Shown here piece by piece: positions 1-64,000 of a stretch of 64,000 nt of DNA. Where the stretch lies: NCBI RefSeq assembly GCF_000970025.1, contig NZ_CP009528.1, forward strand, positions 4,327,168-4,391,167. The letters run 5' to 3'. Source of the stretch: Methanosarcina barkeri MS. Lineage in GTDB: Archaea; Halobacteriota; Methanosarcinia; Methanosarcinales; Methanosarcinaceae. Made by a program: the position numbers and the translations under genes. Numbering within the stretch: position 1 is the stretch's first letter; each line of letters begins with the position of its first letter. Under the pieces are notes generated by a model, which saw only the letters and a list, made by a program, of their open reading frames with translations, ran no database searches and was not told where the DNA came from.

Positions 1-41
1 GAAAGGAGCAAACATATGAATGGGGAGACAAAAAAAAGTTA

Positions 42-2081
42 TTGTTTCTTAGTATAATTTTTGTTTGTATAATTGTAAGTATAACCCTTACTCTATCAAA
101 GACATCCTGTACAACAGTTTATGTTGCTACCAACGGGAGTGGAGACTTTAACTGTAATGGAAGTGACGATCAGGTAGAGATAAACAAAGCTCTTGCATAT
201 GTTGCAGAAAACCCAAAATTCACAACCGTTCATCTGAAAGGCCCCAGTACATACATCATCTCGGACAGTATTTTAATTGGAAACAACACTATTCTCGAGG
301 GAGATACGACAGCTGTAATTAAACTTGAAGATAAAGCAGGTTGGCCTCTAGAAAAACCTATGATTACGCAAATGGACAGTGCTGGAAATCATGATATTAC
401 TATAAGGGGATTTGAGATTGACGGAAATCACGACAAAAATAATGAAAAGAATAGGGGGAAAGGATATCACAACCTGATCAATGTCCTTAATTGCGAGAAT
501 ATACAGGTTCACGATATGTATATGCATGACAGCCATGGCGATGGGTTTAAAGTCGTAAAATGTTCAGGTGTTAAGTTTTACAATAACCGAGTATACAAGT
601 TAGGGCATGACGTCCTCTACGCTATCTATTCTTCGAATATAGAGGCCTGGAATAATAAAATAACGTGCAGAACGAATAGCGGTTTGAGAATTTACAATAC
701 AAACCATGTAAAATTCTATAACAATATAATTAACTCAGAAGGAGAGGGCGGGGCAGGAATTGAAATCCAGAAAATTGGCCCGTCAACTGTGATGAATGAT
801 ATTGAAATCTACGATAATCTGCTATATGAGACGAACGCAGCAGGTATATGGATTACAGGCTACGGGGCCGGGTATTCAAAAGATTCTGCAAAAGACATAT
901 TCATACACCATAATAAATTTTATAAAACCGGTACTAACGAGGGTGCGGACTGGGCAGGGGGCATAGTGCTTAATGGTTTCCAAAATACCTTGATAGAGGA
1001 CAATAAATTCGATGGATGCTATGGAGCTGCTATTGCCCATAAACAGGTCAGTAATGAATTTTCGGCCCCAGGTTCAGGCTATACAACTATCGTGAGAAAT
1101 AATATAATAATTAATACACAGTCCAGTCCTGCAGCTGGGGAAGGATATGCTGTATACAACCAGCTAAAAAATACTCATTCCTTTATCCTGGAAAACAATT
1201 GTCTTTCAGGCAACGCCGGTGGGAACTATATGAGTGCAAATTCTACCTCAGACATTGAAGCTGACTCAGAACTTGCAGCAAAGTTGAACACCAACGAGAC
1301 TTTGGGTAAGGACTTTCCCTGGAGTGAAGCTATGTCTACTGGACCACAGACGCCTTATGAGATAAATGAAAGCAAAGTCCAGACCGAACAGGAAGAAAGC
1401 TTCGAGTTGAGCCTTAAAAAAGCTTTTTCAGAGTTTAGAAAGTTCCTGAAAAAATTATTATTAAATATTTCGATGCAATTTGATAAGGCAGAAAACCTCA
1501 AGGTTGCTTTACCTTTCATTATTTCTGACAATCGGCTGAGAGAAGAAGCCCCAAATACCACTTTTAGTGATAGTGAATATATCGATGTCGGAAAAAAATC
1601 CGATGGAGGCATTTACAGAGGTATTATAATCTTTGAGCTGAGTTCACTTAATCATACTGACCAGGTTGAAGAGGCCACTCTATCTTTATTCTGGTACTAC
1701 CCGGAGAACCAAATAAGATCAAAGGATACTATACTGGAAGTATACAGACCTATGAAATGGTGCAGAGAACATGTTACCTGGCAGCAGAGGGAATCTAATG
1801 ACCCCTGGAAAAACTCTGGAGGGGACTGGTATGACAGGAATGGGGTCTTCCAGGGAAACACCCCATATGCCACGATAACTATCAGTGGAGACGAGAACCC
1901 TGATAACCGCTACTACGATCTGGATGTAACAGAACTTGTGCAGGAATATATAAGTGGAAAGTATGAGAATACAGGTTTCCTTATAAAGGCTCGTGAGGAA
2001 GATGAAAACTATATAGCGTTCTACAGTTCTAACTGGCAAAATAAAAGTCAGAGACCCAAACTCACTATAGAGTATATCTGA
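42..2081 (+). CDS. Secreted β-helix protein with DNRLRE (disaggregatase-related) domain
   Basis: Residues 1-20 are hydrophobic and look like a signal peptide. Residues about 25-390 carry short Asn-rich turns (IEIYDNLLYE, VKFYNNIINS) typical of PbH1 parallel β-helix repeats of polysaccharide-degrading enzymes. From about residue 496 a DNRLREEAP start, a GGDWYDRNG turn and an RYYDLDVTEL end mark a DNRLRE/CBM96-type domain, the family named after Methanosarcina disaggregatase. An export role acting on surface polysaccharide is inferred. It resembles the proteins at 21958 and 25852. The start is uncertain: 42 is a TTG without a ribosome site, and the frame stays open to the window edge. An ATG at 16 has a strong AAAGGAG upstream but lies in another frame, separated by an A8 run at 30-37. 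One more A, or -1 slippage, would give a signal peptide starting MNGETKKKLLF. Confidence 0.82.
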   Translation: MFLSIIFVCIIVSITLTLSKTSCTTVYVATNGSGDFNCNGSDDQVEINKALAYVAENPKFTTVHLKGPSTYIISDSILIGNNTILEGDTTAVIKLEDKAGWPLEKPMITQMDSAGNHDITIRGFEIDGNHDKNNEKNRGKGYHNLINVLNCENIQVHDMYMHDSHGDGFKVVKCSGVKFYNNRVYKLGHDVLYAIYSSNIEAWNNKITCRTNSGLRIYNTNHVKFYNNIINSEGEGGAGIEIQKIGPSTVMNDIEIYDNLLYETNAAGIWITGYGAGYSKDSAKDIFIHHNKFYKTGTNEGADWAGGIVLNGFQNTLIEDNKFDGCYGAAIAHKQVSNEFSAPGSGYTTIVRNNIIINTQSSPAAGEGYAVYNQLKNTHSFILENNCLSGNAGGNYMSANSTSDIEADSELAAKLNTNETLGKDFPWSEAMSTGPQTPYEINESKVQTEQEESFELSLKKAFSEFRKFLKKLLLNISMQFDKAENLKVALPFIISDNRLREEAPNTTFSDSEYIDVGKKSDGGIYRGIIIFELSSLNHTDQVEEATLSLFWYYPENQIRSKDTILEVYRPMKWCREHVTWQQRESNDPWKNSGGDWYDRNGVFQGNTPYATITISGDENPDNRYYDLDVTELVQEYISGKYENTGFLIKAREEDENYIAFYSSNWQNKSQRPKLTIEYI

Positions 2082-2492
2082 ATGTCGATAAAGTTAGTCT
2101 GGAAATAGTTTGATTCATGAAGAAAAAAGCAACGTTTAGATATAAATAAAGAAGTATTTAATTTTTAATGCTACACTTCGTACATCTAGGATTACATTGG
2201 GGGTTACCTTTAGTGTTTGGGATTTCCATACCCCAACTGAGGGTTCTGGTAGATCCGAAATATCTCTTTATTGGAATCTCCTGCCTAACTTAATAGACAA
2301 AACAATAGGGAAATCGGGCAGTGTCTCGGATTTACTGTAAAATTGAAGCAAAGTTTTTGAATACTATGAAGAAATTGACCTCCAGAGAGAGATTTTCTAT
2401 TCAATAACTTTTTGAGATTTGTGATTTTACCGAAAAATCGGTACACTGTCATTCAAAAAGGAATGTATGAAAAAGGAAATTAAAACAAAAAA
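2082..2492. other. Intergenic, no gene seen
   Basis: No coding frame or RNA gene is recognisable between the converging β-helix and glycosyltransferase genes. The stretch is AT-rich and ends at the hairpin at 2493-2514. Confidence 0.6.
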
Positions 2493-2514
2493 TCCGGAAG
2501 AATAATCTTCCGGA
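2493..2514 (-). terminator. Hairpin terminator after the GT2 gene
   Basis: TCCGGAAGA and TCTTCCGGA form a perfect 9-bp stem with a 4-nt loop. On the minus strand it is followed by a T run. It lies 3 bp past the stop codon of the minus-strand glycosyltransferase at 2517. Confidence 0.8.
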
Positions 2515-2516
2515 CT

Positions 2517-4118
2517 TTAACGAGCAAGTCCTACTCTTTCATTCATTTTCTTCTCGACCTGCATATCGAAAAGCATTCCGAAAAGGAGCATCTGAAGCCC
2601 CATGCCCAGTACAAGGAAACCAAGCAGAGGATAGTAGGAAGGAAGAGGATTTTGCAACAAGACCTGCAAAAAGCCCCAAAATCCTAAAATAACACCCACA
2701 GGCAAGGCAACCATTCCAAGGAAATAAAATAGTACAAGTGGATGGAAGTCCAGCACCGTATATTTGACCCTCAGTCTCCATAGAAAACCTCTAAAGATCA
2801 TAGGAGCTACTTTGCGAATAAACTTGCCGTAGTGAATCTTCGATCTCTCTCTACCATACCGGGCGGGCATTACCACATCTATCACTCTCATTCCAAAGGC
2901 ATTAAGCTTGATCAACAGATCGTTACAATAGCCATAATAAGGATAGACTGAGTCTAAATCGATGACCTCCAGGGCCTGCCTGGAAATAGCTGTATATCCA
3001 TTTTGAGGGTCCATAACCTGCCAATAACCGCTGCCTATTTTTGTAATAAAGCTGAGGAGAAGATTTCCAAGAGATCTCCATTTGCTCATTCCGGCCCTAA
3101 AATTATCAGTGAGTAATCTGTTGCCTTTTGTATAATCAGCTCTTCCTTCAATGATTGGAAAAATCAACCTGGGAAGTTGAATAGGATCCATCTGATTATC
3201 TCCGGCCATAACCGCAACAATGTCCATCTCGTCTTTCAGGGCAAGTTTATACCCGTCAATTATTCCTGCACCTACCCCTTTGTTTACTTCATGGAGCAAA
3301 TAGACGATTCTGGGGTCTCCGAACTTTTTTACAATTTCTCCTGTCCGATCTATACTACCATCATCGATTACGTAAATTCGGTCCACATATTCAGGGATAC
3401 CACTTAGAGTATCACCTATAAGCAACTCCTCATTATAAGCAGGCACAACAACTCCAATACGCGTGCTCTCAAGCTTCCTGAATATAGGATCCACATCAAA
3501 ACTCAGATAGTTAACCTTGAGTCCTTCGGTTTTCGCTGCAGAAAGCAAAGACTTTAAAGTTAAATGCTGCCCACTTGAACTGATTTTCTGCATTGAATCC
3601 GCAGCTATTGCAAGAAAGCCTATTTTTTCCTTAAAAGTACTTTTTCCATTAAAGAGCATTACTGTTTCCTGCTCACAAGAAATGCGACAGGGCCACGAAC
3701 CCACAGATAGGTCAAATCCGTGTCTTAAAGGCTCAAGGACATGAGAAAGCAAATCCATATCCTGTATGCATTCCGGATAGATAAGAACCACAAGTTCAGA
3801 ATCAAGAGATGCCTTGTAGAGGACATCAAGTAATGCCTCCTCCCCACTGGAAACAGGAACAACTCGTGCCCCTCCCAAAGCAGCTACTTCCATAGTTCGA
3901 TCGGTAGAGCCTTCATCAAGAACGAGTACACGGTCCGCGTAACTTGCCGCAATCAAGACTTTGCTTCCAATTGAAGTTTCCTCGTTCTGAGCTGGAATTA
4001 AGACGGTAAATTCATGCCTGAGCAACCTATCGGGAAGTTGAGATGACGAAGATACTATGCTAATAGGATCAGAGATTAGAGAATTAAGACCAAGAGTAAG
4101 GGCTGAAAACAAACCCAA
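2517..4118 (-). CDS. Membrane glycosyltransferase with two GT2 domains
   Basis: Two family-2 glycosyltransferase (DPM1/ALG5-like) modules lie in tandem. The first (about residues 35-180) has FTVLIPAQNEE and LDEGSTDRT but then weakens. The second (about 222-400) is complete, with VVVPAYNEE, VIDDGSIDRT and a GDNQMDP acceptor-site motif. The last 70 residues form two membrane segments. The protein probably transfers a sugar from a nucleotide donor to a lipid carrier or glycan at the inner membrane face. The first module may be structural or regulatory, since no clear catalytic aspartates follow its DEGSTD motif. The start is TTG at 4118 or TTG at 4112, both close to a GGGGTGGA element. It converges with the β-helix gene at 42. 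Confidence 0.85.
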   Translation of the reverse strand: MGLFSALTLGLNSLISDPISIVSSSSQLPDRLLRHEFTVLIPAQNEETSIGSKVLIAASYADRVLVLDEGSTDRTMEVAALGGARVVPVSSGEEALLDVLYKASLDSELVVLIYPECIQDMDLLSHVLEPLRHGFDLSVGSWPCRISCEQETVMLFNGKSTFKEKIGFLAIAADSMQKISSSGQHLTLKSLLSAAKTEGLKVNYLSFDVDPIFRKLESTRIGVVVPAYNEELLIGDTLSGIPEYVDRIYVIDDGSIDRTGEIVKKFGDPRIVYLLHEVNKGVGAGIIDGYKLALKDEMDIVAVMAGDNQMDPIQLPRLIFPIIEGRADYTKGNRLLTDNFRAGMSKWRSLGNLLLSFITKIGSGYWQVMDPQNGYTAISRQALEVIDLDSVYPYYGYCNDLLIKLNAFGMRVIDVVMPARYGRERSKIHYGKFIRKVAPMIFRGFLWRLRVKYTVLDFHPLVLFYFLGMVALPVGVILGFWGFLQVLLQNPLPSYYPLLGFLVLGMGLQMLLFGMLFDMQVEKKMNERVGLAR

Positions 4119-5346
4119 TCCACCCCCTTATACATATGCATATGCTATAACCCCCTTTATCTGTATAAGTGGAAAAATATTAAAGGCTATCATACTAAAA
4201 ATTGTTGTAGTAATATATATATAAGGTTAACATTTAACAAAGATATTCGCGTAAAAATATTAATAAGGAAAAATTATCCTTACAAATGATCTCTATGAAC
4301 AAAAATAAAAGAAATTAATTGACTGGCTAAGACCTCCTCATACAATCAATAGTAGACAAACCGTAATTTATATAAGTAAAAAGATATAAAAATATAAAAA
4401 TATATGATTTATTCATATAAATAGTAGATTTATAGACAAATTGAGCAAATTTTTACTGAACTGGTTTTTTAAATAGAATATTTTTCTATTTTTTTGAAAA
4501 AATGATTTTGAAGATGTAAGACTAACGAAAATAAAATCGAAGAATGATTCAAATAGAAAAGAACAAAGCTTGCCACTGAAATAATTATTGAAATAAGCAT
4601 TAATGTATTGTTAAGGCAATTTCACAAGTCTAGCAAGGGTTTGAAGTGTATTGAGAGAGATAATTTCATACGGTATAAAGGTGTTTGATGCTTCCCTGCA
4701 AACTATAATTCCTAATATCGGATAAGCCGAAACTTAGTGAGCAACTTTCTAGAAGGCAGCTACCAGAAATACTAAGGATGGAAGATACTGAACAACTCAA
4801 ATATCAGCAGGCAAAATGAGCAAAATAGTACAATAGTGAGAAAAACTAGAAAAAATATTAGTTAGATGCCAAAACATACATCACAATAATTTTTATGTAT
4901 CAAGAGGCAAACATTACATAATAATGATGACTGAAGAACCTTTACATATCGACACGGCGATAAAATATTTCTGATTATTCCGTTATTAGTATGGCAAATC
5001 TAATAATTAATAGAATAATTTATCTTTTTTTAGATAACTAAAATGAAACATTTTTTATAAAAGATGACAGAATATGGAAAAACCTGTACTGGAGAGATAG
5101 AAGACAAAATATTATAACAGTTAGGATTTGAAAGATATAAGATATCTGTGAAAAATATATATTCGGGGTTTCCGTGGGGACGAGATTGATATGACAGAAT
5201 CATCGAGATAGGTTCCTAAATAAAAATAACAAAAATAGAGTGGACCAAATATTTAATAAAGTTAAAGATCCAAGAAGTATGGTTAAGGGGGATACTTTGA
5301 TCAAAAAAGTGAAACAAGACAAAGAGCTGTGGTAGCTGTTTACAAA
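4119..5346. other. Long AT-rich intergenic region, probably decayed sequence
   Basis: About 1.2 kb without a credible coding frame. A weak in-frame stretch near 5300 may be the ruined front of the deacetylase remnant that follows. No transposase fragment was recognised. Confidence 0.5.
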
Positions 5347-5732
5347 AATGCGGGTCTCAGCTATGATTCCACTTTCGGATACCATGATTGTTTCAGGTTC
5401 AGGAATGGAATGCACCATCCTTTCAGTCCATATAACCTTAACACAAGAAAAAAATTGATATCCTTGAAATCTCACTGAGCATAATGGATACCACTCTTTT
5501 CAACCAGATGCATCTCTACTTCAATCAAGTATGGAAGCTTATGGAAAAACTCATTGATACAGTTGAATTTCATAGAGGCGTACTTGCGGTTCTCTGGCAA
5601 TACATATATGCAAGGGGATTCCTGGAATTTTACAAAAAATTTTTCAGTGCTGCACTGAAAAGGTTGCCTGGAACATCGGGAACTGAAGTATACAGATGGT
5701 GGAAGAATAATATAGAAGTTAAAGCAGGCTGA
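5347..5732 (+). pseudogene. Remnant of a polysaccharide deacetylase gene
   Basis: Translation gives NAGLSYDSTFGY, then FRNGMHHPFSPYNLNT, then after a frameshift in an A run near 5452 ILEISLSIMDTTLF and finally GTEVYRWW. These match in order the C-terminal half of the deacetylase at 12972 (SYDSTFG, FRNGMCHPFSPYNLNT, ILEIPLVVMDTALF, GEEIYRWW). The N-terminal half, with the metal-binding residues, is missing. The similarity is also clear at DNA level, so this is a decayed second copy and not a separate gene. Confidence 0.88.
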
Positions 5733-5839
5733 AATGAGAAAGGAAAAGGACATGAAAGGGGAGAAAAAGTCCGTAAAAAGTCATTTGGAATTACAACAAA
5801 GAATATTTTGTGTTGAAAAAATAAGTTATAAAAATTATT

Positions 5840-7792
5840 ATGTTGTGGGGTTGTATGGAAACTGCAAAAGGGTACGTGGAGAGAGTTACAACAAATCTTG
5901 ATGTGATTCTCAGCGTCATGGGATTCGGTTTAGGATTATTAATTATCTCTTTGTACTACATCATCGACCTGAACCAGAAAGATATTGGAATTGCCATTCT
6001 TTCCTCCTGTTTGATCTACTTTATATTTAGAAATAAATTTAAGAGTGAGACCGCAATATCTTCCCGAGAAGACAAATTTAAAAGTATACTGGAAATCTCG
6101 TTTTATCTCATTTTTCTGGCATGCGTTTTCATATATAGCACAAATCTGTACTACAGACCGATATCTTCCTTTATATTGATATGTATCCTTGCAGCCATTA
6201 TCGCCTCCCAGATTCTTTATGTTAGAGAAGGAGACGGAGTTACCTCTTTATTATTGCAGATATTCCTGCTATCAATTCTTATCAGAGTTGGAATTTTTTA
6301 TAATTTTCCAAGTCTAATGGGATATGATGCTTATTTCCATGCCAGTATGGCAAGGGCAATTACTGATACCGGATTTGTTGCTCCGATTGAAACAAGCAGT
6401 AAGTACTTCTACTACCCACTTTTTCATATTTTTGTTTCAATTATTCAGGTAATGAGCGAAACCGACATCAAAGACGCAATATTTTATTCCATAGGGTTTG
6501 CCAGTGTTTTCAGTACTGTAGGCATTTATCTAATAGGAAAGAAACTTGAAGGCGTTCAAATGGGGCTGCTGGCAACTTTACTGATAAACTTAAATAATCA
6601 TAATATCGTCGCAGGCATTACGAATATAACTCCTGGTTCTCTTGTTCTTTGCTATTTTATATTCATTATATACGCGATCTTTAGCGAGAAACAGAGCTTG
6701 AGGTATACAGGATTTATCCTGTTAATTACTGTTCTAATGGTTCTGACCCATCAGTTGACAACTTTTGTGGTATTTCTTTCTTTAGTCTCAATTTGTGCAG
6801 GCAAATATCTGCACAATCATGTATACAAAAGTCTTTTCGCGAAAACAAACAATTTTAATTATATCCTCTTCTTTGTTATTAGTTTACAAACATACTGGAT
6901 GTTTACGTATGTTAACTCAAATACCTCGTTTCTTGAAATGGTTCTCAGTCCTCTAATGGATGTCCTTCAAATCGGATCAAGCTACTCAAGTGCTGAACTT
7001 ATTATGGGTCCCTTAAATAATCAGGAAACACTGGAAACGCTCTTACTCCATATAAGCTATCTTGCTCTACCTTTTTTCGCAATAGGAGGGGTATTAGCAT
7101 GGCTTTCTCGCGAAAATATCAAAAAAGTCAATAAGTTTTCTATTGCTTTAGTTGTTATAATACTGTACGGTCTTGCCTATGGAATTCCTTTACTTGGAAT
7201 GAGGAATTTCCTTACAAGCCGATGGTTCCCACTGATAGCAGTGTTCCTGGTACTTGTATCCGCCTCATATATGTTGAAATTGGTAAGTCTCCTTGACTCA
7301 AAAAAAGCAAAGATCCCTGTGATGTTCACAATTATTCTTCTATTTTCGTTTGTAATGGTTACAACCCCAGGCATAAATAAAGACAACCCACTTGTGGCAA
7401 AGGACACAACCGTAAGAAACCAGTTTAAAAGTATTGAAATCGAGGCCATTAAAACAGTAACCGTAAAGTGCTCTGGTAATATTTTGATGGATTCCCCATA
7501 TGACAGTTGTCTTTTTTACAGGGACAGAGCATATGATACCAGGAACGCAACATATTTTAACATTCAGCATATACAGACTGGAGAGATTGATGGCGATCCT
7601 ACGATTTTGCTGAGAAAATCAACTGTTAAAGAACCTATCTCTATCAATGATCCTGAACGCTATGGAATAAATATTATCCAGACATTGCCAGAGGGATTTT
7701 TCAACAGATTCAACGCACATGATTATGCCCGAGTATATGATAACGACGAGGTATTTGCTTACACAAAGGAAGGAAAAACGACCCGAAACTGA
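5840..7792 (+). CDS. Multi-spanning membrane protein, GT-C glycosyltransferase-like
   Basis: A 650-residue protein with about 12 hydrophobic segments over residues 15-510 and a C-terminal soluble tail of about 120 residues. A loop after the early membrane segments reads MGYDAYFHASMARAI, resembling the acidic first-loop motif of GT-C enzymes that use lipid-linked sugars (PMT, STT3 and ArnT-like). A lipid-dependent glycosyl or glycan transferase is the best guess, supported by the flippase directly downstream. The family cannot be named with certainty. An alternative start at ATG 5855 lies just after a GGGG element and may be the real one. The 85-bp spacing to the flippase suggests co-transcription. 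Confidence 0.75.
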   Translation: MLWGCMETAKGYVERVTTNLDVILSVMGFGLGLLIISLYYIIDLNQKDIGIAILSSCLIYFIFRNKFKSETAISSREDKFKSILEISFYLIFLACVFIYSTNLYYRPISSFILICILAAIIASQILYVREGDGVTSLLLQIFLLSILIRVGIFYNFPSLMGYDAYFHASMARAITDTGFVAPIETSSKYFYYPLFHIFVSIIQVMSETDIKDAIFYSIGFASVFSTVGIYLIGKKLEGVQMGLLATLLINLNNHNIVAGITNITPGSLVLCYFIFIIYAIFSEKQSLRYTGFILLITVLMVLTHQLTTFVVFLSLVSICAGKYLHNHVYKSLFAKTNNFNYILFFVISLQTYWMFTYVNSNTSFLEMVLSPLMDVLQIGSSYSSAELIMGPLNNQETLETLLLHISYLALPFFAIGGVLAWLSRENIKKVNKFSIALVVIILYGLAYGIPLLGMRNFLTSRWFPLIAVFLVLVSASYMLKLVSLLDSKKAKIPVMFTIILLFSFVMVTTPGINKDNPLVAKDTTVRNQFKSIEIEAIKTVTVKCSGNILMDSPYDSCLFYRDRAYDTRNATYFNIQHIQTGEIDGDPTILLRKSTVKEPISINDPERYGINIIQTLPEGFFNRFNAHDYARVYDNDEVFAYTKEGKTTRN

Positions 7793-7876
7793 GAACCCAA
7801 GATAATCTTCGTTACTTATTGCGGAATGGAAAAAAGCCCACATGCTGGGATTTATGTTTTAAAGTTGGAAATAATT

Positions 7877-9349
7877 ATGTCAAACTTTATCGGTAATGTG
7901 TTAAAACTTGTATCAGGAAGTGTTGCTGCACAGATTCTGGGTATACTTCTTGTACCAATAGTCACTAGGATTTACAGCCCTGACGATATGGGAGTCTTTC
8001 AGCTTTTTGTGGCAGTATCAGGCATACTGGTAATTTTCTCTACTTTTTCATATCAGTTTGCTATTATGTTACCAAAATCCGAAGAGGATTCCGCAAATGT
8101 GTTTTTCCTTTCCTCTATTTTAGTCACTTTTATATCCATACTCATAGCTGTAGCAGTGATAATCTTTCCAGAGGATATTGAGCATATTATTGAGTATATA
8201 TTTCATACGAAAGGATCCTCAAAATATTTAATATATCTTCCTGCAATAGTATTCTTCAATGGCCTTTTTTTCGTGCAGAATTACTGGCTTTCAAGAAAAC
8301 TACGTTTTGGAGTTATTGCAGGATCCAGAGTGTTAAATGCTTTATCGGCCAAAGTGCTTCAGTTAATTCCTTTCTGGACTGCATCGCCTTTGGGTCTAAT
8401 AGTAGGTTATACCCTTGGATATGGACTTGCAGACCTTTCCATGCTCAGAGGTGTAAAAGAAGACTTTAAGGTCTTCAGGAAAATATCAGTTAAAAAAATG
8501 AAAGAAATGGCGATTGAATATAAAAATTTTCCTTTATTTAGTTCATGGTCTACACTTGCAAATACGATTTCTCCACAGGTGCCTACCTTCTTGCTCGCAT
8601 ATTTTTACAGCACAAGCGTTGTTGGATATTTTTCACTTGCAAATCAAGTAGTAAATATGCCCATGGGACTTGTTGGAACCGCTATACAACAGGTTTTCTT
8701 CCAGAAAATCAGTGAGGTGAAAAATGGGAATTCGAGCGGCGATATGAAAGCTATTGTAAGCGAAGTTTACAAAAAGCTAATTTTAATAGGAATATTCCCT
8801 ATGATACTCCTGTTAATTCTGGGAGAAGAAATATTTACGTTTGCTTTTGGAAAAAACTGGTATGTAGCAGGCACTTATGTAAAAATCCTTGTGCCATTCA
8901 TATTCCTTGTTTTCCTTGCCTTGCCTATTTCAACTCTCTACAGTATATTTGAAAAGCAAAAAGTCTGGTTTACTTACAGTACGGCTCTTTTAATCTCAAG
9001 GTTCGTAGCACTTGCTATAGGAGGAATTTATGCAAAAAGTGCTGAGTTTTCCCTTTGCTTGTTTAGCTTCACAGGAGTTATATTTGCTCTATGGAATAAT
9101 GCATATTTGCTTAATCTTGTAGGGATCAGTAAAAGGAAAAGTTTGGAAATTCTAATTAAATATACAGCAATTGGGGCAGTTATCTCAATCCCAGTGATTC
9201 TACTAGAAATGCTCTCTGCAAATTTTTATATCATTATACTTACAGCTATTATCATGACCCCTATCTATTATGGGATCGCTCTTCGTGACGATCCTACATT
9301 CAAGAAGATATTTTCAGCCTTTCTCGTGAATATAAAAAATAGAACCTGA
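7877..9349 (+). CDS. Polysaccharide flippase (Wzx/MATE-like)
   Basis: A protein of about 490 residues with 12-14 hydrophobic segments. The opening SGSVAAQILGILLVPIVTRI, followed by YSPDDMGVFQLF, is characteristic of the Polysacc_synt/Wzx family, which moves lipid-linked glycan units across the membrane. The frame opens at 7826, but the ATG at 7877 is preferred because flippases start just before the first membrane helix and the 17 extra residues are not hydrophobic. It follows the GT-C-like gene and is probably in its operon. A second flippase of the same superfamily is at 19707. Confidence 0.88.
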   Translation: MSNFIGNVLKLVSGSVAAQILGILLVPIVTRIYSPDDMGVFQLFVAVSGILVIFSTFSYQFAIMLPKSEEDSANVFFLSSILVTFISILIAVAVIIFPEDIEHIIEYIFHTKGSSKYLIYLPAIVFFNGLFFVQNYWLSRKLRFGVIAGSRVLNALSAKVLQLIPFWTASPLGLIVGYTLGYGLADLSMLRGVKEDFKVFRKISVKKMKEMAIEYKNFPLFSSWSTLANTISPQVPTFLLAYFYSTSVVGYFSLANQVVNMPMGLVGTAIQQVFFQKISEVKNGNSSGDMKAIVSEVYKKLILIGIFPMILLLILGEEIFTFAFGKNWYVAGTYVKILVPFIFLVFLALPISTLYSIFEKQKVWFTYSTALLISRFVALAIGGIYAKSAEFSLCLFSFTGVIFALWNNAYLLNLVGISKRKSLEILIKYTAIGAVISIPVILLEMLSANFYIIILTAIIMTPIYYGIALRDDPTFKKIFSAFLVNIKNRT

Positions 9350-9591
9350 AAGGGTTTAATTTCCTATTTAGAAAAAAACTTATTGAAAGTTGATCTCTTA
9401 AGAATCCCATTTATAGAGAGAAAGTAGAGTTTCAGTCAGGAATAAAAAAGGCTCTTCGTTATTTTGTGTGGATATCTTCATAATATTCTTATAAAAACCA
9501 ATGAGGTCCTGAATTGAGAATCATCTTATCCATACATAATGGCAAAGAGCCAAAAAAGGAAAGACCACTAAAAAACAATGAAAAAATAATT

Positions 9592-9606
9592 TCGGGATTT
9601 TCCCGA
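9592..9606 (-). terminator. Short hairpin terminator
   Basis: TCGGGA-TTT-TCCCGA is a perfect 6-bp stem. On the minus strand it is followed by an A/T tract ending in TTTTTT. It sits 30 bp beyond the stop codon of the minus-strand gene at 9636. The 9350-9635 gap holds nothing else. Confidence 0.6.
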
Positions 9607-9635
9607 CTTTTATATTTTTAAAATTTCGGTTTTTG

Positions 9636-10643
9636 TCAGTAAGTTTCGTTGTGAGTAATTTTATACAGGGTTTTTGCGATTGAATATTTTTTGCTCTCTA
9701 GAGTCACACTATAATAGGGAATTAGCTCAGGAGAAAAGCCCATAATGAAATCCGCAAACCTAGAAATATTTGCTGCCATTACGTTCATGTACTCGAAATT
9801 TCGGGACTTTAGGTCAAGAAACTCGTTATAATACAGAAGAGCGTTAGGACCCAAACGGCCAAAATCCGGGTTCAGGGCTGAGGTCCAGGTTACAGTGCAC
9901 TTCTTTCCATATAGGTTTAAGTGAGCTGCAATAGCTTCGCCCTCAGGAGTCTCTGTGACAAACATATAGCCAATATCTTTTTCCTGAATTAGCTTAAACA
10001 CTCTTTCGAAGAATCCTCTGGGAAGAGGAGGGGCTAATTTCTGTTTTTCGTAGACCATTGAGAGCAGATGGTAATATGTTTCAGGATCGTTCCAGACCCT
10101 GGTTTTAAGTCCTGCCTCATTTGCAGTTTTAAGTTCTCTTCGAATCTTTCTTGAAATGTTATTATCTACATCTTCGTTCAGATTCAAATAATGGGTATAG
10201 TGCACAGTGGAGTCCCATCCGTTCCACGTAAAAGGTCTTACATCTTTAAACCCTGGAGCGAACGCAAGGTGAATACTATCAAATCCCTGCTTGCAGAGGA
10301 ATTCCCTGAGAGGATTAAGAATGTCGTGAACTTCCTGTACCCGTTTACTTGCTTTGGAGCTATTACTCTCTTTTATAAGAGGCCCGCTGTAGCTGGTCAT
10401 ATTACAGGTAGAATTCGCTACTTTCAAAGCTCCTTTGATATTTTTAACAAAAAGAGGACATCCTCCCACAAGCTCGTCTTTTCTGAAACAACCATAAATT
10501 TTAAGATCCTTCGATAGGACATCTCTACAAATTCCAAGCCATTCACTGGTATGAAAGAGTGTACCAGGTTGAGCTTTTTCTACGAGCAAATCCCATTCAT
10601 TATATTCAGATGGCGCTAATTCTCTAACTTCAATTTCGTCCAT
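9636..10643 (-). CDS. FemAB-like GNAT-fold transferase
   Basis: A 335-residue protein of the FemAB/Acetyltransf_6 type: an N-terminal GNAT half (residues about 1-130, with W-x-x-L near LFHTSEWLGICRD) and a second GNAT half (about 150-290, with ISRKIRRELKTANEAG and GEAIAAHLNLYG). In bacteria such proteins add amino acids to peptidoglycan, and relatives sit in exopolysaccharide loci. Archaea lack murein, so a modification of a surface glycan or its sugar precursor is inferred from its place among glycosyltransferases. The start is ATG at 10643 behind a GGGG element. It is the last gene of the minus-strand run from 15078. Confidence 0.8.
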   Translation of the reverse strand: MDEIEVRELAPSEYNEWDLLVEKAQPGTLFHTSEWLGICRDVLSKDLKIYGCFRKDELVGGCPLFVKNIKGALKVANSTCNMTSYSGPLIKESNSSKASKRVQEVHDILNPLREFLCKQGFDSIHLAFAPGFKDVRPFTWNGWDSTVHYTHYLNLNEDVDNNISRKIRRELKTANEAGLKTRVWNDPETYYHLLSMVYEKQKLAPPLPRGFFERVFKLIQEKDIGYMFVTETPEGEAIAAHLNLYGKKCTVTWTSALNPDFGRLGPNALLYYNEFLDLKSRNFEYMNVMAANISRFADFIMGFSPELIPYYSVTLESKKYSIAKTLYKITHNETY

Positions 10644-10659
10644 TTTAAGCCCCGTTCAA

Positions 10660-10784
10660 ATAGATGACTATTATTACTGATGAGTTATAGGAAAATACAA
10701 GGGTGATTTAAATAGATGACTATTAGTATCCTGATGAGTTATATTATCCTGATGAGTTATAGGAAAACATAAGACTGATTTCAA
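10660..10784. repeat. Imperfect tandem direct repeat
   Basis: A 52-bp unit starting ATAGATGACTATTA and containing CTGATGAGTTATAGG occurs at 10660 and again at 10712. The second copy carries an extra internal copy of an 18-bp piece (ATCCTGATGAGTTAT). It fills the gap between the FemAB-like gene and the GT4 gene. Confidence 0.8.
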
Positions 10785-10788
10785 GCCC

Positions 10789-12009
10789 TCATTTTTTGGC
10801 CTCAATTTCTAATTTGCAGACTTCGTTAACCTTTTTCGCAACGCTATACCAGCTGTAATTTTCAATAACATAACTTAAACCTTTTGAACCCAATTTCATT
10901 CTTAAATCGGGATTTTCAAGTAACTTTAAGATACCTTCTGCAAGAGCACCCTGGTTTTCAGGAAAGACAGGAACTCCACCTCCAGAAGCTTCAAGTACGT
11001 CGGATACGCCACTGATATTGCTTGCAACTACAGGTTTTCCGCAAGCCATGTATTCATATAACTTCAAAGGAGACAAGCCTATTTTTGCGTTTCTGGCAAA
11101 TATAAAAGGAGCGGTACAGATATCGCTGGCATTAATGTAGAGAGGCACACGATCGTAGGCAATCACACCCGTAAAAATGAATCTGTCCTCAATTCCGAGT
11201 TCCCGGGAGAGCTTCATAAGATCGTTTTTCATGGCGCCATCTCCAACAATCAAAAAGCGACATTCTGGAAATCTAGGAAGTACGGATGAAGCTGCCTTTA
11301 TTAGATACTCGACACCCTGCCAGGGAGCAAGATTACCCACAAAGCATACAAAAGGAATTTCAAGATCCAGACCAAGTTCTCTTCTGCAGGTTTCCTGTTC
11401 CAGAGGTCTGAACAGGGAAGTGTTTGCCCCATTGGAAACCACGACTATTTTTTCTCCAGGGATTTTATAGTCCTTCTCAAGATTTGCTTTTATCCCAGGA
11501 GTCACAGAAATTATTTTGTCCGAAAACCCGAGAGCTTTCTTAAGAATAAACAGTTTTAACCTAGCATGTGTAGAGAAATATCGGTTTGAGAAATTACTTC
11601 CTTTTCTGGGATGCGAGAATTTATTTCCTTCAGATTTTTCCCTGAGAAGGTTCTTTTCGTCTTCAGGAATTCCATTTAATTCATAAACAATTCTTTTGCA
11701 TTTGCTTTTACAGAATAGTCCAGCAAGAAAGCCAAAATTAGGATTGCGAGTATATAGCACGTCAAAAGTTTCGGAACCCAGAAGGTATATGGAATTTCTG
11801 AAATAGCTCAAAGTAAGTGAGAAGAAATTTCCAGGAGGGACATAATGGCTGTGAACATTGACCATGCTCGAAAAGGAAGTATGACCAACAGTAAAAATAT
11901 GAATCTCATTGTCAAGTCTCGCAAGATTACTAACAAGCTCGTACCTGTGAATAAGCGAGCCATCAGCAAGAGAAAGGGGCCTTACAATATCAAGAAAAAG
12001 TATTTTCAA
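10789..12009 (-). CDS. Glycosyltransferase family 4
   Basis: A 406-residue GT-B-fold transferase. The C-terminal half has the GT4 hallmarks: VSNGANTSLFRP, VGNLAPWQGVEYLIKA, FTGVIAYDRVPLYINASD and the donor-site motif GLSPLKLYEYMACGKPVV, where the E-x(7)-E acidic pair is replaced by a shorter form. Such enzymes transfer a nucleotide-activated sugar with retention on the cytoplasmic side. The start is TTG at 12009 with AGGTGA five bases upstream. It belongs to a minus-strand cluster with DUF354, deacetylase, GT2 and FemAB-like genes, so these five probably build or modify one polymer. Confidence 0.92.
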   Translation of the reverse strand: MKILFLDIVRPLSLADGSLIHRYELVSNLARLDNEIHIFTVGHTSFSSMVNVHSHYVPPGNFFSLTLSYFRNSIYLLGSETFDVLYTRNPNFGFLAGLFCKSKCKRIVYELNGIPEDEKNLLREKSEGNKFSHPRKGSNFSNRYFSTHARLKLFILKKALGFSDKIISVTPGIKANLEKDYKIPGEKIVVVSNGANTSLFRPLEQETCRRELGLDLEIPFVCFVGNLAPWQGVEYLIKAASSVLPRFPECRFLIVGDGAMKNDLMKLSRELGIEDRFIFTGVIAYDRVPLYINASDICTAPFIFARNAKIGLSPLKLYEYMACGKPVVASNISGVSDVLEASGGGVPVFPENQGALAEGILKLLENPDLRMKLGSKGLSYVIENYSWYSVAKKVNEVCKLEIEAKK

Positions 12010-12055
12010 CTTATCACCTGTAAATAAATTGTCTTTTCGAGATCTTTGCTAATCT

Positions 12056-12970
12056 TCACTGCTCCCTCTCCTGTACATTTCTTGAGTTGTTGACAAAATT
12101 TTTTGAGATTCGGGATAACAATCCTGAAAATCCCTGATCCCTGTAGTAAGCCCTTACTTCAGGATCCTGGATTTTTTTCTCCCTTCGAATTGCCGAGCCA
12201 AAATACCCCCAGCAGTAGGCAATGCCTGTATAGTAGGGAGACTTCACAGAAAGATAAAATACGTTTAAGAGAGCCATGAAATAATTTTTGCCAAGGTAAT
12301 AAGCCATCCATCCGTTTTTGAGATATCCATTCCAGAGTCCGTTAGCTGCACTCGTTTTACGCTTCTGGATCTGGACTACCTCAGTATACTGCATGAGCCT
12401 CCAACCTCGCAAGAGAGCTTTTATATTAGAAATTGAGTCTGGAGACGGCTCAACCTGATAACCGCCAGTCTCGAGGAAGCACTCTTTCTTCCAGATCCTT
12501 CCTGTACCTCGAGGAAGATCTTTTGCAGTTACTTCCAGGGAAAGTTTTCCGTCATTATCATAATATATTCCCCCACTTACAATTCCTAGAGAACTATCCT
12601 TTTTAAACTCAGCCAGAAGTTTTCCGAAATAATTTTTTTCAAGCACCGTATCAGCATCAAGAAGGCCTACATACTCGAATTCAATATTATTTTTCCTACA
12701 ATAATCAAGAGCATAGTCAAAGCCCTGTTTGCAGACATAACTGTAGTGAAAAGTAATGTCTCTTGGTCTTGGAGGTAATCTTATACTCTGGATCCAAGAG
12801 CAATTTGACTGCAGGTCTTCGAGAATACGTGGTGTTTCATCTGTACTTCCATCATCGACTATAATCCATAAATCAGGTTTTAATTCCTGTCCGATTACAG
12901 CCTTCGAAACCTCGGGTAGATTTAGTTCTTCGTTCTTTGCAGGCGTAACCAGCAGATACTTTCCTTTTAA
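12056..12970 (-). CDS. GT2 glycosyltransferase without a canonical start codon
   Basis: The frame runs unbroken from a stop near 13018 to 12056 and encodes a complete GT2 domain: KYLLVTPAKNEELNLPEV, IIVDDGSTDETP, YVCKQGFDYAL, the DxD motif GLLDADTVLEKNYFG, and a C-terminal part with GTGRIWKKECFLETGGY. No ATG, GTG or TTG occurs before position 12646, which would remove the catalytic motifs. The best start by position is TTA at 12970, five bases after AGGAG and overlapping the deacetylase stop codon. Either a non-standard start is used, the start has mutated so the gene is dead, or the base call is wrong. Residues 1-109 are as well conserved as the rest, so any loss is recent. Confidence 0.8.
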   Translation of the reverse strand, partial: LKGKYLLVTPAKNEELNLPEVSKAVIGQELKPDLWIIVDDGSTDETPRILEDLQSNCSWIQSIRLPPRPRDITFHYSYVCKQGFDYALDYCRKNNIEFEYVGLLDADTVLEKNYFGKLLAEFKKDSSLGIVSGGIYYDNDGKLSLEVTAKDLPRGTGRIWKKECFLETGGYQVEPSPDSISNIKALLRGWRLMQYTEVVQIQKRKTSAANGLWNGYLKNGWMAYYLGKNYFMALLNVFYLSVKSPYYTGIAYCWGYFGSAIRREKKIQDPEVRAYYRDQGFSGLLSRISKNFVNNSRNVQEREQ

Positions 12971-12971
12971 T

Positions 12972-14021
12972 TCAGCTCCTATCTGCCCACCACCTGTAGA
13001 TTTCTTCTCCGCTTGTCATCCATGCCCCTTTTTCGGAGCAGTACTGAAGCACCTTCTCATACAGCTTCACCCAACCTTGTCGAAAATTGCAACTGAACGC
13101 GAAATTATGCCACAGCAGGGTAATAACACCATTGAGACTTGCTGTAGTATCAATCAGACTTTTTGTGCGTTCCCAGGCCTCCTCAAAAGATTTTGAAGTC
13201 GCAAAAAGAGCAGTGTCCATAACGACAAGTGGAATTTCGAGGATGGCAATTTTTTTTCCTGTATTAAGGTTATATGGACTGAAAGGATGGCACATTCCAT
13301 TCCTGAAGCCGACTGAGTATCTGTGCCCGAATGTGGAGTCGTAGCTAAAACCGGCACTTGCAAGTATTTCCCAAGAGTCTGGAGTTTTGAACCGGAGGTA
13401 ATGATTGCGAAAACCTATTACTTTTTTACCCAGAACTGCTTCAAGTCTTTCTTTTTCTTTTTTTATTTTATCAGGACTGTCATATGAATAGTAACCTCCG
13501 TGAAGACCAACCTCCCATCCTCTATCTAAAACCTCTCCCAGATGATGTTCTATGTCTTCTATATCATACCTGAATCTTATTGGATCGGCTTCCGCAGTAA
13601 TGAAGTAAAAAGAAGACTCTGCTTCAAAACTGGCTTCAATGTCCATAATTTTAGAAAAATTAAGATATGGGGAGTAGTCTATTCCTCTCAATTTCCACAG
13701 TAACTGAGCTGCAGAATCCTTGAAATTTAATCGTTTAAGGCTGTAAGCTGATGACAACAAGCTATGGGAAAGAGGCGGGTAAATATCGTCTACGTCATGA
13801 GTCAAACAAACGGCAAATGATTTATTTTCAGGGAACTCGACCTGCATTCCATTTTCCATAAGGTACCTGGAGACCTCGGGCTCAGAGGCATTTAGGAGAT
13901 CTTTTTCAGAGAAAAGAAAACGCTGGTGTTCATCCAGCTTTTCTGGATAATACTCTTCTTTTCGGGTGAAAATGTCCCATGAATCCTGGTTTTCCATTAG
14001 TAATTTATACATAAGACTCAT
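12972..14021 (-). CDS. Polysaccharide deacetylase-like protein
   Basis: A 349-residue NodB-homology-type protein. CLTHDVDDIYPPL gives the T-H-D-x-D metal and catalytic motif, VGLHGGYYSY the histidine motif, and GFRNHYLRF and HNFAF further core motifs. It removes N- or O-acetyl groups from sugar polymers or precursors. The C-terminal WWADRS ends at a TGA overlapping the next gene. The start overlaps the upstream DUF354 gene by 17 bp, so translation is coupled. A ruined copy of the second half lies at 5347. Confidence 0.87.
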   Translation of the reverse strand: MSLMYKLLMENQDSWDIFTRKEEYYPEKLDEHQRFLFSEKDLLNASEPEVSRYLMENGMQVEFPENKSFAVCLTHDVDDIYPPLSHSLLSSAYSLKRLNFKDSAAQLLWKLRGIDYSPYLNFSKIMDIEASFEAESSFYFITAEADPIRFRYDIEDIEHHLGEVLDRGWEVGLHGGYYSYDSPDKIKKEKERLEAVLGKKVIGFRNHYLRFKTPDSWEILASAGFSYDSTFGHRYSVGFRNGMCHPFSPYNLNTGKKIAILEIPLVVMDTALFATSKSFEEAWERTKSLIDTTASLNGVITLLWHNFAFSCNFRQGWVKLYEKVLQYCSEKGAWMTSGEEIYRWWADRS

Positions 14022-15078
14022 CCGAAACCGAAGATAAAGAAAGTCCAGATTTTTTTTCAGGAAGACTTTCTATAAGATTGACCATGAACTCGGTAACATT
14101 GATTTTATCCCTGAGAAGAGCAGCCCTTTTAAGACCCCAGCTTTTTTTAAGTTCCGAATCTTTGAAAAGTTCTGTGATTTTTGTCAGGGCAAATTGGGAA
14201 TCACTATAATTAAAAAGCAAACCGTACTTTTTCTCAAGTTCAGAAAAGTTTCCCATAGTTCCTGCAAGAGTGGAAATATAGATTGATGGAGTTCCCAGGA
14301 TTGCACTCTCAACAGCCATCGTTGCTCCTTCACCCACATATAGAGTGGCATAATAGAGCAAGTGGTGGATTTTTTCTGGAGAGACCCAGAGTTTATACTT
14401 TTCAAACTCTTTTTCCAGAGGCCCTTCTGAAGTTATGAATACTTTTCCGAATTTTTCAGCTTCCTGGACAAGTGCTACTTTATTTTTAATTCCATGTTGA
14501 CCGACATCGTGATGCGCACCCCATGAAACAAAGCGAAGAACCGTAAAAGGTTCCCCCTCCTTTACTCCGAGGTCTTTCAGGATCTCAGGACTGGGAGTAA
14601 AATAAGATGGATGAAGATAAGCCAGTTCATGATATCCACTATACCTGATCTGTTTTGATCCTTCATTTTTTAGATAGCATGAAGGAGTACAGATTATGTC
14701 ACAAAAAGGATAGGTTAACTTCTGAGCCAGTACTGCATGCTCGGTGTCATTAAAAATTATGGATTTTTTCCGCTGTATCCAGGCTACCTGAGCTACAGAT
14801 GGAGAAAGAATACCGATAAAAAGGTCAGGATCAAATTGCTGGGTAATTTTAAAAGTTTTAAACTCTCTTATGAACCATTCTTCAAGCAAATTAACCTTTC
14901 CTGGTTTTACTTTACTCAAAACCGTATGTGGAATTCCGTAGGCATTCAAGAGCTCTATTACTACATCCTTGTCTCGCGAGACTACCATTACTTGATGCCC
15001 TTTTTTTTCAAGACTCCATATAGCGTTTTTAAAAAAATGAACATGGGCTGGATGCCCTATATCGACAAGAACTTTCAA
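14005..15078 (-). CDS. DUF354 family glycosyltransferase-like protein
   Basis: The N terminus MKVLVDIGHPAHVHFFKNAI and the later VSWGAHHDVGQHG and YVGEGATMAVESAILGTPSI are typical of DUF354, a GT-B-fold family related to UDP-GlcNAc 2-epimerases and MurG-like transferases. The frame opens at TTG 15093, but TTG 15078 is preferred because GGGGAG lies seven bases upstream and the family begins at this residue. It is the first gene of a five-gene minus-strand run (DUF354, deacetylase, GT2, GT4, FemAB-like). A role in assembling an exported polymer is inferred. The exact reaction is unknown. Confidence 0.82.
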   Translation of the reverse strand: MKVLVDIGHPAHVHFFKNAIWSLEKKGHQVMVVSRDKDVVIELLNAYGIPHTVLSKVKPGKVNLLEEWFIREFKTFKITQQFDPDLFIGILSPSVAQVAWIQRKKSIIFNDTEHAVLAQKLTYPFCDIICTPSCYLKNEGSKQIRYSGYHELAYLHPSYFTPSPEILKDLGVKEGEPFTVLRFVSWGAHHDVGQHGIKNKVALVQEAEKFGKVFITSEGPLEKEFEKYKLWVSPEKIHHLLYYATLYVGEGATMAVESAILGTPSIYISTLAGTMGNFSELEKKYGLLFNYSDSQFALTKITELFKDSELKKSWGLKRAALLRDKINVTEFMVNLIESLPEKKSGLSLSSVSDESYV

Positions 15079-15663
15079 TTTTTCACTCCCCAATTAATAA
15101 TTCCCATGACTATAATACCAAAAGAAAGTCTGTCTGCTTGAGTAGTCTTTCGAGATTGAGAATCAGGAAACTAACCTCGAACCTGATTTAAAAGTATATG
15201 AGATAAATTAATATCAACAAATCAGGAAATCTTCCTGCCTTTTTCTCTCTTAATGTGACAAAAATATGCAGTCAAATTCTGGTTTTCACTCAACCCCGGT
15301 TTCAAACTGTTCTATCAGATAGAACTCTCCCCCCATATTATGTTAAAAAGTGATGACTGTCCGTCTCCAGCGGCTGGAGCCCCCCTTAACAGTGCCCATA
15401 TAAAACTAAATTTTTTAATATAGTTGAAGCCATTAACAAACAATATTATGATTAGAAGATAAATGGCTCAAAGATAAATAGCTATGGAAACATAGTTGCT
15501 AAATTAAGATAACGGGAATTATCAGTGTGAGAATTATAGATGTTATACTCTTAAAAATAGGAAAATAAATATTATTTATTTTCATCTAATTTGGTAAAAA
15601 AATAAACTCACCGGAAGAAACAAAAGAAATACTGAGTAAATAAATATATAATTACTAGGAGGA
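15079..15663. other. Intergenic with a palindrome, otherwise nothing recognised
   Basis: No coding frame is credible. The one notable element is the palindrome at 15365-15379. Confidence 0.55.
15365..15379. promoter_or_regulatory. Perfect GC-rich palindrome, possible operator or hairpin
   Basis: CTCCAGC-G-GCTGGAG is a perfect 7-bp inverted repeat around one base, followed by CCCCCC in an otherwise AT-rich gap. It is 286 bp upstream of the DUF354 start. It could be an operator or part of a mobile-element end. Nothing in the sequence decides. Confidence 0.35.
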
Positions 15664-15942
15664 TTACTTTGTAAGAATTATGCTAAAGCTTGTGAAGAGG
15701 AAACTAGCAATAAAGCATACTATAAGAGGATAAATTCCCATATCCATTGAGTCCACAGAAAACTCATCTTCTTTTCTAGAAGCCAGCAGCATTTCCTTCA
15801 TACCCACAAGAGCGATTAGTCCCATGACCGTTATCCGATAATATATAGGAATTCCAAAATCCGTAGAGAGGAAGCAGATACCTAAATCTGAAAGAGAATT
15901 CACCATTGCAAACTCTGCACCCAGGCCAAGTATTGAAAACAT
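15664..15942 (-). CDS. Small membrane protein, unknown function
   Basis: A 92-residue protein with two or three hydrophobic segments (residues about 1-15, 32-48 and 70-88) and an acidic loop between the last two (RKEDEFSVDSMD). The ATG at 15942 follows GGGGGA at good spacing, while the frame itself opens at TTG 15957. It stands alone between the surface-polysaccharide cluster and ugd. No family was recognised. Confidence 0.55.
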   Translation of the reverse strand: MFSILGLGAEFAMVNSLSDLGICFLSTDFGIPIYYRITVMGLIALVGMKEMLLASRKEDEFSVDSMDMGIYPLIVCFIASFLFTSFSIILTK

Positions 15943-16176
15943 TATAAGATCCCCCAAAACTTCTGTAAAGGAGTTATCAAAATATGTATTAACTCCTAAC
16001 TATACAAGGTATAAACCTTTAAACTATATAAACTTGCTAAAAATTAGTACAAACTTGTTGTAGAAAACCGTATAGATTGGAGGTTTCTCTAGTAAAACCT
16101 GAAAAGAGTTCCTATCAAAAAATAAATAAGAATTGGAATTGATTACTCTCCAATTCTCAATAAAGAGGTTTAATTT

Positions 16177-17460
16177 ATGAAAATTTCCGTTATAGGGTCA
16201 GGATATGTGGGCTCGGTCACAGCCGCATGTTTTGCAGAAGTCGGGCATGAAGTAGTCTGCGTAGATATCGACAAGAAAAAAATGGATCAGATAAATGCAG
16301 GCATTCCCCCGATCTATGAAGAGGGACTTGGAGAGCTTTTGCAAAAATATGCAGGAAAAAGTCTCACTGCAACCACTGACTATGAATTTGCGATCAAGAA
16401 TACGGACATTTCCTTTATCTGCGTAGGAACTCCTTCCGCAGAAGATGGAAGCATAGACCTTTCAATTGTTCGTGCGGCAACAGCAAGTATAGGGGCAGTA
16501 CTGGCAAAGAAAGAAGGGTACCATGTAGTGGTTGTTAAAAGCACAGTTGTGCCCGAAACAACTGAAAAATTTGTTCTTCCAATCCTTGAAGAAACTTCAG
16601 GAAAGGTTGCAGGAAAAGACTTTGGAGTCGCAATGAACCCCGAATTCCTCAGAGAAGGAAAAGCCGTCTACGACTTCATGCATCCTGATAAAATAGTTGT
16701 GGGAGCAATTGACCAGAAATCAGGAGATCTTGTCTCAGAACTTTACCGGAACTTTAAATGTGAGATCACCCGCACGAGTGTATCAACAGCGGAAATGATC
16801 AAATATGCAAATAACTCCCTTCTGGCAACCAAAATATCCTTTGCTAACGAGATTGGCAATATTTGCAAAAGGTTAAACGTTGATACCTACGAGGTTATGA
16901 AAGCGGTAGGTAAGGATTCCAGGGTATCCCCAAAGTTTTTGAATTCAGGAGCAGGATTTGGAGGATCCTGCTTCCCAAAAGATGTAAAAGCACTTATAGG
17001 AAAGGCAAAAGAAATAGGATATTCTCCAGTGCTTCTGGAATCCGTAATTGGAGTAAACGAAAAACAGCCAATTCTTATGACCGAAATACTCCAGAAGAAA
17101 ATAGGAAGCCTTGCGGGAAAAAAGGTTGCAGTCCTTGGACTTGCTTTTAAAAACGACACGGATGATATAAGGGAGTCCAGAGCTATCCCTGTCATTGCTG
17201 AACTTCTAAGACTAAGAGCAGAGGTTTCGGCTTATGACCCAATGGCAACCGAGAATATGAAGCGAATCTTTCCAACAATTGAATACTCAGGGAAAGCTAA
17301 AGATGCTCTTGAAGGTGCTGACGCCTGTCTTGTAATGACAGAATGGGACGAGTTCAAGAACCTTGACTCTGAATTTGAAGTCATGAAAGGAAAGATAGTA
17401 GTTGATGGAAGGCGGGTAATTAAAGCTAAAAATATAGATTATGAGGGGCTCTGCTGGTAA
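16177..17460 (+). CDS. ugd: UDP-glucose/GDP-mannose 6-dehydrogenase family protein
   Basis: Oxidises a nucleotide sugar to its uronic acid with two NAD+, most likely UDP-glucose to UDP-glucuronate. The Rossmann motif VIGSGYVGSVTAACFAE is at residues 4-20, followed by VDIDKKKM. The catalytic cysteine lies in AGFGGSCFPKDVKAL (about 265), and the C-terminal UDP-binding domain includes VLGLAFKNDTDDIRESRAI. Full length for the family (427 residues). GAGG lies eight bases before the ATG. GalU, which makes UDP-glucose, is encoded just downstream on the other strand. UDP-N-acetylmannosamine dehydrogenase is an alternative specificity. Confidence 0.93.
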   Translation: MKISVIGSGYVGSVTAACFAEVGHEVVCVDIDKKKMDQINAGIPPIYEEGLGELLQKYAGKSLTATTDYEFAIKNTDISFICVGTPSAEDGSIDLSIVRAATASIGAVLAKKEGYHVVVVKSTVVPETTEKFVLPILEETSGKVAGKDFGVAMNPEFLREGKAVYDFMHPDKIVVGAIDQKSGDLVSELYRNFKCEITRTSVSTAEMIKYANNSLLATKISFANEIGNICKRLNVDTYEVMKAVGKDSRVSPKFLNSGAGFGGSCFPKDVKALIGKAKEIGYSPVLLESVIGVNEKQPILMTEILQKKIGSLAGKKVAVLGLAFKNDTDDIRESRAIPVIAELLRLRAEVSAYDPMATENMKRIFPTIEYSGKAKDALEGADACLVMTEWDEFKNLDSEFEVMKGKIVVDGRRVIKAKNIDYEGLCW

Positions 17461-17471
17461 AAACCAGCAGA
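17450..17471 (+). terminator. Hairpin terminator overlapping the ugd stop codon
   Basis: TCTGCTGGT and ACCAGCAGA form a 9-bp stem with an AAAA loop, followed by AATTATTTTTTAT. The ugd TAA (17458-17460) lies inside the hairpin. A tandem repeat of about 32 bp (TATAACTTTGCTGAATTCT) follows at 17498-17560. Confidence 0.75.
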
Positions 17472-17590
17472 AATTATTTTTTATATAAATTTATATCGTA
17501 TAACTTTGCTGAATTCTGATACAGCATAACTTTGCTGAATTCTTATACAGTATAAATTTGTTGGTCTCTAACTACCTTATTGACAGGATC

Positions 17591-18478
17591 TTATTTGCTT
17601 GAATGTTCCTTTACCTCTGATAGAATTTCTCTTAAGTACTCAAGTACGTCTTCCCTAAGATTTTCGTTCTCGAGGGCAAAATCTACTATTGATTTCACGT
17701 ACCCTAACCTGTCACCAGTATCGAATCTTTTTCCTTTGAACCTACACGCGTAGATCATCTGCGATTTATTAAGGACCCGAATCCCATCAGTCAACTGAAT
17801 TTCGTTTCCTACACCTGTTCCGGCTTCTTTTATACAGTCAAATATTTCAGGGGTGAAAACATAGCGGCCTATTGCTCCTAGATTGGAGGGTGCATTTTCA
17901 GGTGATGGCTTTTCGACAATATCCTCCAGTACATAGAGAGAATTACTAAGAGGTTTACCCTTTATGATTCCGTAACTACTTAATTTTTTACGAGGAACTT
18001 CCTCCACTGCGAGCGTGGATCTCCCATATTTCTCAAAATTATCTATGAGCTGAGCAGTGCAGGGCTTGTCATTCACAATAATATCGTCTCCGAGAAGCAC
18101 GGCGAAAGGTTCATCTCCAATATGGTTTTCTGCCCTGAGAACCGCATCCCCTAGCCCATTAGGTTCTTTCTGGCGGATGTAGTGAATATCAACAAGGGAG
18201 GAAACATCCCGGACAAGCTTAAGAAGTTCAGTATTGTGCTTTTTCGCAAGATGCATTTCGAGTTCAGGAGAATCATCGAAATAATCTTCAATTGCCCGTT
18301 TACCCCTGCCTGTGATAATGATTATATCCTCAATTCCCGAGGCAATGGCTTCCTCTACAACATACTGAATCACAGGTGTGTCAATAATTGGAAGCATCTC
18401 TTTTGGCATCGACTTAGTGGCAGGCAGAAAACGAGTTCCAAGACCAGCCGCTGGAATAAGTGCTTTTTTAACGGTCAA
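17591..18478 (-). CDS. galU: UTP-glucose-1-phosphate uridylyltransferase
   Basis: Makes UDP-glucose from UTP and glucose 1-phosphate. The N terminus KKALIPAAGLGTRFLPATKS with PKEMLPI is the nucleotidyltransferase signature. VLLGDDI carries the metal-binding aspartates, and GNEIQLTDGI and FKGKRFDTGDRLGY are GalU-specific. The frame opens at 18520, but TTG at 18478 with GGAGAG upstream matches the family start (MTVKKALIPAAG), giving 295 residues. It converges on ugd, and the two enzymes act in sequence to supply UDP-glucuronate. Confidence 0.94.
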   Translation of the reverse strand: MTVKKALIPAAGLGTRFLPATKSMPKEMLPIIDTPVIQYVVEEAIASGIEDIIIITGRGKRAIEDYFDDSPELEMHLAKKHNTELLKLVRDVSSLVDIHYIRQKEPNGLGDAVLRAENHIGDEPFAVLLGDDIIVNDKPCTAQLIDNFEKYGRSTLAVEEVPRKKLSSYGIIKGKPLSNSLYVLEDIVEKPSPENAPSNLGAIGRYVFTPEIFDCIKEAGTGVGNEIQLTDGIRVLNKSQMIYACRFKGKRFDTGDRLGYVKSIVDFALENENLREDVLEYLREILSEVKEHSSK

Positions 18479-18688
18479 AATAAACTCTCCGGTGAAGGAA
18501 TTCAGTGAAAAGTTATTCATATAGTTAAGTAAATAATACTCTTTAACCAGAACATCTTTAATTTCCTCTAGTTATATACTCACCCCACATTATAGGGAAT
18601 GAGATAAAAGTATTTTCTGATTGCTTTAACATTACAAAGTATTAATCGAAAGAAAGATTGTTTGGAAAGATTATTTGGAGAATTTTCC

Positions 18689-19648
18689 ATGCCTGCAAAG
18701 AATAAAATACTTGTGACAGGAGGAGCCGGTTTTATAGGGAGCCACCTAGTAGATCACCTCATAGAAAAGGAGAACATGGTTACTGTTTTTGATAACCTGA
18801 GCTCAGGAAAAATGGAATTCATAGAAAATCATCTTGAAAATCCCGACTTTACCCTGATAAAAGGAGATCTTCTTGACCAGGAGGCAATAGAAAAGGCCTG
18901 TGAAGATATTGACTTTGTTTGTCACGTGGCCGCAAATCCTGATGTCAGACTCGGAGCTTCAGATACCAGAGTTCATCTAGATCAAAATATTCTGGCGACC
19001 TATAACCTTCTGGAAGCAATGAGGAAAAACAATACTAAAAAAATTGCATTTACTTCCACCTCGACAGTTTATGGGGAAGCAAGTATTATGCCTACTCCAG
19101 AAGACTACGGTCCTCTTATTCCGATATCCCTTTACGGTGCCTCTAAGCTGGCTTGTGAAGCCTTTATTACTTCATACTCTCACACCTTTGATATGCAGGC
19201 CTGGATATTTCGCTTCGCAAACATCGTTGGTCCACGCAGTACACACGGAATTACGGTTGATTTTATAAAAAAACTGAGGAGGAACACGAATCTGCTGGAA
19301 ATCCTGGGAGATGGAAAGCAGGAAAAATCCTACCTTCATGTTTCGGAGTGCGTTGACGCAATAGTATTTTTAATTGAGAATAGCAAAGAAAAGGTAAATA
19401 TGTTTAATATCGGCTCCGAGGACACCATCAGTGCCACAGAGATAGGAAAGACTGTTATAGAAGAAATGGGACTTTCTAATGTTGAATTTACCTACACCGG
19501 AGGAAATAGGGGCTGGAAAGGCGATGTGCCAAGGATGAGATTAGGGATTGGAAAAATGAAAAAGTTGGGCTGGAAACCGGTCTATACATCGGAGAGAAGT
19601 ATTAGGGAAACGGCGAGGGCATTGCTTGGGGAAAAGGTAGTAGACTAA
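18689..19648 (+). CDS. NAD-dependent sugar-nucleotide epimerase/dehydratase
   Basis: An extended short-chain dehydrogenase. TGGAGFIGSHLVDHL binds NAD, TSTSTVYGEAS and YGASKLACEA supply the catalytic Ser/Thr, Tyr and Lys, and FRFANIVGPRSTHG is substrate-binding. It is most like the UDP-glucose (or UDP-GlcNAc) 4-epimerase family. The ATG at 18689 follows TTGGAGAA at good spacing, while the frame opens nine codons earlier. It is divergent from galU, with the 210-bp gap presumably holding both promoters. Substrate specificity cannot be read from the sequence. A second, more distant epimerase is at 62690. Confidence 0.9.
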   Translation: MPAKNKILVTGGAGFIGSHLVDHLIEKENMVTVFDNLSSGKMEFIENHLENPDFTLIKGDLLDQEAIEKACEDIDFVCHVAANPDVRLGASDTRVHLDQNILATYNLLEAMRKNNTKKIAFTSTSTVYGEASIMPTPEDYGPLIPISLYGASKLACEAFITSYSHTFDMQAWIFRFANIVGPRSTHGITVDFIKKLRRNTNLLEILGDGKQEKSYLHVSECVDAIVFLIENSKEKVNMFNIGSEDTISATEIGKTVIEEMGLSNVEFTYTGGNRGWKGDVPRMRLGIGKMKKLGWKPVYTSERSIRETARALLGEKVVD

Positions 19649-19706
19649 CTTTTATTCCATTTTTCTTAAACAATTTTTGTTGATCAGTATGGGAACAAAG
19701 GTAAAA

Positions 19707-21176
19707 TTACTGCTTGACTTCGCTTTTGACTCTGAATACGTACCTTTGTATTAAAGAAAGTTCGCGGTCTGTGAATCCACCTACAAGAAACATCATCACC
19801 AGATAGATAAGTACACCCATACCTGCAATCTCAAAAAGCTCAATGATGCTTGATATAGCAAAGTAGGAAACAAAGAAATACATAACTGTTGAGGACAAAA
19901 CGCTTTTTGCAATATCATGAAGATAAAAATCAAGTTTAAAGTGTTTTAAGGAAATATGCATACAAAGCACAGCCATTAAAAAGTAAGAAAATAAGGTTGA
20001 CAGTGAGGCTCCAACAATTCCAATGGAAGGTATCAATAGAAGGTTAATCAATACATTCGAAACTGCTGCAACAATATTAATGTAGGTCGAAGTTTTTGTT
20101 TGCTTGATAAGGAGCATTGTATTGACAAATATCTGGAAGATTCCTGCCAGAAGACCTGAGAAGGCAATAATGGGAATTACAACCCAACCCGAAAGAAAAT
20201 CATCAGTGGTAAGGATCCCAAGCAAAGGTTTTGCAAGAGCTGAGAGACCGAAGACTGCAGGAATTGAGAAGAGAAGGAAATATCTTAGAGAATGAGACAT
20301 ACAAATTCTTACTTCATCCATTTTATTTTCATCGAAAAGCTTTGATAACTCGGGAAGAAGAATGAGCTGAAGAGAACTTACAAAAAGCTGTATAAGACTG
20401 CCAATTGAACAGGCTGCCGAATATACCCCCACGCTTCCAAGGCCGAGAAAATAAGTAACCATATATCTGTCACTTGACTCTGTAATCCACCTTACAAGCG
20501 AATTGGGAGTTAAAGGTAGAGAAAAGTGCAAATACTCTTTTATGTAAGTAAATCGCGGGATAACGAATCCTATCTGTGATATGATCATCAGAAGAGAAAT
20601 TAAAAAAATGAAGCCCTGTACAACTAAAGTAGCCGCGATTACACCAAGAAGCCCGTATCCCATTTTGAGAAGAAAGAGAATAAAAAACAATTTTCCAAAC
20701 GTTTCAAAAAGGGTTAAGTAAGAAAATGTCTGAATTTGCCTGAAAACCCTGAAATAAAAAAGAGATATCGACTCGATAACGCTCAGAAGAATTAAAAGGG
20801 AACCTGCCTGGATAAAATAAGTTGCATGAGGGTCTTTAAAACCGAAGGTGGCAAGAGGCTCTGCAAACGTATAGAGTAAAAAAGAGGCCAACAGACCGGA
20901 TATAGTTACAAAAAAGAGAATTGAATATACTGCTTCCCTTATTATTTTGATTTCCGTTTCAGAAGATAAAAACCTGACAAAACCCATAGAGAGGCCCATC
21001 AGTGCAAGGGGAGAAATAAGAGATACAGTGGTATTGATCTGAGCCCAGAGCCCGTAGTCGTATGTTCCAAGGGTTTTTGTGATTATCGGAAGCAGGAAAA
21101 AAGTTCCCAGGCTTGTAAGTACCTGAACTGCCCCGATAAAACCAACATCCTTTGCAAATTTTTGATATGACACCAT
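19707..21176 (-). CDS. Polysaccharide flippase (Wzx-like)
   Basis: A protein of about 488 residues with about 14 membrane segments. The N terminus FAKDVGFIGAVQVLTSLGTF, then FLLPIITKTLGTYDYGLWAQ, is the Polysacc_synt signature. It is expected to move a lipid-linked oligosaccharide across the membrane. Translation may start at ATG 21176 or GTG 21173. The latter has AGGTG five bases upstream. It converges with the epimerase gene. Two flippases in the region suggest two different exported glycans. Confidence 0.88.
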   Translation of the reverse strand: MVSYQKFAKDVGFIGAVQVLTSLGTFFLLPIITKTLGTYDYGLWAQINTTVSLISPLALMGLSMGFVRFLSSETEIKIIREAVYSILFFVTISGLLASFLLYTFAEPLATFGFKDPHATYFIQAGSLLILLSVIESISLFYFRVFRQIQTFSYLTLFETFGKLFFILFLLKMGYGLLGVIAATLVVQGFIFLISLLMIISQIGFVIPRFTYIKEYLHFSLPLTPNSLVRWITESSDRYMVTYFLGLGSVGVYSAACSIGSLIQLFVSSLQLILLPELSKLFDENKMDEVRICMSHSLRYFLLFSIPAVFGLSALAKPLLGILTTDDFLSGWVVIPIIAFSGLLAGIFQIFVNTMLLIKQTKTSTYINIVAAVSNVLINLLLIPSIGIVGASLSTLFSYFLMAVLCMHISLKHFKLDFYLHDIAKSVLSSTVMYFFVSYFAISSIIELFEIAGMGVLIYLVMMFLVGGFTDRELSLIQRYVFRVKSEVKQ

Positions 21177-21957
21177 ATCACCTTAAAAAGAACTCCGTTT
21201 TTAAGAATTACCATTGAGAGAAGTCATGAAAATAGCCTTACACGAAAGTTTTTCTTACGACTTGACCCGACGCATTATCCAGAGAATGATATTTAAATCC
21301 TTTTGAACACTGATCATTTTGATCAAGTTTTAATCTCTCAGCAGAGGTTCTATTTATAACTATATTATAATAAGTTTCATTCATATAGAATACCTTTAAT
21401 TTGAATAAAAGTTTGGAGACATCATACTTATATTCAGTGTTAACTTTAAATTTATTTAGATACATTTTTTCAACCAGAACCGAATTTCAACTGTCCCCAA
21501 TAAGAAATTTCTACAAATGATAAAAGCCTTTGCGTTAAGATAAATTTTAGTAGAAGTTCAATGCACGTCTGGGAAGGACTTATTGAAAAGCAGCCGAAAA
21601 AGTTCAAAAGAATTAAGGATGTGAACGCCGTAAGTTCTGGCTTACTAAGAAACATAACTAGAAATAACACAGAGAATGTATAAATCCAAAAGAGATCCTA
21701 ATCCAAAATATATTCTGACCTTAGAACAAAACTTTTAGATTTTTACAAAAAAGAATAAGTTTGGGAGCAAAAACAAACAAATTAATCCTGATTAGTAGGT
21801 CTAGAAACCATACTAACTCGCTTGAAAAATTCCTTCTGGAGAATTTTAAAAATTCATGTTTTTCGTACATTAAAAGAAAAAAGTTCCAAAACATCCGACG
21901 GCAGAAATTTATTATCAGATCGGAAGTGATGGAAATTTTTATTTGAGAATGTAAATC
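21177..21957. other. Intergenic, no credible gene
   Basis: Short frames of 60-75 codons occur on both strands, but none has a ribosome site plus a recognisable sequence. The region is AT-rich. Confidence 0.5.
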
Positions 21958-24597
21958 TTACCTATACACCAGATTCAATTTTGGTACCTGGCTCATGTTT
22001 TCGCAGTCCGCACTGTAGAAGGCGATATAGTTATCACTTTCACTGCGGGCTTCTATAAAGAAACCTGTATTTTCGTACCTGCCACTAACATACTCTTTTA
22101 CAAGATCGGTTACATCGAGCTCATAGTACCGGTTATCTGGCAAGTTACTAGCTCTCAGGGTTAATGTAGCATATGGAGTGCTGCCCTGAAGGACACCATT
22201 TTTATCATACCAATCTCCTCCTGAGTTATTCCAGGCAATGTCTTTATTCTTTTTATTCCAGCTCACATAATCAGGATTCCAAGAAACAGGCCTGTAGATC
22301 TCGATAACAGTATCATTTGATCGTGTGCTGAAAGGATAATACCAGAAAAGGGAAAGAGTCGCACTGTCTACCTCTGTGGCACTGGCATGTTCACTTAAAT
22401 TAAACGATATAACATCCCTGTACCTTCCAACATTGCTCAATTCTCCTACATCGATAAATGATGTGTCAGAAAAGATGCCCTCAGGTGAGGCTTCACGCAG
22501 ACGGTTGTCTTTTGCGCTAGTAATAGTTGCATTTGCAGTTACCCTTTTCTCAATATTAAGCTTTGGTGCCTGGCTTGTGTTTCCACAGTCAGCACTGTAG
22601 AAGGCGATATAGTTATCACTTTCACTGCGGGCTTTTATAAGAAAACCTGTATTTTCGTACCTGCCACCAACATACTCTTTTACAAGATCGGTTACATCGA
22701 GCTCATAGTACCGGTTATCTGGCAAGTTACTAGCTCTCAGGGTTAATGTAGCATATGGAGTGCTGCCCTGAAGGACACCATTTTTATCATACCAATCTCC
22801 TCCTGAGTTGTTCCAAGCAATGTCTTTATTCTTCTTATTCCAGCTTACATAATCAGGATTCCAGGAAACAGGCCTGTAAATCTCGATAACAGTATTATTT
22901 GGCCGTGGACTGGAAGGATAATACCAGAAAAGGGAAAGAGTCGCACTGCTGATTTCAGTAGCATTGGTGTATTCGCTTACGTTAAACCATATAAGGTCTC
23001 TGTATCTGCCAACACGGCTTATTTCCCCGACATCAAGAAATGATTTATCCGAAAAAACATCGTCAGGAGAAGCTTCACGCATACGATTGTCGTACATCTC
23101 TTCAGAGAGATTCAAAGAGGTTCCTGAAAGAGACGCGTAGATTGTGTTTCCATATCTTCCGATATTGATTCTGTTTCCATTGTCTTCAGGCTCGTTAGAG
23201 TAATCCGAGAAAGAACATCCGGCATCAATACAGGGAGAGTTAACTTTGTCCTTAACCCAGGTTTCTCCGTTCCAGCGGCCGGAGACAGACTGAATATGGT
23301 ATTCATGGTTTTCTTGGTCTGCAAAAAGAGGGTTTACATGGATATCAGTTGTCGATGCGCAGTTTTTATAGTTACCTGCTGAGTTATTGTAAAGACAGTT
23401 ATTTTCCAGTACAAAGGAATGTGTTGCAGGCAGGTAATTCATAATTCCATACCCTGTCCCACTCGGTGACTTTGTGCGCAACCTGGTATTTACAATTATG
23501 TTATTGCGGACAATTGTTGTAAATCCGTCGCCTTCTGGTACATAGGTTGGGGAATAACTATTGATATACATATTGGCGATTGCAGTGTGATATAATCCAT
23601 CAAAGACATTGTTTTCAATGACAGTGCCTTCAAATCCGCCAGTTATGATACCGCCCACCCAGGTAATGCTAGGATTAGTGCCCGTGTCATAGAAAGTATT
23701 GTGATGGATGTAGACATCTTTTGCCTGGTCTCGGGTAGCAGAAGAGCTATCATAGTTGAAAAGCCAGATTCCAGGGCCATAGGTATTATTGATAATATTA
23801 TTGTAAATCTCTATATTATCCATAATGCCTGCAGACTTTTCTACCTGAATCCCTGGCCCGCCTGCACTCCAGTGGTAGAAAGAATCGATGAAATTATCAT
23901 GAAATTTTACGTGGTTCGAGTTCCAGATTCTAAGACCACTGTTAGTCCTGCAGGTTATTGTATTATTCCAGGCCTCTACATTCTGACACTGAATCGTAAA
24001 CAGACCGTCATGTCCGAGCTTGTAGATAGTATTGTTGTAAAACTCGATGTTCTCACCATATTTTATCCTCAGCCCATCTCCGTGACCATCGTGCATATAC
24101 ATATCGCATACGGTTACGTTATTGCAGTAAAGGAAGTAAATCACATTATAATATCCTTTACCCTTAGCGAACTCGGTGTTACCGTCATGGTTCACATTAA
24201 CCTCAAACCCTCTTATTACAATATTATTATTTCCAGAACTGCTCATCTGCTTGATCAAAGGTTTCATTGTAACCCAGCCTGCGTGATCAACCAGCTTGAT
24301 CACAGCAGTCGAATCCCCTTCAAGAATAGTATTGCTGCCGATGAGAAGAGTATCATTAATAACATATGTAAAAGGACCTTTAAGGTAGACAGTGGTATAT
24401 TCAGAGTTATCGGCCACAAACTTAAGAGCCTGATTTATCTGTACATGATCATCTTTCCCATCGCAGTTAAAATCTCCACTGCCATCCCCTGCAACAGAAA
24501 CAGTTGGTGCAGGACTTCGGCATAAAGCAGTGGGAACGCTTGCAAGAATAAGGCAACCTACCAATAAAAAGACTCCTAGTTCTCGTTTTAATATCAA
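21958..24597 (-). CDS. Secreted β-helix protein with two DNRLRE domains (disaggregatase-related)
   Basis: An 879-residue protein. The signal peptide (KRELGVFLLVGCLILASV) leads into a region of about 470 residues with PbH1 turns (IEFYNNTIYKL, IEIYNNIINNT). Two DNRLRE/CBM96 modules follow, beginning DNRMREASP (about 502) and DNRLREASP (about 697), each ending with RYYELDVTDLVKEYV. The two modules are nearly identical in DNA over long stretches, so the duplication or a conversion is recent. β-helix plus DNRLRE suggests binding and cleaving of matrix polysaccharide, as known for disaggregatase. The paralogue at 27825 starts ATGCTAAAAAGAGA. Here the equivalent is ATATTAAAACGAGA, so translation probably begins at the TTG one codon earlier (24597), behind an AGGT element. 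The frame itself opens 35 codons further upstream. Confidence 0.85.
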   Translation of the reverse strand: MILKRELGVFLLVGCLILASVPTALCRSPAPTVSVAGDGSGDFNCDGKDDHVQINQALKFVADNSEYTTVYLKGPFTYVINDTLLIGSNTILEGDSTAVIKLVDHAGWVTMKPLIKQMSSSGNNNIVIRGFEVNVNHDGNTEFAKGKGYYNVIYFLYCNNVTVCDMYMHDGHGDGLRIKYGENIEFYNNTIYKLGHDGLFTIQCQNVEAWNNTITCRTNSGLRIWNSNHVKFHDNFIDSFYHWSAGGPGIQVEKSAGIMDNIEIYNNIINNTYGPGIWLFNYDSSSATRDQAKDVYIHHNTFYDTGTNPSITWVGGIITGGFEGTVIENNVFDGLYHTAIANMYINSYSPTYVPEGDGFTTIVRNNIIVNTRLRTKSPSGTGYGIMNYLPATHSFVLENNCLYNNSAGNYKNCASTTDIHVNPLFADQENHEYHIQSVSGRWNGETWVKDKVNSPCIDAGCSFSDYSNEPEDNGNRINIGRYGNTIYASLSGTSLNLSEEMYDNRMREASPDDVFSDKSFLDVGEISRVGRYRDLIWFNVSEYTNATEISSATLSLFWYYPSSPRPNNTVIEIYRPVSWNPDYVSWNKKNKDIAWNNSGGDWYDKNGVLQGSTPYATLTLRASNLPDNRYYELDVTDLVKEYVGGRYENTGFLIKARSESDNYIAFYSADCGNTSQAPKLNIEKRVTANATITSAKDNRLREASPEGIFSDTSFIDVGELSNVGRYRDVISFNLSEHASATEVDSATLSLFWYYPFSTRSNDTVIEIYRPVSWNPDYVSWNKKNKDIAWNNSGGDWYDKNGVLQGSTPYATLTLRASNLPDNRYYELDVTDLVKEYVSGRYENTGFFIEARSESDNYIAFYSADCENMSQVPKLNLVYR

Positions 24598-24740
24598 GAT
24601 TACCTGGGATTGATCACAACAGCGCATATTGTTAATTTTCGTAGATAGATTTTCATGTGGCGACGTATCAATACCCCCGCAGAATGTGATACTGTTTGTC
24701 AAAATTTACTTAAGCTTAGTATTCTATTTCTCGTAAATTG

Positions 24741-25001
24741 GGTAAGATTTTTTAGATAGTGGTTACTCTCAGATATTCAAGGCTATAGAAAAGTTTGGAG
24801 AATTTATTCATGGCAAAAGCTACTGAATCCGATAAGATTCAATAAATAAGGGACCCAGAATAAATCTCCCTGATTTTCAGGCCAATTCCTCGAATTCACC
24901 TAATTCCCCCCATGAAACATAGTGAATAAGCCGAGTATTAGCCCTCAATTAAATTTCTATAGTCAACACTGTAAACTATATCTTAATGTTATAAAAATAT
25001 A
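24741..25001. repeat. Upstream region shared with the paralogous gene (copy 1)
   Basis: About 260 bp matches 27965-28226 along its length with substitutions and small gaps. Shared blocks include TTCAAGGCTATAGAAA, AAAGCTACTGAATCC, CCCCCATGAAACATAG and TTAAATTTCTATAGT. Each copy begins about 140 bp upstream of its β-helix gene. It probably contains the promoter and a long leader. A TATA-like element (TTTTTATAAC on the minus strand) sits at its outer end. Confidence 0.8.
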
Positions 25002-25232
25002 TGTTCAAACTTGATAAATATTTAAAGAGTTCCATATTGTTAGAGAGGACAAATAAGTCATTGGAACGAGAAAAAACAAAATCAAAACATCGTTTTATTA
25101 AATATACACAGCGAATAAGTTCACAAAGTAAATTTTAGATATTCATTTTTGGTAGGAGGCTTTCTTTTAATAATATATTAGATAGTTTTGGCGACGTCAA
25201 CTTTTTACTTTTACCTTAAAAAAGGAAATTAG

Positions 25233-25281
25233 ACACCTCGATAACAGTGTTATAAATCATTGTATGTATAAAACGAGGTGT
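25233..25281. promoter_or_regulatory. Inverted repeat around a TATA-like element
   Basis: ACACCTCG (25233-25240) and CGAGGTGT (25274-25281) are perfect 8-bp arms separated by 33 bp that include TGTTATAAATC. It could be a hairpin or a pair of operator half-sites, but no gene is adjacent. Confidence 0.3.
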
Positions 25282-25851
25282 AAAACGTACAGGACTTAAG
25301 CACTTGAAAAACAAAATCAATTACAGCAAAGACTGTGGATTAAAGTCACAGTTTAGACAGTTAATGGTCTGATGCTGTTGATTTTTCAGTTCAACTGCAT
25401 AAATGTATAGATTAAATTTCCATAAAGAGTAGAAAATTACCAGGGAAAAACACCAAAAATAGAGAAGAGTACGGAAGTTAAGAGAAGTGAAAGGTAGACG
25501 TAACCACCTGACAGATCATAAAAGTACTGCCAAATTATATTGCTCCAATTCTATTCTTGCAACTCCATTATAGCTACACTCTTAAGATATTCAGACCAGT
25601 TATCTTAGAGCTTGTTATATCTAGTGCATTGATTTCACATATCCTCAATAAATCACGGATGAACACAGATGAACATAGATGGTTTCAATTCGTGTGTCTT
25701 CTTCTCCATCTATAGTTTTCTGTGGGAAACTCATTGACCAACGTTGATTTTAAAATTCACTTATATATTCATAATTTGAATCGATGCACTAAAGATAGTT
25801 TTACCACAAGTTGCGAGTTATTTAGGCTTATTAGAACTTACTAAGCATCGG
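25282..25851. other. Intergenic, decayed tail of the β-helix gene possible
   Basis: No gene seen. The first 100 bp beyond the stop of the β-helix gene show no clear continuation of its DNRLRE domain. Confidence 0.45.
25656..25682. repeat. Short GATGAACA tandem repeat
   Basis: CGGATGAACACAGATGAACATAGATGG is three imperfect 9-bp units. Similar low-complexity runs are scattered in many prokaryotic genomes. No function is implied. Confidence 0.5.
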
Positions 25852-27825
25852 TCATTCCTCCAATCCGAGAGATAAATTGTTCAAACAAAAACCTTCAGGA
25901 GATACTTCGTAAAGGTAGTTGTCGTACACGTTAGAAAGGTTCAAAGAGGCTTCTTCAACCACACTTATTATTGCAACTTCAGAATCGTTGAAAATGCCAT
26001 CTCTTACCTCAAAAGCTATAGTGTATAGTCCTTCCTGTCCGTCGGAAGGCGTCCAGCTAAAAACCCCTGCTTCGTCAAAACTTGCGCCTGCAGGAAGAGC
26101 AGATGCCGAAAAGATAAGGTTATCTCCATTCACATCAGAAGCTTTCACTGTAAAGTTCAAAGTTTCTCCAATATTAACTGTAGTTTCGGGGATTGAATCG
26201 ATAACCGGACCCTGTGTGTCGACAGAAAGATCTTCAGAGTATGTGAAATTATCTTTGTCCACGTCAAAAACTTCCGCCGTAAAGTTAAGATCCTCATCAG
26301 TCTCATTTGTAGCTCCAGAGATAGAGTTTATTAACGAAGACTGCACAGTCTTTACTTGTGAACTCGACGACAGTGAAGCATAGATTGTATTTCCATATCT
26401 TCCTATGTTGATCCGGTTTCCATTATTTTCAGGTTCTTTAGAATAATCCGAAGAGGCACATCCGGAATCAATACAGGGAGAACTAACTTTATCCTTAACC
26501 CATTTTTTGCCATTCCAGTGACCTGCAACTGACTGGAGATGATAATCATGGTATTTCTGGCTCACAAATAATGGGTTTAAGTAGATGTCAGATTTCGAAG
26601 TGCAGCCTTTGTATTTACCTGCTGAGTTTTTGTAAAGGCAGTTATTTTCCAGAACAAAGGAATGCGTTTCAGACAGATAATTCATAATTCCATATCCTGT
26701 CCCACTAGGGGACTTTGTACGCTTCTGGGTATTTACAATTATATTGTTGCGGACAATTGTCGTGTATTTTGACTTATAATTTGAAAAAAAACCATCAGGA
26801 CTCATGCTGACAATGGCAGCATGGTATACGCCGTCAAAAACATTATTTTCAATTAGAGTATCATGGAATCCACTTCCTAAGATACCTCCAACCCAGGTAA
26901 TGCTAGGATTGGTACCTGTGCCGTAGAAGACATTATGGTAAATGTGGACATTTTTTCCTTGGTTTTTGGTAGCAGAGGTATCATAGTTGAAAAGCCAGAT
27001 TCCAGGACCATATGTGTTAGATATAGTATTATCATAGATCTCTATATCATCCATAATACCTGCAGACTTTTCGATCTGAATCCCTGGCCCACCTGCACTC
27101 CAGTGATAGAAAGAATCGATTACATTATTGTAGAATTTTACATGGTTTGAGTTCCAGATTCTAAGACCGCTATTAGTCCTGCAGGTTATCCTGTTTTTCC
27201 AGGCCTTTATGTTCTTACACTGAATTGCAAACAAACCGTCGTGTCCGAGCTTGTATATCCTGTTTTTGTAAAATTTAATATTTTTTCCGTATTTTATCCT
27301 CAGTCCGTCTCCAAGCCCATCGTGCATATACATGTTGTATACTTTTATGTTATTACAGTTAGTAAAGTAAATCATATTATAGTACCCTTTACCCTTAGAA
27401 ACTTTGGGATTACCGTCATGGTTTCCATCAATTTCGAACCCTCTTATTACAATGTTGCTATTTCCGGAACTGCTCATCTGCTTGATCATGGGTTTCATTG
27501 TAGCCCAACCTGCATTGTTCACCAGTTTGATAACAGCGTTTGAATCCCCTTCAAGAATAGTATTGCTGCCGATGAGAAGAGTATCGTCAATAACATAGGT
27601 AAAAGGACCCTTGAGGTGGACAGTGGTGTATTTAGAGTTACCTGCCACAAATTTAAGGGCCTGATTTATCTGTACATGATCATTTTTTCCATCGCAGTTA
27701 AAATCCCCACTCCCATCTCCCGCAACATAAACAGTTGGTGCAGGACTTAAGCATAAAGCGGTAGGAACGCTTGCAAGAATAAGGCAACTTACAAAGAAAA
27801 AGATCCCTAATTCTCTTTTTAGCAT
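25852..27825 (-). CDS. Secreted β-helix protein with Ig-like domain and truncated DNRLRE domain
   Basis: Paralogue of the gene at 21958. It has a signal peptide (MLKRELGIFFFVSCLILAS) and a PbH1 β-helix region (to about residue 490), with AGGTGA five bases before the ATG. An Ig-like fold follows at about 545-625 (PETTVNIGETLNFTVKASD, SWTPSDGQEGLYTIAFEVRD), resembling the putative-Ig/cadherin-like modules of surface proteins. The last 25 residues, YDNYLYEVSPEGF then LNNLSLGLEE, align with the first residues of a DNRLRE module and then stop, so about 150 residues are missing compared with the paralogue. The exchange of many Asn in the paralogue for Lys here (KNRIYKLGHDG versus NNTIYKLGHDG) removes sequons and makes the helix more basic. 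Confidence 0.83.
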   Translation of the reverse strand: MLKRELGIFFFVSCLILASVPTALCLSPAPTVYVAGDGSGDFNCDGKNDHVQINQALKFVAGNSKYTTVHLKGPFTYVIDDTLLIGSNTILEGDSNAVIKLVNNAGWATMKPMIKQMSSSGNSNIVIRGFEIDGNHDGNPKVSKGKGYYNMIYFTNCNNIKVYNMYMHDGLGDGLRIKYGKNIKFYKNRIYKLGHDGLFAIQCKNIKAWKNRITCRTNSGLRIWNSNHVKFYNNVIDSFYHWSAGGPGIQIEKSAGIMDDIEIYDNTISNTYGPGIWLFNYDTSATKNQGKNVHIYHNVFYGTGTNPSITWVGGILGSGFHDTLIENNVFDGVYHAAIVSMSPDGFFSNYKSKYTTIVRNNIIVNTQKRTKSPSGTGYGIMNYLSETHSFVLENNCLYKNSAGKYKGCTSKSDIYLNPLFVSQKYHDYHLQSVAGHWNGKKWVKDKVSSPCIDSGCASSDYSKEPENNGNRINIGRYGNTIYASLSSSSQVKTVQSSLINSISGATNETDEDLNFTAEVFDVDKDNFTYSEDLSVDTQGPVIDSIPETTVNIGETLNFTVKASDVNGDNLIFSASALPAGASFDEAGVFSWTPSDGQEGLYTIAFEVRDGIFNDSEVAIISVVEEASLNLSNVYDNYLYEVSPEGFCLNNLSLGLEE

Positions 27826-27964
27826 CTATATCACCTGAGACCACTATAAAAGATTAATTAGTAAGTATGCAGAGTAAGAACCGGGTAAAAATACCCATGT
27901 GTCTACAAAAATAAAAATTGTCTGTAAAATAATTAGACAAATTTCTTGCTCAGTTCACTGAATG

Positions 27965-28226
27965 TCGGATAAGATTTTTCAAATAGTATCCACTCTACAA
28001 CATTCAAGGCTATAGAAATTCTTAGAGAAATTGCTCATAACGAAAGCTACTGAATCCTATCAAAGAAACAAATAAAGGATCCAGGAGAAATCTCCCTTTC
28101 TTTCAGGCCAATCAATAAAATTCACCGAAGTTTCCCCCATGAAACATAGAGAATAAATTGAGTACTAGCCTTAAATTAAATTTCTATAGTATACATTGTA
28201 AACAATATTGTAATGTTATAAAAGTA
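27965..28226. repeat. Upstream region shared with the paralogous gene (copy 2)
   Basis: Partner of 24741-25001. It begins 140 bp upstream of the ATG of the β-helix gene at 27825. Conservation outside coding sequence, at the same distance from both genes, indicates duplication of the gene with its control region and possibly retained function. Confidence 0.8.
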
Positions 28227-28852
28227 TTTGGACCGCTTTTTTAAATTTTTAGCCAGTTTTTGAAATTGTAAGAAGAGCCTATGAAGATTCTGTATTCTCT
28301 TCAAATTTAATGGATATTCAACCACAGAAAAATATAATCGTAGTTCATTGGTTATCGGTTAAGGAATTTGCTTGCCTGAAAGCTATCGATTTTGCATGAG
28401 AAGACGTCCTTAAATTTTGGTCTCTTTAAATGAAATCAATACCCTGTTCCAGCTCAGAATTTATTAAAATATTTAACAAATGCTGAGAAAATTGACGCAA
28501 TTGATCACGATTCTTCACTTAACCGAAGACGCATGATAGTTATTACAAAAAGGAACGTCGTTGCAGGAAATAAAATAGGAACAAGAAATTGGTTTATGTA
28601 TACATATTGGAATATTTACATGAACAAAGATCAGTCTTGTAAATTCAGCATTTTTCAGACTTAAATAAGTAAACTCAATATGCTTATTTAAGTTCAGTAT
28701 AAAATTCTTTTTTTAAAACCGAAAATAAGGATTAACTGTTCAATAATAGTTTTATAACTTTTGATAAAACTAGAACTTTAAGGACGTTCTAACACTTTGT
28801 GTGGAGAGTAGGTATACTCTCCGACACATATGTTATATTTTTGCTGAATAAT
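28227..28852. other. Intergenic, no gene seen
   Basis: AT-rich stretch between the shared upstream region and the end of the repeat-protein gene. No coding frame or clear terminator hairpin was found. Confidence 0.5.
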
Positions 28853-30709
28853 TTATTTACATTCTTCTGTTGAATTTTCTGTTGAGGTATCTGCAGCATT
28901 GTCACATGTTTTGTCTTCTGTTGAGGTATCTGCAGCATTGTCACATGTTTTGTCTTCTGTTGAGGTATCTGCAGCATTGTCACATGTTTTGTCTTCTGTT
29001 GAAGTTTCTGTTGAGGTATCTACAACTTTGTTACATGTTTTGTCTTCTGTTGAAGTTTCTGTTGAGGTATCTACAACTTTGTTACATGTCTGTTCTTCTG
29101 TTGAAGTTTCTGTTGAGGTATCTACAGCTTTGTTACATGTCTGTTCTTCTGTTGAAGTTTCTGCAGCATTGTCACATGTTTTGTCTTCTGTTGAAGTTTC
29201 TGCAGCATTGTCACATGTTTTGTCTTCTGTTGAAGTTTCTGCAGCATTGTCACATGTTTTGCCTTCTGTTGAAGTTTCTGCAGCATTGTCACATGTTTTG
29301 TCTTCTGTTGAAGTTTCTGTTGAGGTATCTGCAGCATTGTCACATGTTTTGTCTTCTGTTGAAGTTTCTGTTGAGGTATCTGCAGCATTGTCACATGTTT
29401 TGTCTTCTGTTGAGGTATCTGCAGCATTGTCACATGTTTTGTCTTCTGTTGAAGTTTCTGCAGCATTGCCACATGTTTTGTCTTCTGTTGAAGTTTCTGC
29501 AGCATTGTCACATGTTTTGTCTTCTGTTGAAGTTTCTGCAGCATTGCCACATGTTTTGTCTTCTGTTGAAGTTTCTGTTGAGGTATCTACAGCTTTGTTA
29601 CATGTTTTGTCTTCTGTTGAGGTATCTGCAGCATTGTCACATGTTTTGTCTTCTGTTGAGGTATCTACAGCTTTGTTACATGTCTGTTCTTCTGTTGAGG
29701 TATCTGCAGCATTGTCACATGTTTTGTCTTCTGTTGAAGTTTCTGCAGCATTGCCACATGTTTTGTCTTCTGTTGAGGTATCTGCAGCATTGTCACATGT
29801 TTTGTCTTCTGTTGAAGTTTCTGTTGAGGTATCTACAGCTTTGTTACATGTTTTGTCTTCTGTTGAGGTATCTGCAGCATTGTCACATGTTTTGTCTTCT
29901 GTTGAAGTTTCTGCAGCATTGCCACATGTTTTGTCTTCTGTTGAAGTTTCTGTTGAAGTTTCTGCAGCATTGTCACATGTTTTGTCTTCTGTTGAGGTAT
30001 CTGCAGCATTGTCACATGTTTTGTCTTCTGTTGAAGTTTCTGCAGCATTGCCACATGTTTTGTCTTCTGTTGAGGTATCTGCAGCATTGTCACATGTTTT
30101 GCCTTCTGTTGAAGTTTCTGCAGCATTGTCACATGTTTTGTCTTCTGTTGAAGTTTCTGCAGCATTGTCACATGTTTTGTCTTCTGTTGAAGTTTCTGCA
30201 GCATTGCCACATGTTTTGTCTTCTGTTGAAGTTTCTGTTGAGGTATCTACAGCTTTGTTACATGTTTTTTCAATAGAAGTGCAGCCACATAAGTCAGAGC
30301 TACAATTTGTTGAGCTACAATTTACGAAGCTGCAATTTGCTAAGCTACAATTTGTTAAGCTACAATTTGCTAAACTACAATTTGCTTGCTCACAGTCTGT
30401 AACGGACTCGTAACTACAAGATGTACATTCCTTGTTACAATCTTTGTTCTGTTTTCCATCTACAATAGGAACGCAGCCACATAAGTCAGAGCTACAATTT
30501 GTTGAGCTACAATTTACGAAGCTACAATTTACTAAGCTGCAATTTGTTAAGCTACAATTTGCGAAGCTACAATTTGCTTGCTCACAGTCTATTGCAGACT
30601 TTACAGAATTATCACAGGAAGATGCTCCTGCGGTAATTGAAGTTGAGATCATTAATATAAACAAAATAGATCCCATAATTTTTGCAATTGATTTGCCATT
30701 AGAATTCAT
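28853..30709 (-). CDS. Secreted repeat protein: N-C-S pentapeptide-like blocks and 33 Cys-Thr-Glu repeats
   Basis: A 618-residue protein with a signal peptide (KIMGSILFILMISTSITAGA) and GAGG before the ATG. Residues about 43-75 and 103-135 are two copies of a block of five-residue steps (ANCSF, ANCSL, TNCSL, VNCSF), like pentapeptide repeats with Cys at the inward position. Each NCS is also an N-glycosylation sequon. The two blocks are near-identical in DNA (30285-30400 and 30473-30590). From about residue 142 to the end run some 33 repeats of TCDNAAETSTEDK, with variants GN and NK, some lengthened by TSTE to 17 residues. Every repeat has one Cys and is acidic and Thr-rich, suggesting a disulfide-linked or glycosylated extracellular rod. 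No known family was recognised. Antisense frames stay open only because the repeat unit lacks stops. Confidence 0.8.
   Translation of the reverse strand: MNSNGKSIAKIMGSILFILMISTSITAGASSCDNSVKSAIDCEQANCSFANCSLTNCSLVNCSFVNCSSTNCSSDLCGCVPIVDGKQNKDCNKECTSCSYESVTDCEQANCSLANCSLTNCSLANCSFVNCSSTNCSSDLCGCTSIEKTCNKAVDTSTETSTEDKTCGNAAETSTEDKTCDNAAETSTEDKTCDNAAETSTEGKTCDNAADTSTEDKTCGNAAETSTEDKTCDNAADTSTEDKTCDNAAETSTETSTEDKTCGNAAETSTEDKTCDNAADTSTEDKTCNKAVDTSTETSTEDKTCDNAADTSTEDKTCGNAAETSTEDKTCDNAADTSTEEQTCNKAVDTSTEDKTCDNAADTSTEDKTCNKAVDTSTETSTEDKTCGNAAETSTEDKTCDNAAETSTEDKTCGNAAETSTEDKTCDNAADTSTEDKTCDNAADTSTETSTEDKTCDNAADTSTETSTEDKTCDNAAETSTEGKTCDNAAETSTEDKTCDNAAETSTEDKTCDNAAETSTEEQTCNKAVDTSTETSTEEQTCNKVVDTSTETSTEDKTCNKVVDTSTETSTEDKTCDNAADTSTEDKTCDNAADTSTEDKTCDNAADTSTENSTEECK
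28860..30268. repeat. Minisatellite of 39-bp and 51-bp units
   Basis: About 33 copies of a 39-bp unit, some extended by 12 bp. Both lengths are multiples of three, so gain or loss of units keeps the reading frame. Copies differ only at a few positions (GCATTGTCA versus GCATTGCCA, GAGGTATCT versus GAAGTTTCT), and the order of variants suggests higher-order duplications. Confidence 0.9.
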
Positions 30710-31135
30710 TTTATTCCTCTAGTTCCTCTGATCTTGTTCATCTAACTCAAGAAGATCCGGAACTAAAATTCATCCTTTCAATTATATATATAACAATACT
30801 TACATTAAATACGTTATATAAAATTCACAAAAATGGATCTAATACTTCATAACCACTAATAAAGTGATAAAAATAAATTTAAAGCTTTATAATGCTTTAT
30901 TTACATTTTATAATTATTTACATATTGTAGAACTAAATATTAATTAATTTTATTAAATTTTGATGTTGTTTAGTTCTGTTTAACCGCGTGTGTTTTTGAA
31001 ATTCTAAAATTGATATAATACATTAAATTTTTCAAAATTTTTTCTTTTCATTTTTTTATTGAACGCGATCACAAAGTGCTTAAAATAGCTGGATTGATAG
31101 CTTTAATATATTTTAACGGCAACAATATCCAGCAG
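30710..31135. other. Divergent promoter region
   Basis: AT-rich gap between the repeat-protein gene and the a,c-diamide synthase gene. It contains the TATA-like element at 30782. No gene was found. Confidence 0.5.
30782..30793 (-). promoter_or_regulatory. TATA box of the repeat-protein gene
   Basis: TTATATATATAA lies about 73 bp upstream of the ATG at 30709. This would give a leader of about 45 nt that includes the GAGG ribosome site. Confidence 0.5.
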
Positions 31136-32455
31136 ATGACAAAAGGAATACTTATTGCAGGAACCCATAGTGGGGTCGGAAAAACGACAGTCTCCATGGG
31201 TATCATGGCTGCCCTTAAACACAGGCAGCTAAAGGTTCAGCCTTACAAGGTAGGGCCGGACTATATCGATCCTTCTCATCACACTGCAATTTGCGGGCGC
31301 CCTTCAAGAAACCTGGACACATACATAATGGGCACTGACGGAGTCGGGCAAACTGTGGCGCGGACTTCTGCAGATGCGGATATTGTGGTAGTAGAAGGAG
31401 TTATGGGACTCTTTGATGGAATTGATTCTACGGAAATTGCAAGTTCCGCGCATATTGCAAAAACCCTTAACCTACCGGTAATTCTGGTAATCAATGTGCA
31501 TGGTATGTCCAGGAGTACCGCTGCTCTTCTTAAGGGGTATTCTGAGTTCGATCCTGAAGTAAAGGTTGTGGGCGTTATCCTGAATCAGGTAGGCAGCCCA
31601 AGGCATGCGGAACTCGTAAGAAATTCACTTTCGGGTAACATTCCTATTGTAGGTATGATCCCAAGAAAGAAAGATATCGAGGTTCCCTCCAGACATCTCG
31701 GGCTGTACATGGCCCATGAAAAGGACTACAATACTGAGGAAATGGCGGCTTTTATTGAAGAAAATGTTGACCTTGATGCAGTGATCGAACTTGCTGAGCC
31801 TATTTCTGTTCCGGATATCAGACAGATCCAGAAATCCGAAGCAGACCTCAGGATAGGAGTTGCCAGGGACCCTGCTTTTTGCTTTTATTACCAGGATATG
31901 TTCGATGCCTTTAGGGATTATGGAGCTGAAGTCGAATTTTTCAGCCCAATGGCAGGAGAGCTTCCAGATGTGGATGGGATTTACTTTGGAGGCGGCTACC
32001 CTGAACTTTACGCAGAAGTCCTTGAGAAGTCAGAAACTACCAGAAAACTTAAAGGCCTTGCAGCTGACGGTTTGCCTATCTATGCAGAATGCGGTGGCCT
32101 TCTTTACCTCTGCGGGACATATGAAATCGATAACAGAACATATAAACTTGCAGATGTCGTGCCTGCAAACACACGTATGACAAACCGGCTTAAAGCCCTT
32201 GGGTATACTGAAGCTCGCCCTCTGGACAAAAACTTCTCTTCTCATAATATAAGAGGCCATGAATTCCATTACTCTATTACTGAATGCGATCGCGATGCAA
32301 AGTTTGCATACGAAATGCTGCGCGGAAAAGGTATACAGGATGGTTTTGATGGCATTATAGAGCACAACACCCTGGCAGGCTATATGCATTCTCACCCTGC
32401 TACCTTCCCGGTAGAAAAATTTGTGGAAAAATGCAGGAAATACCGAAGAAAGTAA
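31136..32455 (+). CDS. Cobyrinate or Ni-sirohydrochlorin a,c-diamide synthase
   Basis: ATP- and glutamine-dependent amidation of the a and c acetate side chains of a tetrapyrrole. The N-terminal half has the P-loop GTHSGVGKTTVSMGIM and YKVGPDYIDPSHH. The C-terminal class I glutaminase-like half has YFGGGYPELYAE, the nucleophile in IYAECGGLLYLCG, and GHEFHYS. In methanogens the same family serves cobamide (CbiA) and coenzyme F430 (CfbB) synthesis. No cfb or cbi neighbours are in the window, so the pathway is not decided. The frame opens at 31076, but ATG 31136 fits the family start. Confidence 0.9.
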   Translation: MTKGILIAGTHSGVGKTTVSMGIMAALKHRQLKVQPYKVGPDYIDPSHHTAICGRPSRNLDTYIMGTDGVGQTVARTSADADIVVVEGVMGLFDGIDSTEIASSAHIAKTLNLPVILVINVHGMSRSTAALLKGYSEFDPEVKVVGVILNQVGSPRHAELVRNSLSGNIPIVGMIPRKKDIEVPSRHLGLYMAHEKDYNTEEMAAFIEENVDLDAVIELAEPISVPDIRQIQKSEADLRIGVARDPAFCFYYQDMFDAFRDYGAEVEFFSPMAGELPDVDGIYFGGGYPELYAEVLEKSETTRKLKGLAADGLPIYAECGGLLYLCGTYEIDNRTYKLADVVPANTRMTNRLKALGYTEARPLDKNFSSHNIRGHEFHYSITECDRDAKFAYEMLRGKGIQDGFDGIIEHNTLAGYMHSHPATFPVEKFVEKCRKYRRK

Positions 32456-32491
32456 ATATTTTTTAGAATAAAGCACAGATTTAGGATCAGT

Positions 32492-32518
32492 ACAGTTGCT
32501 TGCAACGCAAGCAACTGT
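32492..32518 (+). terminator. Strong hairpin terminator
   Basis: ACAGTTGCTTGC and GCAAGCAACTGT form a perfect 12-bp stem with an AAC loop, followed by TAATTTTTATATATTT. It lies 37 bp after the stop codon of the a,c-diamide synthase. Confidence 0.85.
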
Positions 32519-32798
32519 TAATTTTTATATATTTATTAAAGGTGTTATCTAGAGTTTTCATTGAATTTTTTAACCGGACTATTGAAGTTTTCAACCGGAT
32601 AGTAGCATTTCCTTTTAGGTTTTGCTTAAAAGTTTTTTAGAAACGTTTTCAAAAATATTTATAAAATTTATAGTTATTTCCGTTCCGTTTCAATAGCATA
32701 ACAGCTTGGAATTTTACAACTTGGGATTTTAACTTTGTTTAGAGTTTTTATTAACCTTTAAGAAAAAACACTTTCAGCCTGTTAGGCTAGGATTAATA

Positions 32799-32957
32799 AT
32801 GTCCGAAGTAACTTACAAGTTCCAAGTAATTTTTGGCACGGAGAAGAATAAACTAGAAGAGAACGCACCAGAAGAGAATACACTTAAAGATAACTCAGTG
32901 CAAAAGAATACAATAGAAGAGGTATCATATTATTTACAAAAGGAGAAAATAAAATGA
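32799..32957 (+). CDS. Small protein, 52 residues, coupled to the VOC gene
   Basis: An ATG at 32799, with TAGGAT seven bases upstream, opens a 52-codon frame whose TGA overlaps the start of the next gene (ATGA at 32954). The product begins MSEVTYKFQVIFGTEK and continues as a Glu/Lys/Asn-rich, hydrophilic chain. The repeated GAAGAGAA pieces in the DNA may be simple-sequence duplications. Overlap with the next start suggests translational coupling. It could instead be a non-coding leader with an accidental frame. Confidence 0.45.
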   Translation: MSEVTYKFQVIFGTEKNKLEENAPEENTLKDNSVQKNTIEEVSYYLQKEKIK

Positions 32958-33418
32958 GATTTATATGCCCACTTATTGTTGTGAATAATATAGAGACTTC
33001 CAGAAGCTTTTACGAAAACGTCCTTAATCAAAAGGTACAGTGCGATTTCGGTGAGAATGTATCATTTGAAGGCTGCTTTGCTATACACTTGAAATCACAT
33101 TTTTCAGATTTGATAAATATAAACAAAAATGATATTGTTCAAAAATCAAATAATTCTGAACTGTATTTTGAAGAAGACGATCTGGATAATTTCCTTCAAA
33201 AGCTAAAAGGTATTGACTCCATCGAATATGTGCATGAACTAAAAGAGCAGCCATGGGGTCAGCGAGTTATCAGATTTTATGATCCTGATATGCACATTGT
33301 CGAGGTTGGCGAACCTATGGAAAGCGTAGTAAAAAGGTTCTTGAGTAAAGGCTTATCAATTGAAGAAACCATAAAACGCACTCTAATGCCAGAGGAATTT
33401 GTCAGACAATGTTTGTAG
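32954..33418 (+). CDS. VOC (glyoxalase/bleomycin-resistance) family protein
   Basis: A 154-residue protein with the βαβββ pattern of the vicinal-oxygen-chelate fold: FICPLIVVNNIETSRSFYEN at the start and VIRFYDPDMHIVEVGEP in the second half, where H and E are the usual metal ligands. The C-terminal 35 residues (VVKRFLSKGLSIEETIKRT) form an extra helical extension. The reaction cannot be predicted. AAAAGGAG precedes the ATG. Confidence 0.85.
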   Translation: MRFICPLIVVNNIETSRSFYENVLNQKVQCDFGENVSFEGCFAIHLKSHFSDLININKNDIVQKSNNSELYFEEDDLDNFLQKLKGIDSIEYVHELKEQPWGQRVIRFYDPDMHIVEVGEPMESVVKRFLSKGLSIEETIKRTLMPEEFVRQCL

Positions 33419-33927
33419 ATAAATAAACTAGTTTTAAAATCAAAATTACGAGTTGGCAGTGAAAAATTTCGTTCTCAACTACGTAACTGGAGTACTAAAA
33501 GCCTTATTTTACAAAGAAGCGATGGTACAGAGGTTTAAACGAAAATAAAAAGGGCGAGCGTTCACTTCATCTCATACCTAAACGCTGGAGTATTCGTAAC
33601 CTTCCGCGCTCCCGATGTAATAATATTACTAATTTACAGTACTTAGCAAAAGTTATTATAGGTTTTGATGAATACCATCTTTAAACCTTTGACAATCCAC
33701 TCCTGTTGATCTTTTTGTAAAGTTGGAGAAGTACTACTTTTCCCGATTAATCTGAGTTCAAATACTGGCTTTCTAAATATTAAAAACATAAATTTATCCT
33801 GACTTCCTTCAATTAGGTTTCAATAATCTTCAAATAAGTCGGTATTGTTTTCAGATTAAGTTCGCACAATGATTTGTACTTTGTACTTAATCGAGTTTAT
33901 GCACAGGTTTTTAGGAAGGAATTAAAA
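33419..33927. other. Intergenic, no gene seen
   Basis: A GC-richer patch near 33555-33620 (GGGCGAGCG, later CGCGCTCCC) might form a structured RNA, but the pairing is imperfect and no terminator or promoter frames it. Confidence 0.4.
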
Positions 33928-35361
33928 ATGGCTTTGAAACCCAGAATTACAGAATCTCCTCAGGTTCGCTTGATTGACCTTAAGTCAAAACCTTTCTTTA
34001 TTGTAGCTTCCGTAGAGGTTGGAAACACTACAACCAAATGTATTCTTACAGCTACCAATATGGAAACTGCAAGAACTCATATTATAAATAAGGTCGTACG
34101 GATGACCAGAGATGTCCGTCCCCCTAAACCAGGAGAAGTCGTATTCGGAAGGACACTTACCGGTGTGGAACTCACTCGTGAATCCGTTGCAGAACTGGTA
34201 CGTGGAACCCTGACCGAATCAATGGAAAAAGCAAGTCTGGATATAAAAACCGATCTGGACTTTGTGGTTCGTTCCACTGGAGTTGTTGCAGGTTTTGATT
34301 CTCCAGAGGAAGTGGGTGAGTTTATTAAAGCTCTGGCAGATGGCTGCCTGATGGCAGGAGTTCCCCCGAAAAACATGACCCCACCAATGTCTGTTTCAAA
34401 TATTCCCAAAAAATTCCAGAAATACAGTAAACTGGAAAAAGTAATTTTTGATGGGGCTGTAGCCGGTGTACTACCTCCTATAGGTTCTACTGGCGTCGAA
34501 ATCGTTGCAAATGAGATGGAAGGAGAGCTTGCAACTGCAGGGATTAAGGAAGCAGCCAAACTTACAGATGTTGATTTCAGGAACCCCTGTATCTCAATCG
34601 ATTTTGGGACAACCCTTGATGGCAGGATCACAAATTCAGATCAACCGTATGCAAAAACAGTGGGTAACTTCTGTGGCTATGCCGGGGCAATTCCTGACGC
34701 AATTATTCGGGGTTCGAAAATTGTGGACTCAAAAGTAGGAACTGCTCTCGAAGTTTTTGAAAAAGAAAAACCACCTTCTTTCTTTACTTTAAAGATGAAG
34801 GCTAAAGCGATTGAAGCGTATACAAAGCGCATTCATGAACTTATTATTATAGAACAGGTTACAGGGAACAGAACTAGATACGGAAGTGTGCCTGTAAGGC
34901 CTGATGCAGCTGACCAGCTAGGCGTGACACTTATAGGTTGCGATGTAGGAGTAAACGGTTCCGACATGGGTAAACTTAGTGCCATAGGCATGGAAATCTG
35001 TAAAACTCACGGGCTTCAGGTTGTTTCTGCTGTCATTGATGAGGTTATGGCAGACGTGGTTTGCAGGTTGATTAAAGTTGCAAAAGAAGCAAACCTTGTT
35101 TTTGAGGATACAACTATAGGGATTACTGGCAGGGCAGGGATTACAGGGAACAAACCCAAACTGATCTTGAAATGCCTGGAAAATCTGAATATTGCTCCGA
35201 AAATCGATGAGAGAGTAGTCTTCGTAGACGACGGACTTGCCAGAGGAGCAGCCGTAATGGCTCGGTGTATGAATTCTCTTGGTTCGCCGCAAAACCCTCT
35301 GGGCGGTAGACACGGTGGAAAATGTATTCTTGCACAGAGAATAAAATTACAGGATAAATGA
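33928..35361 (+). CDS. Methanogenesis marker protein 14 (DUF2114)
   Basis: A 477-residue protein with an actin-like (ASKHA) ATPase pattern: VEVGNTTTKCILTATNM near the start, a second phosphate loop SIDFGTTLDGRI, and IGCDVGVNGSDMGKLSAIG and FVDDGLARGAAVMARC further on. The family is found across methanogens and its function is unknown. The ATG at 33928 has AGGAAGGA upstream. The frame opens 18 codons earlier without a ribosome site. The stop codon lies in a 22-bp tandem repeat. Confidence 0.9.
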   Translation: MALKPRITESPQVRLIDLKSKPFFIVASVEVGNTTTKCILTATNMETARTHIINKVVRMTRDVRPPKPGEVVFGRTLTGVELTRESVAELVRGTLTESMEKASLDIKTDLDFVVRSTGVVAGFDSPEEVGEFIKALADGCLMAGVPPKNMTPPMSVSNIPKKFQKYSKLEKVIFDGAVAGVLPPIGSTGVEIVANEMEGELATAGIKEAAKLTDVDFRNPCISIDFGTTLDGRITNSDQPYAKTVGNFCGYAGAIPDAIIRGSKIVDSKVGTALEVFEKEKPPSFFTLKMKAKAIEAYTKRIHELIIIEQVTGNRTRYGSVPVRPDAADQLGVTLIGCDVGVNGSDMGKLSAIGMEICKTHGLQVVSAVIDEVMADVVCRLIKVAKEANLVFEDTTIGITGRAGITGNKPKLILKCLENLNIAPKIDERVVFVDDGLARGAAVMARCMNSLGSPQNPLGGRHGGKCILAQRIKLQDK

Positions 35362-35409
35362 TCTCAAATTACAGAAAAGATGACCTCAAATTACAGGAAA
35401 AATGACCTT
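35344..35409 (+). repeat. 22-bp tandem repeat across the stop codon
   Basis: Three copies of AAATTACAGGAAAAATGACCTC-like units. The first contains the marker-14 stop codon (TGA, 35359-35361), and each later copy carries its own TGA. Confidence 0.8.
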
Positions 35410-35494
35410 AAAATGCTGGAAATCCGGAAAATATTTTAGACGTGGAAAAAATCAAAATATTAAAAGAGAAGATTTTTAAATGCAGCAAGAGGGA

Positions 35495-35821
35495 TTAACC
35501 TCCTGCTCCTCCACCACCGGCTTTTCCAAGGTCGAAAGCCTGCATTGTTTCTCTCTCTTTTCTGAATCTTTCTTCCAGTTCCTCGGCTGTAAACTCTCTT
35601 TCTTCTTTCTTTTCTGTAGTTTTAATTTCAGTTAGTTCCAGGTTTTCTTCCCTGTACCATAGATCTGTACTTTCGAGCAGAACCCATACCTTTCCCTGCT
35701 CGTCCTTTTTAATCTCAGTTACGCGGCTGACCGTATCACTGTTTACGTATTTGACGGCATCTCCCGCTTTAATGGGTTTTTTATTTCGCCCTACTGCTGT
35801 GATTACTTCAGCATCAGCCAT
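35495..35821 (-). CDS. DUF2098-type small protein
   Basis: A 108-residue protein. Residues about 15-65 (IKAGDAVKYVNSDTVSRVTE, VWVLLESTDLWYREENLEL) form a small β-barrel-like domain matching the archaeal DUF2098 family as I know it. A charged helical tail ends in a Gly-rich AGGGGAGG. GAGGT lies six bases before the ATG at 35821, and the frame opens 15 codons earlier. Function unknown. Confidence 0.72.
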   Translation of the reverse strand: MADAEVITAVGRNKKPIKAGDAVKYVNSDTVSRVTEIKKDEQGKVWVLLESTDLWYREENLELTEIKTTEKKEEREFTAEELEERFRKERETMQAFDLGKAGGGGAGG

Positions 35822-36122
35822 GATCTTACCTCGAAAGCTTCCAAGAAGCTGGTATTTCAGCCCCAAACGTCCTTTATTGAATTTTGCTGCTTATAGGTTA
35901 TTCAGGCCCTCTAATAAAGTTTATGTGAATTAAGCTCTGGGAATGGTTCGGTAAAACCTTTAAGAAAAAGTTTTATCAAAAACTTTTAAGAAAAAAATTT
36001 TATCAAAAACTTCGTGGAAAATATTTTGGATTGAACTTTTGGAAGTCTCTAAGATCAGAGCTTTTTCTAAAGACTTCCAGGGTTCAAAAATATAGGGCTG
36101 GTCTATTTCGTCCTCCCTATTT
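35822..36122. other. Intergenic with repeats and a possible hairpin
   Basis: A roughly 28-bp unit (TTTAAGAAAAAGTTTTATCA and variants) is duplicated at about 35960-36010. GGAAGTCT (36041-36048) and AGACTTCC (36071-36078) could close a hairpin with a 22-nt loop downstream of mptA. Confidence 0.45.
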
Positions 36123-37082
36123 TTAACAGTGATTAATTTCCGACCTGAGATCTCCCATCAGTGCAACTCTTTCGGCATAAGCATTGTGTCTGTGAATGCT
36201 TTCCTCATTGGTTTGCTTGATGGTAATTACTGCATTATCAGGAAGGTTGGGAAACTCTTTTACTACGTTGTCTGCCATGGTTCTTACACAATCTTCCACA
36301 AATTTTGGGTTCATATGTGCAGTTTCCACAACGACCTTTTCGTCTGCGCGTTTCAAGACCTCATACACACTGGAACTCATAGAGTGATCAATAATGCTGA
36401 TGATGCTTTCAAGGGAAACATCAAAATCATGTGCTACCTTGATTGATATAATTCCTCTTCCTCGCTGGTTATGGGTAGCCATGGGAACCCTTTCCAGGAA
36501 TTTTACAATCGTATCATTATCGACTCCAAGTTTGGAAAGCTCATTTGCAGCTTTATCTCGCATAATCTCCTGAGCACAGGGGCAGGCTGTCATTCCTACA
36601 ACTTCGGCACCTATCAATTTTTTTACATCAAAATAGTCATCATCGCCCTGTCCTCTTACAGCTGATGCTTCAGCAAAGATATTCACTACTTCCTGGCATT
36701 TGATCCCGGTAGCAGGGGATGCACGCCTTATCATATATTCGCTTGTCATCCGAACTTCGGCCTGATTGGCGTATTCATGTCTGCCAAGCAAGTTGTGTGC
36801 GATATCACTGCAAAGCTGCTCAAGTTCGTATACGGGCATACTGAGTATTTTTTCCAGTACCTCATCTACAGCTTCGAAGTTCCTTGAAAGATTTGCTCCC
36901 TTTCGGTCCGAGGGCAGGTCAACAAAAACGTCAAAAGTTGAAATAAGTACGATAGGACGTTTGTCTTTTCGCTTGATTTCAACGAGTTTTTTAACATTTG
37001 TTACCCCGACACGGGTAAGGTTTATAGCTATACTTGGTTTGCTGGCCTGGACGTCCGGGAGGTTGAAAGTGCAATGTTCCAT
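36123..37082 (-). CDS. mptA: GTP cyclohydrolase MptA
   Basis: Converts GTP to 7,8-dihydroneopterin 2',3'-cyclic phosphate, the first step of tetrahydromethanopterin synthesis. It belongs to the FolE2-type family: [20 protein letters not shown] at the start, [13 protein letters not shown] with the metal-binding Cys, [10 protein letters not shown], and [16 protein letters not shown] at the end. Full length (319 residues). It stands alone on the minus strand, divergent from MC1. Confidence 0.92.
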
Positions 37083-37427
37083 AATTAACCAGATCCATAA
37101 AAAGATGAATGTTTGATTTTGTAAAATGAATCTTGATAAACATGCAATTTTATTCCATTTGGAAAAATATAATGATCATAAGGAGTTATAGCATGTAAAG
37201 TTTGTGCTTTTAGGGGAGTTTTCGAAATACACAATAAAACTTAAATTTCTGAATTTTCCAAAACTGATTTCCTAAAACATATTTTGGACTGCATTTCTAA
37301 CAAGATATAATTATTTAAATATTTCCCATTTTGCCAACAATATTGAAAAATTTAGTATATATACTACTCGCTAATTGAGGTGAATTTCGCATAAAACAAT
37401 AACTACAGGCAACATCCTGAAGAAAGA
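37083..37427. other. Divergent intergenic region
   Basis: AT-rich region between mptA and MC1. It contains no gene. The MC1 promoter lies at its end. Confidence 0.55.
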
Positions 37428-37439
37428 TTTTATATACTT
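37428..37439 (+). promoter_or_regulatory. TATA box of the MC1 gene
   Basis: TTTTATATACTT with an upstream purine-rich AGAAAGA (BRE-like) lies 57 bp before the MC1 ATG. This predicts a leader of about 30 nt that contains the GAGGTG site. Confidence 0.65.
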
Positions 37440-37484
37440 TAAAACGTAATCAGTGTCTAGCAATACATTTGCGAGGTGACCTTT

Positions 37485-37769
37485 ATGTCCAACACAAGAA
37501 ATTTTGTTTTACGAGACGAAGAAGGCAATGAGCACGGCGTTTTCACAGGAAAACAGCCTCGACAGGCTGCCTTGAAAGCTGCAAATAGGGGCGATGGGAC
37601 TAAATCCAATCCAGATGTCATCCGCCTCAGAGAACGCGGGACAAAGAAGGTGCACGTTTTCAAGGCATGGAAGGAAATGGTTGAAGCTCCTAAAAACAGG
37701 CCTGACTGGATGCCCGAGAAAATCAGCAAGCCCTTTGTCAAGAAAGAAAAAATAGAAAAAATAGAATAA
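37485..37769 (+). CDS. Chromosomal protein MC1
   Basis: A 94-residue basic, DNA-bending architectural protein of Methanosarcina. FVLRDEEGNEHGVFTGKQPR, ALKAANRGDG and VHVFKAWKEM are the family's core. The C-terminal third, rich in Lys and Pro, is typical. GAGGTG lies before the ATG at 37485, and the frame opens three codons earlier at GTG. A strong TATA box suggests high expression. Confidence 0.96.
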   Translation: MSNTRNFVLRDEEGNEHGVFTGKQPRQAALKAANRGDGTKSNPDVIRLRERGTKKVHVFKAWKEMVEAPKNRPDWMPEKISKPFVKKEKIEKIE

Positions 37770-38005
37770 ATCTGACAAACATAATTTTTCTCACATGCCC
37801 TGAAATAGGGTTCTTTCTTTTTCTTTAATATTCAGAAAAGGAATTAGCCTGGACTGGTCTTTAATTTTTAATACTATCCGGGCTGGCTTATTTCCAATGT
37901 TTTTTCAAAATTAATTTTTTATTCTTATTTTTTTACATGTGACTTATAGTTTTCACCAGAATCTTTAACGATAAGTTTAAAAATAGATTTTCTGATTCCT
38001 ACATC

Positions 38006-38905
38006 ATGGAACTGAAGAGAGAGAACGTGCTTATTGAAGCCCTGCCTTATATGCAGGAGTTCTATGACTCAATCATGGTTATAAAAGTGGGCGGAAATGC
38101 AATGGTTAGCGCCCAGATCATGGAAGATATTATAAAAGATATTGTGCTCCTGCGCTATGTGGGAATCAAACCTGTTATTGTACATGGGGGCGGGCCTGAG
38201 ATTACGGAAAAAATGGCGCGGATGGGCAAGAAAGCTGAGTTTTGCCAGGGCTTACGTATTACAGATGACGAGACAATGGAAATTGCCAGGATGGTACTTG
38301 TCGGAAACATCAATACCAAAATTGTATCTCTTATTGGTGTTTGCGGGGGGAAAGGTATTGGACTTACCGGATACGATGGAAGAATGATCCTTGGTCATAA
38401 GCAGGCTGCAAAAAAAGTAGTAATTGATGGCATTGAGACTGAAGTTGATATAGGTTGGGTTGGGGAATGTGAAGTAATTAATCCTGATATTCTCCATATA
38501 GTACTTGAAAACGGTTACATTCCTGTGATTTCTCCTATTGCTGTGGATGCGAAAGGCAATGCCCTGAATATTAATGCCGATATAGTAGCAGGTGACATTG
38601 CTGCAGCTTTGCATGCTAAAAAGCTTATTCTGATGACTGATGTCTCAGGGCTGCTTAGAGATATAAATGATCCCAGTAGCCATATTTCCCGTGTAACTCT
38701 GGACGATATCGATCACCTTATCGATGAAGGCATTATACAGGGAGGCATGATCCCAAAACTCAAAGGCGCAGCAGTTGCAGTAAAAAACGGGGTTGAAAGA
38801 GCTCATATAATAAATGGAAGCGTTTCTCACTCCATGCTTCTTGAACTCTTTACTGATCGCGGAATCGGAACCATGGTTCATAAGTTCAAAAAGCCAGAAG
38901 ATTAA
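38006..38905 (+). CDS. argB: Acetylglutamate kinase
   Basis: Phosphorylates N-acetyl-L-glutamate in arginine synthesis. VIKVGGNAMV binds ATP phosphates, IVHGGGPEITEKM binds the acetylglutamate, and NINADIVAGDIAAAL and GGMIPKLKGAAVAVKNG complete the amino-acid-kinase fold. A TATA-like run (GTTTAAAAATAG) ends only about 20 bp before the ATG, so the transcript may be leaderless or nearly so. No other arg genes are adjacent. Confidence 0.94.
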   Translation: MELKRENVLIEALPYMQEFYDSIMVIKVGGNAMVSAQIMEDIIKDIVLLRYVGIKPVIVHGGGPEITEKMARMGKKAEFCQGLRITDDETMEIARMVLVGNINTKIVSLIGVCGGKGIGLTGYDGRMILGHKQAAKKVVIDGIETEVDIGWVGECEVINPDILHIVLENGYIPVISPIAVDAKGNALNINADIVAGDIAAALHAKKLILMTDVSGLLRDINDPSSHISRVTLDDIDHLIDEGIIQGGMIPKLKGAAVAVKNGVERAHIINGSVSHSMLLELFTDRGIGTMVHKFKKPED

Positions 38906-38980
38906 CTATAAACGACCCGGCAGCTTTATAACTACCTCTAGTTTCTGATTAATTTAGATAAAAGAGTTTAAGAGGTATTT

Positions 38981-39487
38981 ATGAATCTACTTATCAGGCC
39001 TGTCAGGTTAAATGATGCTCAGGACATTAATGAGATGCGGAGGCAAAAAGAGGTTAGGGCACACACCCTTGCCCTCCCTACTGAAACCATTGAATTTACA
39101 GAAGGATTCCTGAGGAGTATGGGCGGTGACGACCATATACTGGTATCCGAATCAGAAGGAAAAGTTGTCGGAATGGTAGGGATACATCTTCTAAAGGGTA
39201 TCAGGCAGAGACATTCAGCCTTCCTTGGGATTATGGTAAGGACTGAATATCAAAGTCAGGGTATTGGGAAAACCTTGATGGGAAACATTCTCAACCTTGC
39301 AGATAACTGGCTTATGCTAATAAGAATCGAGCTTGATGTTACTGCAGACAATGAAAAAGCTATCAGCCTTTACCGGTCTTTTGGTTTTAAGATTGAGGGA
39401 ACAAAAAAATACGCAATAATGAAGGATGGGAAGTACGCTGATCTTCTCATGATGGCCAGGTACAATATTCCCACTCAGTTCAAGTAA
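38981..39487 (+). CDS. GNAT family N-acetyltransferase
   Basis: A 168-residue acetyltransferase with the acetyl-CoA motif A region IMVRTEYQSQGIGKTLM (Q-x-x-G-x-G) and the motif B-like VTADNEKAISLYRSFGFK, followed by GTKKYAIMKDGKYADLLMM. It resembles RimJ/RimI-type and amino-acid acetyltransferases. GAGG precedes the ATG. Proximity to argB may reflect co-transcription, but no link to arginine synthesis is shown. Confidence 0.88.
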   Translation: MNLLIRPVRLNDAQDINEMRRQKEVRAHTLALPTETIEFTEGFLRSMGGDDHILVSESEGKVVGMVGIHLLKGIRQRHSAFLGIMVRTEYQSQGIGKTLMGNILNLADNWLMLIRIELDVTADNEKAISLYRSFGFKIEGTKKYAIMKDGKYADLLMMARYNIPTQFK

Positions 39488-39519
39488 AAAAGTTTAGATA
39501 AAAAGAATTTTTACGGTTT

Positions 39520-40593
39520 TTAATCTAAAATGGGTGCTCCGTAGGTAAAGTCTTCAAGTTCCAGGACTTTTCTCCAGAGTTCTTTGCATTCACAGTCTGT
39601 TTTGCTGAGATCCTCCGGATTCTGAGTAAGTGAAAAAGTCCTGAGAGAGTCTGCGACGTCTGAACTGCAGATTTTACAATTGTGAGGGCCGCGTTTTGAG
39701 CCTGCGCCTACCGGATCGGACATAAGAGGAAGGTCTGGATGAGCGGCTTTTGCCCTTTGCAGGATTTCTACAATACTCCAGAGCCAGGGAGGACGATATT
39801 GTCCTTTTTCCCAGAGCGCTTCGACAAGGGTGCCTTTCTGGACATTGCAGAGGTTGATTGAGATTGTGTCAGAGTAAGGGGCCGCATCATCTATGGAACG
39901 GATAATGTCCTCAATGGCCTGGCGTTCTGAAAGAAAGAGAGGTTTTAGCATAAGGTAGGCTTTAACAGTTACTCCCTTTTTCCTTGATATTTCTGCGGCG
40001 CGGACAAAATCCCTGAAGGTAAAACCTTTATTAATAGAGTCACTGCGGATTCTGTCCGAGCTTGTTTCCAGCCCAACAGCCAGCTCAAAGGGCTTATTTT
40101 TCAGGATTTTGAGACACTCCTGCACATTCTCTTCAGTTACGAAGTTAGGGCGGGTTTCCGCAAGTACCTTGACTACTCTGGGATCATCTGCAAGAGTTTT
40201 GAGGATTGCATCTCTTGCCTCAGGAGGAACCTCATGCTCGTCAAGAAAACTGCCTGATGTGAAAATTTTTACCATAAACTCAGGGAATTTTTCAGCTTTC
40301 TTCATTGCTCTTGCAAGCTGGGCCTTGTAATCCTCCAGAGTTGGAGGTTCACTTGCGCAGTCATAGACATAACCGCACATAGTGCACCCTCCGGCTTTTC
40401 CCCATCTGCATCCTGCGCTCTTGAAGATTACAGTTAAAGTCTTTACCTGAGTTTCATTTACCAGGTCGACTCCTGTCCAGCTTGCTGCAGGTTCATTGGT
40501 AGGAGAAGGTCTAACTTTAATCCGCTGTCGGATTTCCATTACTGCTTTATTCAGTGTCATGGGCGTAAAAACTCGCTTTGTGGCTTGCTTCAT
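39520..40593 (-). CDS. Archaeosine biosynthesis radical SAM protein (RaSEA-like)
   Basis: A 357-residue radical SAM protein with an unusual cluster motif CRWGKAGGCTMCGYVYDC (Cys-x7-Cys-x2-Cys) near residue 62. VFTSGSF-type core strands (KIFTSGSFLDEHEVP) and VGLETSSDRIRSDSINKGF follow, then a C-terminal Cys set (CKICSSDV, CECKEL) that may bind a second metal. The family works with archaeosine synthase ArcS to convert the preQ0-lysine tRNA adduct into archaeosine at tRNA position 15. It converges with the GNAT gene and lies beside guaAB on the same strand, with a gap of about 80 bp. Confidence 0.86.
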   Translation of the reverse strand: MKQATKRVFTPMTLNKAVMEIRQRIKVRPSPTNEPAASWTGVDLVNETQVKTLTVIFKSAGCRWGKAGGCTMCGYVYDCASEPPTLEDYKAQLARAMKKAEKFPEFMVKIFTSGSFLDEHEVPPEARDAILKTLADDPRVVKVLAETRPNFVTEENVQECLKILKNKPFELAVGLETSSDRIRSDSINKGFTFRDFVRAAEISRKKGVTVKAYLMLKPLFLSERQAIEDIIRSIDDAAPYSDTISINLCNVQKGTLVEALWEKGQYRPPWLWSIVEILQRAKAAHPDLPLMSDPVGAGSKRGPHNCKICSSDVADSLRTFSLTQNPEDLSKTDCECKELWRKVLELEDFTYGAPILD

Positions 40594-40754
40594 ATTGTAA
40601 AAAAGATTTGAAGCTGAGAGCCAGCTTCATTATTCATTCCTTACATTCTGTACTTTACTTTAATTCTATACTTTTTCTTTTACTCGTTCTTTATTATTCT
40701 ATACTCTTTCTTATTATAGTCTAGAAACCTAATTCCATTTAAGTGGCCTGTGCT

Positions 40755-41672
40755 TCATTCAAATTCGATAGTTGCAGGCGGTTTTGGTGTGATATCATAA
40801 ACCACCCTGGCTACTTTCGGGATTTCAGAGGTGATTCTGGATTCCAGTTTTTTGAGTACATCCCAGGGAAGCTCGAGCGCTTCTGCAGTCATTCCGTCTC
40901 TGGAACCTACAGCCCTTACAGCTATTATCCAGCCGTAAGCCCGGATATCTCCCTTTACGCCTGTTCCCTTGCCAATCACAGCGGCGAAAGTCTGCCAGGG
41001 GCAGAACCTGTCAAGAAGTTCCTCTTCAACTATAGAGTTTGCTTCCCGTGCAACCTCAAGTTTCTCCTCTGTAACTTCTCCAAGAATCCGCACAGCCAGG
41101 CCAGGTCCGGGGAAAGGCATCCTTTCACAGATTTCGTCAGGTAGCTTGAGAGCCCAGGCAACTTCCCTAACCTCATCTTTGTAAAGGTCCTCTATGGGCT
41201 CAACGATCTTCTTGAAGTCCATTACGCTGGGCAGTCCTCCAACATTGTGGTGGGATTTGATTCCACCTTCGGACTCGATTCTGTCAGGATAAATCGTTCC
41301 CTGGATAAGATAATCTGCTTCAAGTTTCCTTGCTTCTTCTTCAAAGACCCGGATGAAAGTCTCGCCTATAGCCTTCCTTTTCTCTTCAGGGTCAGTTCTG
41401 CCTTTCAGGGCTGCAAGGAACCTGTCCTTTGCATAGACAATATCCAGGTTCATGTGGGAAAAAATATGCTTTATCCTCTCGGTCTCCCCTTTTCTCATGA
41501 GCCCTGTGTCAATATAAATTGGTTGCAGCCTGCCTCCTATTGCCCTGTGAGCCAGTTCCGCACAAACAGAACTGTCCACGCCGCCTGAGAGCGCAATAAT
41601 TGCTCTCCCGTCCTTTATTTCCTTGCCAATTTTCTCAACTGCTTTTGGAATGAATTTTTCGGGTTTTACCAT
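40755..41672 (-). CDS. guaAB: GMP synthase subunit B (ATP pyrophosphatase)
   Basis: Forms GMP from XMP, ATP and ammonia. The PP-loop [19 protein letters not shown] starts the nucleotide-binding domain. [10 protein letters not shown] and [13 protein letters not shown] follow, and the C-terminal dimerisation domain ends in [14 protein letters not shown]. As usual in archaea, the glutaminase is encoded separately and is not in this window. AAGGAG lies seven bases before the ATG. Confidence 0.95.
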
Positions 41673-42192
41673 TGAAATGCTCCTTAAATGATGCTGAACT
41701 GAAAATCCTTTGAAAAAATGATCGTGATCAGTAAAGACTATCAGAATTATCTGTATTTGATTATTTTAGTGTGATATATGAGTATGATATATGAGTATGA
41801 TATATGATTTTGTGCATGGGAGTTTTGATATTTAAAGGTATCATAAAAGAAGTCTTCAGATAAATAAAACCATTTCACTTCTACGGATATGAAATCAAAT
41901 TTTAAATGTATTTTCTTCATATGGAAGCTATAAACGGGAAACTAATTTTTTAATTTCCAGTTCTAATTTTGTTTTATATCTTACTGTCCAGTAACTTACT
42001 GGCTGGTAAGATAACTGCAAAAGGAGTTGAAATCTATTTCCTGAAGACTGTATGGAAAACTAAGCTTGATAAGAAAAGCAAGTATTCTACACAGGCAGAA
42101 ATTTACATATACTCTTTCCAGAAAATTAAAAATTATAATTATATACAAAGCTTTTCCAAAAATATTTTTACTAAAATACAGGAGAGGAATTG
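41673..42192. other. Intergenic with repeats and an inverted repeat
   Basis: A 13-bp unit (GATATATGAGTAT) is repeated three times at 41773-41807. A large imperfect palindrome lies at 41978-42012. No gene was found. Confidence 0.6.
41978..42012. promoter_or_regulatory. 35-bp imperfect palindrome, possible operator
   Basis: Left arm ATCTTACTGTCCAGTAA and right arm TTACTGGCTGGTAAGAT are 14 of 17 complementary around a single C. The nested shorter repeats (TTACTG-CAGTAA) suggest two overlapping dyads. A TATA-like TTTTATATC sits at its left edge, and the small gene at 42193 is downstream. Confidence 0.45.
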
Positions 42193-42336
42193 GTGATAGG
42201 AATGGGTAGTGAGAACTATGAGCTTATCGATAAGCTTGAAAGCATTGCAAAGTCCCTGGAAAGCTTGGCAGAGTCACAGAAAAAAATAGCTGAAGCACTG
42301 GTGTGGATAGTAAAAGACAAGGAAGTTATATACTGA
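42193..42336 (+). CDS. Small coiled-coil protein, 47 residues
   Basis: A GTG at 42193 follows GGAGAGG at good spacing. An internal ATG lies three codons on. The product is one amphipathic helix with heptad-like spacing (LIDKLESIAKSLESLAESQ, then KIAEALVWIVKDK). No family is known to me. The ribosome site, helical pattern and upstream palindrome with TATA support a real gene, perhaps an oligomerisation peptide or an antitoxin-like partner. No toxin-like neighbour is present. Confidence 0.55.
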   Translation: MIGMGSENYELIDKLESIAKSLESLAESQKKIAEALVWIVKDKEVIY

Positions 42337-42437
42337 AGTGGGCGAAATTTTGGGAATAAGGAAAAATGTACCAGGAATGGAAAACTGCAGAAAACTGAAA
42401 ACATAGCTGGTTGGTAGAAAGGATTATCTTAAGAGGA

Positions 42438-42475
42438 AGATAAGAAGTGCCTGGGTGTAGCCGCACTCCTTATCT
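42438..42475 (+). terminator. Long hairpin downstream of the small gene
   Basis: AGATAAG-A-AGTGC pairs with GCACT-C-CTTATCT, giving 12 pairs with one mismatch around a 12-nt loop. A pyrimidine-rich stretch, not a clean T run, follows. It may be a terminator or a structured RNA. Confidence 0.45.
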
Positions 42476-42572
42476 CCCTATCTTTACCTCAGATCAAACA
42501 TTAATAATGCTGACGCTAGAAACCAATAAACCACTTGCTTATTACCACTTTTCAATCCTTTTCCGACTTTTC

Positions 42573-42680
42573 CTAATTTGGGGATGTGATTTTCCTTTCT
42601 AAACGTTTTACTAATTTGGGGATGTGATCCTCCTTTCTAAACTTTTACCTAATTTGGGGATGTGATTTTCCTTTCTAAAT
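42573..42680. repeat. Three direct repeats of about 38 bp
   Basis: CTAATTTGGGGATGTGAT with CCTTTCTAAA occurs three times back to back, at 42573, 42611 and 42649. The copies are contiguous, without spacers, so this is not a CRISPR array. The surrounding 42337-43077 region holds no other recognisable gene. Confidence 0.85.
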
Positions 42681-43077
42681 CATTTTTTGAACTTTAACAT
42701 CCTGATAGATCTCTTACATGCATCCAGAGCTTACAGCTAATACATCCGAATACTTTCACCCCGGACACCTGCAACTTAAATATGATGAGCTTAAAACATC
42801 ACAACGTTATGATTTCATACATGACACATTTTATACTGATATCTAATTCCTCTCTACACGGGAATAACCTACCATAAAGGAATAGTTTCATAAAAATAGG
42901 AACAATTTTCATAAACGTAGAGAAAATCTGTTATAAAAATTAGAATGTTAAGGATACAGCTGTGTATGAGAGCATATCCATACCTTAATTTCCCTGGATC
43001 TTCTGGGGTTTATATTCTGGCATGACATTGATTCTACAGATCAGGGGGATTCGAAAGCGAGCACTGAGTATGATTTC

Positions 43078-45753
43078 TTGAAGGCAAGTAAACGTGAGCT
43101 TGAGCCAATGCCTTCCCTATCCGCCAGAATGTATTCAGCCCTGCACCAGTATTTTGGATACACTTCCTTTCGCCCGTTGCAAGAGGAAATTATAAGGGAT
43201 GTTCTGAAGAGGAAAGATGTTTTTGTTCTCATGCCTACCGGCGGGGGTAAATCGATGTGCTACCAGCTGCCTGCCCTTCTCATGGAAGGAGTTACGGTTG
43301 TTGTATCTCCTCTGATCTCTCTGATGAAAGACCAGGTTGACGGGCTTGAAGCAAACGGAATTGCTGCAGCCTGCATGAACAGTACCCAGAGCGCCAGAGA
43401 AAACCGGGATGTAAAGATGGCTTTTCTCGAAAACCGGTTAAAAGTTCTTTACGTTGCTCCTGAAAGGCTTATGATGCCAGGAACCCTTGCCTTTTTAAAG
43501 AAAGGAAAGGTCAGCCTCTTTGCAATAGACGAAGCGCACTGCATTTCCGAGTGGGGGCATGATTTCCGGCCTGAGTACAGGAAATTGAAACTTTTGAGGG
43601 ATTCCAAAACAGGCTTTCCTGATATCCCAATTATTGCGCTTACGGCAACAGCCACAGAAAGGGTTCGAGAAGACATCATATCACAACTCAATCTTCATCT
43701 TCCTCCGGAAAAAGGTCCTTACGTAGCCAGTTTTAACCGGAAAAACCTTTACTATGAAGTCAGGCCAAAGAAAGAGACCTTTTCCGAGATTACTGACTAC
43801 CTGCGCAGACATAGAGGTGAAGCAGGAATAATCTACTGCCAGAGCCGAAATAGTGTCGAGGCCCTTACAAAAAAACTGAACCTTGCAGGTTTCAGGGCCC
43901 TTCCCTACCATGCAGGGCTTTCGGATACCGAGAGAAACCGAAACCAGGAGATGTTCATTAAAGATGACGTGGACATCATAGTAGCTACAATCGCTTTTGG
44001 GATGGGAATTGATAAGTCCAACGTACGTTTTGTAATACACTATGACCTTCCCAGAAATCTTGAAAGCTACTATCAGGAAACCGGAAGAGGAGGAAGGGAT
44101 GGAAGCCCATGCGAATGTATTCTTTTCTTCAGCAGAGGGGACCGTTTCAAGATTGAGTACTTTATTTCACAGAAGACAAATGAAAAAGAGAAGGAAATTT
44201 CTCTGGTGCAGTTAAGGCAAATGGTAGCTTATTGCGAGGGAAATAAATGCAGGCGCCAGACTTTGATGGAGTACTTTGGTGAAGAGCTATCAGAACCCTG
44301 CGGGAACTGTGACTGCTGCCTTACTCCGAAAGATACCTTTGACGGAACTGAAGCTGCAAAAAAATTTATAACCTGCGTCCAGGAACTGAACCAGCGTTTT
44401 GGTACTAACTATGTTATTGATGTCCTCACAGGCTCAAAGAATAAAAAGATCCGGCACAACCGTCATGAAAGATTGAAAAGTCACGGCAATGGCACGGAGT
44501 TCACAAAAGAACAATGGAAATCATTAGCTTCCGAAATGATAAACACCGGTCTTCTGGATGTAAGCGGGACAAAGTATCCTTTATTGAAGCTTAACGCCAT
44601 GAGCAGAAAAATACTGAAAGGACTGGAAAAAGTAGAACTTGTCTGCCCTGAAGGCTTTGTTCCTGAAGCTGAAGAAAGTTCCGTGCCTTCTACAGCGGTC
44701 GGTACAAAAGGCAAAAAAGCCGATGATCTAAGTTTCTCTGAGGAAAAGGCTTTTCCAGAAAAATTTTCAGTTGCTTCTGACATCCTGAAAGCTTCAGAGG
44801 CGAAAAAAACTGAAATGTCCGGAAAAGAGCCTGATCCTATCCTTTTTGAGCGGTTAAAAGCCCTGAGAAAGGAAATTTCTCTTAAGAGAAATCTTCCTCC
44901 TTACATTGTTTTCTCTGATACTTCCCTTAAGGAAATGGCTACAAGATTTCCACATAACCTTGAGGAGTTCCATTCCATTACAGGAGTTGGAGAGCATAAA
45001 TTAAAAAAATACGGGGATATTTTTCTCAAAGAAATCGAAAACTACTGCAGAGATTATAGTTTGGTTCCCGCTGACAAACCTGCTGAAAAATCTGCTGAAA
45101 AACCTGAACAATTAGAGGTTGCCTGTAAAGACTCTGAACAAAAGGGAATACGCTCGAAAGAAATTGCTCAAAATGATGAAAATCCCAAAACTGAGGTTGA
45201 GATATTCGGGACTAAAATGCCCAATCCCGAGTCTGACAACATCAACAGCCTGGAAACCTGCAACTTACAGACAAAAAGGGCAAGGTATCTGGATACGAGC
45301 ATTCAGGACTGGTCAGAGCAGAATTCTTCGGCAGGCGGCTTCAGGAAAATAGACGCAGCAGAGATCTCGCCTGAATTAGAGGTTGCAAGTGTCACCAGAT
45401 CGGATATTTCTACCTCCAGTTCTTTTGAAACGGATTCTCTGCAAAGAACTTTCTCTCTTTTTACGAAAGGGCTTGGAATCGATGAAATTGCTGATATCCA
45501 GGGTACGAGTACTAGAGACATTTTCAGGCAACTTGAACAGCTCACTCTTTCTGGAAACGTCAAGGTTATTGGAGGACTTTTACCTCCCAAAAGACAAAAA
45601 CAGATAAATTCTACCCTGAAAAGCTTAGAAGTTGAGCTGGATTCCCTACTTCGGACAAGGTTGGGTGAGAACTGTCCGGAAGAAGAAATGAAATTTGTCA
45701 GGGCCCTCCTTCTGTCCAGAATCTGCTTTTCCCAGTCTGAAGACAGCAAGTAA
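43078..45753 (+). CDS. recQ: RecQ family DNA helicase with long C-terminal extension
   Basis: A 3'-5' DNA helicase for recombination and repair. FGYTSFRPLQEEII opens the core, then Walker A MPTGGGKSMCYQLPAL, the DEAH box FAIDEAHCISEWGHDFRPEY and motif VI YYQETGRGGRDG. A zinc site (CEGNKCRR, CGNCDCC) sits at about 384-420, a winged-helix region follows, and an HRDC domain is near 585-660 (RLKALRKEISLKRNLPPYIV). An acidic, low-complexity linker leads to a C-terminal helix-turn-helix module near 785-840 (FTKGLGIDEIADIQGTSTRD), like those at the end of some bacterial RecQs. At 891 residues it is longer than typical RecQ (about 600). The start is TTG 43078 or ATG 43108, and neither has a clear ribosome site. 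Confidence 0.9.
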   Translation: MKASKRELEPMPSLSARMYSALHQYFGYTSFRPLQEEIIRDVLKRKDVFVLMPTGGGKSMCYQLPALLMEGVTVVVSPLISLMKDQVDGLEANGIAAACMNSTQSARENRDVKMAFLENRLKVLYVAPERLMMPGTLAFLKKGKVSLFAIDEAHCISEWGHDFRPEYRKLKLLRDSKTGFPDIPIIALTATATERVREDIISQLNLHLPPEKGPYVASFNRKNLYYEVRPKKETFSEITDYLRRHRGEAGIIYCQSRNSVEALTKKLNLAGFRALPYHAGLSDTERNRNQEMFIKDDVDIIVATIAFGMGIDKSNVRFVIHYDLPRNLESYYQETGRGGRDGSPCECILFFSRGDRFKIEYFISQKTNEKEKEISLVQLRQMVAYCEGNKCRRQTLMEYFGEELSEPCGNCDCCLTPKDTFDGTEAAKKFITCVQELNQRFGTNYVIDVLTGSKNKKIRHNRHERLKSHGNGTEFTKEQWKSLASEMINTGLLDVSGTKYPLLKLNAMSRKILKGLEKVELVCPEGFVPEAEESSVPSTAVGTKGKKADDLSFSEEKAFPEKFSVASDILKASEAKKTEMSGKEPDPILFERLKALRKEISLKRNLPPYIVFSDTSLKEMATRFPHNLEEFHSITGVGEHKLKKYGDIFLKEIENYCRDYSLVPADKPAEKSAEKPEQLEVACKDSEQKGIRSKEIAQNDENPKTEVEIFGTKMPNPESDNINSLETCNLQTKRARYLDTSIQDWSEQNSSAGGFRKIDAAEISPELEVASVTRSDISTSSSFETDSLQRTFSLFTKGLGIDEIADIQGTSTRDIFRQLEQLTLSGNVKVIGGLLPPKRQKQINSTLKSLEVELDSLLRTRLGENCPEEEMKFVRALLLSRICFSQSEDSK

Positions 45754-45994
45754 AAACCTTTTCTGCAAATTTCGCTGTTTTTCTTCGATTTTTATTCTCA
45801 CTGCTTTTTTGTTTTCACTTATGTTTTCTTATTGAGCTGATCCCAAAACTCAAAATGATTTTTCTGAATCCCAGATCTACAATAAGTAATAGATTTTCTG
45901 ATCACGAAAATAATTTTTAAATTTTACTAATTTGAGGATAAAATTAGTTTTGGGATGGACTAGTTTTTAGTCTGAGTTTCTGAAATGGGGTCAT

Positions 45995-47275
45995 TCAACG
46001 TTTTTCCCATTTTTTCAGGTTCATAATCTCAGACAGCGTCCCGCCTCTTTTGATTTCATCAAAGAGTCTTTTTTCTGTTTTATAAACTTCTTTTGCTCTT
46101 CTTGCCAGCTCGTATGCCCTCTCTGATGGAATTACCACAACACCACTTTCATCGCCCACTATATAATCTCCTGGCTTCACGGTCTGGCCACCACAGGTAA
46201 TTTCAGCATTGATTTCTCCAAAACCTTTAGGATCTCCGGCGTTAGGTACTGTATTGCTTGTATAAATCGGAAGTCCCAATGTTTCGACTTCGTCAATATC
46301 CCTGACAGCACCTTCTATTACCAAGCCTGCAATTCCCTTGTTCAAGGCGCTCCAGGTCGCAAGCCCTCCCCAGCAGGCAACATCTTTATTTTCGTTGTAA
46401 ATAACGATTACGTCCCCTTCTTTTGCAATGTCAATTGCTTCCACGGGTTTTGCCCAGTCTCCGGGAAAAGTCTGCACGGTAACTGCGGTTCCTACCATTT
46501 TTCCTCTTACCAGAGGATGAATGCCTTTCATTGCACCTTTCCGGTGCATGGCATCAGAAATATTTGAAGTGGAGACTTCCGTAAGAATTTCTCTGATTTC
46601 CTGGTCTACGGTGCTGACACTGCAGATTTCTACAGCGTCTGGGGAGTCAACACTCTGCCGAATTTTTCTTGCAGCTTCGGTTACGTTGTCAGAATGGGTG
46701 ATATTCCCTCCGACAATTACAACCTTTGCTCCGGCCTTGACAGCTTGCACTGCACTATTTGCATCAAGCCCTCCAGCGACTGCAAGCTGTACGTTGACTC
46801 TCTGTGAAATTTCCCTGAGAAGTGCTATGGGGTTTCTTCCCATCATCTGCTGGTCTATGCCTATGTGTACATTAACATAGTCCACGCCCAGAGCCTCAAG
46901 TTCAATGACTCTTTTTACAGGATCCGGAGCCGAAATGAGGTCTGCCATTAACCTGACGCCGTATTTGTGGGATGAACGGAGTGCGTCAAGTAATGTAGAA
47001 TCATCTGCACTCCCTAGCACAATAACGACATCAGCCCCGGCTTTTGCTGCCATCTCAACTTCTATAGCGCCTGTATCTACAGTTTTCATGTCTGCCAGAA
47101 TCGTCCGGTCTGGAAAAGCTTTCCTCATGGTGCGGATTGCGTCCATCCCCTCACTTTTGATTAGAGGGGTTCCAATTTCAATCCAGTCCGCACCTCCTGC
47201 TATTGCCTCTTTTGCAATCTCTACCGCACGATCCAATTCCAGAAGATCAAGTGCAACCTGAATTATGGGAACTAT
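45995..47275 (-). CDS. Bifunctional 3-hexulose-6-phosphate synthase / RraA-like protein, start codon ATA
   Basis: The N-terminal half (to about residue 220) is the orotidine-phosphate-decarboxylase-like barrel of hexulose-6-phosphate synthase: [51 protein letters not shown]. It condenses formaldehyde with ribulose 5-phosphate, or runs in reverse to supply ribose phosphate where the pentose pathway is missing. The C-terminal half is an RraA/DlpA-type domain ([20 protein letters not shown]). The first ATG, GTG or TTG codon is at 47236, but the barrel's first strand, [13 protein letters not shown], is encoded just upstream, in frame, after ATA at 47275. AGGTG lies five bases before that ATA. The natural start is therefore probably ATA, or a mutated ATG. 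Confidence 0.88.
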
Positions 47276-47642
47276 AGTATCACCTCAAGCGGGAAATAGG
47301 AAAAGCTGAAATTTTCAAATATTTTTATATCAGCTGTCCTGTGTGTTTTCATTTCTGTTTTACTCCGGATTTATTCTTTCGGACTTCCGGGTTTTATATC
47401 GGTTCTTTTAATTTAATTCTCTTAAATGTATCCTTTTATTTTTACTCTAATGATCTAATTTTATATGTGAGTTTTTCATTACCTATATTTCTTTTTATTT
47501 ACGACTTATTTTGTGTTCGTGATGTTGTTTTGTATTTGACATTCATTGATAAAGAATAAATATTAGCCAGTTATAAAAAATAAATATTAGCTAATTGTTG
47601 CAGAAATTTGATTAATGCTATAATATTTACTGGGGGAGGACA
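47276..47642. other. Divergent intergenic region
   Basis: T-rich and without a credible gene. The promoters of HPS-RraA and of the DUF5788-like gene presumably lie here. Confidence 0.5.
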
Positions 47643-48119
47643 ATGGAAAAGAACCTTGGAATATCCGAAAAGAATGCTTCTGGAAATTATATTACGGATG
47701 AGGAACGCAAGCAGTTGCTTTCGGCTCTGCATTCTCGCCTTTTCTGGGTAGGTCAGCGTATCCCGGATCATGTTGAGGTTGAGGGAGAAACTTATCCTCT
47801 ACACAACTATGTATGGGAACTGGTTCAAAAAGAAGAACTCAGTGAATCTGAGAAATCCAGGATAGATAAATGCATTGAAATGCTTTCAGCAAAAGAAATG
47901 AAAGATGAAAAAGAACTTGAAGAGGAGTCCCTTACTTCGGAAGAATCAAGAAATCTCTATCATGAGACTGCAGGCTTATTGCGTGCAATCACAAATTTGA
48001 AGGAGATAGAGAGCGGAATCTTCAAGCAAAATACGAAACGCTTTCAGGAACAGTTCGCTAATCAGAGGGTTAGAGACGCAAAGCTCTGGCTTGAATTCAT
48101 TAATAAAGTGTCGAAGTAA
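47643..48119 (+). CDS. DUF5788-like helical protein (first copy)
   Basis: A 158-residue, highly charged helical protein: YITDEERKQLLSALHSRLFW, IPDHVEVEGETYPLHNYVWE, and LYHETAGLLRAITNLKEIES. It is a paralogue of the product at 49830 (order and motifs match: GYEERNKLLWSLRSDFAW, IPKSVEIDEREYKLRDMIRE). GGGGGAGG precedes the ATG. The family name is my recollection of a haloarchaeal/Methanosarcina family, and its function is unknown. It lies directly upstream of pyrBI on the same strand. Confidence 0.7.
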   Translation: MEKNLGISEKNASGNYITDEERKQLLSALHSRLFWVGQRIPDHVEVEGETYPLHNYVWELVQKEELSESEKSRIDKCIEMLSAKEMKDEKELEEESLTSEESRNLYHETAGLLRAITNLKEIESGIFKQNTKRFQEQFANQRVRDAKLWLEFINKVSK

Positions 48120-48153
48120 CGTGTTAGCACTGAAAGTAACGTGTTAGCACTGA
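48114..48153 (+). repeat. 20-bp tandem repeat containing the stop codon
   Basis: Two exact copies of AAGTAACGTGTTAGCACTGA. The TAA of the DUF5788-like gene (48117-48119) lies in the first copy. Confidence 0.9.
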
Positions 48154-48242
48154 GATACAAGACAGGATTTAATTTCCTTCAATACTCTTAGAAATTTATG
48201 GAGCAAAGGTTATATCTCTGGGAACCACTTTATGAAAACAGG

Positions 48243-49169
48243 ATGTCATTTAAGAACAGAAACGTCATCTCTATGAAGGACTTTTCGCGGAAAGAAATCG
48301 ATCACGTTCTGGATACGGCAGAAAAGCTTGAGCCTGTAGCCAGAGGCGAAGAAAGGTCCCGGTTGCTGGATGGAAAAATAATAGCTCTTCTTTTTTTTGA
48401 ACCAAGCACAAGGACAAGGCTGTCTTTTGAATCTGCCACGCAGAGACTTGGAGGGCAGGTTCTCAACCTGGGTTCTGTGGAAGCAAGTTCGGTAATGAAA
48501 GGAGAAAATCTTGCCGATACTATTCGCGTAATCAGCAAATATGCAGATCTTATAGTGTTGCGTCATCCTCTTGACGGGTCAGCACGAATGGCTGCGGAAT
48601 TTGCAGGTGTTCCTATAATCAATGGTGGAGACGGCTCTTTACACCACCCTACACAAACTTTCCTTGACCTCTATACCATTCGCAGGGAAAGCCATCTAGA
48701 AGGTCTGAAGATCGCTATGGCAGGAGACCTGAAGTATGGAAGAACAGTTCATTCCCTATGTCATGCCCTATCTCTTTACGGAGCTGAAATAACTTTAGTC
48801 TCGCCTCCTGAACTCAGGATGCCCCAGGAAATTATCAGGGATCTTCAAAAGAATAATATTCGAATTAGAGAAAACGATTCTCTTGAGGAAATAATTGACG
48901 ATGTTGAGGTCCTTTATATGACAAGGGTTCAAAGAGAACGTTTTCCTGATCCTGAAGAGTATGAGAAGGTCAAAAACAGGTTGAAGGTTACAGGTGACCT
49001 GTTGAAAAACGCAGACTCTAGCCTTAAGATTCTTCATCCTCTCCCACGGGTCAACGAAATCTCTCCTGAAGTAGATTCAACACCGTATGCATGTTATTTC
49101 AAGCAGGCTTTTTATGGGGTCCCTACACGAATGGCACTTCTCGCTCTTGCCACGGGAGTGATTGAATGA
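48243..49169 (+). CDS. pyrB: Aspartate carbamoyltransferase catalytic subunit
   Basis: Joins carbamoyl phosphate and aspartate in pyrimidine synthesis. LLFFEPSTRTRLSFESATQR is the carbamoyl-phosphate site, and VLRHPLDGSA, GGDGSLHHPTQTFLDLYTI and LHPLPRVNEI are further active-site motifs. The ATG at 48243 gives the usual length (308 residues) and the family start FKNRNVISMKDFS. The frame opens 15 codons earlier. The stop overlaps the pyrI start by 4 bp (ATGA). Confidence 0.95.
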   Translation: MSFKNRNVISMKDFSRKEIDHVLDTAEKLEPVARGEERSRLLDGKIIALLFFEPSTRTRLSFESATQRLGGQVLNLGSVEASSVMKGENLADTIRVISKYADLIVLRHPLDGSARMAAEFAGVPIINGGDGSLHHPTQTFLDLYTIRRESHLEGLKIAMAGDLKYGRTVHSLCHALSLYGAEITLVSPPELRMPQEIIRDLQKNNIRIRENDSLEEIIDDVEVLYMTRVQRERFPDPEEYEKVKNRLKVTGDLLKNADSSLKILHPLPRVNEISPEVDSTPYACYFKQAFYGVPTRMALLALATGVIE

Positions 49170-49636
49170 AGGAAAAAAGAGACCTGAAGATTCAGGCAAT
49201 TGAAAATGGAACAGTGATCGACCATATAAAGGCTGGGCAGGCCTTGAATGTTCTGCGTATACTTGGAATTTCCAGTGCTTTTCGAGCTACTATCAGCTTC
49301 GTTATGAATGCACCCGGTGCAGCAGGCATAAAAGACGTTGTGAAGATTGAAGGTAAGGAACTCAGCGTCGAAGAGCTTAACAGGATTGCTCTTATATCTC
49401 CGAAGGCCACTATCAATATTATTAGGGATTTTGAAGTAGTTCAGAAAAATAAGGTTGTACTTCCTTCTTATGTTGAAGGTGTTGTACGCTGTATCAATCC
49501 AAACTGTATTTCTAATAGCAGTGAACCTATAAAATCCAAATTTTCCGTGGTCCAGTCCGAAGAAGACGGGGTAACTCTACGCTGTCTTTACTGCGAGCAT
49601 GTAATTTCAGAAAATATAGCCGAAAATTTGCTGTAA
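49166..49636 (+). CDS. pyrI: Aspartate carbamoyltransferase regulatory subunit
   Basis: Allosteric partner of PyrB. The N-terminal nucleotide-binding domain has IENGTVIDHIKAGQALNVLR. The C-terminal zinc domain has four Cys in CINPNCIS and CLYCEHV. Full length (156 residues). Translation is coupled to pyrB through an ATGA overlap. The stop codon lies in a short tandem repeat. Confidence 0.96.
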   Translation: MKEKRDLKIQAIENGTVIDHIKAGQALNVLRILGISSAFRATISFVMNAPGAAGIKDVVKIEGKELSVEELNRIALISPKATINIIRDFEVVQKNKVVLPSYVEGVVRCINPNCISNSSEPIKSKFSVVQSEEDGVTLRCLYCEHVISENIAENLL

Positions 49637-49656
49637 ATGAAAATCTGCTGTAAATA
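49623..49656 (+). repeat. 17-bp tandem repeat containing the pyrI stop codon
   Basis: AAAATTTGCTGTAAATG followed by AAAATCTGCTGTAAATA. Each copy includes a TAA, and the first is the pyrI stop. Confidence 0.8.
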
Positions 49657-49829
49657 TGTGACTTTCTGTGAGCTAAAAATCAATTTTTGTTTTTATCTTG
49701 AGGTTCTCTTACAGGACTGAAGTGATCGAGAATTAATTCACAAGATATTATTTCAGTGTAGTTCGAATATTATCCATTCGAATATAATTTTGCAGTTTTA
49801 ACTGCTAGTATCTTCAGGGGAAATTGCTC

Positions 49830-50303
49830 ATGATAAAAAGAGATAATGATACGGAAGAGGCAGATGAAGAATATATTGGGTATGAAGAGCGGAATAAGCT
49901 ACTCTGGAGTCTCAGGAGTGATTTTGCCTGGGCAGGAAAGAAAATCCCTAAAAGCGTGGAGATTGATGAGCGCGAGTACAAGCTCAGGGACATGATCCGA
50001 GAGCTGAGCGAGAAAGAATCACTGGATACAGATAAAGCTGCCGAAATCAGAGCTCTTATCCCAAAATTGAATGAAAAATCAAAAGTAGACGAAGAACTGC
50101 TAGAGACCGAAGAGCTTACAAAAGTAGAGGCTGAAGCCCTCTATGAAGAAGCAACTGGGCTTCTGCGTGCTTCAATGGAATTAAAAGACAAACTTGAGGG
50201 GAAAGGTGGGGAAAAAAGCGTCGATGAGTTTAAGCGTATGCTCAATACCCAGAAAATAGCGGACGAAAAGCGCTTTCAGAATCTTATTAAAAGTTTAAAG
50301 TAA
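49830..50303 (+). CDS. DUF5788-like helical protein (second copy)
   Basis: A 157-residue charged helical paralogue of the product at 47643 (YIGYEERNKLLWSLRSDFAW, LYEEATGLLRASMELKDKLE). The ATG at 49830 follows GGGG, and the frame opens two codons earlier at TTG. The pair of paralogues brackets pyrBI in the same orientation. A function in nucleotide metabolism or its control is only a guess from position. Confidence 0.7.
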   Translation: MIKRDNDTEEADEEYIGYEERNKLLWSLRSDFAWAGKKIPKSVEIDEREYKLRDMIRELSEKESLDTDKAAEIRALIPKLNEKSKVDEELLETEELTKVEAEALYEEATGLLRASMELKDKLEGKGGEKSVDEFKRMLNTQKIADEKRFQNLIKSLK

Positions 50304-50352
50304 TGAGTTTGTTTGTGATTTCTTCAGTGATTCCGGCTTCAGGGAATTTCAC

Positions 50353-50413
50353 TTTCAGAATAGTCTTTTGATTTTCAGAATAGTCTTTTGATTTTCAGAA
50401 TAGTCTTTTGATT
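50353..50413. repeat. 20-bp tandem repeat, three copies
   Basis: TTTTCAGAATAGTCTTTTGA repeated three times, about 50 bp beyond the DUF5788-like gene. Confidence 0.9.
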
Positions 50414-50498
50414 TCTTTTTTAGTTTCAATTTTCTACTCATTCTTATTTTTGAAGGTAGACATAATTTCTTCCGGTTCGTCGGTATAGAATTCCAAAT

Positions 50499-51176
50499 TT
50501 AAGTTTGAGCGTGTAGTAAGTTTAAGGATCTGTTGATAGGGCACTGTGAGTTCGAAGATATAAAAATAAATAACAAGAACTATGCAATTATCCAGAAATC
50601 TACCATAACTGAGCTTAGTTTTATGAAAGCTGGAGCTGCTTCCATCTGCAAATCTCTAGTTATACTTTCTATGGTATGAGGTAGTTGAATTGCAAGGACA
50701 ACAAGGAGAAACAAACGTAGTGGCCAACGTAAAGAATTACCTTTGTTCTTAGATACTGAAGTCTACACGATATCCTCTTTCTTTAATACGAGAGACCTGA
50801 ATATATGCCTGCAAATGATTATTTTTTCAGGAATTAACAGTACAGTAGTACGATTATAAAGAATAAAAGCCAAAAAAGCCAGATAAAGGATTAAGGAAGA
50901 AAAAAAATCGAAAAAAGAGCCTACTGGACTGCATAATCCCAAAATTAAACTGATTACTAACGCTGTAACGATGATTTATACAATTCCATAGCCTATATAC
51001 AAGTCCCGCCCTTTCAGAACCTTACTTTCTTGCAGACTTGCAGTAGAGAGTGCCAGCCAGCTTCTGCTTTCCGGTTTGAAACCAGAAAAGTAGTTTTCTT
51101 GCTTTTCTTTTCTAAGAGAATTTTCATCGGGCACCAGCTCATCAGCTTTCTGAATTATTTCACAAAAATCATTTAA
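50499..51176 (-). pseudogene. Decayed KLMGWCP-family membrane protein
   Basis: One frame of 226 codons encodes a membrane protein interrupted by TAA (50976-50978) and TAG (50763-50765 and 50580-50582). It opens LNDFCEIIQKADELVPDE, which lines up with MNVFTKSIRKLMGWCPNA of the intact gene at 53858, but the start is TTA and the motif itself is lost. Hydrophobic stretches (IIVTALVISLILGL, FFSSLILYLAFLAFILY, LRLFLLVVLAIQL) and a soluble middle (TVLLIPEKIIICRHIF) keep the two-helix, soluble, two-helix layout of its neighbour. Upstream in the operon are four intact relatives. Methanosarcina can read TAG as pyrrolysine, but the TAA and missing start argue for a dead gene. Confidence 0.72.
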
Positions 51177-51181
51177 TGTCC

Positions 51182-51889
51182 TTACAAATGCCTTTCAATA
51201 GATGATTTAATCTCTGCAGCCGAGTTTTCATCCGTGATCAATGAATAGTAAGAATCCCATTCGTACCATTTTTTGTGTTTGGTCTTGATATATAGCTGCA
51301 TATTCAAATTCTCTAATTGGGTTTTTTGCTTTCTCGCTGCAAATAGAATGAGGGGAAGCAGTGAGACCAATAGCAGAGGTATTTTCCATTCCCCTTTTAC
51401 TACAGCCATATAGACCACAAATCCGCAGAAAGCAATTTCTCCAATTCTCAGGAGAAGGGACATTTCCTTTGAACGCTTTTCAAGCCTGTATGATGTTATT
51501 CTTTCAATTTCTTCATAAGGAATGTCAAGCTTCTTTAATCTAAAGGCCTGGAGGTGTATTCCTGATCCATCTACCAGAACTGCCGCCTCGAAGGTTTTGA
51601 GAACTAATAAGTAACAAGGAATGTTAAGCAAGAGGAGACCGACCAAGAAGAGAGAAATATCTTCTACATGAGTCATAAGCAAGTTGAAGCATATTACAAA
51701 AAGCAAAATAAATAGAAATGTATTTGCAGAGAAGATCACGTTTGTGGTTTGGAATTCCAAGATGTTTACTGTTTTCCCAGGAATTGTGGCTGTGTTCGCA
51801 AAGTCGTAGAATCGTTTTGTCTGCTGTGTTGTTTTCTTGCAGGCTGGGCACCAGCCCATCAACTTCCGGACAGTTTCAGAAAAAGCCAT
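51182..51889 (-). CDS. KLMGWCP-motif membrane protein (DUF1673-like), copy 4
   Basis: A 235-residue protein. The N-terminal MAFSETVRKLMGWCPACKK motif precedes a short soluble segment, then two helices (about 53-100), a soluble PH-like middle (VDGSGIHLQAFRLKKLDI, then PYEEIERITSYRLEKRS), two more helices (about 148-185) and a soluble tail ending SSIERHL. It is closest to copy 3: the middle, the KGEW turn and the C-terminal SSIERHL are shared. The frame opens at GTG 51904, overlapping the previous stop, and ATG 51889 is the start matching the family. Function unknown. Confidence 0.75.
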   Translation of the reverse strand: MAFSETVRKLMGWCPACKKTTQQTKRFYDFANTATIPGKTVNILEFQTTNVIFSANTFLFILLFVICFNLLMTHVEDISLFLVGLLLLNIPCYLLVLKTFEAAVLVDGSGIHLQAFRLKKLDIPYEEIERITSYRLEKRSKEMSLLLRIGEIAFCGFVVYMAVVKGEWKIPLLLVSLLPLILFAARKQKTQLENLNMQLYIKTKHKKWYEWDSYYSLITDENSAAEIKSSIERHL

Positions 51890-51900
51890 TTTGTAAACTC

Positions 51901-52620
51901 TCACAGATGCCTTTCAATAGATGATTTTATCTCTGTAGCCGAGGCTTCATCCGTGATCATGGAATTGTAAGAGGCCCAGGTCCACTTATGCCACTTTTTG
52001 TGTCTGGTTTTTATATGAAGCCGTGTATTTCCATTCCAAAATCGGGTTTTTTGCTTCCATTCCGTGATAAATACAAAGGGAAACAGGGAAACGAATAGTA
52101 GAAATATATTCCATTCTCCTTTTACTACAGCCATGTAGCTCAAGAATCCGCAAGTGGCAAATCCTAAAATAATCAGAGGAATGTATATTTTCTTTGATTT
52201 TTTATTAATCCTGGTAACTGTTACACTTTTTATATTATTATAAAGTATTAGCTTTTTAAATATGAAAGCCTGCAAGTGGACCCCCACTTCGTCTACCAGA
52301 ACTGCCGAGTCGTAGGTCTTGAGAGCTAACAAATAACAAGAACAGCTGAGCAGGAAAAGAACTGCCAGAAAGAGGGGCATGCCCCACAGATATTTCAGTA
52401 ATAGGAGCAGGTTGAAACTTGTCATAAGAAATATCATTATTAGAGATATGTTTGCAGGAAAAACTACATTTGAAGTTCGGGGTTCCGGGAGATTTCCTGT
52501 TTTTCTGGAAGCTGGTATCAAATTTTCAGAGATAAATGGGGATTCTATTTTCGGTACCATATTCTTGCAAACCGGGCACCATCCCATCAGCTTATTTATA
52601 TATCTGGACTCCCGGCTCAT
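51901..52620 (-). CDS. KLMGWCP-motif membrane protein (DUF1673-like), copy 3
   Basis: A 239-residue protein. MSRESRYINKLMGWCPVCKN opens it, with a possible metal-binding CPVC. The layout matches copy 4: two helices, a PH-like segment (VDEVGVHLQAFIFKKLILYN), two helices around YMAVVKGEWN, and a tail ending SSIERHL. The ATG at 52620 overlaps the stop of copy 2 (ATGA) and has GGGGGAAG upstream. The frame opens 39 codons earlier but without support. The shared tail with copy 4 indicates a tandem duplication. Confidence 0.75.
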   Translation of the reverse strand: MSRESRYINKLMGWCPVCKNMVPKIESPFISENLIPASRKTGNLPEPRTSNVVFPANISLIMIFLMTSFNLLLLLKYLWGMPLFLAVLFLLSCSCYLLALKTYDSAVLVDEVGVHLQAFIFKKLILYNNIKSVTVTRINKKSKKIYIPLIILGFATCGFLSYMAVVKGEWNIFLLFVSLFPFVFITEWKQKTRFWNGNTRLHIKTRHKKWHKWTWASYNSMITDEASATEIKSSIERHL

Positions 52621-53243
52621 AGTTCTTCCCCCTTTTCTCCAAGGACATACAACTTTTGCTGTCCCTTTTTTCTTTTCATATACATTTTCATATGGTTTTT
52701 CCTCTCCCAGTAAATTAGCTGGAAATAGAAGCTCCACATAAGAACAAGAGTTCCTGATACGAAAGAGTCCAGTGCCTGATCATTAAGAAGATGAGCTGCA
52801 TGAGACGAGATATAGGGCAAGAAAGCCATGAGCAAAGTGAAACCCAAAAATAGGAATAAGAGCACACAGGCAAATGTTTTTCTAAAGGAAGGAGAAATGA
52901 CAGGATTTCTTTTCACGGCATCGTATTGATGCATCTGTTTTTTCCAGCCGAGCAAATAGATCGGTAAAGAAAGTGAAAGGCCAAGAAGGAAAGTCTCTGT
53001 ATTTATACCTTTTAGAAATAGGTTTGTATAAACAGGAGTAAAGAAAATCGGTAGCAGTAGGAGTTGGGTATCAAGCCTGGAATGCTGGCTTGGAACTGTC
53101 GGACTTGCTTTTTTCCTTCCTGATAGATCGTTTACTTCAAAATTAGCAGAACTAATTCGGGTTTCAGCTTCAAGTGCTTTTGCATTAGGGCACCAACCCA
53201 TCAGCTTTTTGATCTGATCAAAAACAAAAGTCTTATTGGACAT
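52617..53243 (-). CDS. KLMGWCP-motif membrane protein (DUF1673-like), copy 2
   Basis: A 208-residue protein. FVFDQIKKLMGWCPNAKALE is followed by a hydrophilic linker and four hydrophobic segments arranged in two pairs, with LGWKKQMHQYDAVKRNP between them and FYFQLIYWERKNHMKMYMKR at the end. This differs from the PH-like type of copies 3 and 4 and matches copy 1 (FDWKKQMRRYDT, YFQLIYWQKMNHKTIYF). It starts immediately after the stop of copy 1 (TAA-ATG), so the two are in one transcript. Confidence 0.75.
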   Translation of the reverse strand: MSNKTFVFDQIKKLMGWCPNAKALEAETRISSANFEVNDLSGRKKASPTVPSQHSRLDTQLLLLPIFFTPVYTNLFLKGINTETFLLGLSLSLPIYLLGWKKQMHQYDAVKRNPVISPSFRKTFACVLLFLFLGFTLLMAFLPYISSHAAHLLNDQALDSFVSGTLVLMWSFYFQLIYWERKNHMKMYMKRKKGQQKLYVLGEKGEEL

Positions 53244-53858
53244 TTATTTACTCTCCCGAATTATGTATGACTTTTTCCACTTTCCATAACTTTTGTCGAA
53301 ATAAATTGTTTTGTGGTTCATTTTCTGCCAATATATTAGCTGGAAATAGCTAAGCCACATTACGACTAGGAAACCACTCATAAATGAAATTATTACTTGC
53401 ATAGAATGGTTCCTTTCCACATCTCCAGAAAAAATCCAATAAAAAAGAAATGCATAAAAAATTAGATTCATTATTTGAGATACTTTTTTCATGAAGGAGT
53501 TATCACAAATGTGTTTCTGTGCGAGAGTGTCGTATCTGCGCATCTGCTTCTTCCAGTCAAAGACAATAACTGCTACAGAAATGAAAAATCCTGCAAGTAA
53601 AAAGGCTAGATTTAGACCCAGGTGATTAATCGCCAGGAGATATGCAAGTGTAAATAAAATGTTAATCAGGATAGTGTAAGCACTCGTTTTCCGAAGCCAT
53701 CCGGGATTTTTTTGATCCACATTATCTCCTTTTTCTCTATCCGGGATACCAGATTCAAAAATTTCAAAGTTAATGTGCTGTCTGGTTTCAGATGTTCTGG
53801 CATTAGGACACCAGCCCATCAGTTTCCTTATACTTTTTGTGAATACATTCATTGTCAT
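53244..53858 (-). CDS. KLMGWCP-motif membrane protein (DUF1673-like), copy 1
   Basis: A 204-residue protein. MNVFTKSIRKLMGWCPNART begins it. A hydrophilic linker and two pairs of hydrophobic segments follow, joined by FDWKKQMRRYDTLAQ and closed by YFQLIYWQKMNHKTIYF. ATG 53858 has GGAGG five bases upstream, and the frame opens four codons before. DUF1673 is, as I recall, a Methanosarcina family with this N terminus. It follows the helix-turn-helix gene by 27 bp and is the first of four intact relatives in the operon. Confidence 0.78.
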   Translation of the reverse strand: MTMNVFTKSIRKLMGWCPNARTSETRQHINFEIFESGIPDREKGDNVDQKNPGWLRKTSAYTILINILFTLAYLLAINHLGLNLAFLLAGFFISVAVIVFDWKKQMRRYDTLAQKHICDNSFMKKVSQIMNLIFYAFLFYWIFSGDVERNHSMQVIISFMSGFLVVMWLSYFQLIYWQKMNHKTIYFDKSYGKWKKSYIIRESK

Positions 53859-53885
53859 CTTTCCCTCCACTTTACTTGGATTTAA

Positions 53886-54341
53886 TCAGGCCTGTTCCAC
53901 CAATTCTTTCAATTTTCCAAATAATTCATCTGCTATCTTTGTTGGGTCTTCTGAACTCTTGAGTTTGAGCTGCATCTCTTCTGCAAAGTCCCAAAGGAGT
54001 TCAATACATTCCCTGTACCTCTCACAAGACCCACATTCACCTTCGTGTTCATACCAGACTTGCATTCCGTGTTTTGCCGAAACAAAGATTATTGCATTGG
54101 CTTTGAAAGGTATCGATTTCCCGAAGAGTATCCCTTTCTTTGAGTCAAGTTTTTCAACTTCGATCCTGTTTGCACTGGCCATTTCAAGCAGGGTTTCCTC
54201 AATGCGTTTATCCATACTGAGAAGGGCTCGCGAGACTGCCTGCCTGGAGACCCCAAAACGCTTTGCGATATTGATATTCGGGAGCCCGTTTCGGCGCAGA
54301 ACCCAGAATTCAAACTGTTTTTCACCTGCCGGTATGAACAT
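53886..54341 (-). CDS. Helix-turn-helix regulator at the head of the membrane-protein operon
   Basis: A 151-residue protein. Residues about 8-45 (QFEFWVLRRNGLPNINIAKR, FGVSRQAVSRALLSMD) form a helix-turn-helix like sigma-region-4 or Tfx-type proteins. The middle contains KAIIFVSAKHG-like strands (NAIIFVSAKHGMQVWYEHE). A Cys set follows (CGSCERYREC) that could hold a metal or sense redox state, and a C-terminal helix. The TATA box lies about 27 bp upstream of the ATG, so the transcript is probably leaderless. It is expected to control its own operon, perhaps with the membrane proteins as signal-receiving partners. That link is inference. Confidence 0.75.
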   Translation of the reverse strand: MFIPAGEKQFEFWVLRRNGLPNINIAKRFGVSRQAVSRALLSMDKRIEETLLEMASANRIEVEKLDSKKGILFGKSIPFKANAIIFVSAKHGMQVWYEHEGECGSCERYRECIELLWDFAEEMQLKLKSSEDPTKIADELFGKLKELVEQA

Positions 54342-54361
54342 ATGTAAACATCTGAACGTTG

Positions 54362-54374
54362 ACTATATATAACT
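54362..54374 (-). promoter_or_regulatory. TATA box giving a leaderless transcript
   Basis: On the minus strand GTTATATATAG is centred about 27 bp before the ATG at 54341, leaving no room for a leader. ATGT-AA-ACAT (54342-54351), a small dyad next to the start codon, could be an autoregulatory site. Confidence 0.6.
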
Positions 54375-54596
54375 TTCTTTCTCAGTAACTTTTTTGAGTA
54401 TCTTTAATGAAAATTTTTGCCAGATGGGGAAATCCTGAAGTTTTGTTAAGAATAGTTTGAAGATCTGGCCATAAGACATATATGGGATAATGTTAAAATT
54501 TAGTTACAAATATAACTATATATTGAATAGTATAAAAGTCAAATTAGATTATAGGGTCATATAAATTAGAAGCTGAGGATTTATGGAGGTATTGAT

Positions 54597-54970
54597 ATGC
54601 TAAAGAGAATTGTTCATAAAAAAATTTAGAAATCCTGCTTCTTTCGGAAGATTCCCGAAAACTGGCGCAGACTCTCTCCAATGTTAAACTCTATAAAAAT
54701 CCTACAGGTTCTGGAAATTAAAGATTGTCAGCAGGTGAGATTGTAGAAAAGCCCGGTTTGGGGTTAAGTACTCTCAAATACAATCTTGATTCTTTGTTGG
54801 ATGCAGATATGATATGAGTTTCTGAGGTAAAATGGAGTCAGAGGGGCAGAAAAATAAAGATCGATGAACCTATTGAAAAAATAATGATCTCGTCCCTGGA
54901 TGCAGGAATGGCTGCAAGAAGGAAATCCTTAGCATCTTTCGTAAAAATTGTCAAGAAAACTTTTTCATAG
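54597..54970 (+). pseudogene. Decayed winged-helix transcription regulator
   Basis: An ATG with GGAGG upstream opens MLKRIVHKKI and stops at once. In a shifted frame (from 54629) the product continues EILLLSEDSRKLAQTLSNV, then GLGLSTLKYNLDSLLDAD, then EVKWSQRGRKIKIDEPIEK, the pattern of an ArsR-like winged helix, interrupted by TAA and TGA. At least one frameshift and two nonsense changes show that the gene is dead. It directly precedes the membrane gene at 55164, with which it may once have formed a pair. Confidence 0.78.
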
Positions 54971-55163
54971 ACAGAGACAAATGTTTTTTAGAAAAGTTTG
55001 AAAACTGATATTATCTTCTCAAACCGCAGAAGTGACAAAATGCGGCGTTTTCCAATCTGTTCAAAATATGTAGGGATGATGATATCTGAGTTTTTAGAAC
55101 TGATTCACTTTATATTGCTAGTAAATGGAATAAAAGAAAAGAACTAAGTTTAAAGAGGGATGA

Positions 55164-55688
55164 ATGTTGACTAGAATATCAAGTTCTCTCGTTATCGGGA
55201 TATTTGTAGTAGTTATTGTAGGATCCATACTTTTTTATTCCTATTCTGTAGGTCAGCTCCTCTGGGGTATTATAGCTGCGGGAATGATTATTCTGATTGC
55301 AGGTATACTATTTTTTTTGCCGCTTATTACAGATCCTTTGAACTCATCCGGTTACAGGGGAAATGAGAAATCCGAATCTTTTGGCGTTGAATCTACATGT
55401 CTAGGCGATTCCATAGTTTATGAAAGACCATTTTTCTTCATCGGCGTGCCTTTCATTATAATTGCTCTCGGAGGTATATTTTCTAAACACGAGAGTATAT
55501 TTTCCATAGCATATGAGAATGGAACAACATTAGTTCTGTATCCTGGAGTCTGTTTTGTTTCAAAAGACGACAAAATTAGCATTAGGGGTAAATGGCACAG
55601 GGGAAAAAAGCTCGGAATACATGGAAATGTCGTTGTTGCAGACAGGATTGAAAATTTGAGTTCTGGGCTTGTCTTCAGTCGTGAATGA
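55164..55688 (+). CDS. Membrane protein of unknown function
   Basis: A 174-residue protein with three hydrophobic segments (residues about 9-28, 31-55 and 88-105) and a C-terminal soluble region of about 60 residues (LYPGVCFVSKDDKISIRGKW, then HRGKKLGIHGNVVVAD) that reads as a small β-domain. AGAGGG precedes the ATG at 55164. It is an orphan beside the dead winged-helix gene. No family was recognised. Confidence 0.65.
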   Translation: MLTRISSSLVIGIFVVVIVGSILFYSYSVGQLLWGIIAAGMIILIAGILFFLPLITDPLNSSGYRGNEKSESFGVESTCLGDSIVYERPFFFIGVPFIIIALGGIFSKHESIFSIAYENGTTLVLYPGVCFVSKDDKISIRGKWHRGKKLGIHGNVVVADRIENLSSGLVFSRE

Positions 55689-56306
55689 CTTACACGGCAA
55701 TTGTTCTATCAGGATTCTAGTGTTTCGATTCCAAAGTAAATTCATAAAACTTGACTTTTTAATAGATCCGTAAATCACGAATTTATATAGAAAACAAGGA
55801 ATTAATAGTGGAATCGAAGCACTAATGTCATGGTAATTTAATTATTGAGCATAATCTTTGATAGCTTTTTATTAACATATGGCGATTCAGAGTTAACATG
55901 TGACCAATAACTAAATTTTCAAGACACTAGTCTATTATAATTCATGGTTTTTCATTTAGTTTTGAGTTTTTTGTCCAAGCTTGTAATTTTCCTTAGAATA
56001 GTTTTAATGGAATATTGCTTGCAAGCAAGTATCCCTATTGTTGTGGGATGATATTTTGAGATTTCAGGGCTATATACTTACAAGCAAGCAGTATCCTATT
56101 TCCTATATAATAGTATATATAACTTTCCAGTGTACTGTTGATATTAATCTCCCAAAAAGTAAACCTGCCTGGATTAAGTTAAAAAAGATTAGAAAAAAGA
56201 AAGTAAATAGCTCTTTTCTAAGTTAAAAGAGAGTAGTCCTGATAAAGAAACTCAGGACCCAACTAGTTGTTCAAAATTTCTTTTAAATTACTGATTAAAG
56301 ATGTTC
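55689..56306. other. Intergenic, no gene seen
   Basis: AT-rich. GCTTGCAAGCAAGTATCC near 56010 and CTTACAAGCAAGCAGTATCC near 56078 are two similar copies, each containing part of the dyad TGCTTGCAAGCA. No coding frame is convincing. Confidence 0.5.
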
Positions 56307-57098
56307 TTATAAACCAAGCACATCGTCCATGGAATAAATTCCTGGTTTTTGCTTGCAGACCCATTCGGCTGCACGGACTGCACCTTTGGCAAAGATCTGG
56401 CGGGAGTGAGCCATGTGCTTGATCTCAATTCTTTCAGAATTTCCTGCAAAAAGGACAATATGGTCGCCTGTGATATCTCCAGCGCGGACTCCATGAATTC
56501 CAATTTCTTTTCCGCGTGGGGCAATACCTTCCCTACCATAGACATATTCCTTTCCACCGACAGCCTCACTAATAATGTCGGCTGCCCTAAGGGCGGTTCC
56601 GCTTGGGGCATCTTTTTTCTGATTATGGTGAGCTTCAATAATCTCGATATCATAATCTGCAAGATATTTTGCAGCTTCCCTGATAATCTTGAAAAAGACG
56701 TTAACGCCTACTGAGTAGTTAGGGGAAATGACGGCACTGACCTGACCTTCCTGAATGGCTTCGTCAATCACTGCTCGCTGCTCAGGAGTCAGCCCTGTGG
56801 TTCCGATTATTAGATTTACCCCGGCTCTGGCTGCTATTGGAGCGTTAACTACGGTTGCGCCTGCTGCAGTGAAGTCAATAAGGACATCAGCCTTGCTTTC
56901 TTTCAGGACAGTTTCAAGGTCTTTTACGTCCGAGATCCGGACTCCAAGGTTCCCTACGTGAGCAAATTCTCCTGCGTCCCTTCCGAAATAGTTGATATCA
57001 AAAGCAGCAACAAGCTGCATATCCGCAGAGTTGATAACATTCTCCACAATTAAAGAGCCCATCCTGCCGCAGGCTCCGAGTACTGCTACGTTAATCAT
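56307..57098 (-). CDS. dapB: 4-hydroxy-tetrahydrodipicolinate reductase
   Basis: Second step of the dihydrodipicolinate part of lysine synthesis. The Rossmann motif VAVLGACGRMGSLIVENVIN begins it. IEIIEAHHNQKKDAPSGTAL contains the catalytic His-His and Lys. IGIHGVRAGDITGDHIVLFA follows. It has full length (263 residues), and its start overlaps the dapA stop by 4 bp, so translation is coupled. Confidence 0.96.
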   Translation of the reverse strand: MINVAVLGACGRMGSLIVENVINSADMQLVAAFDINYFGRDAGEFAHVGNLGVRISDVKDLETVLKESKADVLIDFTAAGATVVNAPIAARAGVNLIIGTTGLTPEQRAVIDEAIQEGQVSAVISPNYSVGVNVFFKIIREAAKYLADYDIEIIEAHHNQKKDAPSGTALRAADIISEAVGGKEYVYGREGIAPRGKEIGIHGVRAGDITGDHIVLFAGNSERIEIKHMAHSRQIFAKGAVRAAEWVCKQKPGIYSMDDVLGL

Positions 57099-57970
57099 TC
57101 TATAACCCCCAATTTCCTGAGTTCATCTGCAACCTTCTGAGTATTTGTCTCACTAAGGGGAGCGAGTGGAAGCCTCAGGTTCCCGCTTGCCAAGCCTGCA
57201 AGTTCTGCAGCTTTTTTAACCGGGATCGGGTTCGTTTCCAGAAAAAGGGAGCGAATCAGAGGGGCAATTTCAAAATGAATCTTCCTTGCAGTTTCGTAGT
57301 CTCCGGCAAGGGCTGCATTTACCATTCTGGACATTCTGTCAGGCACTATATTTGCGGCGACAGAAATGACTCCCCGGCCTCCTACAGAAAGAATAGGAAG
57401 AGTCAAATTATCCTCACCTGAAATAACCACGAAGTCTTCATCTATGGTATTTTCCAGAATCTGGGAAACTTTACCGATATTCCCACTGGCTTCTTTAATT
57501 CCCACGATATTTTCAACTTTTGCAAGTTCGACAATGACTTCTAGTGGCATATCCTGTCCTGTACGGGAAGGGATATTATACATAACCATAGGAACATCGA
57601 CTGCTTCTGCAATTTTCTTAAAATGCGCAAGCAGACCTGCAGGATTTGGCTTGTTATAATAGGGAGAAATCAGAAGTACGCCATCGACACCCGCATCTGC
57701 AGCGTGTTTTGTAAACTGGAGAGCTTCTCCTGTATTATTTGAACCTGTTCCTGCAATTACAGGAACCTTTGAACATTCCACTGCAATATCTATGACTTCT
57801 TCATGCTCACTTGCGGAAAGAGTCGCGGATTCTCCAGTAGTACCACAAGGCACAATCCCTGAAACTCCTCCCTTTTCAACAAATTCAATATTCCTTTGTA
57901 AGCCTTCCCTGTCAATCCTGTCATCCTTCGTAAAAGGAGTTATCAGGGCAGGCATTGTTCCTTCAAACAT
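57095..57970 (-). CDS. dapA: 4-hydroxy-tetrahydrodipicolinate synthase
   Basis: Condenses pyruvate with aspartate semialdehyde. PALITPFTKDDRIDREGLQ opens the barrel. GTTGESATLS binds pyruvate, YNIPSRTGQDM carries the proton-relay Tyr, and VGIKEASGNIGKVSQIL has the Schiff-base Lys. The ATG at 57970 follows GGGGAT. The frame opens at GTG 57985. It lies 40 bp after S17e, in the same operon as dapB. Confidence 0.96.
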   Translation of the reverse strand: MFEGTMPALITPFTKDDRIDREGLQRNIEFVEKGGVSGIVPCGTTGESATLSASEHEEVIDIAVECSKVPVIAGTGSNNTGEALQFTKHAADAGVDGVLLISPYYNKPNPAGLLAHFKKIAEAVDVPMVMYNIPSRTGQDMPLEVIVELAKVENIVGIKEASGNIGKVSQILENTIDEDFVVISGEDNLTLPILSVGGRGVISVAANIVPDRMSRMVNAALAGDYETARKIHFEIAPLIRSLFLETNPIPVKKAAELAGLASGNLRLPLAPLSETNTQKVADELRKLGVIE

Positions 57971-58010
57971 TTTAGATATCCCCACCTGTGTCCAGAAGTA
58001 ACTCTTCTGC

Positions 58011-58691
<681 letters not shown>

Positions 58692-58991
58692 TTATCTCCT
58701 CTTTACATAGTCTGTTTTACCAAGAAAACGGTCAAGAGTTCCTGCGTTAGTAAAAACACGTTCTCTTATCCCTTTACGATTAATAAAGAGTCCTATTAAT
58801 ACGAAAAGCAGTCCAAGATCCGGTTTTGCTTCGACAGCAATTGCTCCTATCAAAACCACGGAAGAAGCTGCAAGTCCCTTCATGGCTCCTTTTCTGTAAG
58901 AACGGTAACCTGTTCTTTTAAAAATCCGGATATCCCGAAGAGTCAGGAAAAGAACTACAAAATAAGCAAACATTGCAATTTCTAGATACAT
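58692..58991 (-). CDS. Small membrane protein, unknown function
   Basis: A 99-residue protein with one N-terminal hydrophobic segment (EIAMFAYFVVLFLTL), a basic stretch (RIFKRTGYRSYRKGAMKG), then two hydrophobic stretches (SSVVLIGAIAVEA, LGLLFVLIGLFI) and a basic tail. The ATG at 58991 follows TGGAGAAAAGA. The frame opens at an ATG four codons earlier. No family recognised. Confidence 0.6.
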   Translation of the reverse strand: MYLEIAMFAYFVVLFLTLRDIRIFKRTGYRSYRKGAMKGLAASSVVLIGAIAVEAKPDLGLLFVLIGLFINRKGIRERVFTNAGTLDRFLGKTDYVKRR

Positions 58992-59187
58992 TCTTTTCTC
59001 CATCTTCTGTTTTTAATTTTGCCTCCCTACTCCTTTACCGGGTTGAAAATATAAGTCTGATTTCTTTTTGGTCTTTTATCCCGGTTAGATTTTATATCTG
59101 ATTATTTTTCAGTAAGCAGGCGAAGATTGATCAGCATACCAGTGTAAGCAAATAGATATACAAATTAAGTTTGTTACATAATATAAA

Positions 59188-59212
59188 ACCAGCAGGTTTT
59201 GGATCTGCTGGT
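59188..59212 (-). terminator. Hairpin terminator after the DUF1624 gene
   Basis: ACCAGCAG and CTGCTGGT form a perfect 8-bp stem with a 9-nt loop. On the minus strand TTTTATATTATG follows. It lies 75 bp beyond the stop at 59287. The stem sequence is the same as the one after ugd. Confidence 0.7.
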
Positions 59213-59286
59213 AATTTTGAGTTGTAAAGATAACTAGGAGAATATAATTTATTAGGTATTATTTAGACTTATTTTATCACTAGACT

Positions 59287-60051
59287 TTACAGCATATTCA
59301 GATTGAGTAGTCCGCTTAGGAATAAAAGTCCGAGAAAAAGCGGTTGATGAATGAAGTATATGAGCAGAGAATGTTGCCCTGTTCTTGAAAACAGCCTGAT
59401 AAGGGGATTTTTTTCAGTATAGGGAAGCTCAAACTGCCTTTTTCCGCCTGAGTACAGAAAATTACCCAGGAAAACTCCTGCTAGCAATACTCCAAACCAG
59501 GGAAATACAGGAAAGTAGTCAAGGGTACTAAAATTTTCAGGTGTAAAGCCTAGCCAGAGCAGGCTGGAAAAACCAAAAGTTATATTCTTGATGTGAAGCC
59601 CTATAAGGCCGAAAAACAGGCTAAAAAAGAGATTTTCTTTCCCATATCTCAGGAAAGGATAGACGAGTATTGCCGAAACCCCAAAAAAATGCAGGATTCC
59701 AAAGACAATATATTCTTCAGGTAAAAAGATCCAGGTTATACCTGTGAGCAAAAGCCCCATTAGGTAGAGTTTTATTCCTCTTTTCAGGTACTTGGAAAAA
59801 TTTTCTGATATATTTCCGGCAGACTCTTTGTTAAGAGCTCTTGAATGGCTTATAGAAAGGGCAACTCCTGAGATCAGTATAAAAAGTAAAGCTGAGAATC
59901 TGCCTGCATATAAGATAAAGCCGGATCTGATCTGAACATCCACAAGCTTGAAAAAGTCCAGGTCATAAAGATAATGATAAAAGAGCATCAAGAGAACAGC
60001 AAGTCCTCGCAGACAATCAATCTCCCAGAAGCGGTCTGCATATATGGCCAT
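59287..60051 (-). CDS. DUF1624 membrane protein (heparan-α-glucosaminide acetyltransferase-like)
   Basis: A 254-residue protein with about seven membrane segments. RFWEIDCLRGLAVLLMLFYH at the start is the signature of the DUF1624/acyltransferase-3-like group, where a membrane His and Asp take part in acyl transfer. HSLLIYFIHQPLFLGLLFL is at the end. It probably acylates a sugar or lipid. The substrate is unknown. The ATG at 60051 has CGGAG eight bases upstream. The frame opens at 60075. Confidence 0.82.
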   Translation of the reverse strand: MAIYADRFWEIDCLRGLAVLLMLFYHYLYDLDFFKLVDVQIRSGFILYAGRFSALLFILISGVALSISHSRALNKESAGNISENFSKYLKRGIKLYLMGLLLTGITWIFLPEEYIVFGILHFFGVSAILVYPFLRYGKENLFFSLFFGLIGLHIKNITFGFSSLLWLGFTPENFSTLDYFPVFPWFGVLLAGVFLGNFLYSGGKRQFELPYTEKNPLIRLFSRTGQHSLLIYFIHQPLFLGLLFLSGLLNLNML

Positions 60052-60456
60052 AAATATTTCTCCGGAGCGCATCAAATTCTATTCATAAAGAATGGCTGTC
60101 TTCTTTTATAAATATATATTTATAATTTCTGGTTCTTTCAGGAGAAGGCGGAAGGTTTCTTACTCTTTAGTCTCTTACTCTTTAGTCTCTTACTCTTTTT
60201 ATGTAGTGGCAATAAAAGCTCGATCCCGTAAGAAATTCCGATCAGCATGTCTGCTCTGCCAGATGACTTCTCTTACAACAGGAAAAAGGTAATCCATATA
60301 AGCAAATGGCTGCTTAAATAGTAAGGGCTGAGGGTCTAACTCATTTCTATTAAGAATTAAGATTGCTTCTATTAGATTGCTTCTATTAAGATTGCTTCTA
60401 TTAAGATCGAATATGTCAACTTTCATGGACTTCTTCAAACCAACTTTTACAGTGCC
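60052..60456. other. Intergenic with two short tandem repeats
   Basis: TTACTCTTTAGTCTC occurs three times at 60160-60204 (15-bp period). GATTGCTTCTATTAA occurs three times at 60361-60404 (14-15 bp period). No gene was found. Confidence 0.75.
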
Positions 60457-61332
60457 TTACATTAATCCAACTATGGACCCTGCATGTGGGATTATCCCAA
60501 ACAAGAACACATTTATTGAACCATGAATCATTACTACAAGGGGAAGACTTCGGGTTCTATAAAATAGGTATCCTAAAAAACCTCCTAAAAAGAAGGTATA
60601 TACCATTTCGTAAGGAGTGCCGTAAGTAGAATGCATTATCCCAAAAAGGAGGCTTGAAAGAAAAATTCCCCAGGCTGGTCCCAGGAATTCTTCCAGTCTT
60701 GTCTGGAGAATTGACCTGAAGATAAGTTCTTCTATAAGCCCTACAATAAAAACCATTATAATAATGAGTATCAGCAGGTTTGTCAATGAGAGATCTGGTA
60801 TAAGTTCTCTGGCTCCTATCATTATATATTCTACCTGTCCAAAAGCCAGACCTGCAAGGATAGATAGAGGAAAGTAGATCCAAATCTTCCTTAGAGTATC
60901 TTTTTTTCTCTCATATATCACCTTCTGATGCACAGTAGCAAGAGTTATAGGAAGTGCCATGGGTGCATAGATAAATATGAATGAATAAAGATTTCTCTCA
61001 AAAAAAACTGGCATTGAAAAATTCACCAATCTGAAAATTGTCAGAAGCAAGAGAGCCTGGTAGAGTTTCCGTATCTCAGTCTTTTTTAGAACTGCTATTG
61101 AATATGAAAGCGAGAGCAGAAGTATGGTATAAGCTATTGAAGCTTCTCTTAATCTTCCTCCGAAAATCAACAATTCGATAAGAGTAATTGCAGCTACAGG
61201 GATTCCTGCATAAATTATCTTTTTCAAAAATCGGTTTTTTTCTTCAGTTTGCATTTTAAGCATTTTCCCGAGCTCCGGCAGAGAGGCTTTTCCCGCTTCC
61301 AGCTCTGAAGATATAAAATCCGAGATTGCCAT
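60457..61332 (-). CDS. CPBP family intramembrane metalloprotease
   Basis: A 291-residue protein with about eight membrane segments. The family motifs are present: LIEELIFRSILQTRLEEF near residue 200 (the EExxxR motif), FGIMHSTYGTPYEM near 230 and VMIHGSINVFLFG near 267, which supply the metal-binding Glu and His residues. Members cleave or modify membrane-bound or exported proteins. The ATG at 61332 has GAGGAGG seven bases upstream, inside the end of the DUF1616 gene, so the two are co-transcribed. Confidence 0.88.
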   Translation of the reverse strand: MAISDFISSELEAGKASLPELGKMLKMQTEEKNRFLKKIIYAGIPVAAITLIELLIFGGRLREASIAYTILLLSLSYSIAVLKKTEIRKLYQALLLLTIFRLVNFSMPVFFERNLYSFIFIYAPMALPITLATVHQKVIYERKKDTLRKIWIYFPLSILAGLAFGQVEYIMIGARELIPDLSLTNLLILIIIMVFIVGLIEELIFRSILQTRLEEFLGPAWGIFLSSLLFGIMHSTYGTPYEMVYTFFLGGFLGYLFYRTRSLPLVVMIHGSINVFLFGIIPHAGSIVGLM

Positions 61333-61334
61333 CT

Positions 61335-62216
61335 TCAAGCCTCCTCAGTAACATTAATCCAGAGATGGAGGTTCCGGTAAGGTGTGGTTTTCTCAGATTC
61401 ATTAAAGAGCAGAAACTCTAGTTTCATATTCTTTCCTTCAAGAGGTGGCGTAAAAGTAACTGGTTTTTCCCAGGACATATTATGCTCAAGGCTTATCTGT
61501 TTCTTACTTTCCAAGAGCAACCTGTTTTCGAGCCTTACATCTATTGTATAATCCATTGGCCTGTACTCATGATTTATGACCCCTACAATGACGGTTCCTT
61601 TTTCTCCCGGTACAAACTCCGTAGGATAGTCTCCGATCGTACTGTTGTTTCCAAGAATATAAAATTCGGTAAAGTGCTCTCCCTCTTTAGAGTTTCCTAT
61701 AATGTAGACAAGGCTCCCCATAGAAGCCAGAATAGAAAGGGCAAGGATAAACGCAATAACCTTATCAGTTTTCGATTCGGGCTTTTCAAAAACTCTGGCT
61801 TTCATGCTAAGGTAACATCTTTTGAATGAAACTCCAAAGACTTCGGTTTCAGGCAGCAATCCCCTTCTGTAATGAGCAACTGCACATATCAGGAGAGTAA
61901 AAATTGAAAATTCTGTCAGTAGAGGAATCTCCCTGATCCCCCAGCTGGAATAGTTCAGTCCAAGTCCCAGTAACGGGGCGATTGAAATACTCAGTCCGAA
62001 GGAAATTGCAGTTCTCTCAATTCCGTCAAGATCTTTTTTTGCCGGGAAGAGAGCTACAGTGAGCGCATAGCCCGGCAAGAAAAGTACCAGAATAATGCCC
62101 AGGTACGTGCGCAGGAAACTGTCGCTAAGTACAGGTACGAGTATAAAGATGTTAGTAATAAGCACAAAACCTACAACAAGCAGCAGGTCCATGGAAAGTT
62201 GTCTATTTCCGGCCAT
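61335..62216 (-). CDS. DUF1616 membrane protein
   Basis: A 293-residue protein with four or five hydrophobic segments in residues 8-190 (LLLVVGFVLITNIFILVPVL, LGIILVLFLPGYALTVALFP), an N-terminal RTYLG then FLPGYAL pattern typical of DUF1616, and an extracytoplasmic C-terminal β-rich part (FYILGNNSTIGDYPTEF, NHEYRPMDYTIDVRLENR). It ends PYRNLHLWINVTEEA. DUF1616 proteins are common in archaeal surface-glycan regions, but their function is unknown. A second copy begins at the right edge of the window. Confidence 0.85.
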   Translation of the reverse strand: MAGNRQLSMDLLLVVGFVLITNIFILVPVLSDSFLRTYLGIILVLFLPGYALTVALFPAKKDLDGIERTAISFGLSISIAPLLGLGLNYSSWGIREIPLLTEFSIFTLLICAVAHYRRGLLPETEVFGVSFKRCYLSMKARVFEKPESKTDKVIAFILALSILASMGSLVYIIGNSKEGEHFTEFYILGNNSTIGDYPTEFVPGEKGTVIVGVINHEYRPMDYTIDVRLENRLLLESKKQISLEHNMSWEKPVTFTPPLEGKNMKLEFLLFNESEKTTPYRNLHLWINVTEEA

Positions 62217-62689
62217 TTTACCACTAAGAGAATTATTTTATACTGTGTTCTTTTAGAATTTATATCTATGCAAGCTTTCCACCCGATTACTCAGTGAATT
62301 TTAATTATAAGTTACTGTTATTATTTCAGATGATCCTTTCAGGTAGTTTGTAGGAAAACAAGGGAAAACATGCCTTTCCGTTGGAATTTAATTTTTGCTG
62401 GTATTGTTCTCTATATATGAAATCTAGTTTTGAGGATAATTGTACTTCTTTCTCAGGCTCAATTTTCTGAAAAATACTTCAGTTCCCAAATTTTTTAGGC
62501 TCCCCCTTATTAATAAGGTCTCTTTGTATGAAAAATTTTATCTCTTTTGAAGGATGTTTTTCTTCTTTTGAAGGAGACCTTTTCCAGCCTATGCTATTTT
62601 TGCACACTTCAGGAATGTTTCAACTTTATCTTATAAACCTCTGGGCGCGCACAGAAAATTTTATGTTGTATTTTTCCCTTTCTGCAAGC
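62217..62689. other. Divergent intergenic region
   Basis: AT-rich region between DUF1616 and the epimerase. The upstream frame extension of the epimerase (from 62528) has no ribosome site and is not counted as coding. Confidence 0.5.
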
Positions 62690-63586
62690 ATGAAAGTGCT
62701 GGTTACTGGAGGAGCAGGTTTCATAGGCTCCCACATAGCTGAATATTTTGCAGAAGCAGGACACACTGTCAGGATTTTGGATAATCTTGCCACGGGTTTT
62801 CTCAGAAATATTCCACAGAATAAAAACATTGAGTTTATTAAGGGAGATATCTGTGACTTACCCTCAGTCGAAAAAGCGGTTTCGGGCATGGATTATGTCT
62901 TTCACGAAGCTGCCCTTGTATCCGTACCTTTAAGCTGTGAAAAACCTTCTGAAGCTTTCCAGACTAACACGCTTGGAACCCTTAATGTACTGCAAGCCTG
63001 CGTTAAAGCCGAAGTCGACAAATTTGTGACAGCGTCTTCAGCTGCGATCTATGGAAATAACCCGATTTTTCCAAAAAGAGAGGAGATGTATCCTGAACCG
63101 ACTTCTCCTTATGCCATTTCTAAACTTGATGTAGAATATCTGGCAAGGATGTTTTATGAGGACCATGGACTTCGTACCACTTGCCTGCGTTATTTCAATG
63201 TCTTCGGCCCTCGCCAGGACCCAAAATCCCCATATGCAGCCGTTATTCCGATTTTTCTTGAGAGAGCGAGACTGGGAAAGGACCTTGTTATTTATGGAGA
63301 TGGACTTCAGAGTCGAGATTTTGTTCATGTTAAAGATGTAGTCAGGGCAAACGCCTCAGCTCTTGAGCATGGAGATGGTCAGGTTTTTAACGTGGCTATG
63401 GGAAAAAGCGTGACAGTTCTGGAACTTGCCGAAAATATTATTAAGTTAACTGGCTCTTCTAGCAGGATTGTACATGCCGCTTCAAGGGCAGGTGATGTTC
63501 GGGACTCAAAAGCCGATGTCTCAAAAATCTCAGACTGGTGGGAAGGAGAGATCGAGCTACAGGAGGGATTAAAAACCCTGATTTAA
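62690..63586 (+). CDS. NAD-dependent sugar-nucleotide epimerase
   Basis: A 298-residue extended short-chain dehydrogenase. MKVLVTGGAGFIGSHIAEYF binds NAD, TASSAAIYGNNP and YAISKLDVEYLA contain the Ser and Tyr-x3-Lys catalytic set, and YFNVFGPRQDPKSPYAAVIP is the substrate-binding loop of the UDP-GlcNAc or UDP-glucose 4-epimerase group. The ATG at 62690 fits the family, while the 54-residue frame extension upstream does not. Compared with the enzyme at 18689, the loop after VFGP is longer and closer to UDP-GlcNAc 4-epimerases. Substrate is inferred. Confidence 0.9.
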   Translation: MKVLVTGGAGFIGSHIAEYFAEAGHTVRILDNLATGFLRNIPQNKNIEFIKGDICDLPSVEKAVSGMDYVFHEAALVSVPLSCEKPSEAFQTNTLGTLNVLQACVKAEVDKFVTASSAAIYGNNPIFPKREEMYPEPTSPYAISKLDVEYLARMFYEDHGLRTTCLRYFNVFGPRQDPKSPYAAVIPIFLERARLGKDLVIYGDGLQSRDFVHVKDVVRANASALEHGDGQVFNVAMGKSVTVLELAENIIKLTGSSSRIVHAASRAGDVRDSKADVSKISDWWEGEIELQEGLKTLI

Positions 63587-63904
63587 TAGATTGTAAGAGC
63601 GGTCTACTTTTTAAGATAAAAACGAAAGTTACGATCAGTTAAACAACAGCTTTCTCATTGACTCAAGGCATTTTCTTGCCCCGAGTAAAGATCCAAGCTG
63701 AGTTTTTCAGCATACCATATATGATTTCTATATAATTGAAGCTAAATCTTCTTGAAAAAGGTTCAATCTGGATGACTGAATTATAATATCAAATTCTTTA
63801 ACTGGAGAGCTCTTAAACTGCAGGGATGCAGCTTAAAGACTGTACTATAATCTACTAGCCTGGTAATTTAAGAGCTTTCTTAAACTGTCTTTCCTGCCTG
63901 ATAT
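63587..63904. other. Intergenic, no gene seen
   Basis: Between converging genes. A possible hairpin near 63777-63880 (GAGAGCTCTTAAACTGCAGG and TTAAGAGCTTTC) is imperfect. No coding frame was found. Confidence 0.4.
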
Positions 63905-64000
63905 TTAAGTTTTCAGTTGTTTTGGTGCACTCACATTTACCCATAGATGAAGGTCTCTATAAGGTACACTTTTCTCAGTGTCATTAAAGAGCAGGAACTG
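63905..64000 (-). CDS. C-terminal end of a second DUF1616 protein (partial)
   Basis: The last 31 codons of a minus-strand gene that continues beyond the window: FLLFNDTEKSVPYRDLHLWV, then NVSAPKQLKT. This matches the end of the DUF1616 protein at 61335 (FLLFNESEKTTPYRNLHLWI, NVTEEA) and is paralogous to it. The two DUF1616 genes bracket the epimerase at 62690. Confidence 0.85.
   Translation of the reverse strand, partial: QFLLFNDTEKSVPYRDLHLWVNVSAPKQLKT

Follow-up and report, generated by a model that had tools for sequence, protein, structure and literature searches.

A gene at a conserved position in part of the genus Methanosarcina may encode an exported, disordered and acidic polythiol, whose tail thiols would cross-link its chains into an extracellular network. 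We put this reading forward tentatively, at somewhat less than an even chance; export, cross-linking and the formation of a network are all predictions made from sequence. The evidence comes from the conservation of the locus and its leader, and from a repeat tail that has been rewritten between lineages while its cysteines and its acidity were kept.

The gene and its product

The window is the whole 64-kb stretch of DNA analysed here (G000:C2:4327168-4391167 in the window genome, G000); the features of interest are collected in Table 1. Comparison with orthologs leads us to regard the open reading frame as a genuine gene on the minus strand, and plus-strand frames of 468 and 504 aa were rejected as by-products of the stop-free repeat. 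The protein begins with the signal peptide MNSNGKSIAKIMGSILFILMISTSITAGA, as read from the sequence, which is likely to be cleaved after AGA, and a cysteine at or adjacent to position 32 (Cys32 in the window protein) is invariant in the ortholog alignment. Two NCSxx arrays, separated by a short C-x3-C-x2-C linker (C91-C98), precede repeat units that start at residue 150 and run to the end.

Table 1. Features of the cysteine-repeat locus, in positions of the window
Feature	Position	Strand	Remarks
Gene for the predicted secreted Cys-repeat protein	28853..30709	-	618 aa, ATG start, stop 28853-28855; syntenic orthologs, conserved leader and RBS
33 tandem units of 13 or 17 aa (39/51 bp)	28856..30262	-	One Cys each, C-terminal ECK
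Second NCSxx array, C106-C143	30281..30394	-	Replaces the CxCxxC half of other orthologs' scaffold (ortholog alignment, scaffold scan)
First NCSxx array, C42-C79	30473..30586	-	Cys every 5 residues, then CGC
Signal peptide, residues 1-30 (MNSNGKSIAKIMGSILFILMISTSITAGAS)	30620..30709	-	Invariant columns in ortholog alignment
Leader and promoter tract (AATAAAGCATTATAAAGCTTTAAAT, TTAATGTAAGTATTGTTATATATATAATTGAA, purine-rich RBS)	30710..30905	-	12 upstream regions aligned
CfbB/CbiA-type a,c-diamide synthase (CbiA + GATase_3)	31136..32452	+	Divergent neighbour, syntenic anchor across genus

In Tandem Repeats Finder the tail appears as an array with a 39-bp period (28877-30237; 32.4 copies, score 1396, about 82% matches), and the NCSxx blocks as two arrays with a 15-bp period (30298-30386 and 30490-30578). 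Parsing of the tail gave a count of exactly 33: 23 units are 13 aa long and ten are 17 aa long, and the terminal ECK supplies one cysteine beyond the one per unit. The longer unit is the shorter one with a second TSTE (TSTETSTE in nine of ten, TSTENSTE in the last). A sequence-only reading had described an export signal, two N-C-S blocks and about 33 units of 13 or 17 residues, each with one Cys and a TSTE core, and in all of these respects it proved accurate, a signal-peptide-like start being common to the orthologs as well. The mature protein would carry a net charge of -97, with 56 Cys and a combined total of four aromatic residues and His. The regular spacing of the tail cysteines is not due to chance, because its coefficient of variation (CV) is 0.13, whereas the lowest value among 2000 random placements was 0.54.

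Distribution and genomic context

Orthologs lie divergently from cfbB/cbiA in 14 of 31 Methanosarcina-genus genomes (G000, G002, G004, G005, G007, G010, G011, G014, G018, G023, G025, G027, G029 and G030), with two tandem copies in G018, and the locus is empty in the remaining 17. The window gene shares this position, together with the signal peptide and the invariant Cys columns, and matches the family profile at E 8.1e-46; that profile included the window sequence, and the window protein alone had also recovered relatives. A TATA-like tract and a purine-rich RBS immediately before the ATG are common to 12 aligned upstream regions, and that of G011 aligns poorly. Contig ends or N runs fall in or near the gene in G010, G023 and G025, as expected for a repeat.

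No gene remnants above chance were found in the empty cfbB loci, and the absence of the gene at the locus in 17 of the 31 genomes indicates that it is dispensable in many lineages. When mapped on a tree of cfbB from 30 genomes, presence or absence changes seven times and carriers fall on both deep branches. This distribution is most simply read as a single ancient gain followed by several losses; transfer via flank recombination may be an alternative source. Searches of 186 genomes of the order gave only weak matches outside the genus. Two of these, in other genera, were inspected: one (L038) was a signal-peptide-like start and the other (L036) a low-complexity stretch, with no Cys-rich relative in either case. 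A second match in the window's own genome (G000:C2:2129250) lies inside an open reading frame with pentapeptide matches and was rejected as a paralog. A viral origin was likewise set aside, as no viral contig matched.

The opposite flank of many orthologous loci holds a radical-SAM gene that appears MoaA-like from its motif CNLxCMYC, and this gene is next to cfbB in 13 of the 17 empty loci. G000 and G030 differ on this flank. Downstream of the gene, the window encodes a related pair of exported beta-helix proteins that contain Disaggr_assoc domains (21958-24702 and 25852-27825, both minus strand), one of which also has Disaggr_repeat and CBM96. As these stand where most orthologous loci have the MoaA-like gene, the downstream flank has been rearranged in the window genome. 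A polysaccharide flippase-type protein (Polysacc_synt_3; 19707-21176, minus strand) suggests an exopolysaccharide region beside the Cys-repeat gene. Elsewhere in the window, a 38-bp tandem repeat of three copies (42566-42679) lies upstream of a RecQ-like helicase open reading frame (43078-45753, plus strand). In G013 and G015, tandem TRAM-like small proteins of 68-72 aa (L077:5237-6273 and L078:4907-6273, both plus strand) are encoded directly upstream of cfbB, in the place that the Cys-repeat gene occupies in other species.

The N-terminal module and metal binding

The exact scaffold CxxCxCx5Cx4CxCxxCxC is present one to five times in each of nine orthologs and is common, not universal, in the cfbB-linked family. 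It is absent from the window protein; NCSxx arrays stand there in the window clade, in which the first half of the scaffold persists in G004 and G030 only. The clade still shows a recognisable core, SVTDCEQANC...LCGC, with the CDCELC middle replaced by an SLxNC pentapeptide run. Most simply, part of a Cys-dense module would have expanded locally to give the NCS blocks, the sequons arriving with the expansion. Between close orthologs, dN/dS over the N-terminal 150 codons is 0.39-0.50, compared with 0.09-0.15 for cfbB, and the region is therefore constrained, but loosely.

Such a module might instead belong to an extracellular metal- or Fe-S-binding polymer acting like a secreted metallothionein. 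Its scaffold would bind metal in thiolate clusters, and at the cell surface its acidic single-Cys tail would collect or nucleate Fe, Ni, Zn or metal sulfide. We regard this as possible, if on balance unlikely, and rank it close behind a cross-linkable extracellular polymer. Metallothioneins have few aromatics and Cys-dense CxC and CxxC clusters, features shared by the nine members with the exact scaffold. The archaeal protein differs from metallothioneins in its predicted export, far greater length, acidity and long single-Cys tail. The metallothionein profile gave no match up to E 1 for the window protein or E 0.1 for four orthologs, and the family searches gave none to a ferredoxin or other metal-protein family. 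In addition, the intact scaffold has been lost in the window clade, and an evenly spaced single Cys is by itself no chelating motif. The main text of PMC8630215 reports that M. barkeri MS takes Fe and S from pyrite, and its dialysis experiments point to contact or large extracellular agents; that of PMC9431491 describes Cys-rich proteins of Methanococcus voltae which increase on pyrite, one of them abundant extracellularly. Gene-specific expression data for metal or pyrite conditions were not found in the main text of the papers searched.

Turnover of the repeat tail

The tail units are specific to lineages: CDNAADTSTEDKT in G000, CSNAADTSTEEKT in G004, CEKAVETPAKEKT in G014, ETVDAKEVAKCDAK in G002, CEDAATEAPETTENKN in G007 and APVCEDTEEVEE in G005. 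The ten tails measured contain 6.6-10.3% Cys at a mean spacing of 9.8-15.2 residues, 27-44% Asp+Glu and 0-6% FWYLIM. Cysteine spacing is far more regular than random in G000, G002, G004, G007 and G030 (CV 0.02-0.23) and no more regular than random in G029; the G014 tail is too short to judge. A terminal ECK recurs in G000, G004, G014, G018, G005 and G029.

Among the three closest species (G000, G004 and G030), the order of units differs, unit number is 33, 33 and 29, and Cys is retained in 92 of 92 internal units. Of the 32 units in G004, 25 write this cysteine as TGT and 7 as TGC; the codon thus varies and the residue has been kept. Units are more alike within genomes (DNA identity 0.88-0.93) than between them (0.85-0.88), a mark of concerted evolution. 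Complete orthologs range from 197 to 647 aa, and the earlier suggestion that length varies in frame holds as a difference between species.

Cys is missing from the C-terminal parts of two proteins, the G011 ortholog and the second G018 copy, and the Cys-repeat pattern is thus not universal. The former (L064:262-1791, minus strand) has CSSGSGSTCGTSS-type repeats, a Thr/Pro-rich C-terminal region and a net charge of only -8; the latter (L057:6796-8499, minus strand) has the same signal peptide and N-terminal Cys, followed by an NPEQ-rich repeat tail. Exported Cys-rich proteins with a similar style of signal peptide were also seen at unrelated loci in G020 (L065:7976-8689, minus strand, 16.8% Cys) and G022 (L067:10402-10884, plus strand, 9.3% Cys), and a wider set of such proteins in the genus is possible.

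A largely unconstrained, low-complexity secreted protein, shaped by slippage and gene conversion and with its Cys kept by homogenisation rather than function, would accord with the repeated changes and clean absences on the tree and with the mostly nonsynonymous variation among units (1179 nonsynonymous against 252 synonymous codon differences in G000). We consider this improbable, because independent rewriting of the tail in several lineages has each time preserved high acidity and one Cys per 10-15 residues or so, the N-terminal dN/dS is below 1, and the promoter and RBS are conserved.

Family searches, predicted fold and glycosylation

We could find no catalogued family for the protein, as the sequence-only reading had supposed. 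Pfam and NCBIfam gave nothing over the cut-off for the window protein, nor did Pfam for four orthologs, and the PDB profile search was empty. A PDB lysostaphin match (E 0.0039) was rejected as a low-complexity match over the repeats, and an NCBIfam HalA match (17 of 250 bits) as a pentapeptide-like cross-match. The NCSxx blocks resemble pentapeptide-repeat proteins in their 5-residue period and, as with the A(D/N)LXX motif, in having N just ahead of the central residue. Unlike those proteins, however, they have a central Cys, form short arrays and score below the cut-offs (13.2 against 20.2 bits for PF00805, 19.5 against 38 bits for PF13599), which other genes of the window genome pass; orthologs outside the window clade lack the arrays altogether. 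The Cys-repeat protein was not named in the main text of PMC8630215, PMC9124975, PMC10846266 or PMC9431491, and no paper on it was found in a literature search that covered M. barkeri expression papers by their main text.

AlphaFold gave no confident structure for the N-terminus of the window protein (pLDDT 35.6), in which nothing like the right-handed quadrilateral beta helix of pentapeptide-repeat proteins was seen, and none for the scaffold form (pLDDT 44, from few sequences); as the window alignment held only 5 sequences, its low pLDDT is weak evidence of disorder. An acidic chain without hydrophobic residues should nonetheless be disordered, and the lack of a confident fold is consistent with this. 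No membrane anchor is visible in the protein.

The window protein has 12 NCS sequons and 13 N-x-S/T sites in total, with 14 in G004 and 11 in G030, compared with 0-3 in nine other core-type orthologs; the divergent G011 ortholog and the second G018 copy have 7 and 11. Since N-C-S arrays are confined to the window clade among core-type orthologs, glycosylation, which had been proposed for the window protein, is not a property of the family, although it may occur within that clade. The first suggestion, a variable-length adhesin or rod that is glycosylated and linked by disulfides, has the sequons, export signal and repeat array in its favour. It is the least probable of the explanations considered, given that dense sequons are so restricted, that the repeats lack hydrophobic residues and that no rod-like fold, adhesive domain or anchor was seen.

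Discussion

Our preferred explanation is that the gene product is an exported, intrinsically disordered and strongly acidic polythiol. After removal of the signal peptide, the two-block Cys-dense module would form a compact Cys knot or metal-thiolate node, and the repeat tail would be flexible and polyanionic, carrying a single thiol in each stretch of 13-17 residues. Through these thiols, chains would be tied to one another, and possibly to components of the cell surface, in an extracellular network bridged by disulfides or metal-thiolates. Recombination between tandem repeats, in 39- or 51-bp steps, would change tail length with the frame intact, and selection would hold thiol density and charge and not a particular sequence. 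This is supported by the conserved locus, promoter tract, RBS and signal peptide, by lineage-specific tails that nevertheless keep their Cys share, acidity and low FWYLIM content, and by the fully retained unit cysteines, N-terminal constraint and recurrent ECK. The lack of a visible anchor, the many empty loci and the Cys-free C-terminal parts speak against it.

The nature of the bridges bears on how the two leading explanations relate. Stable disulfides are disfavoured by the sulfide and cysteine that abound in methanogen media and habitats. On the other hand, disulfides have been proposed between subunits of the Methanospirillum sheath, an extracellular methanogen protein, in cells grown with both sulfide and cysteine (PMC10593813), although that protein is amyloid-like and folded, has only two Cys and is not a repeat polythiol. 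Disulfide cross-linking is possible, and metal-thiolate binding deserves equal weight as an alternative; if the bridges are metal-thiolates, the cross-linkable and the metal-binding polymer may be the same thing. By analogy, the protein might work like other Cys-rich repeat or matrix proteins. The spore exosporium proteins CdeC of Clostridioides difficile, described as self-assembling (PMC7677010), and CsxA of Clostridium sporogenes are also Cys-rich and belong to an outer layer. They differ in being from another cell type, one that forms spores, and show no sequence relation in any search.

Evenly spaced cysteines have survived near-complete rewriting of the surrounding repeats, and thiol density itself is therefore likely to be the selected trait. 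More speculatively, and with considerable doubt, the family could represent a class of methanogen extracellular polythiols, anoxic and possibly metal-bridged matrix polymers that serve mineral or metal contact or aggregate cohesion and in which thiol spacing and charge, not sequence, are selected as each lineage rewrites its repeats. The surface components that contact minerals are still unknown according to the main text of PMC8630215, PMC9124975 and PMC10846266. If our interpretation is true, the locus would offer a defined single-copy gene for probing the extracellular matrix of Methanosarcina, or the handling of metals and metal sulfides at its surface, and species that naturally have or lack the gene, at a position that is otherwise collinear, would provide ready comparisons.
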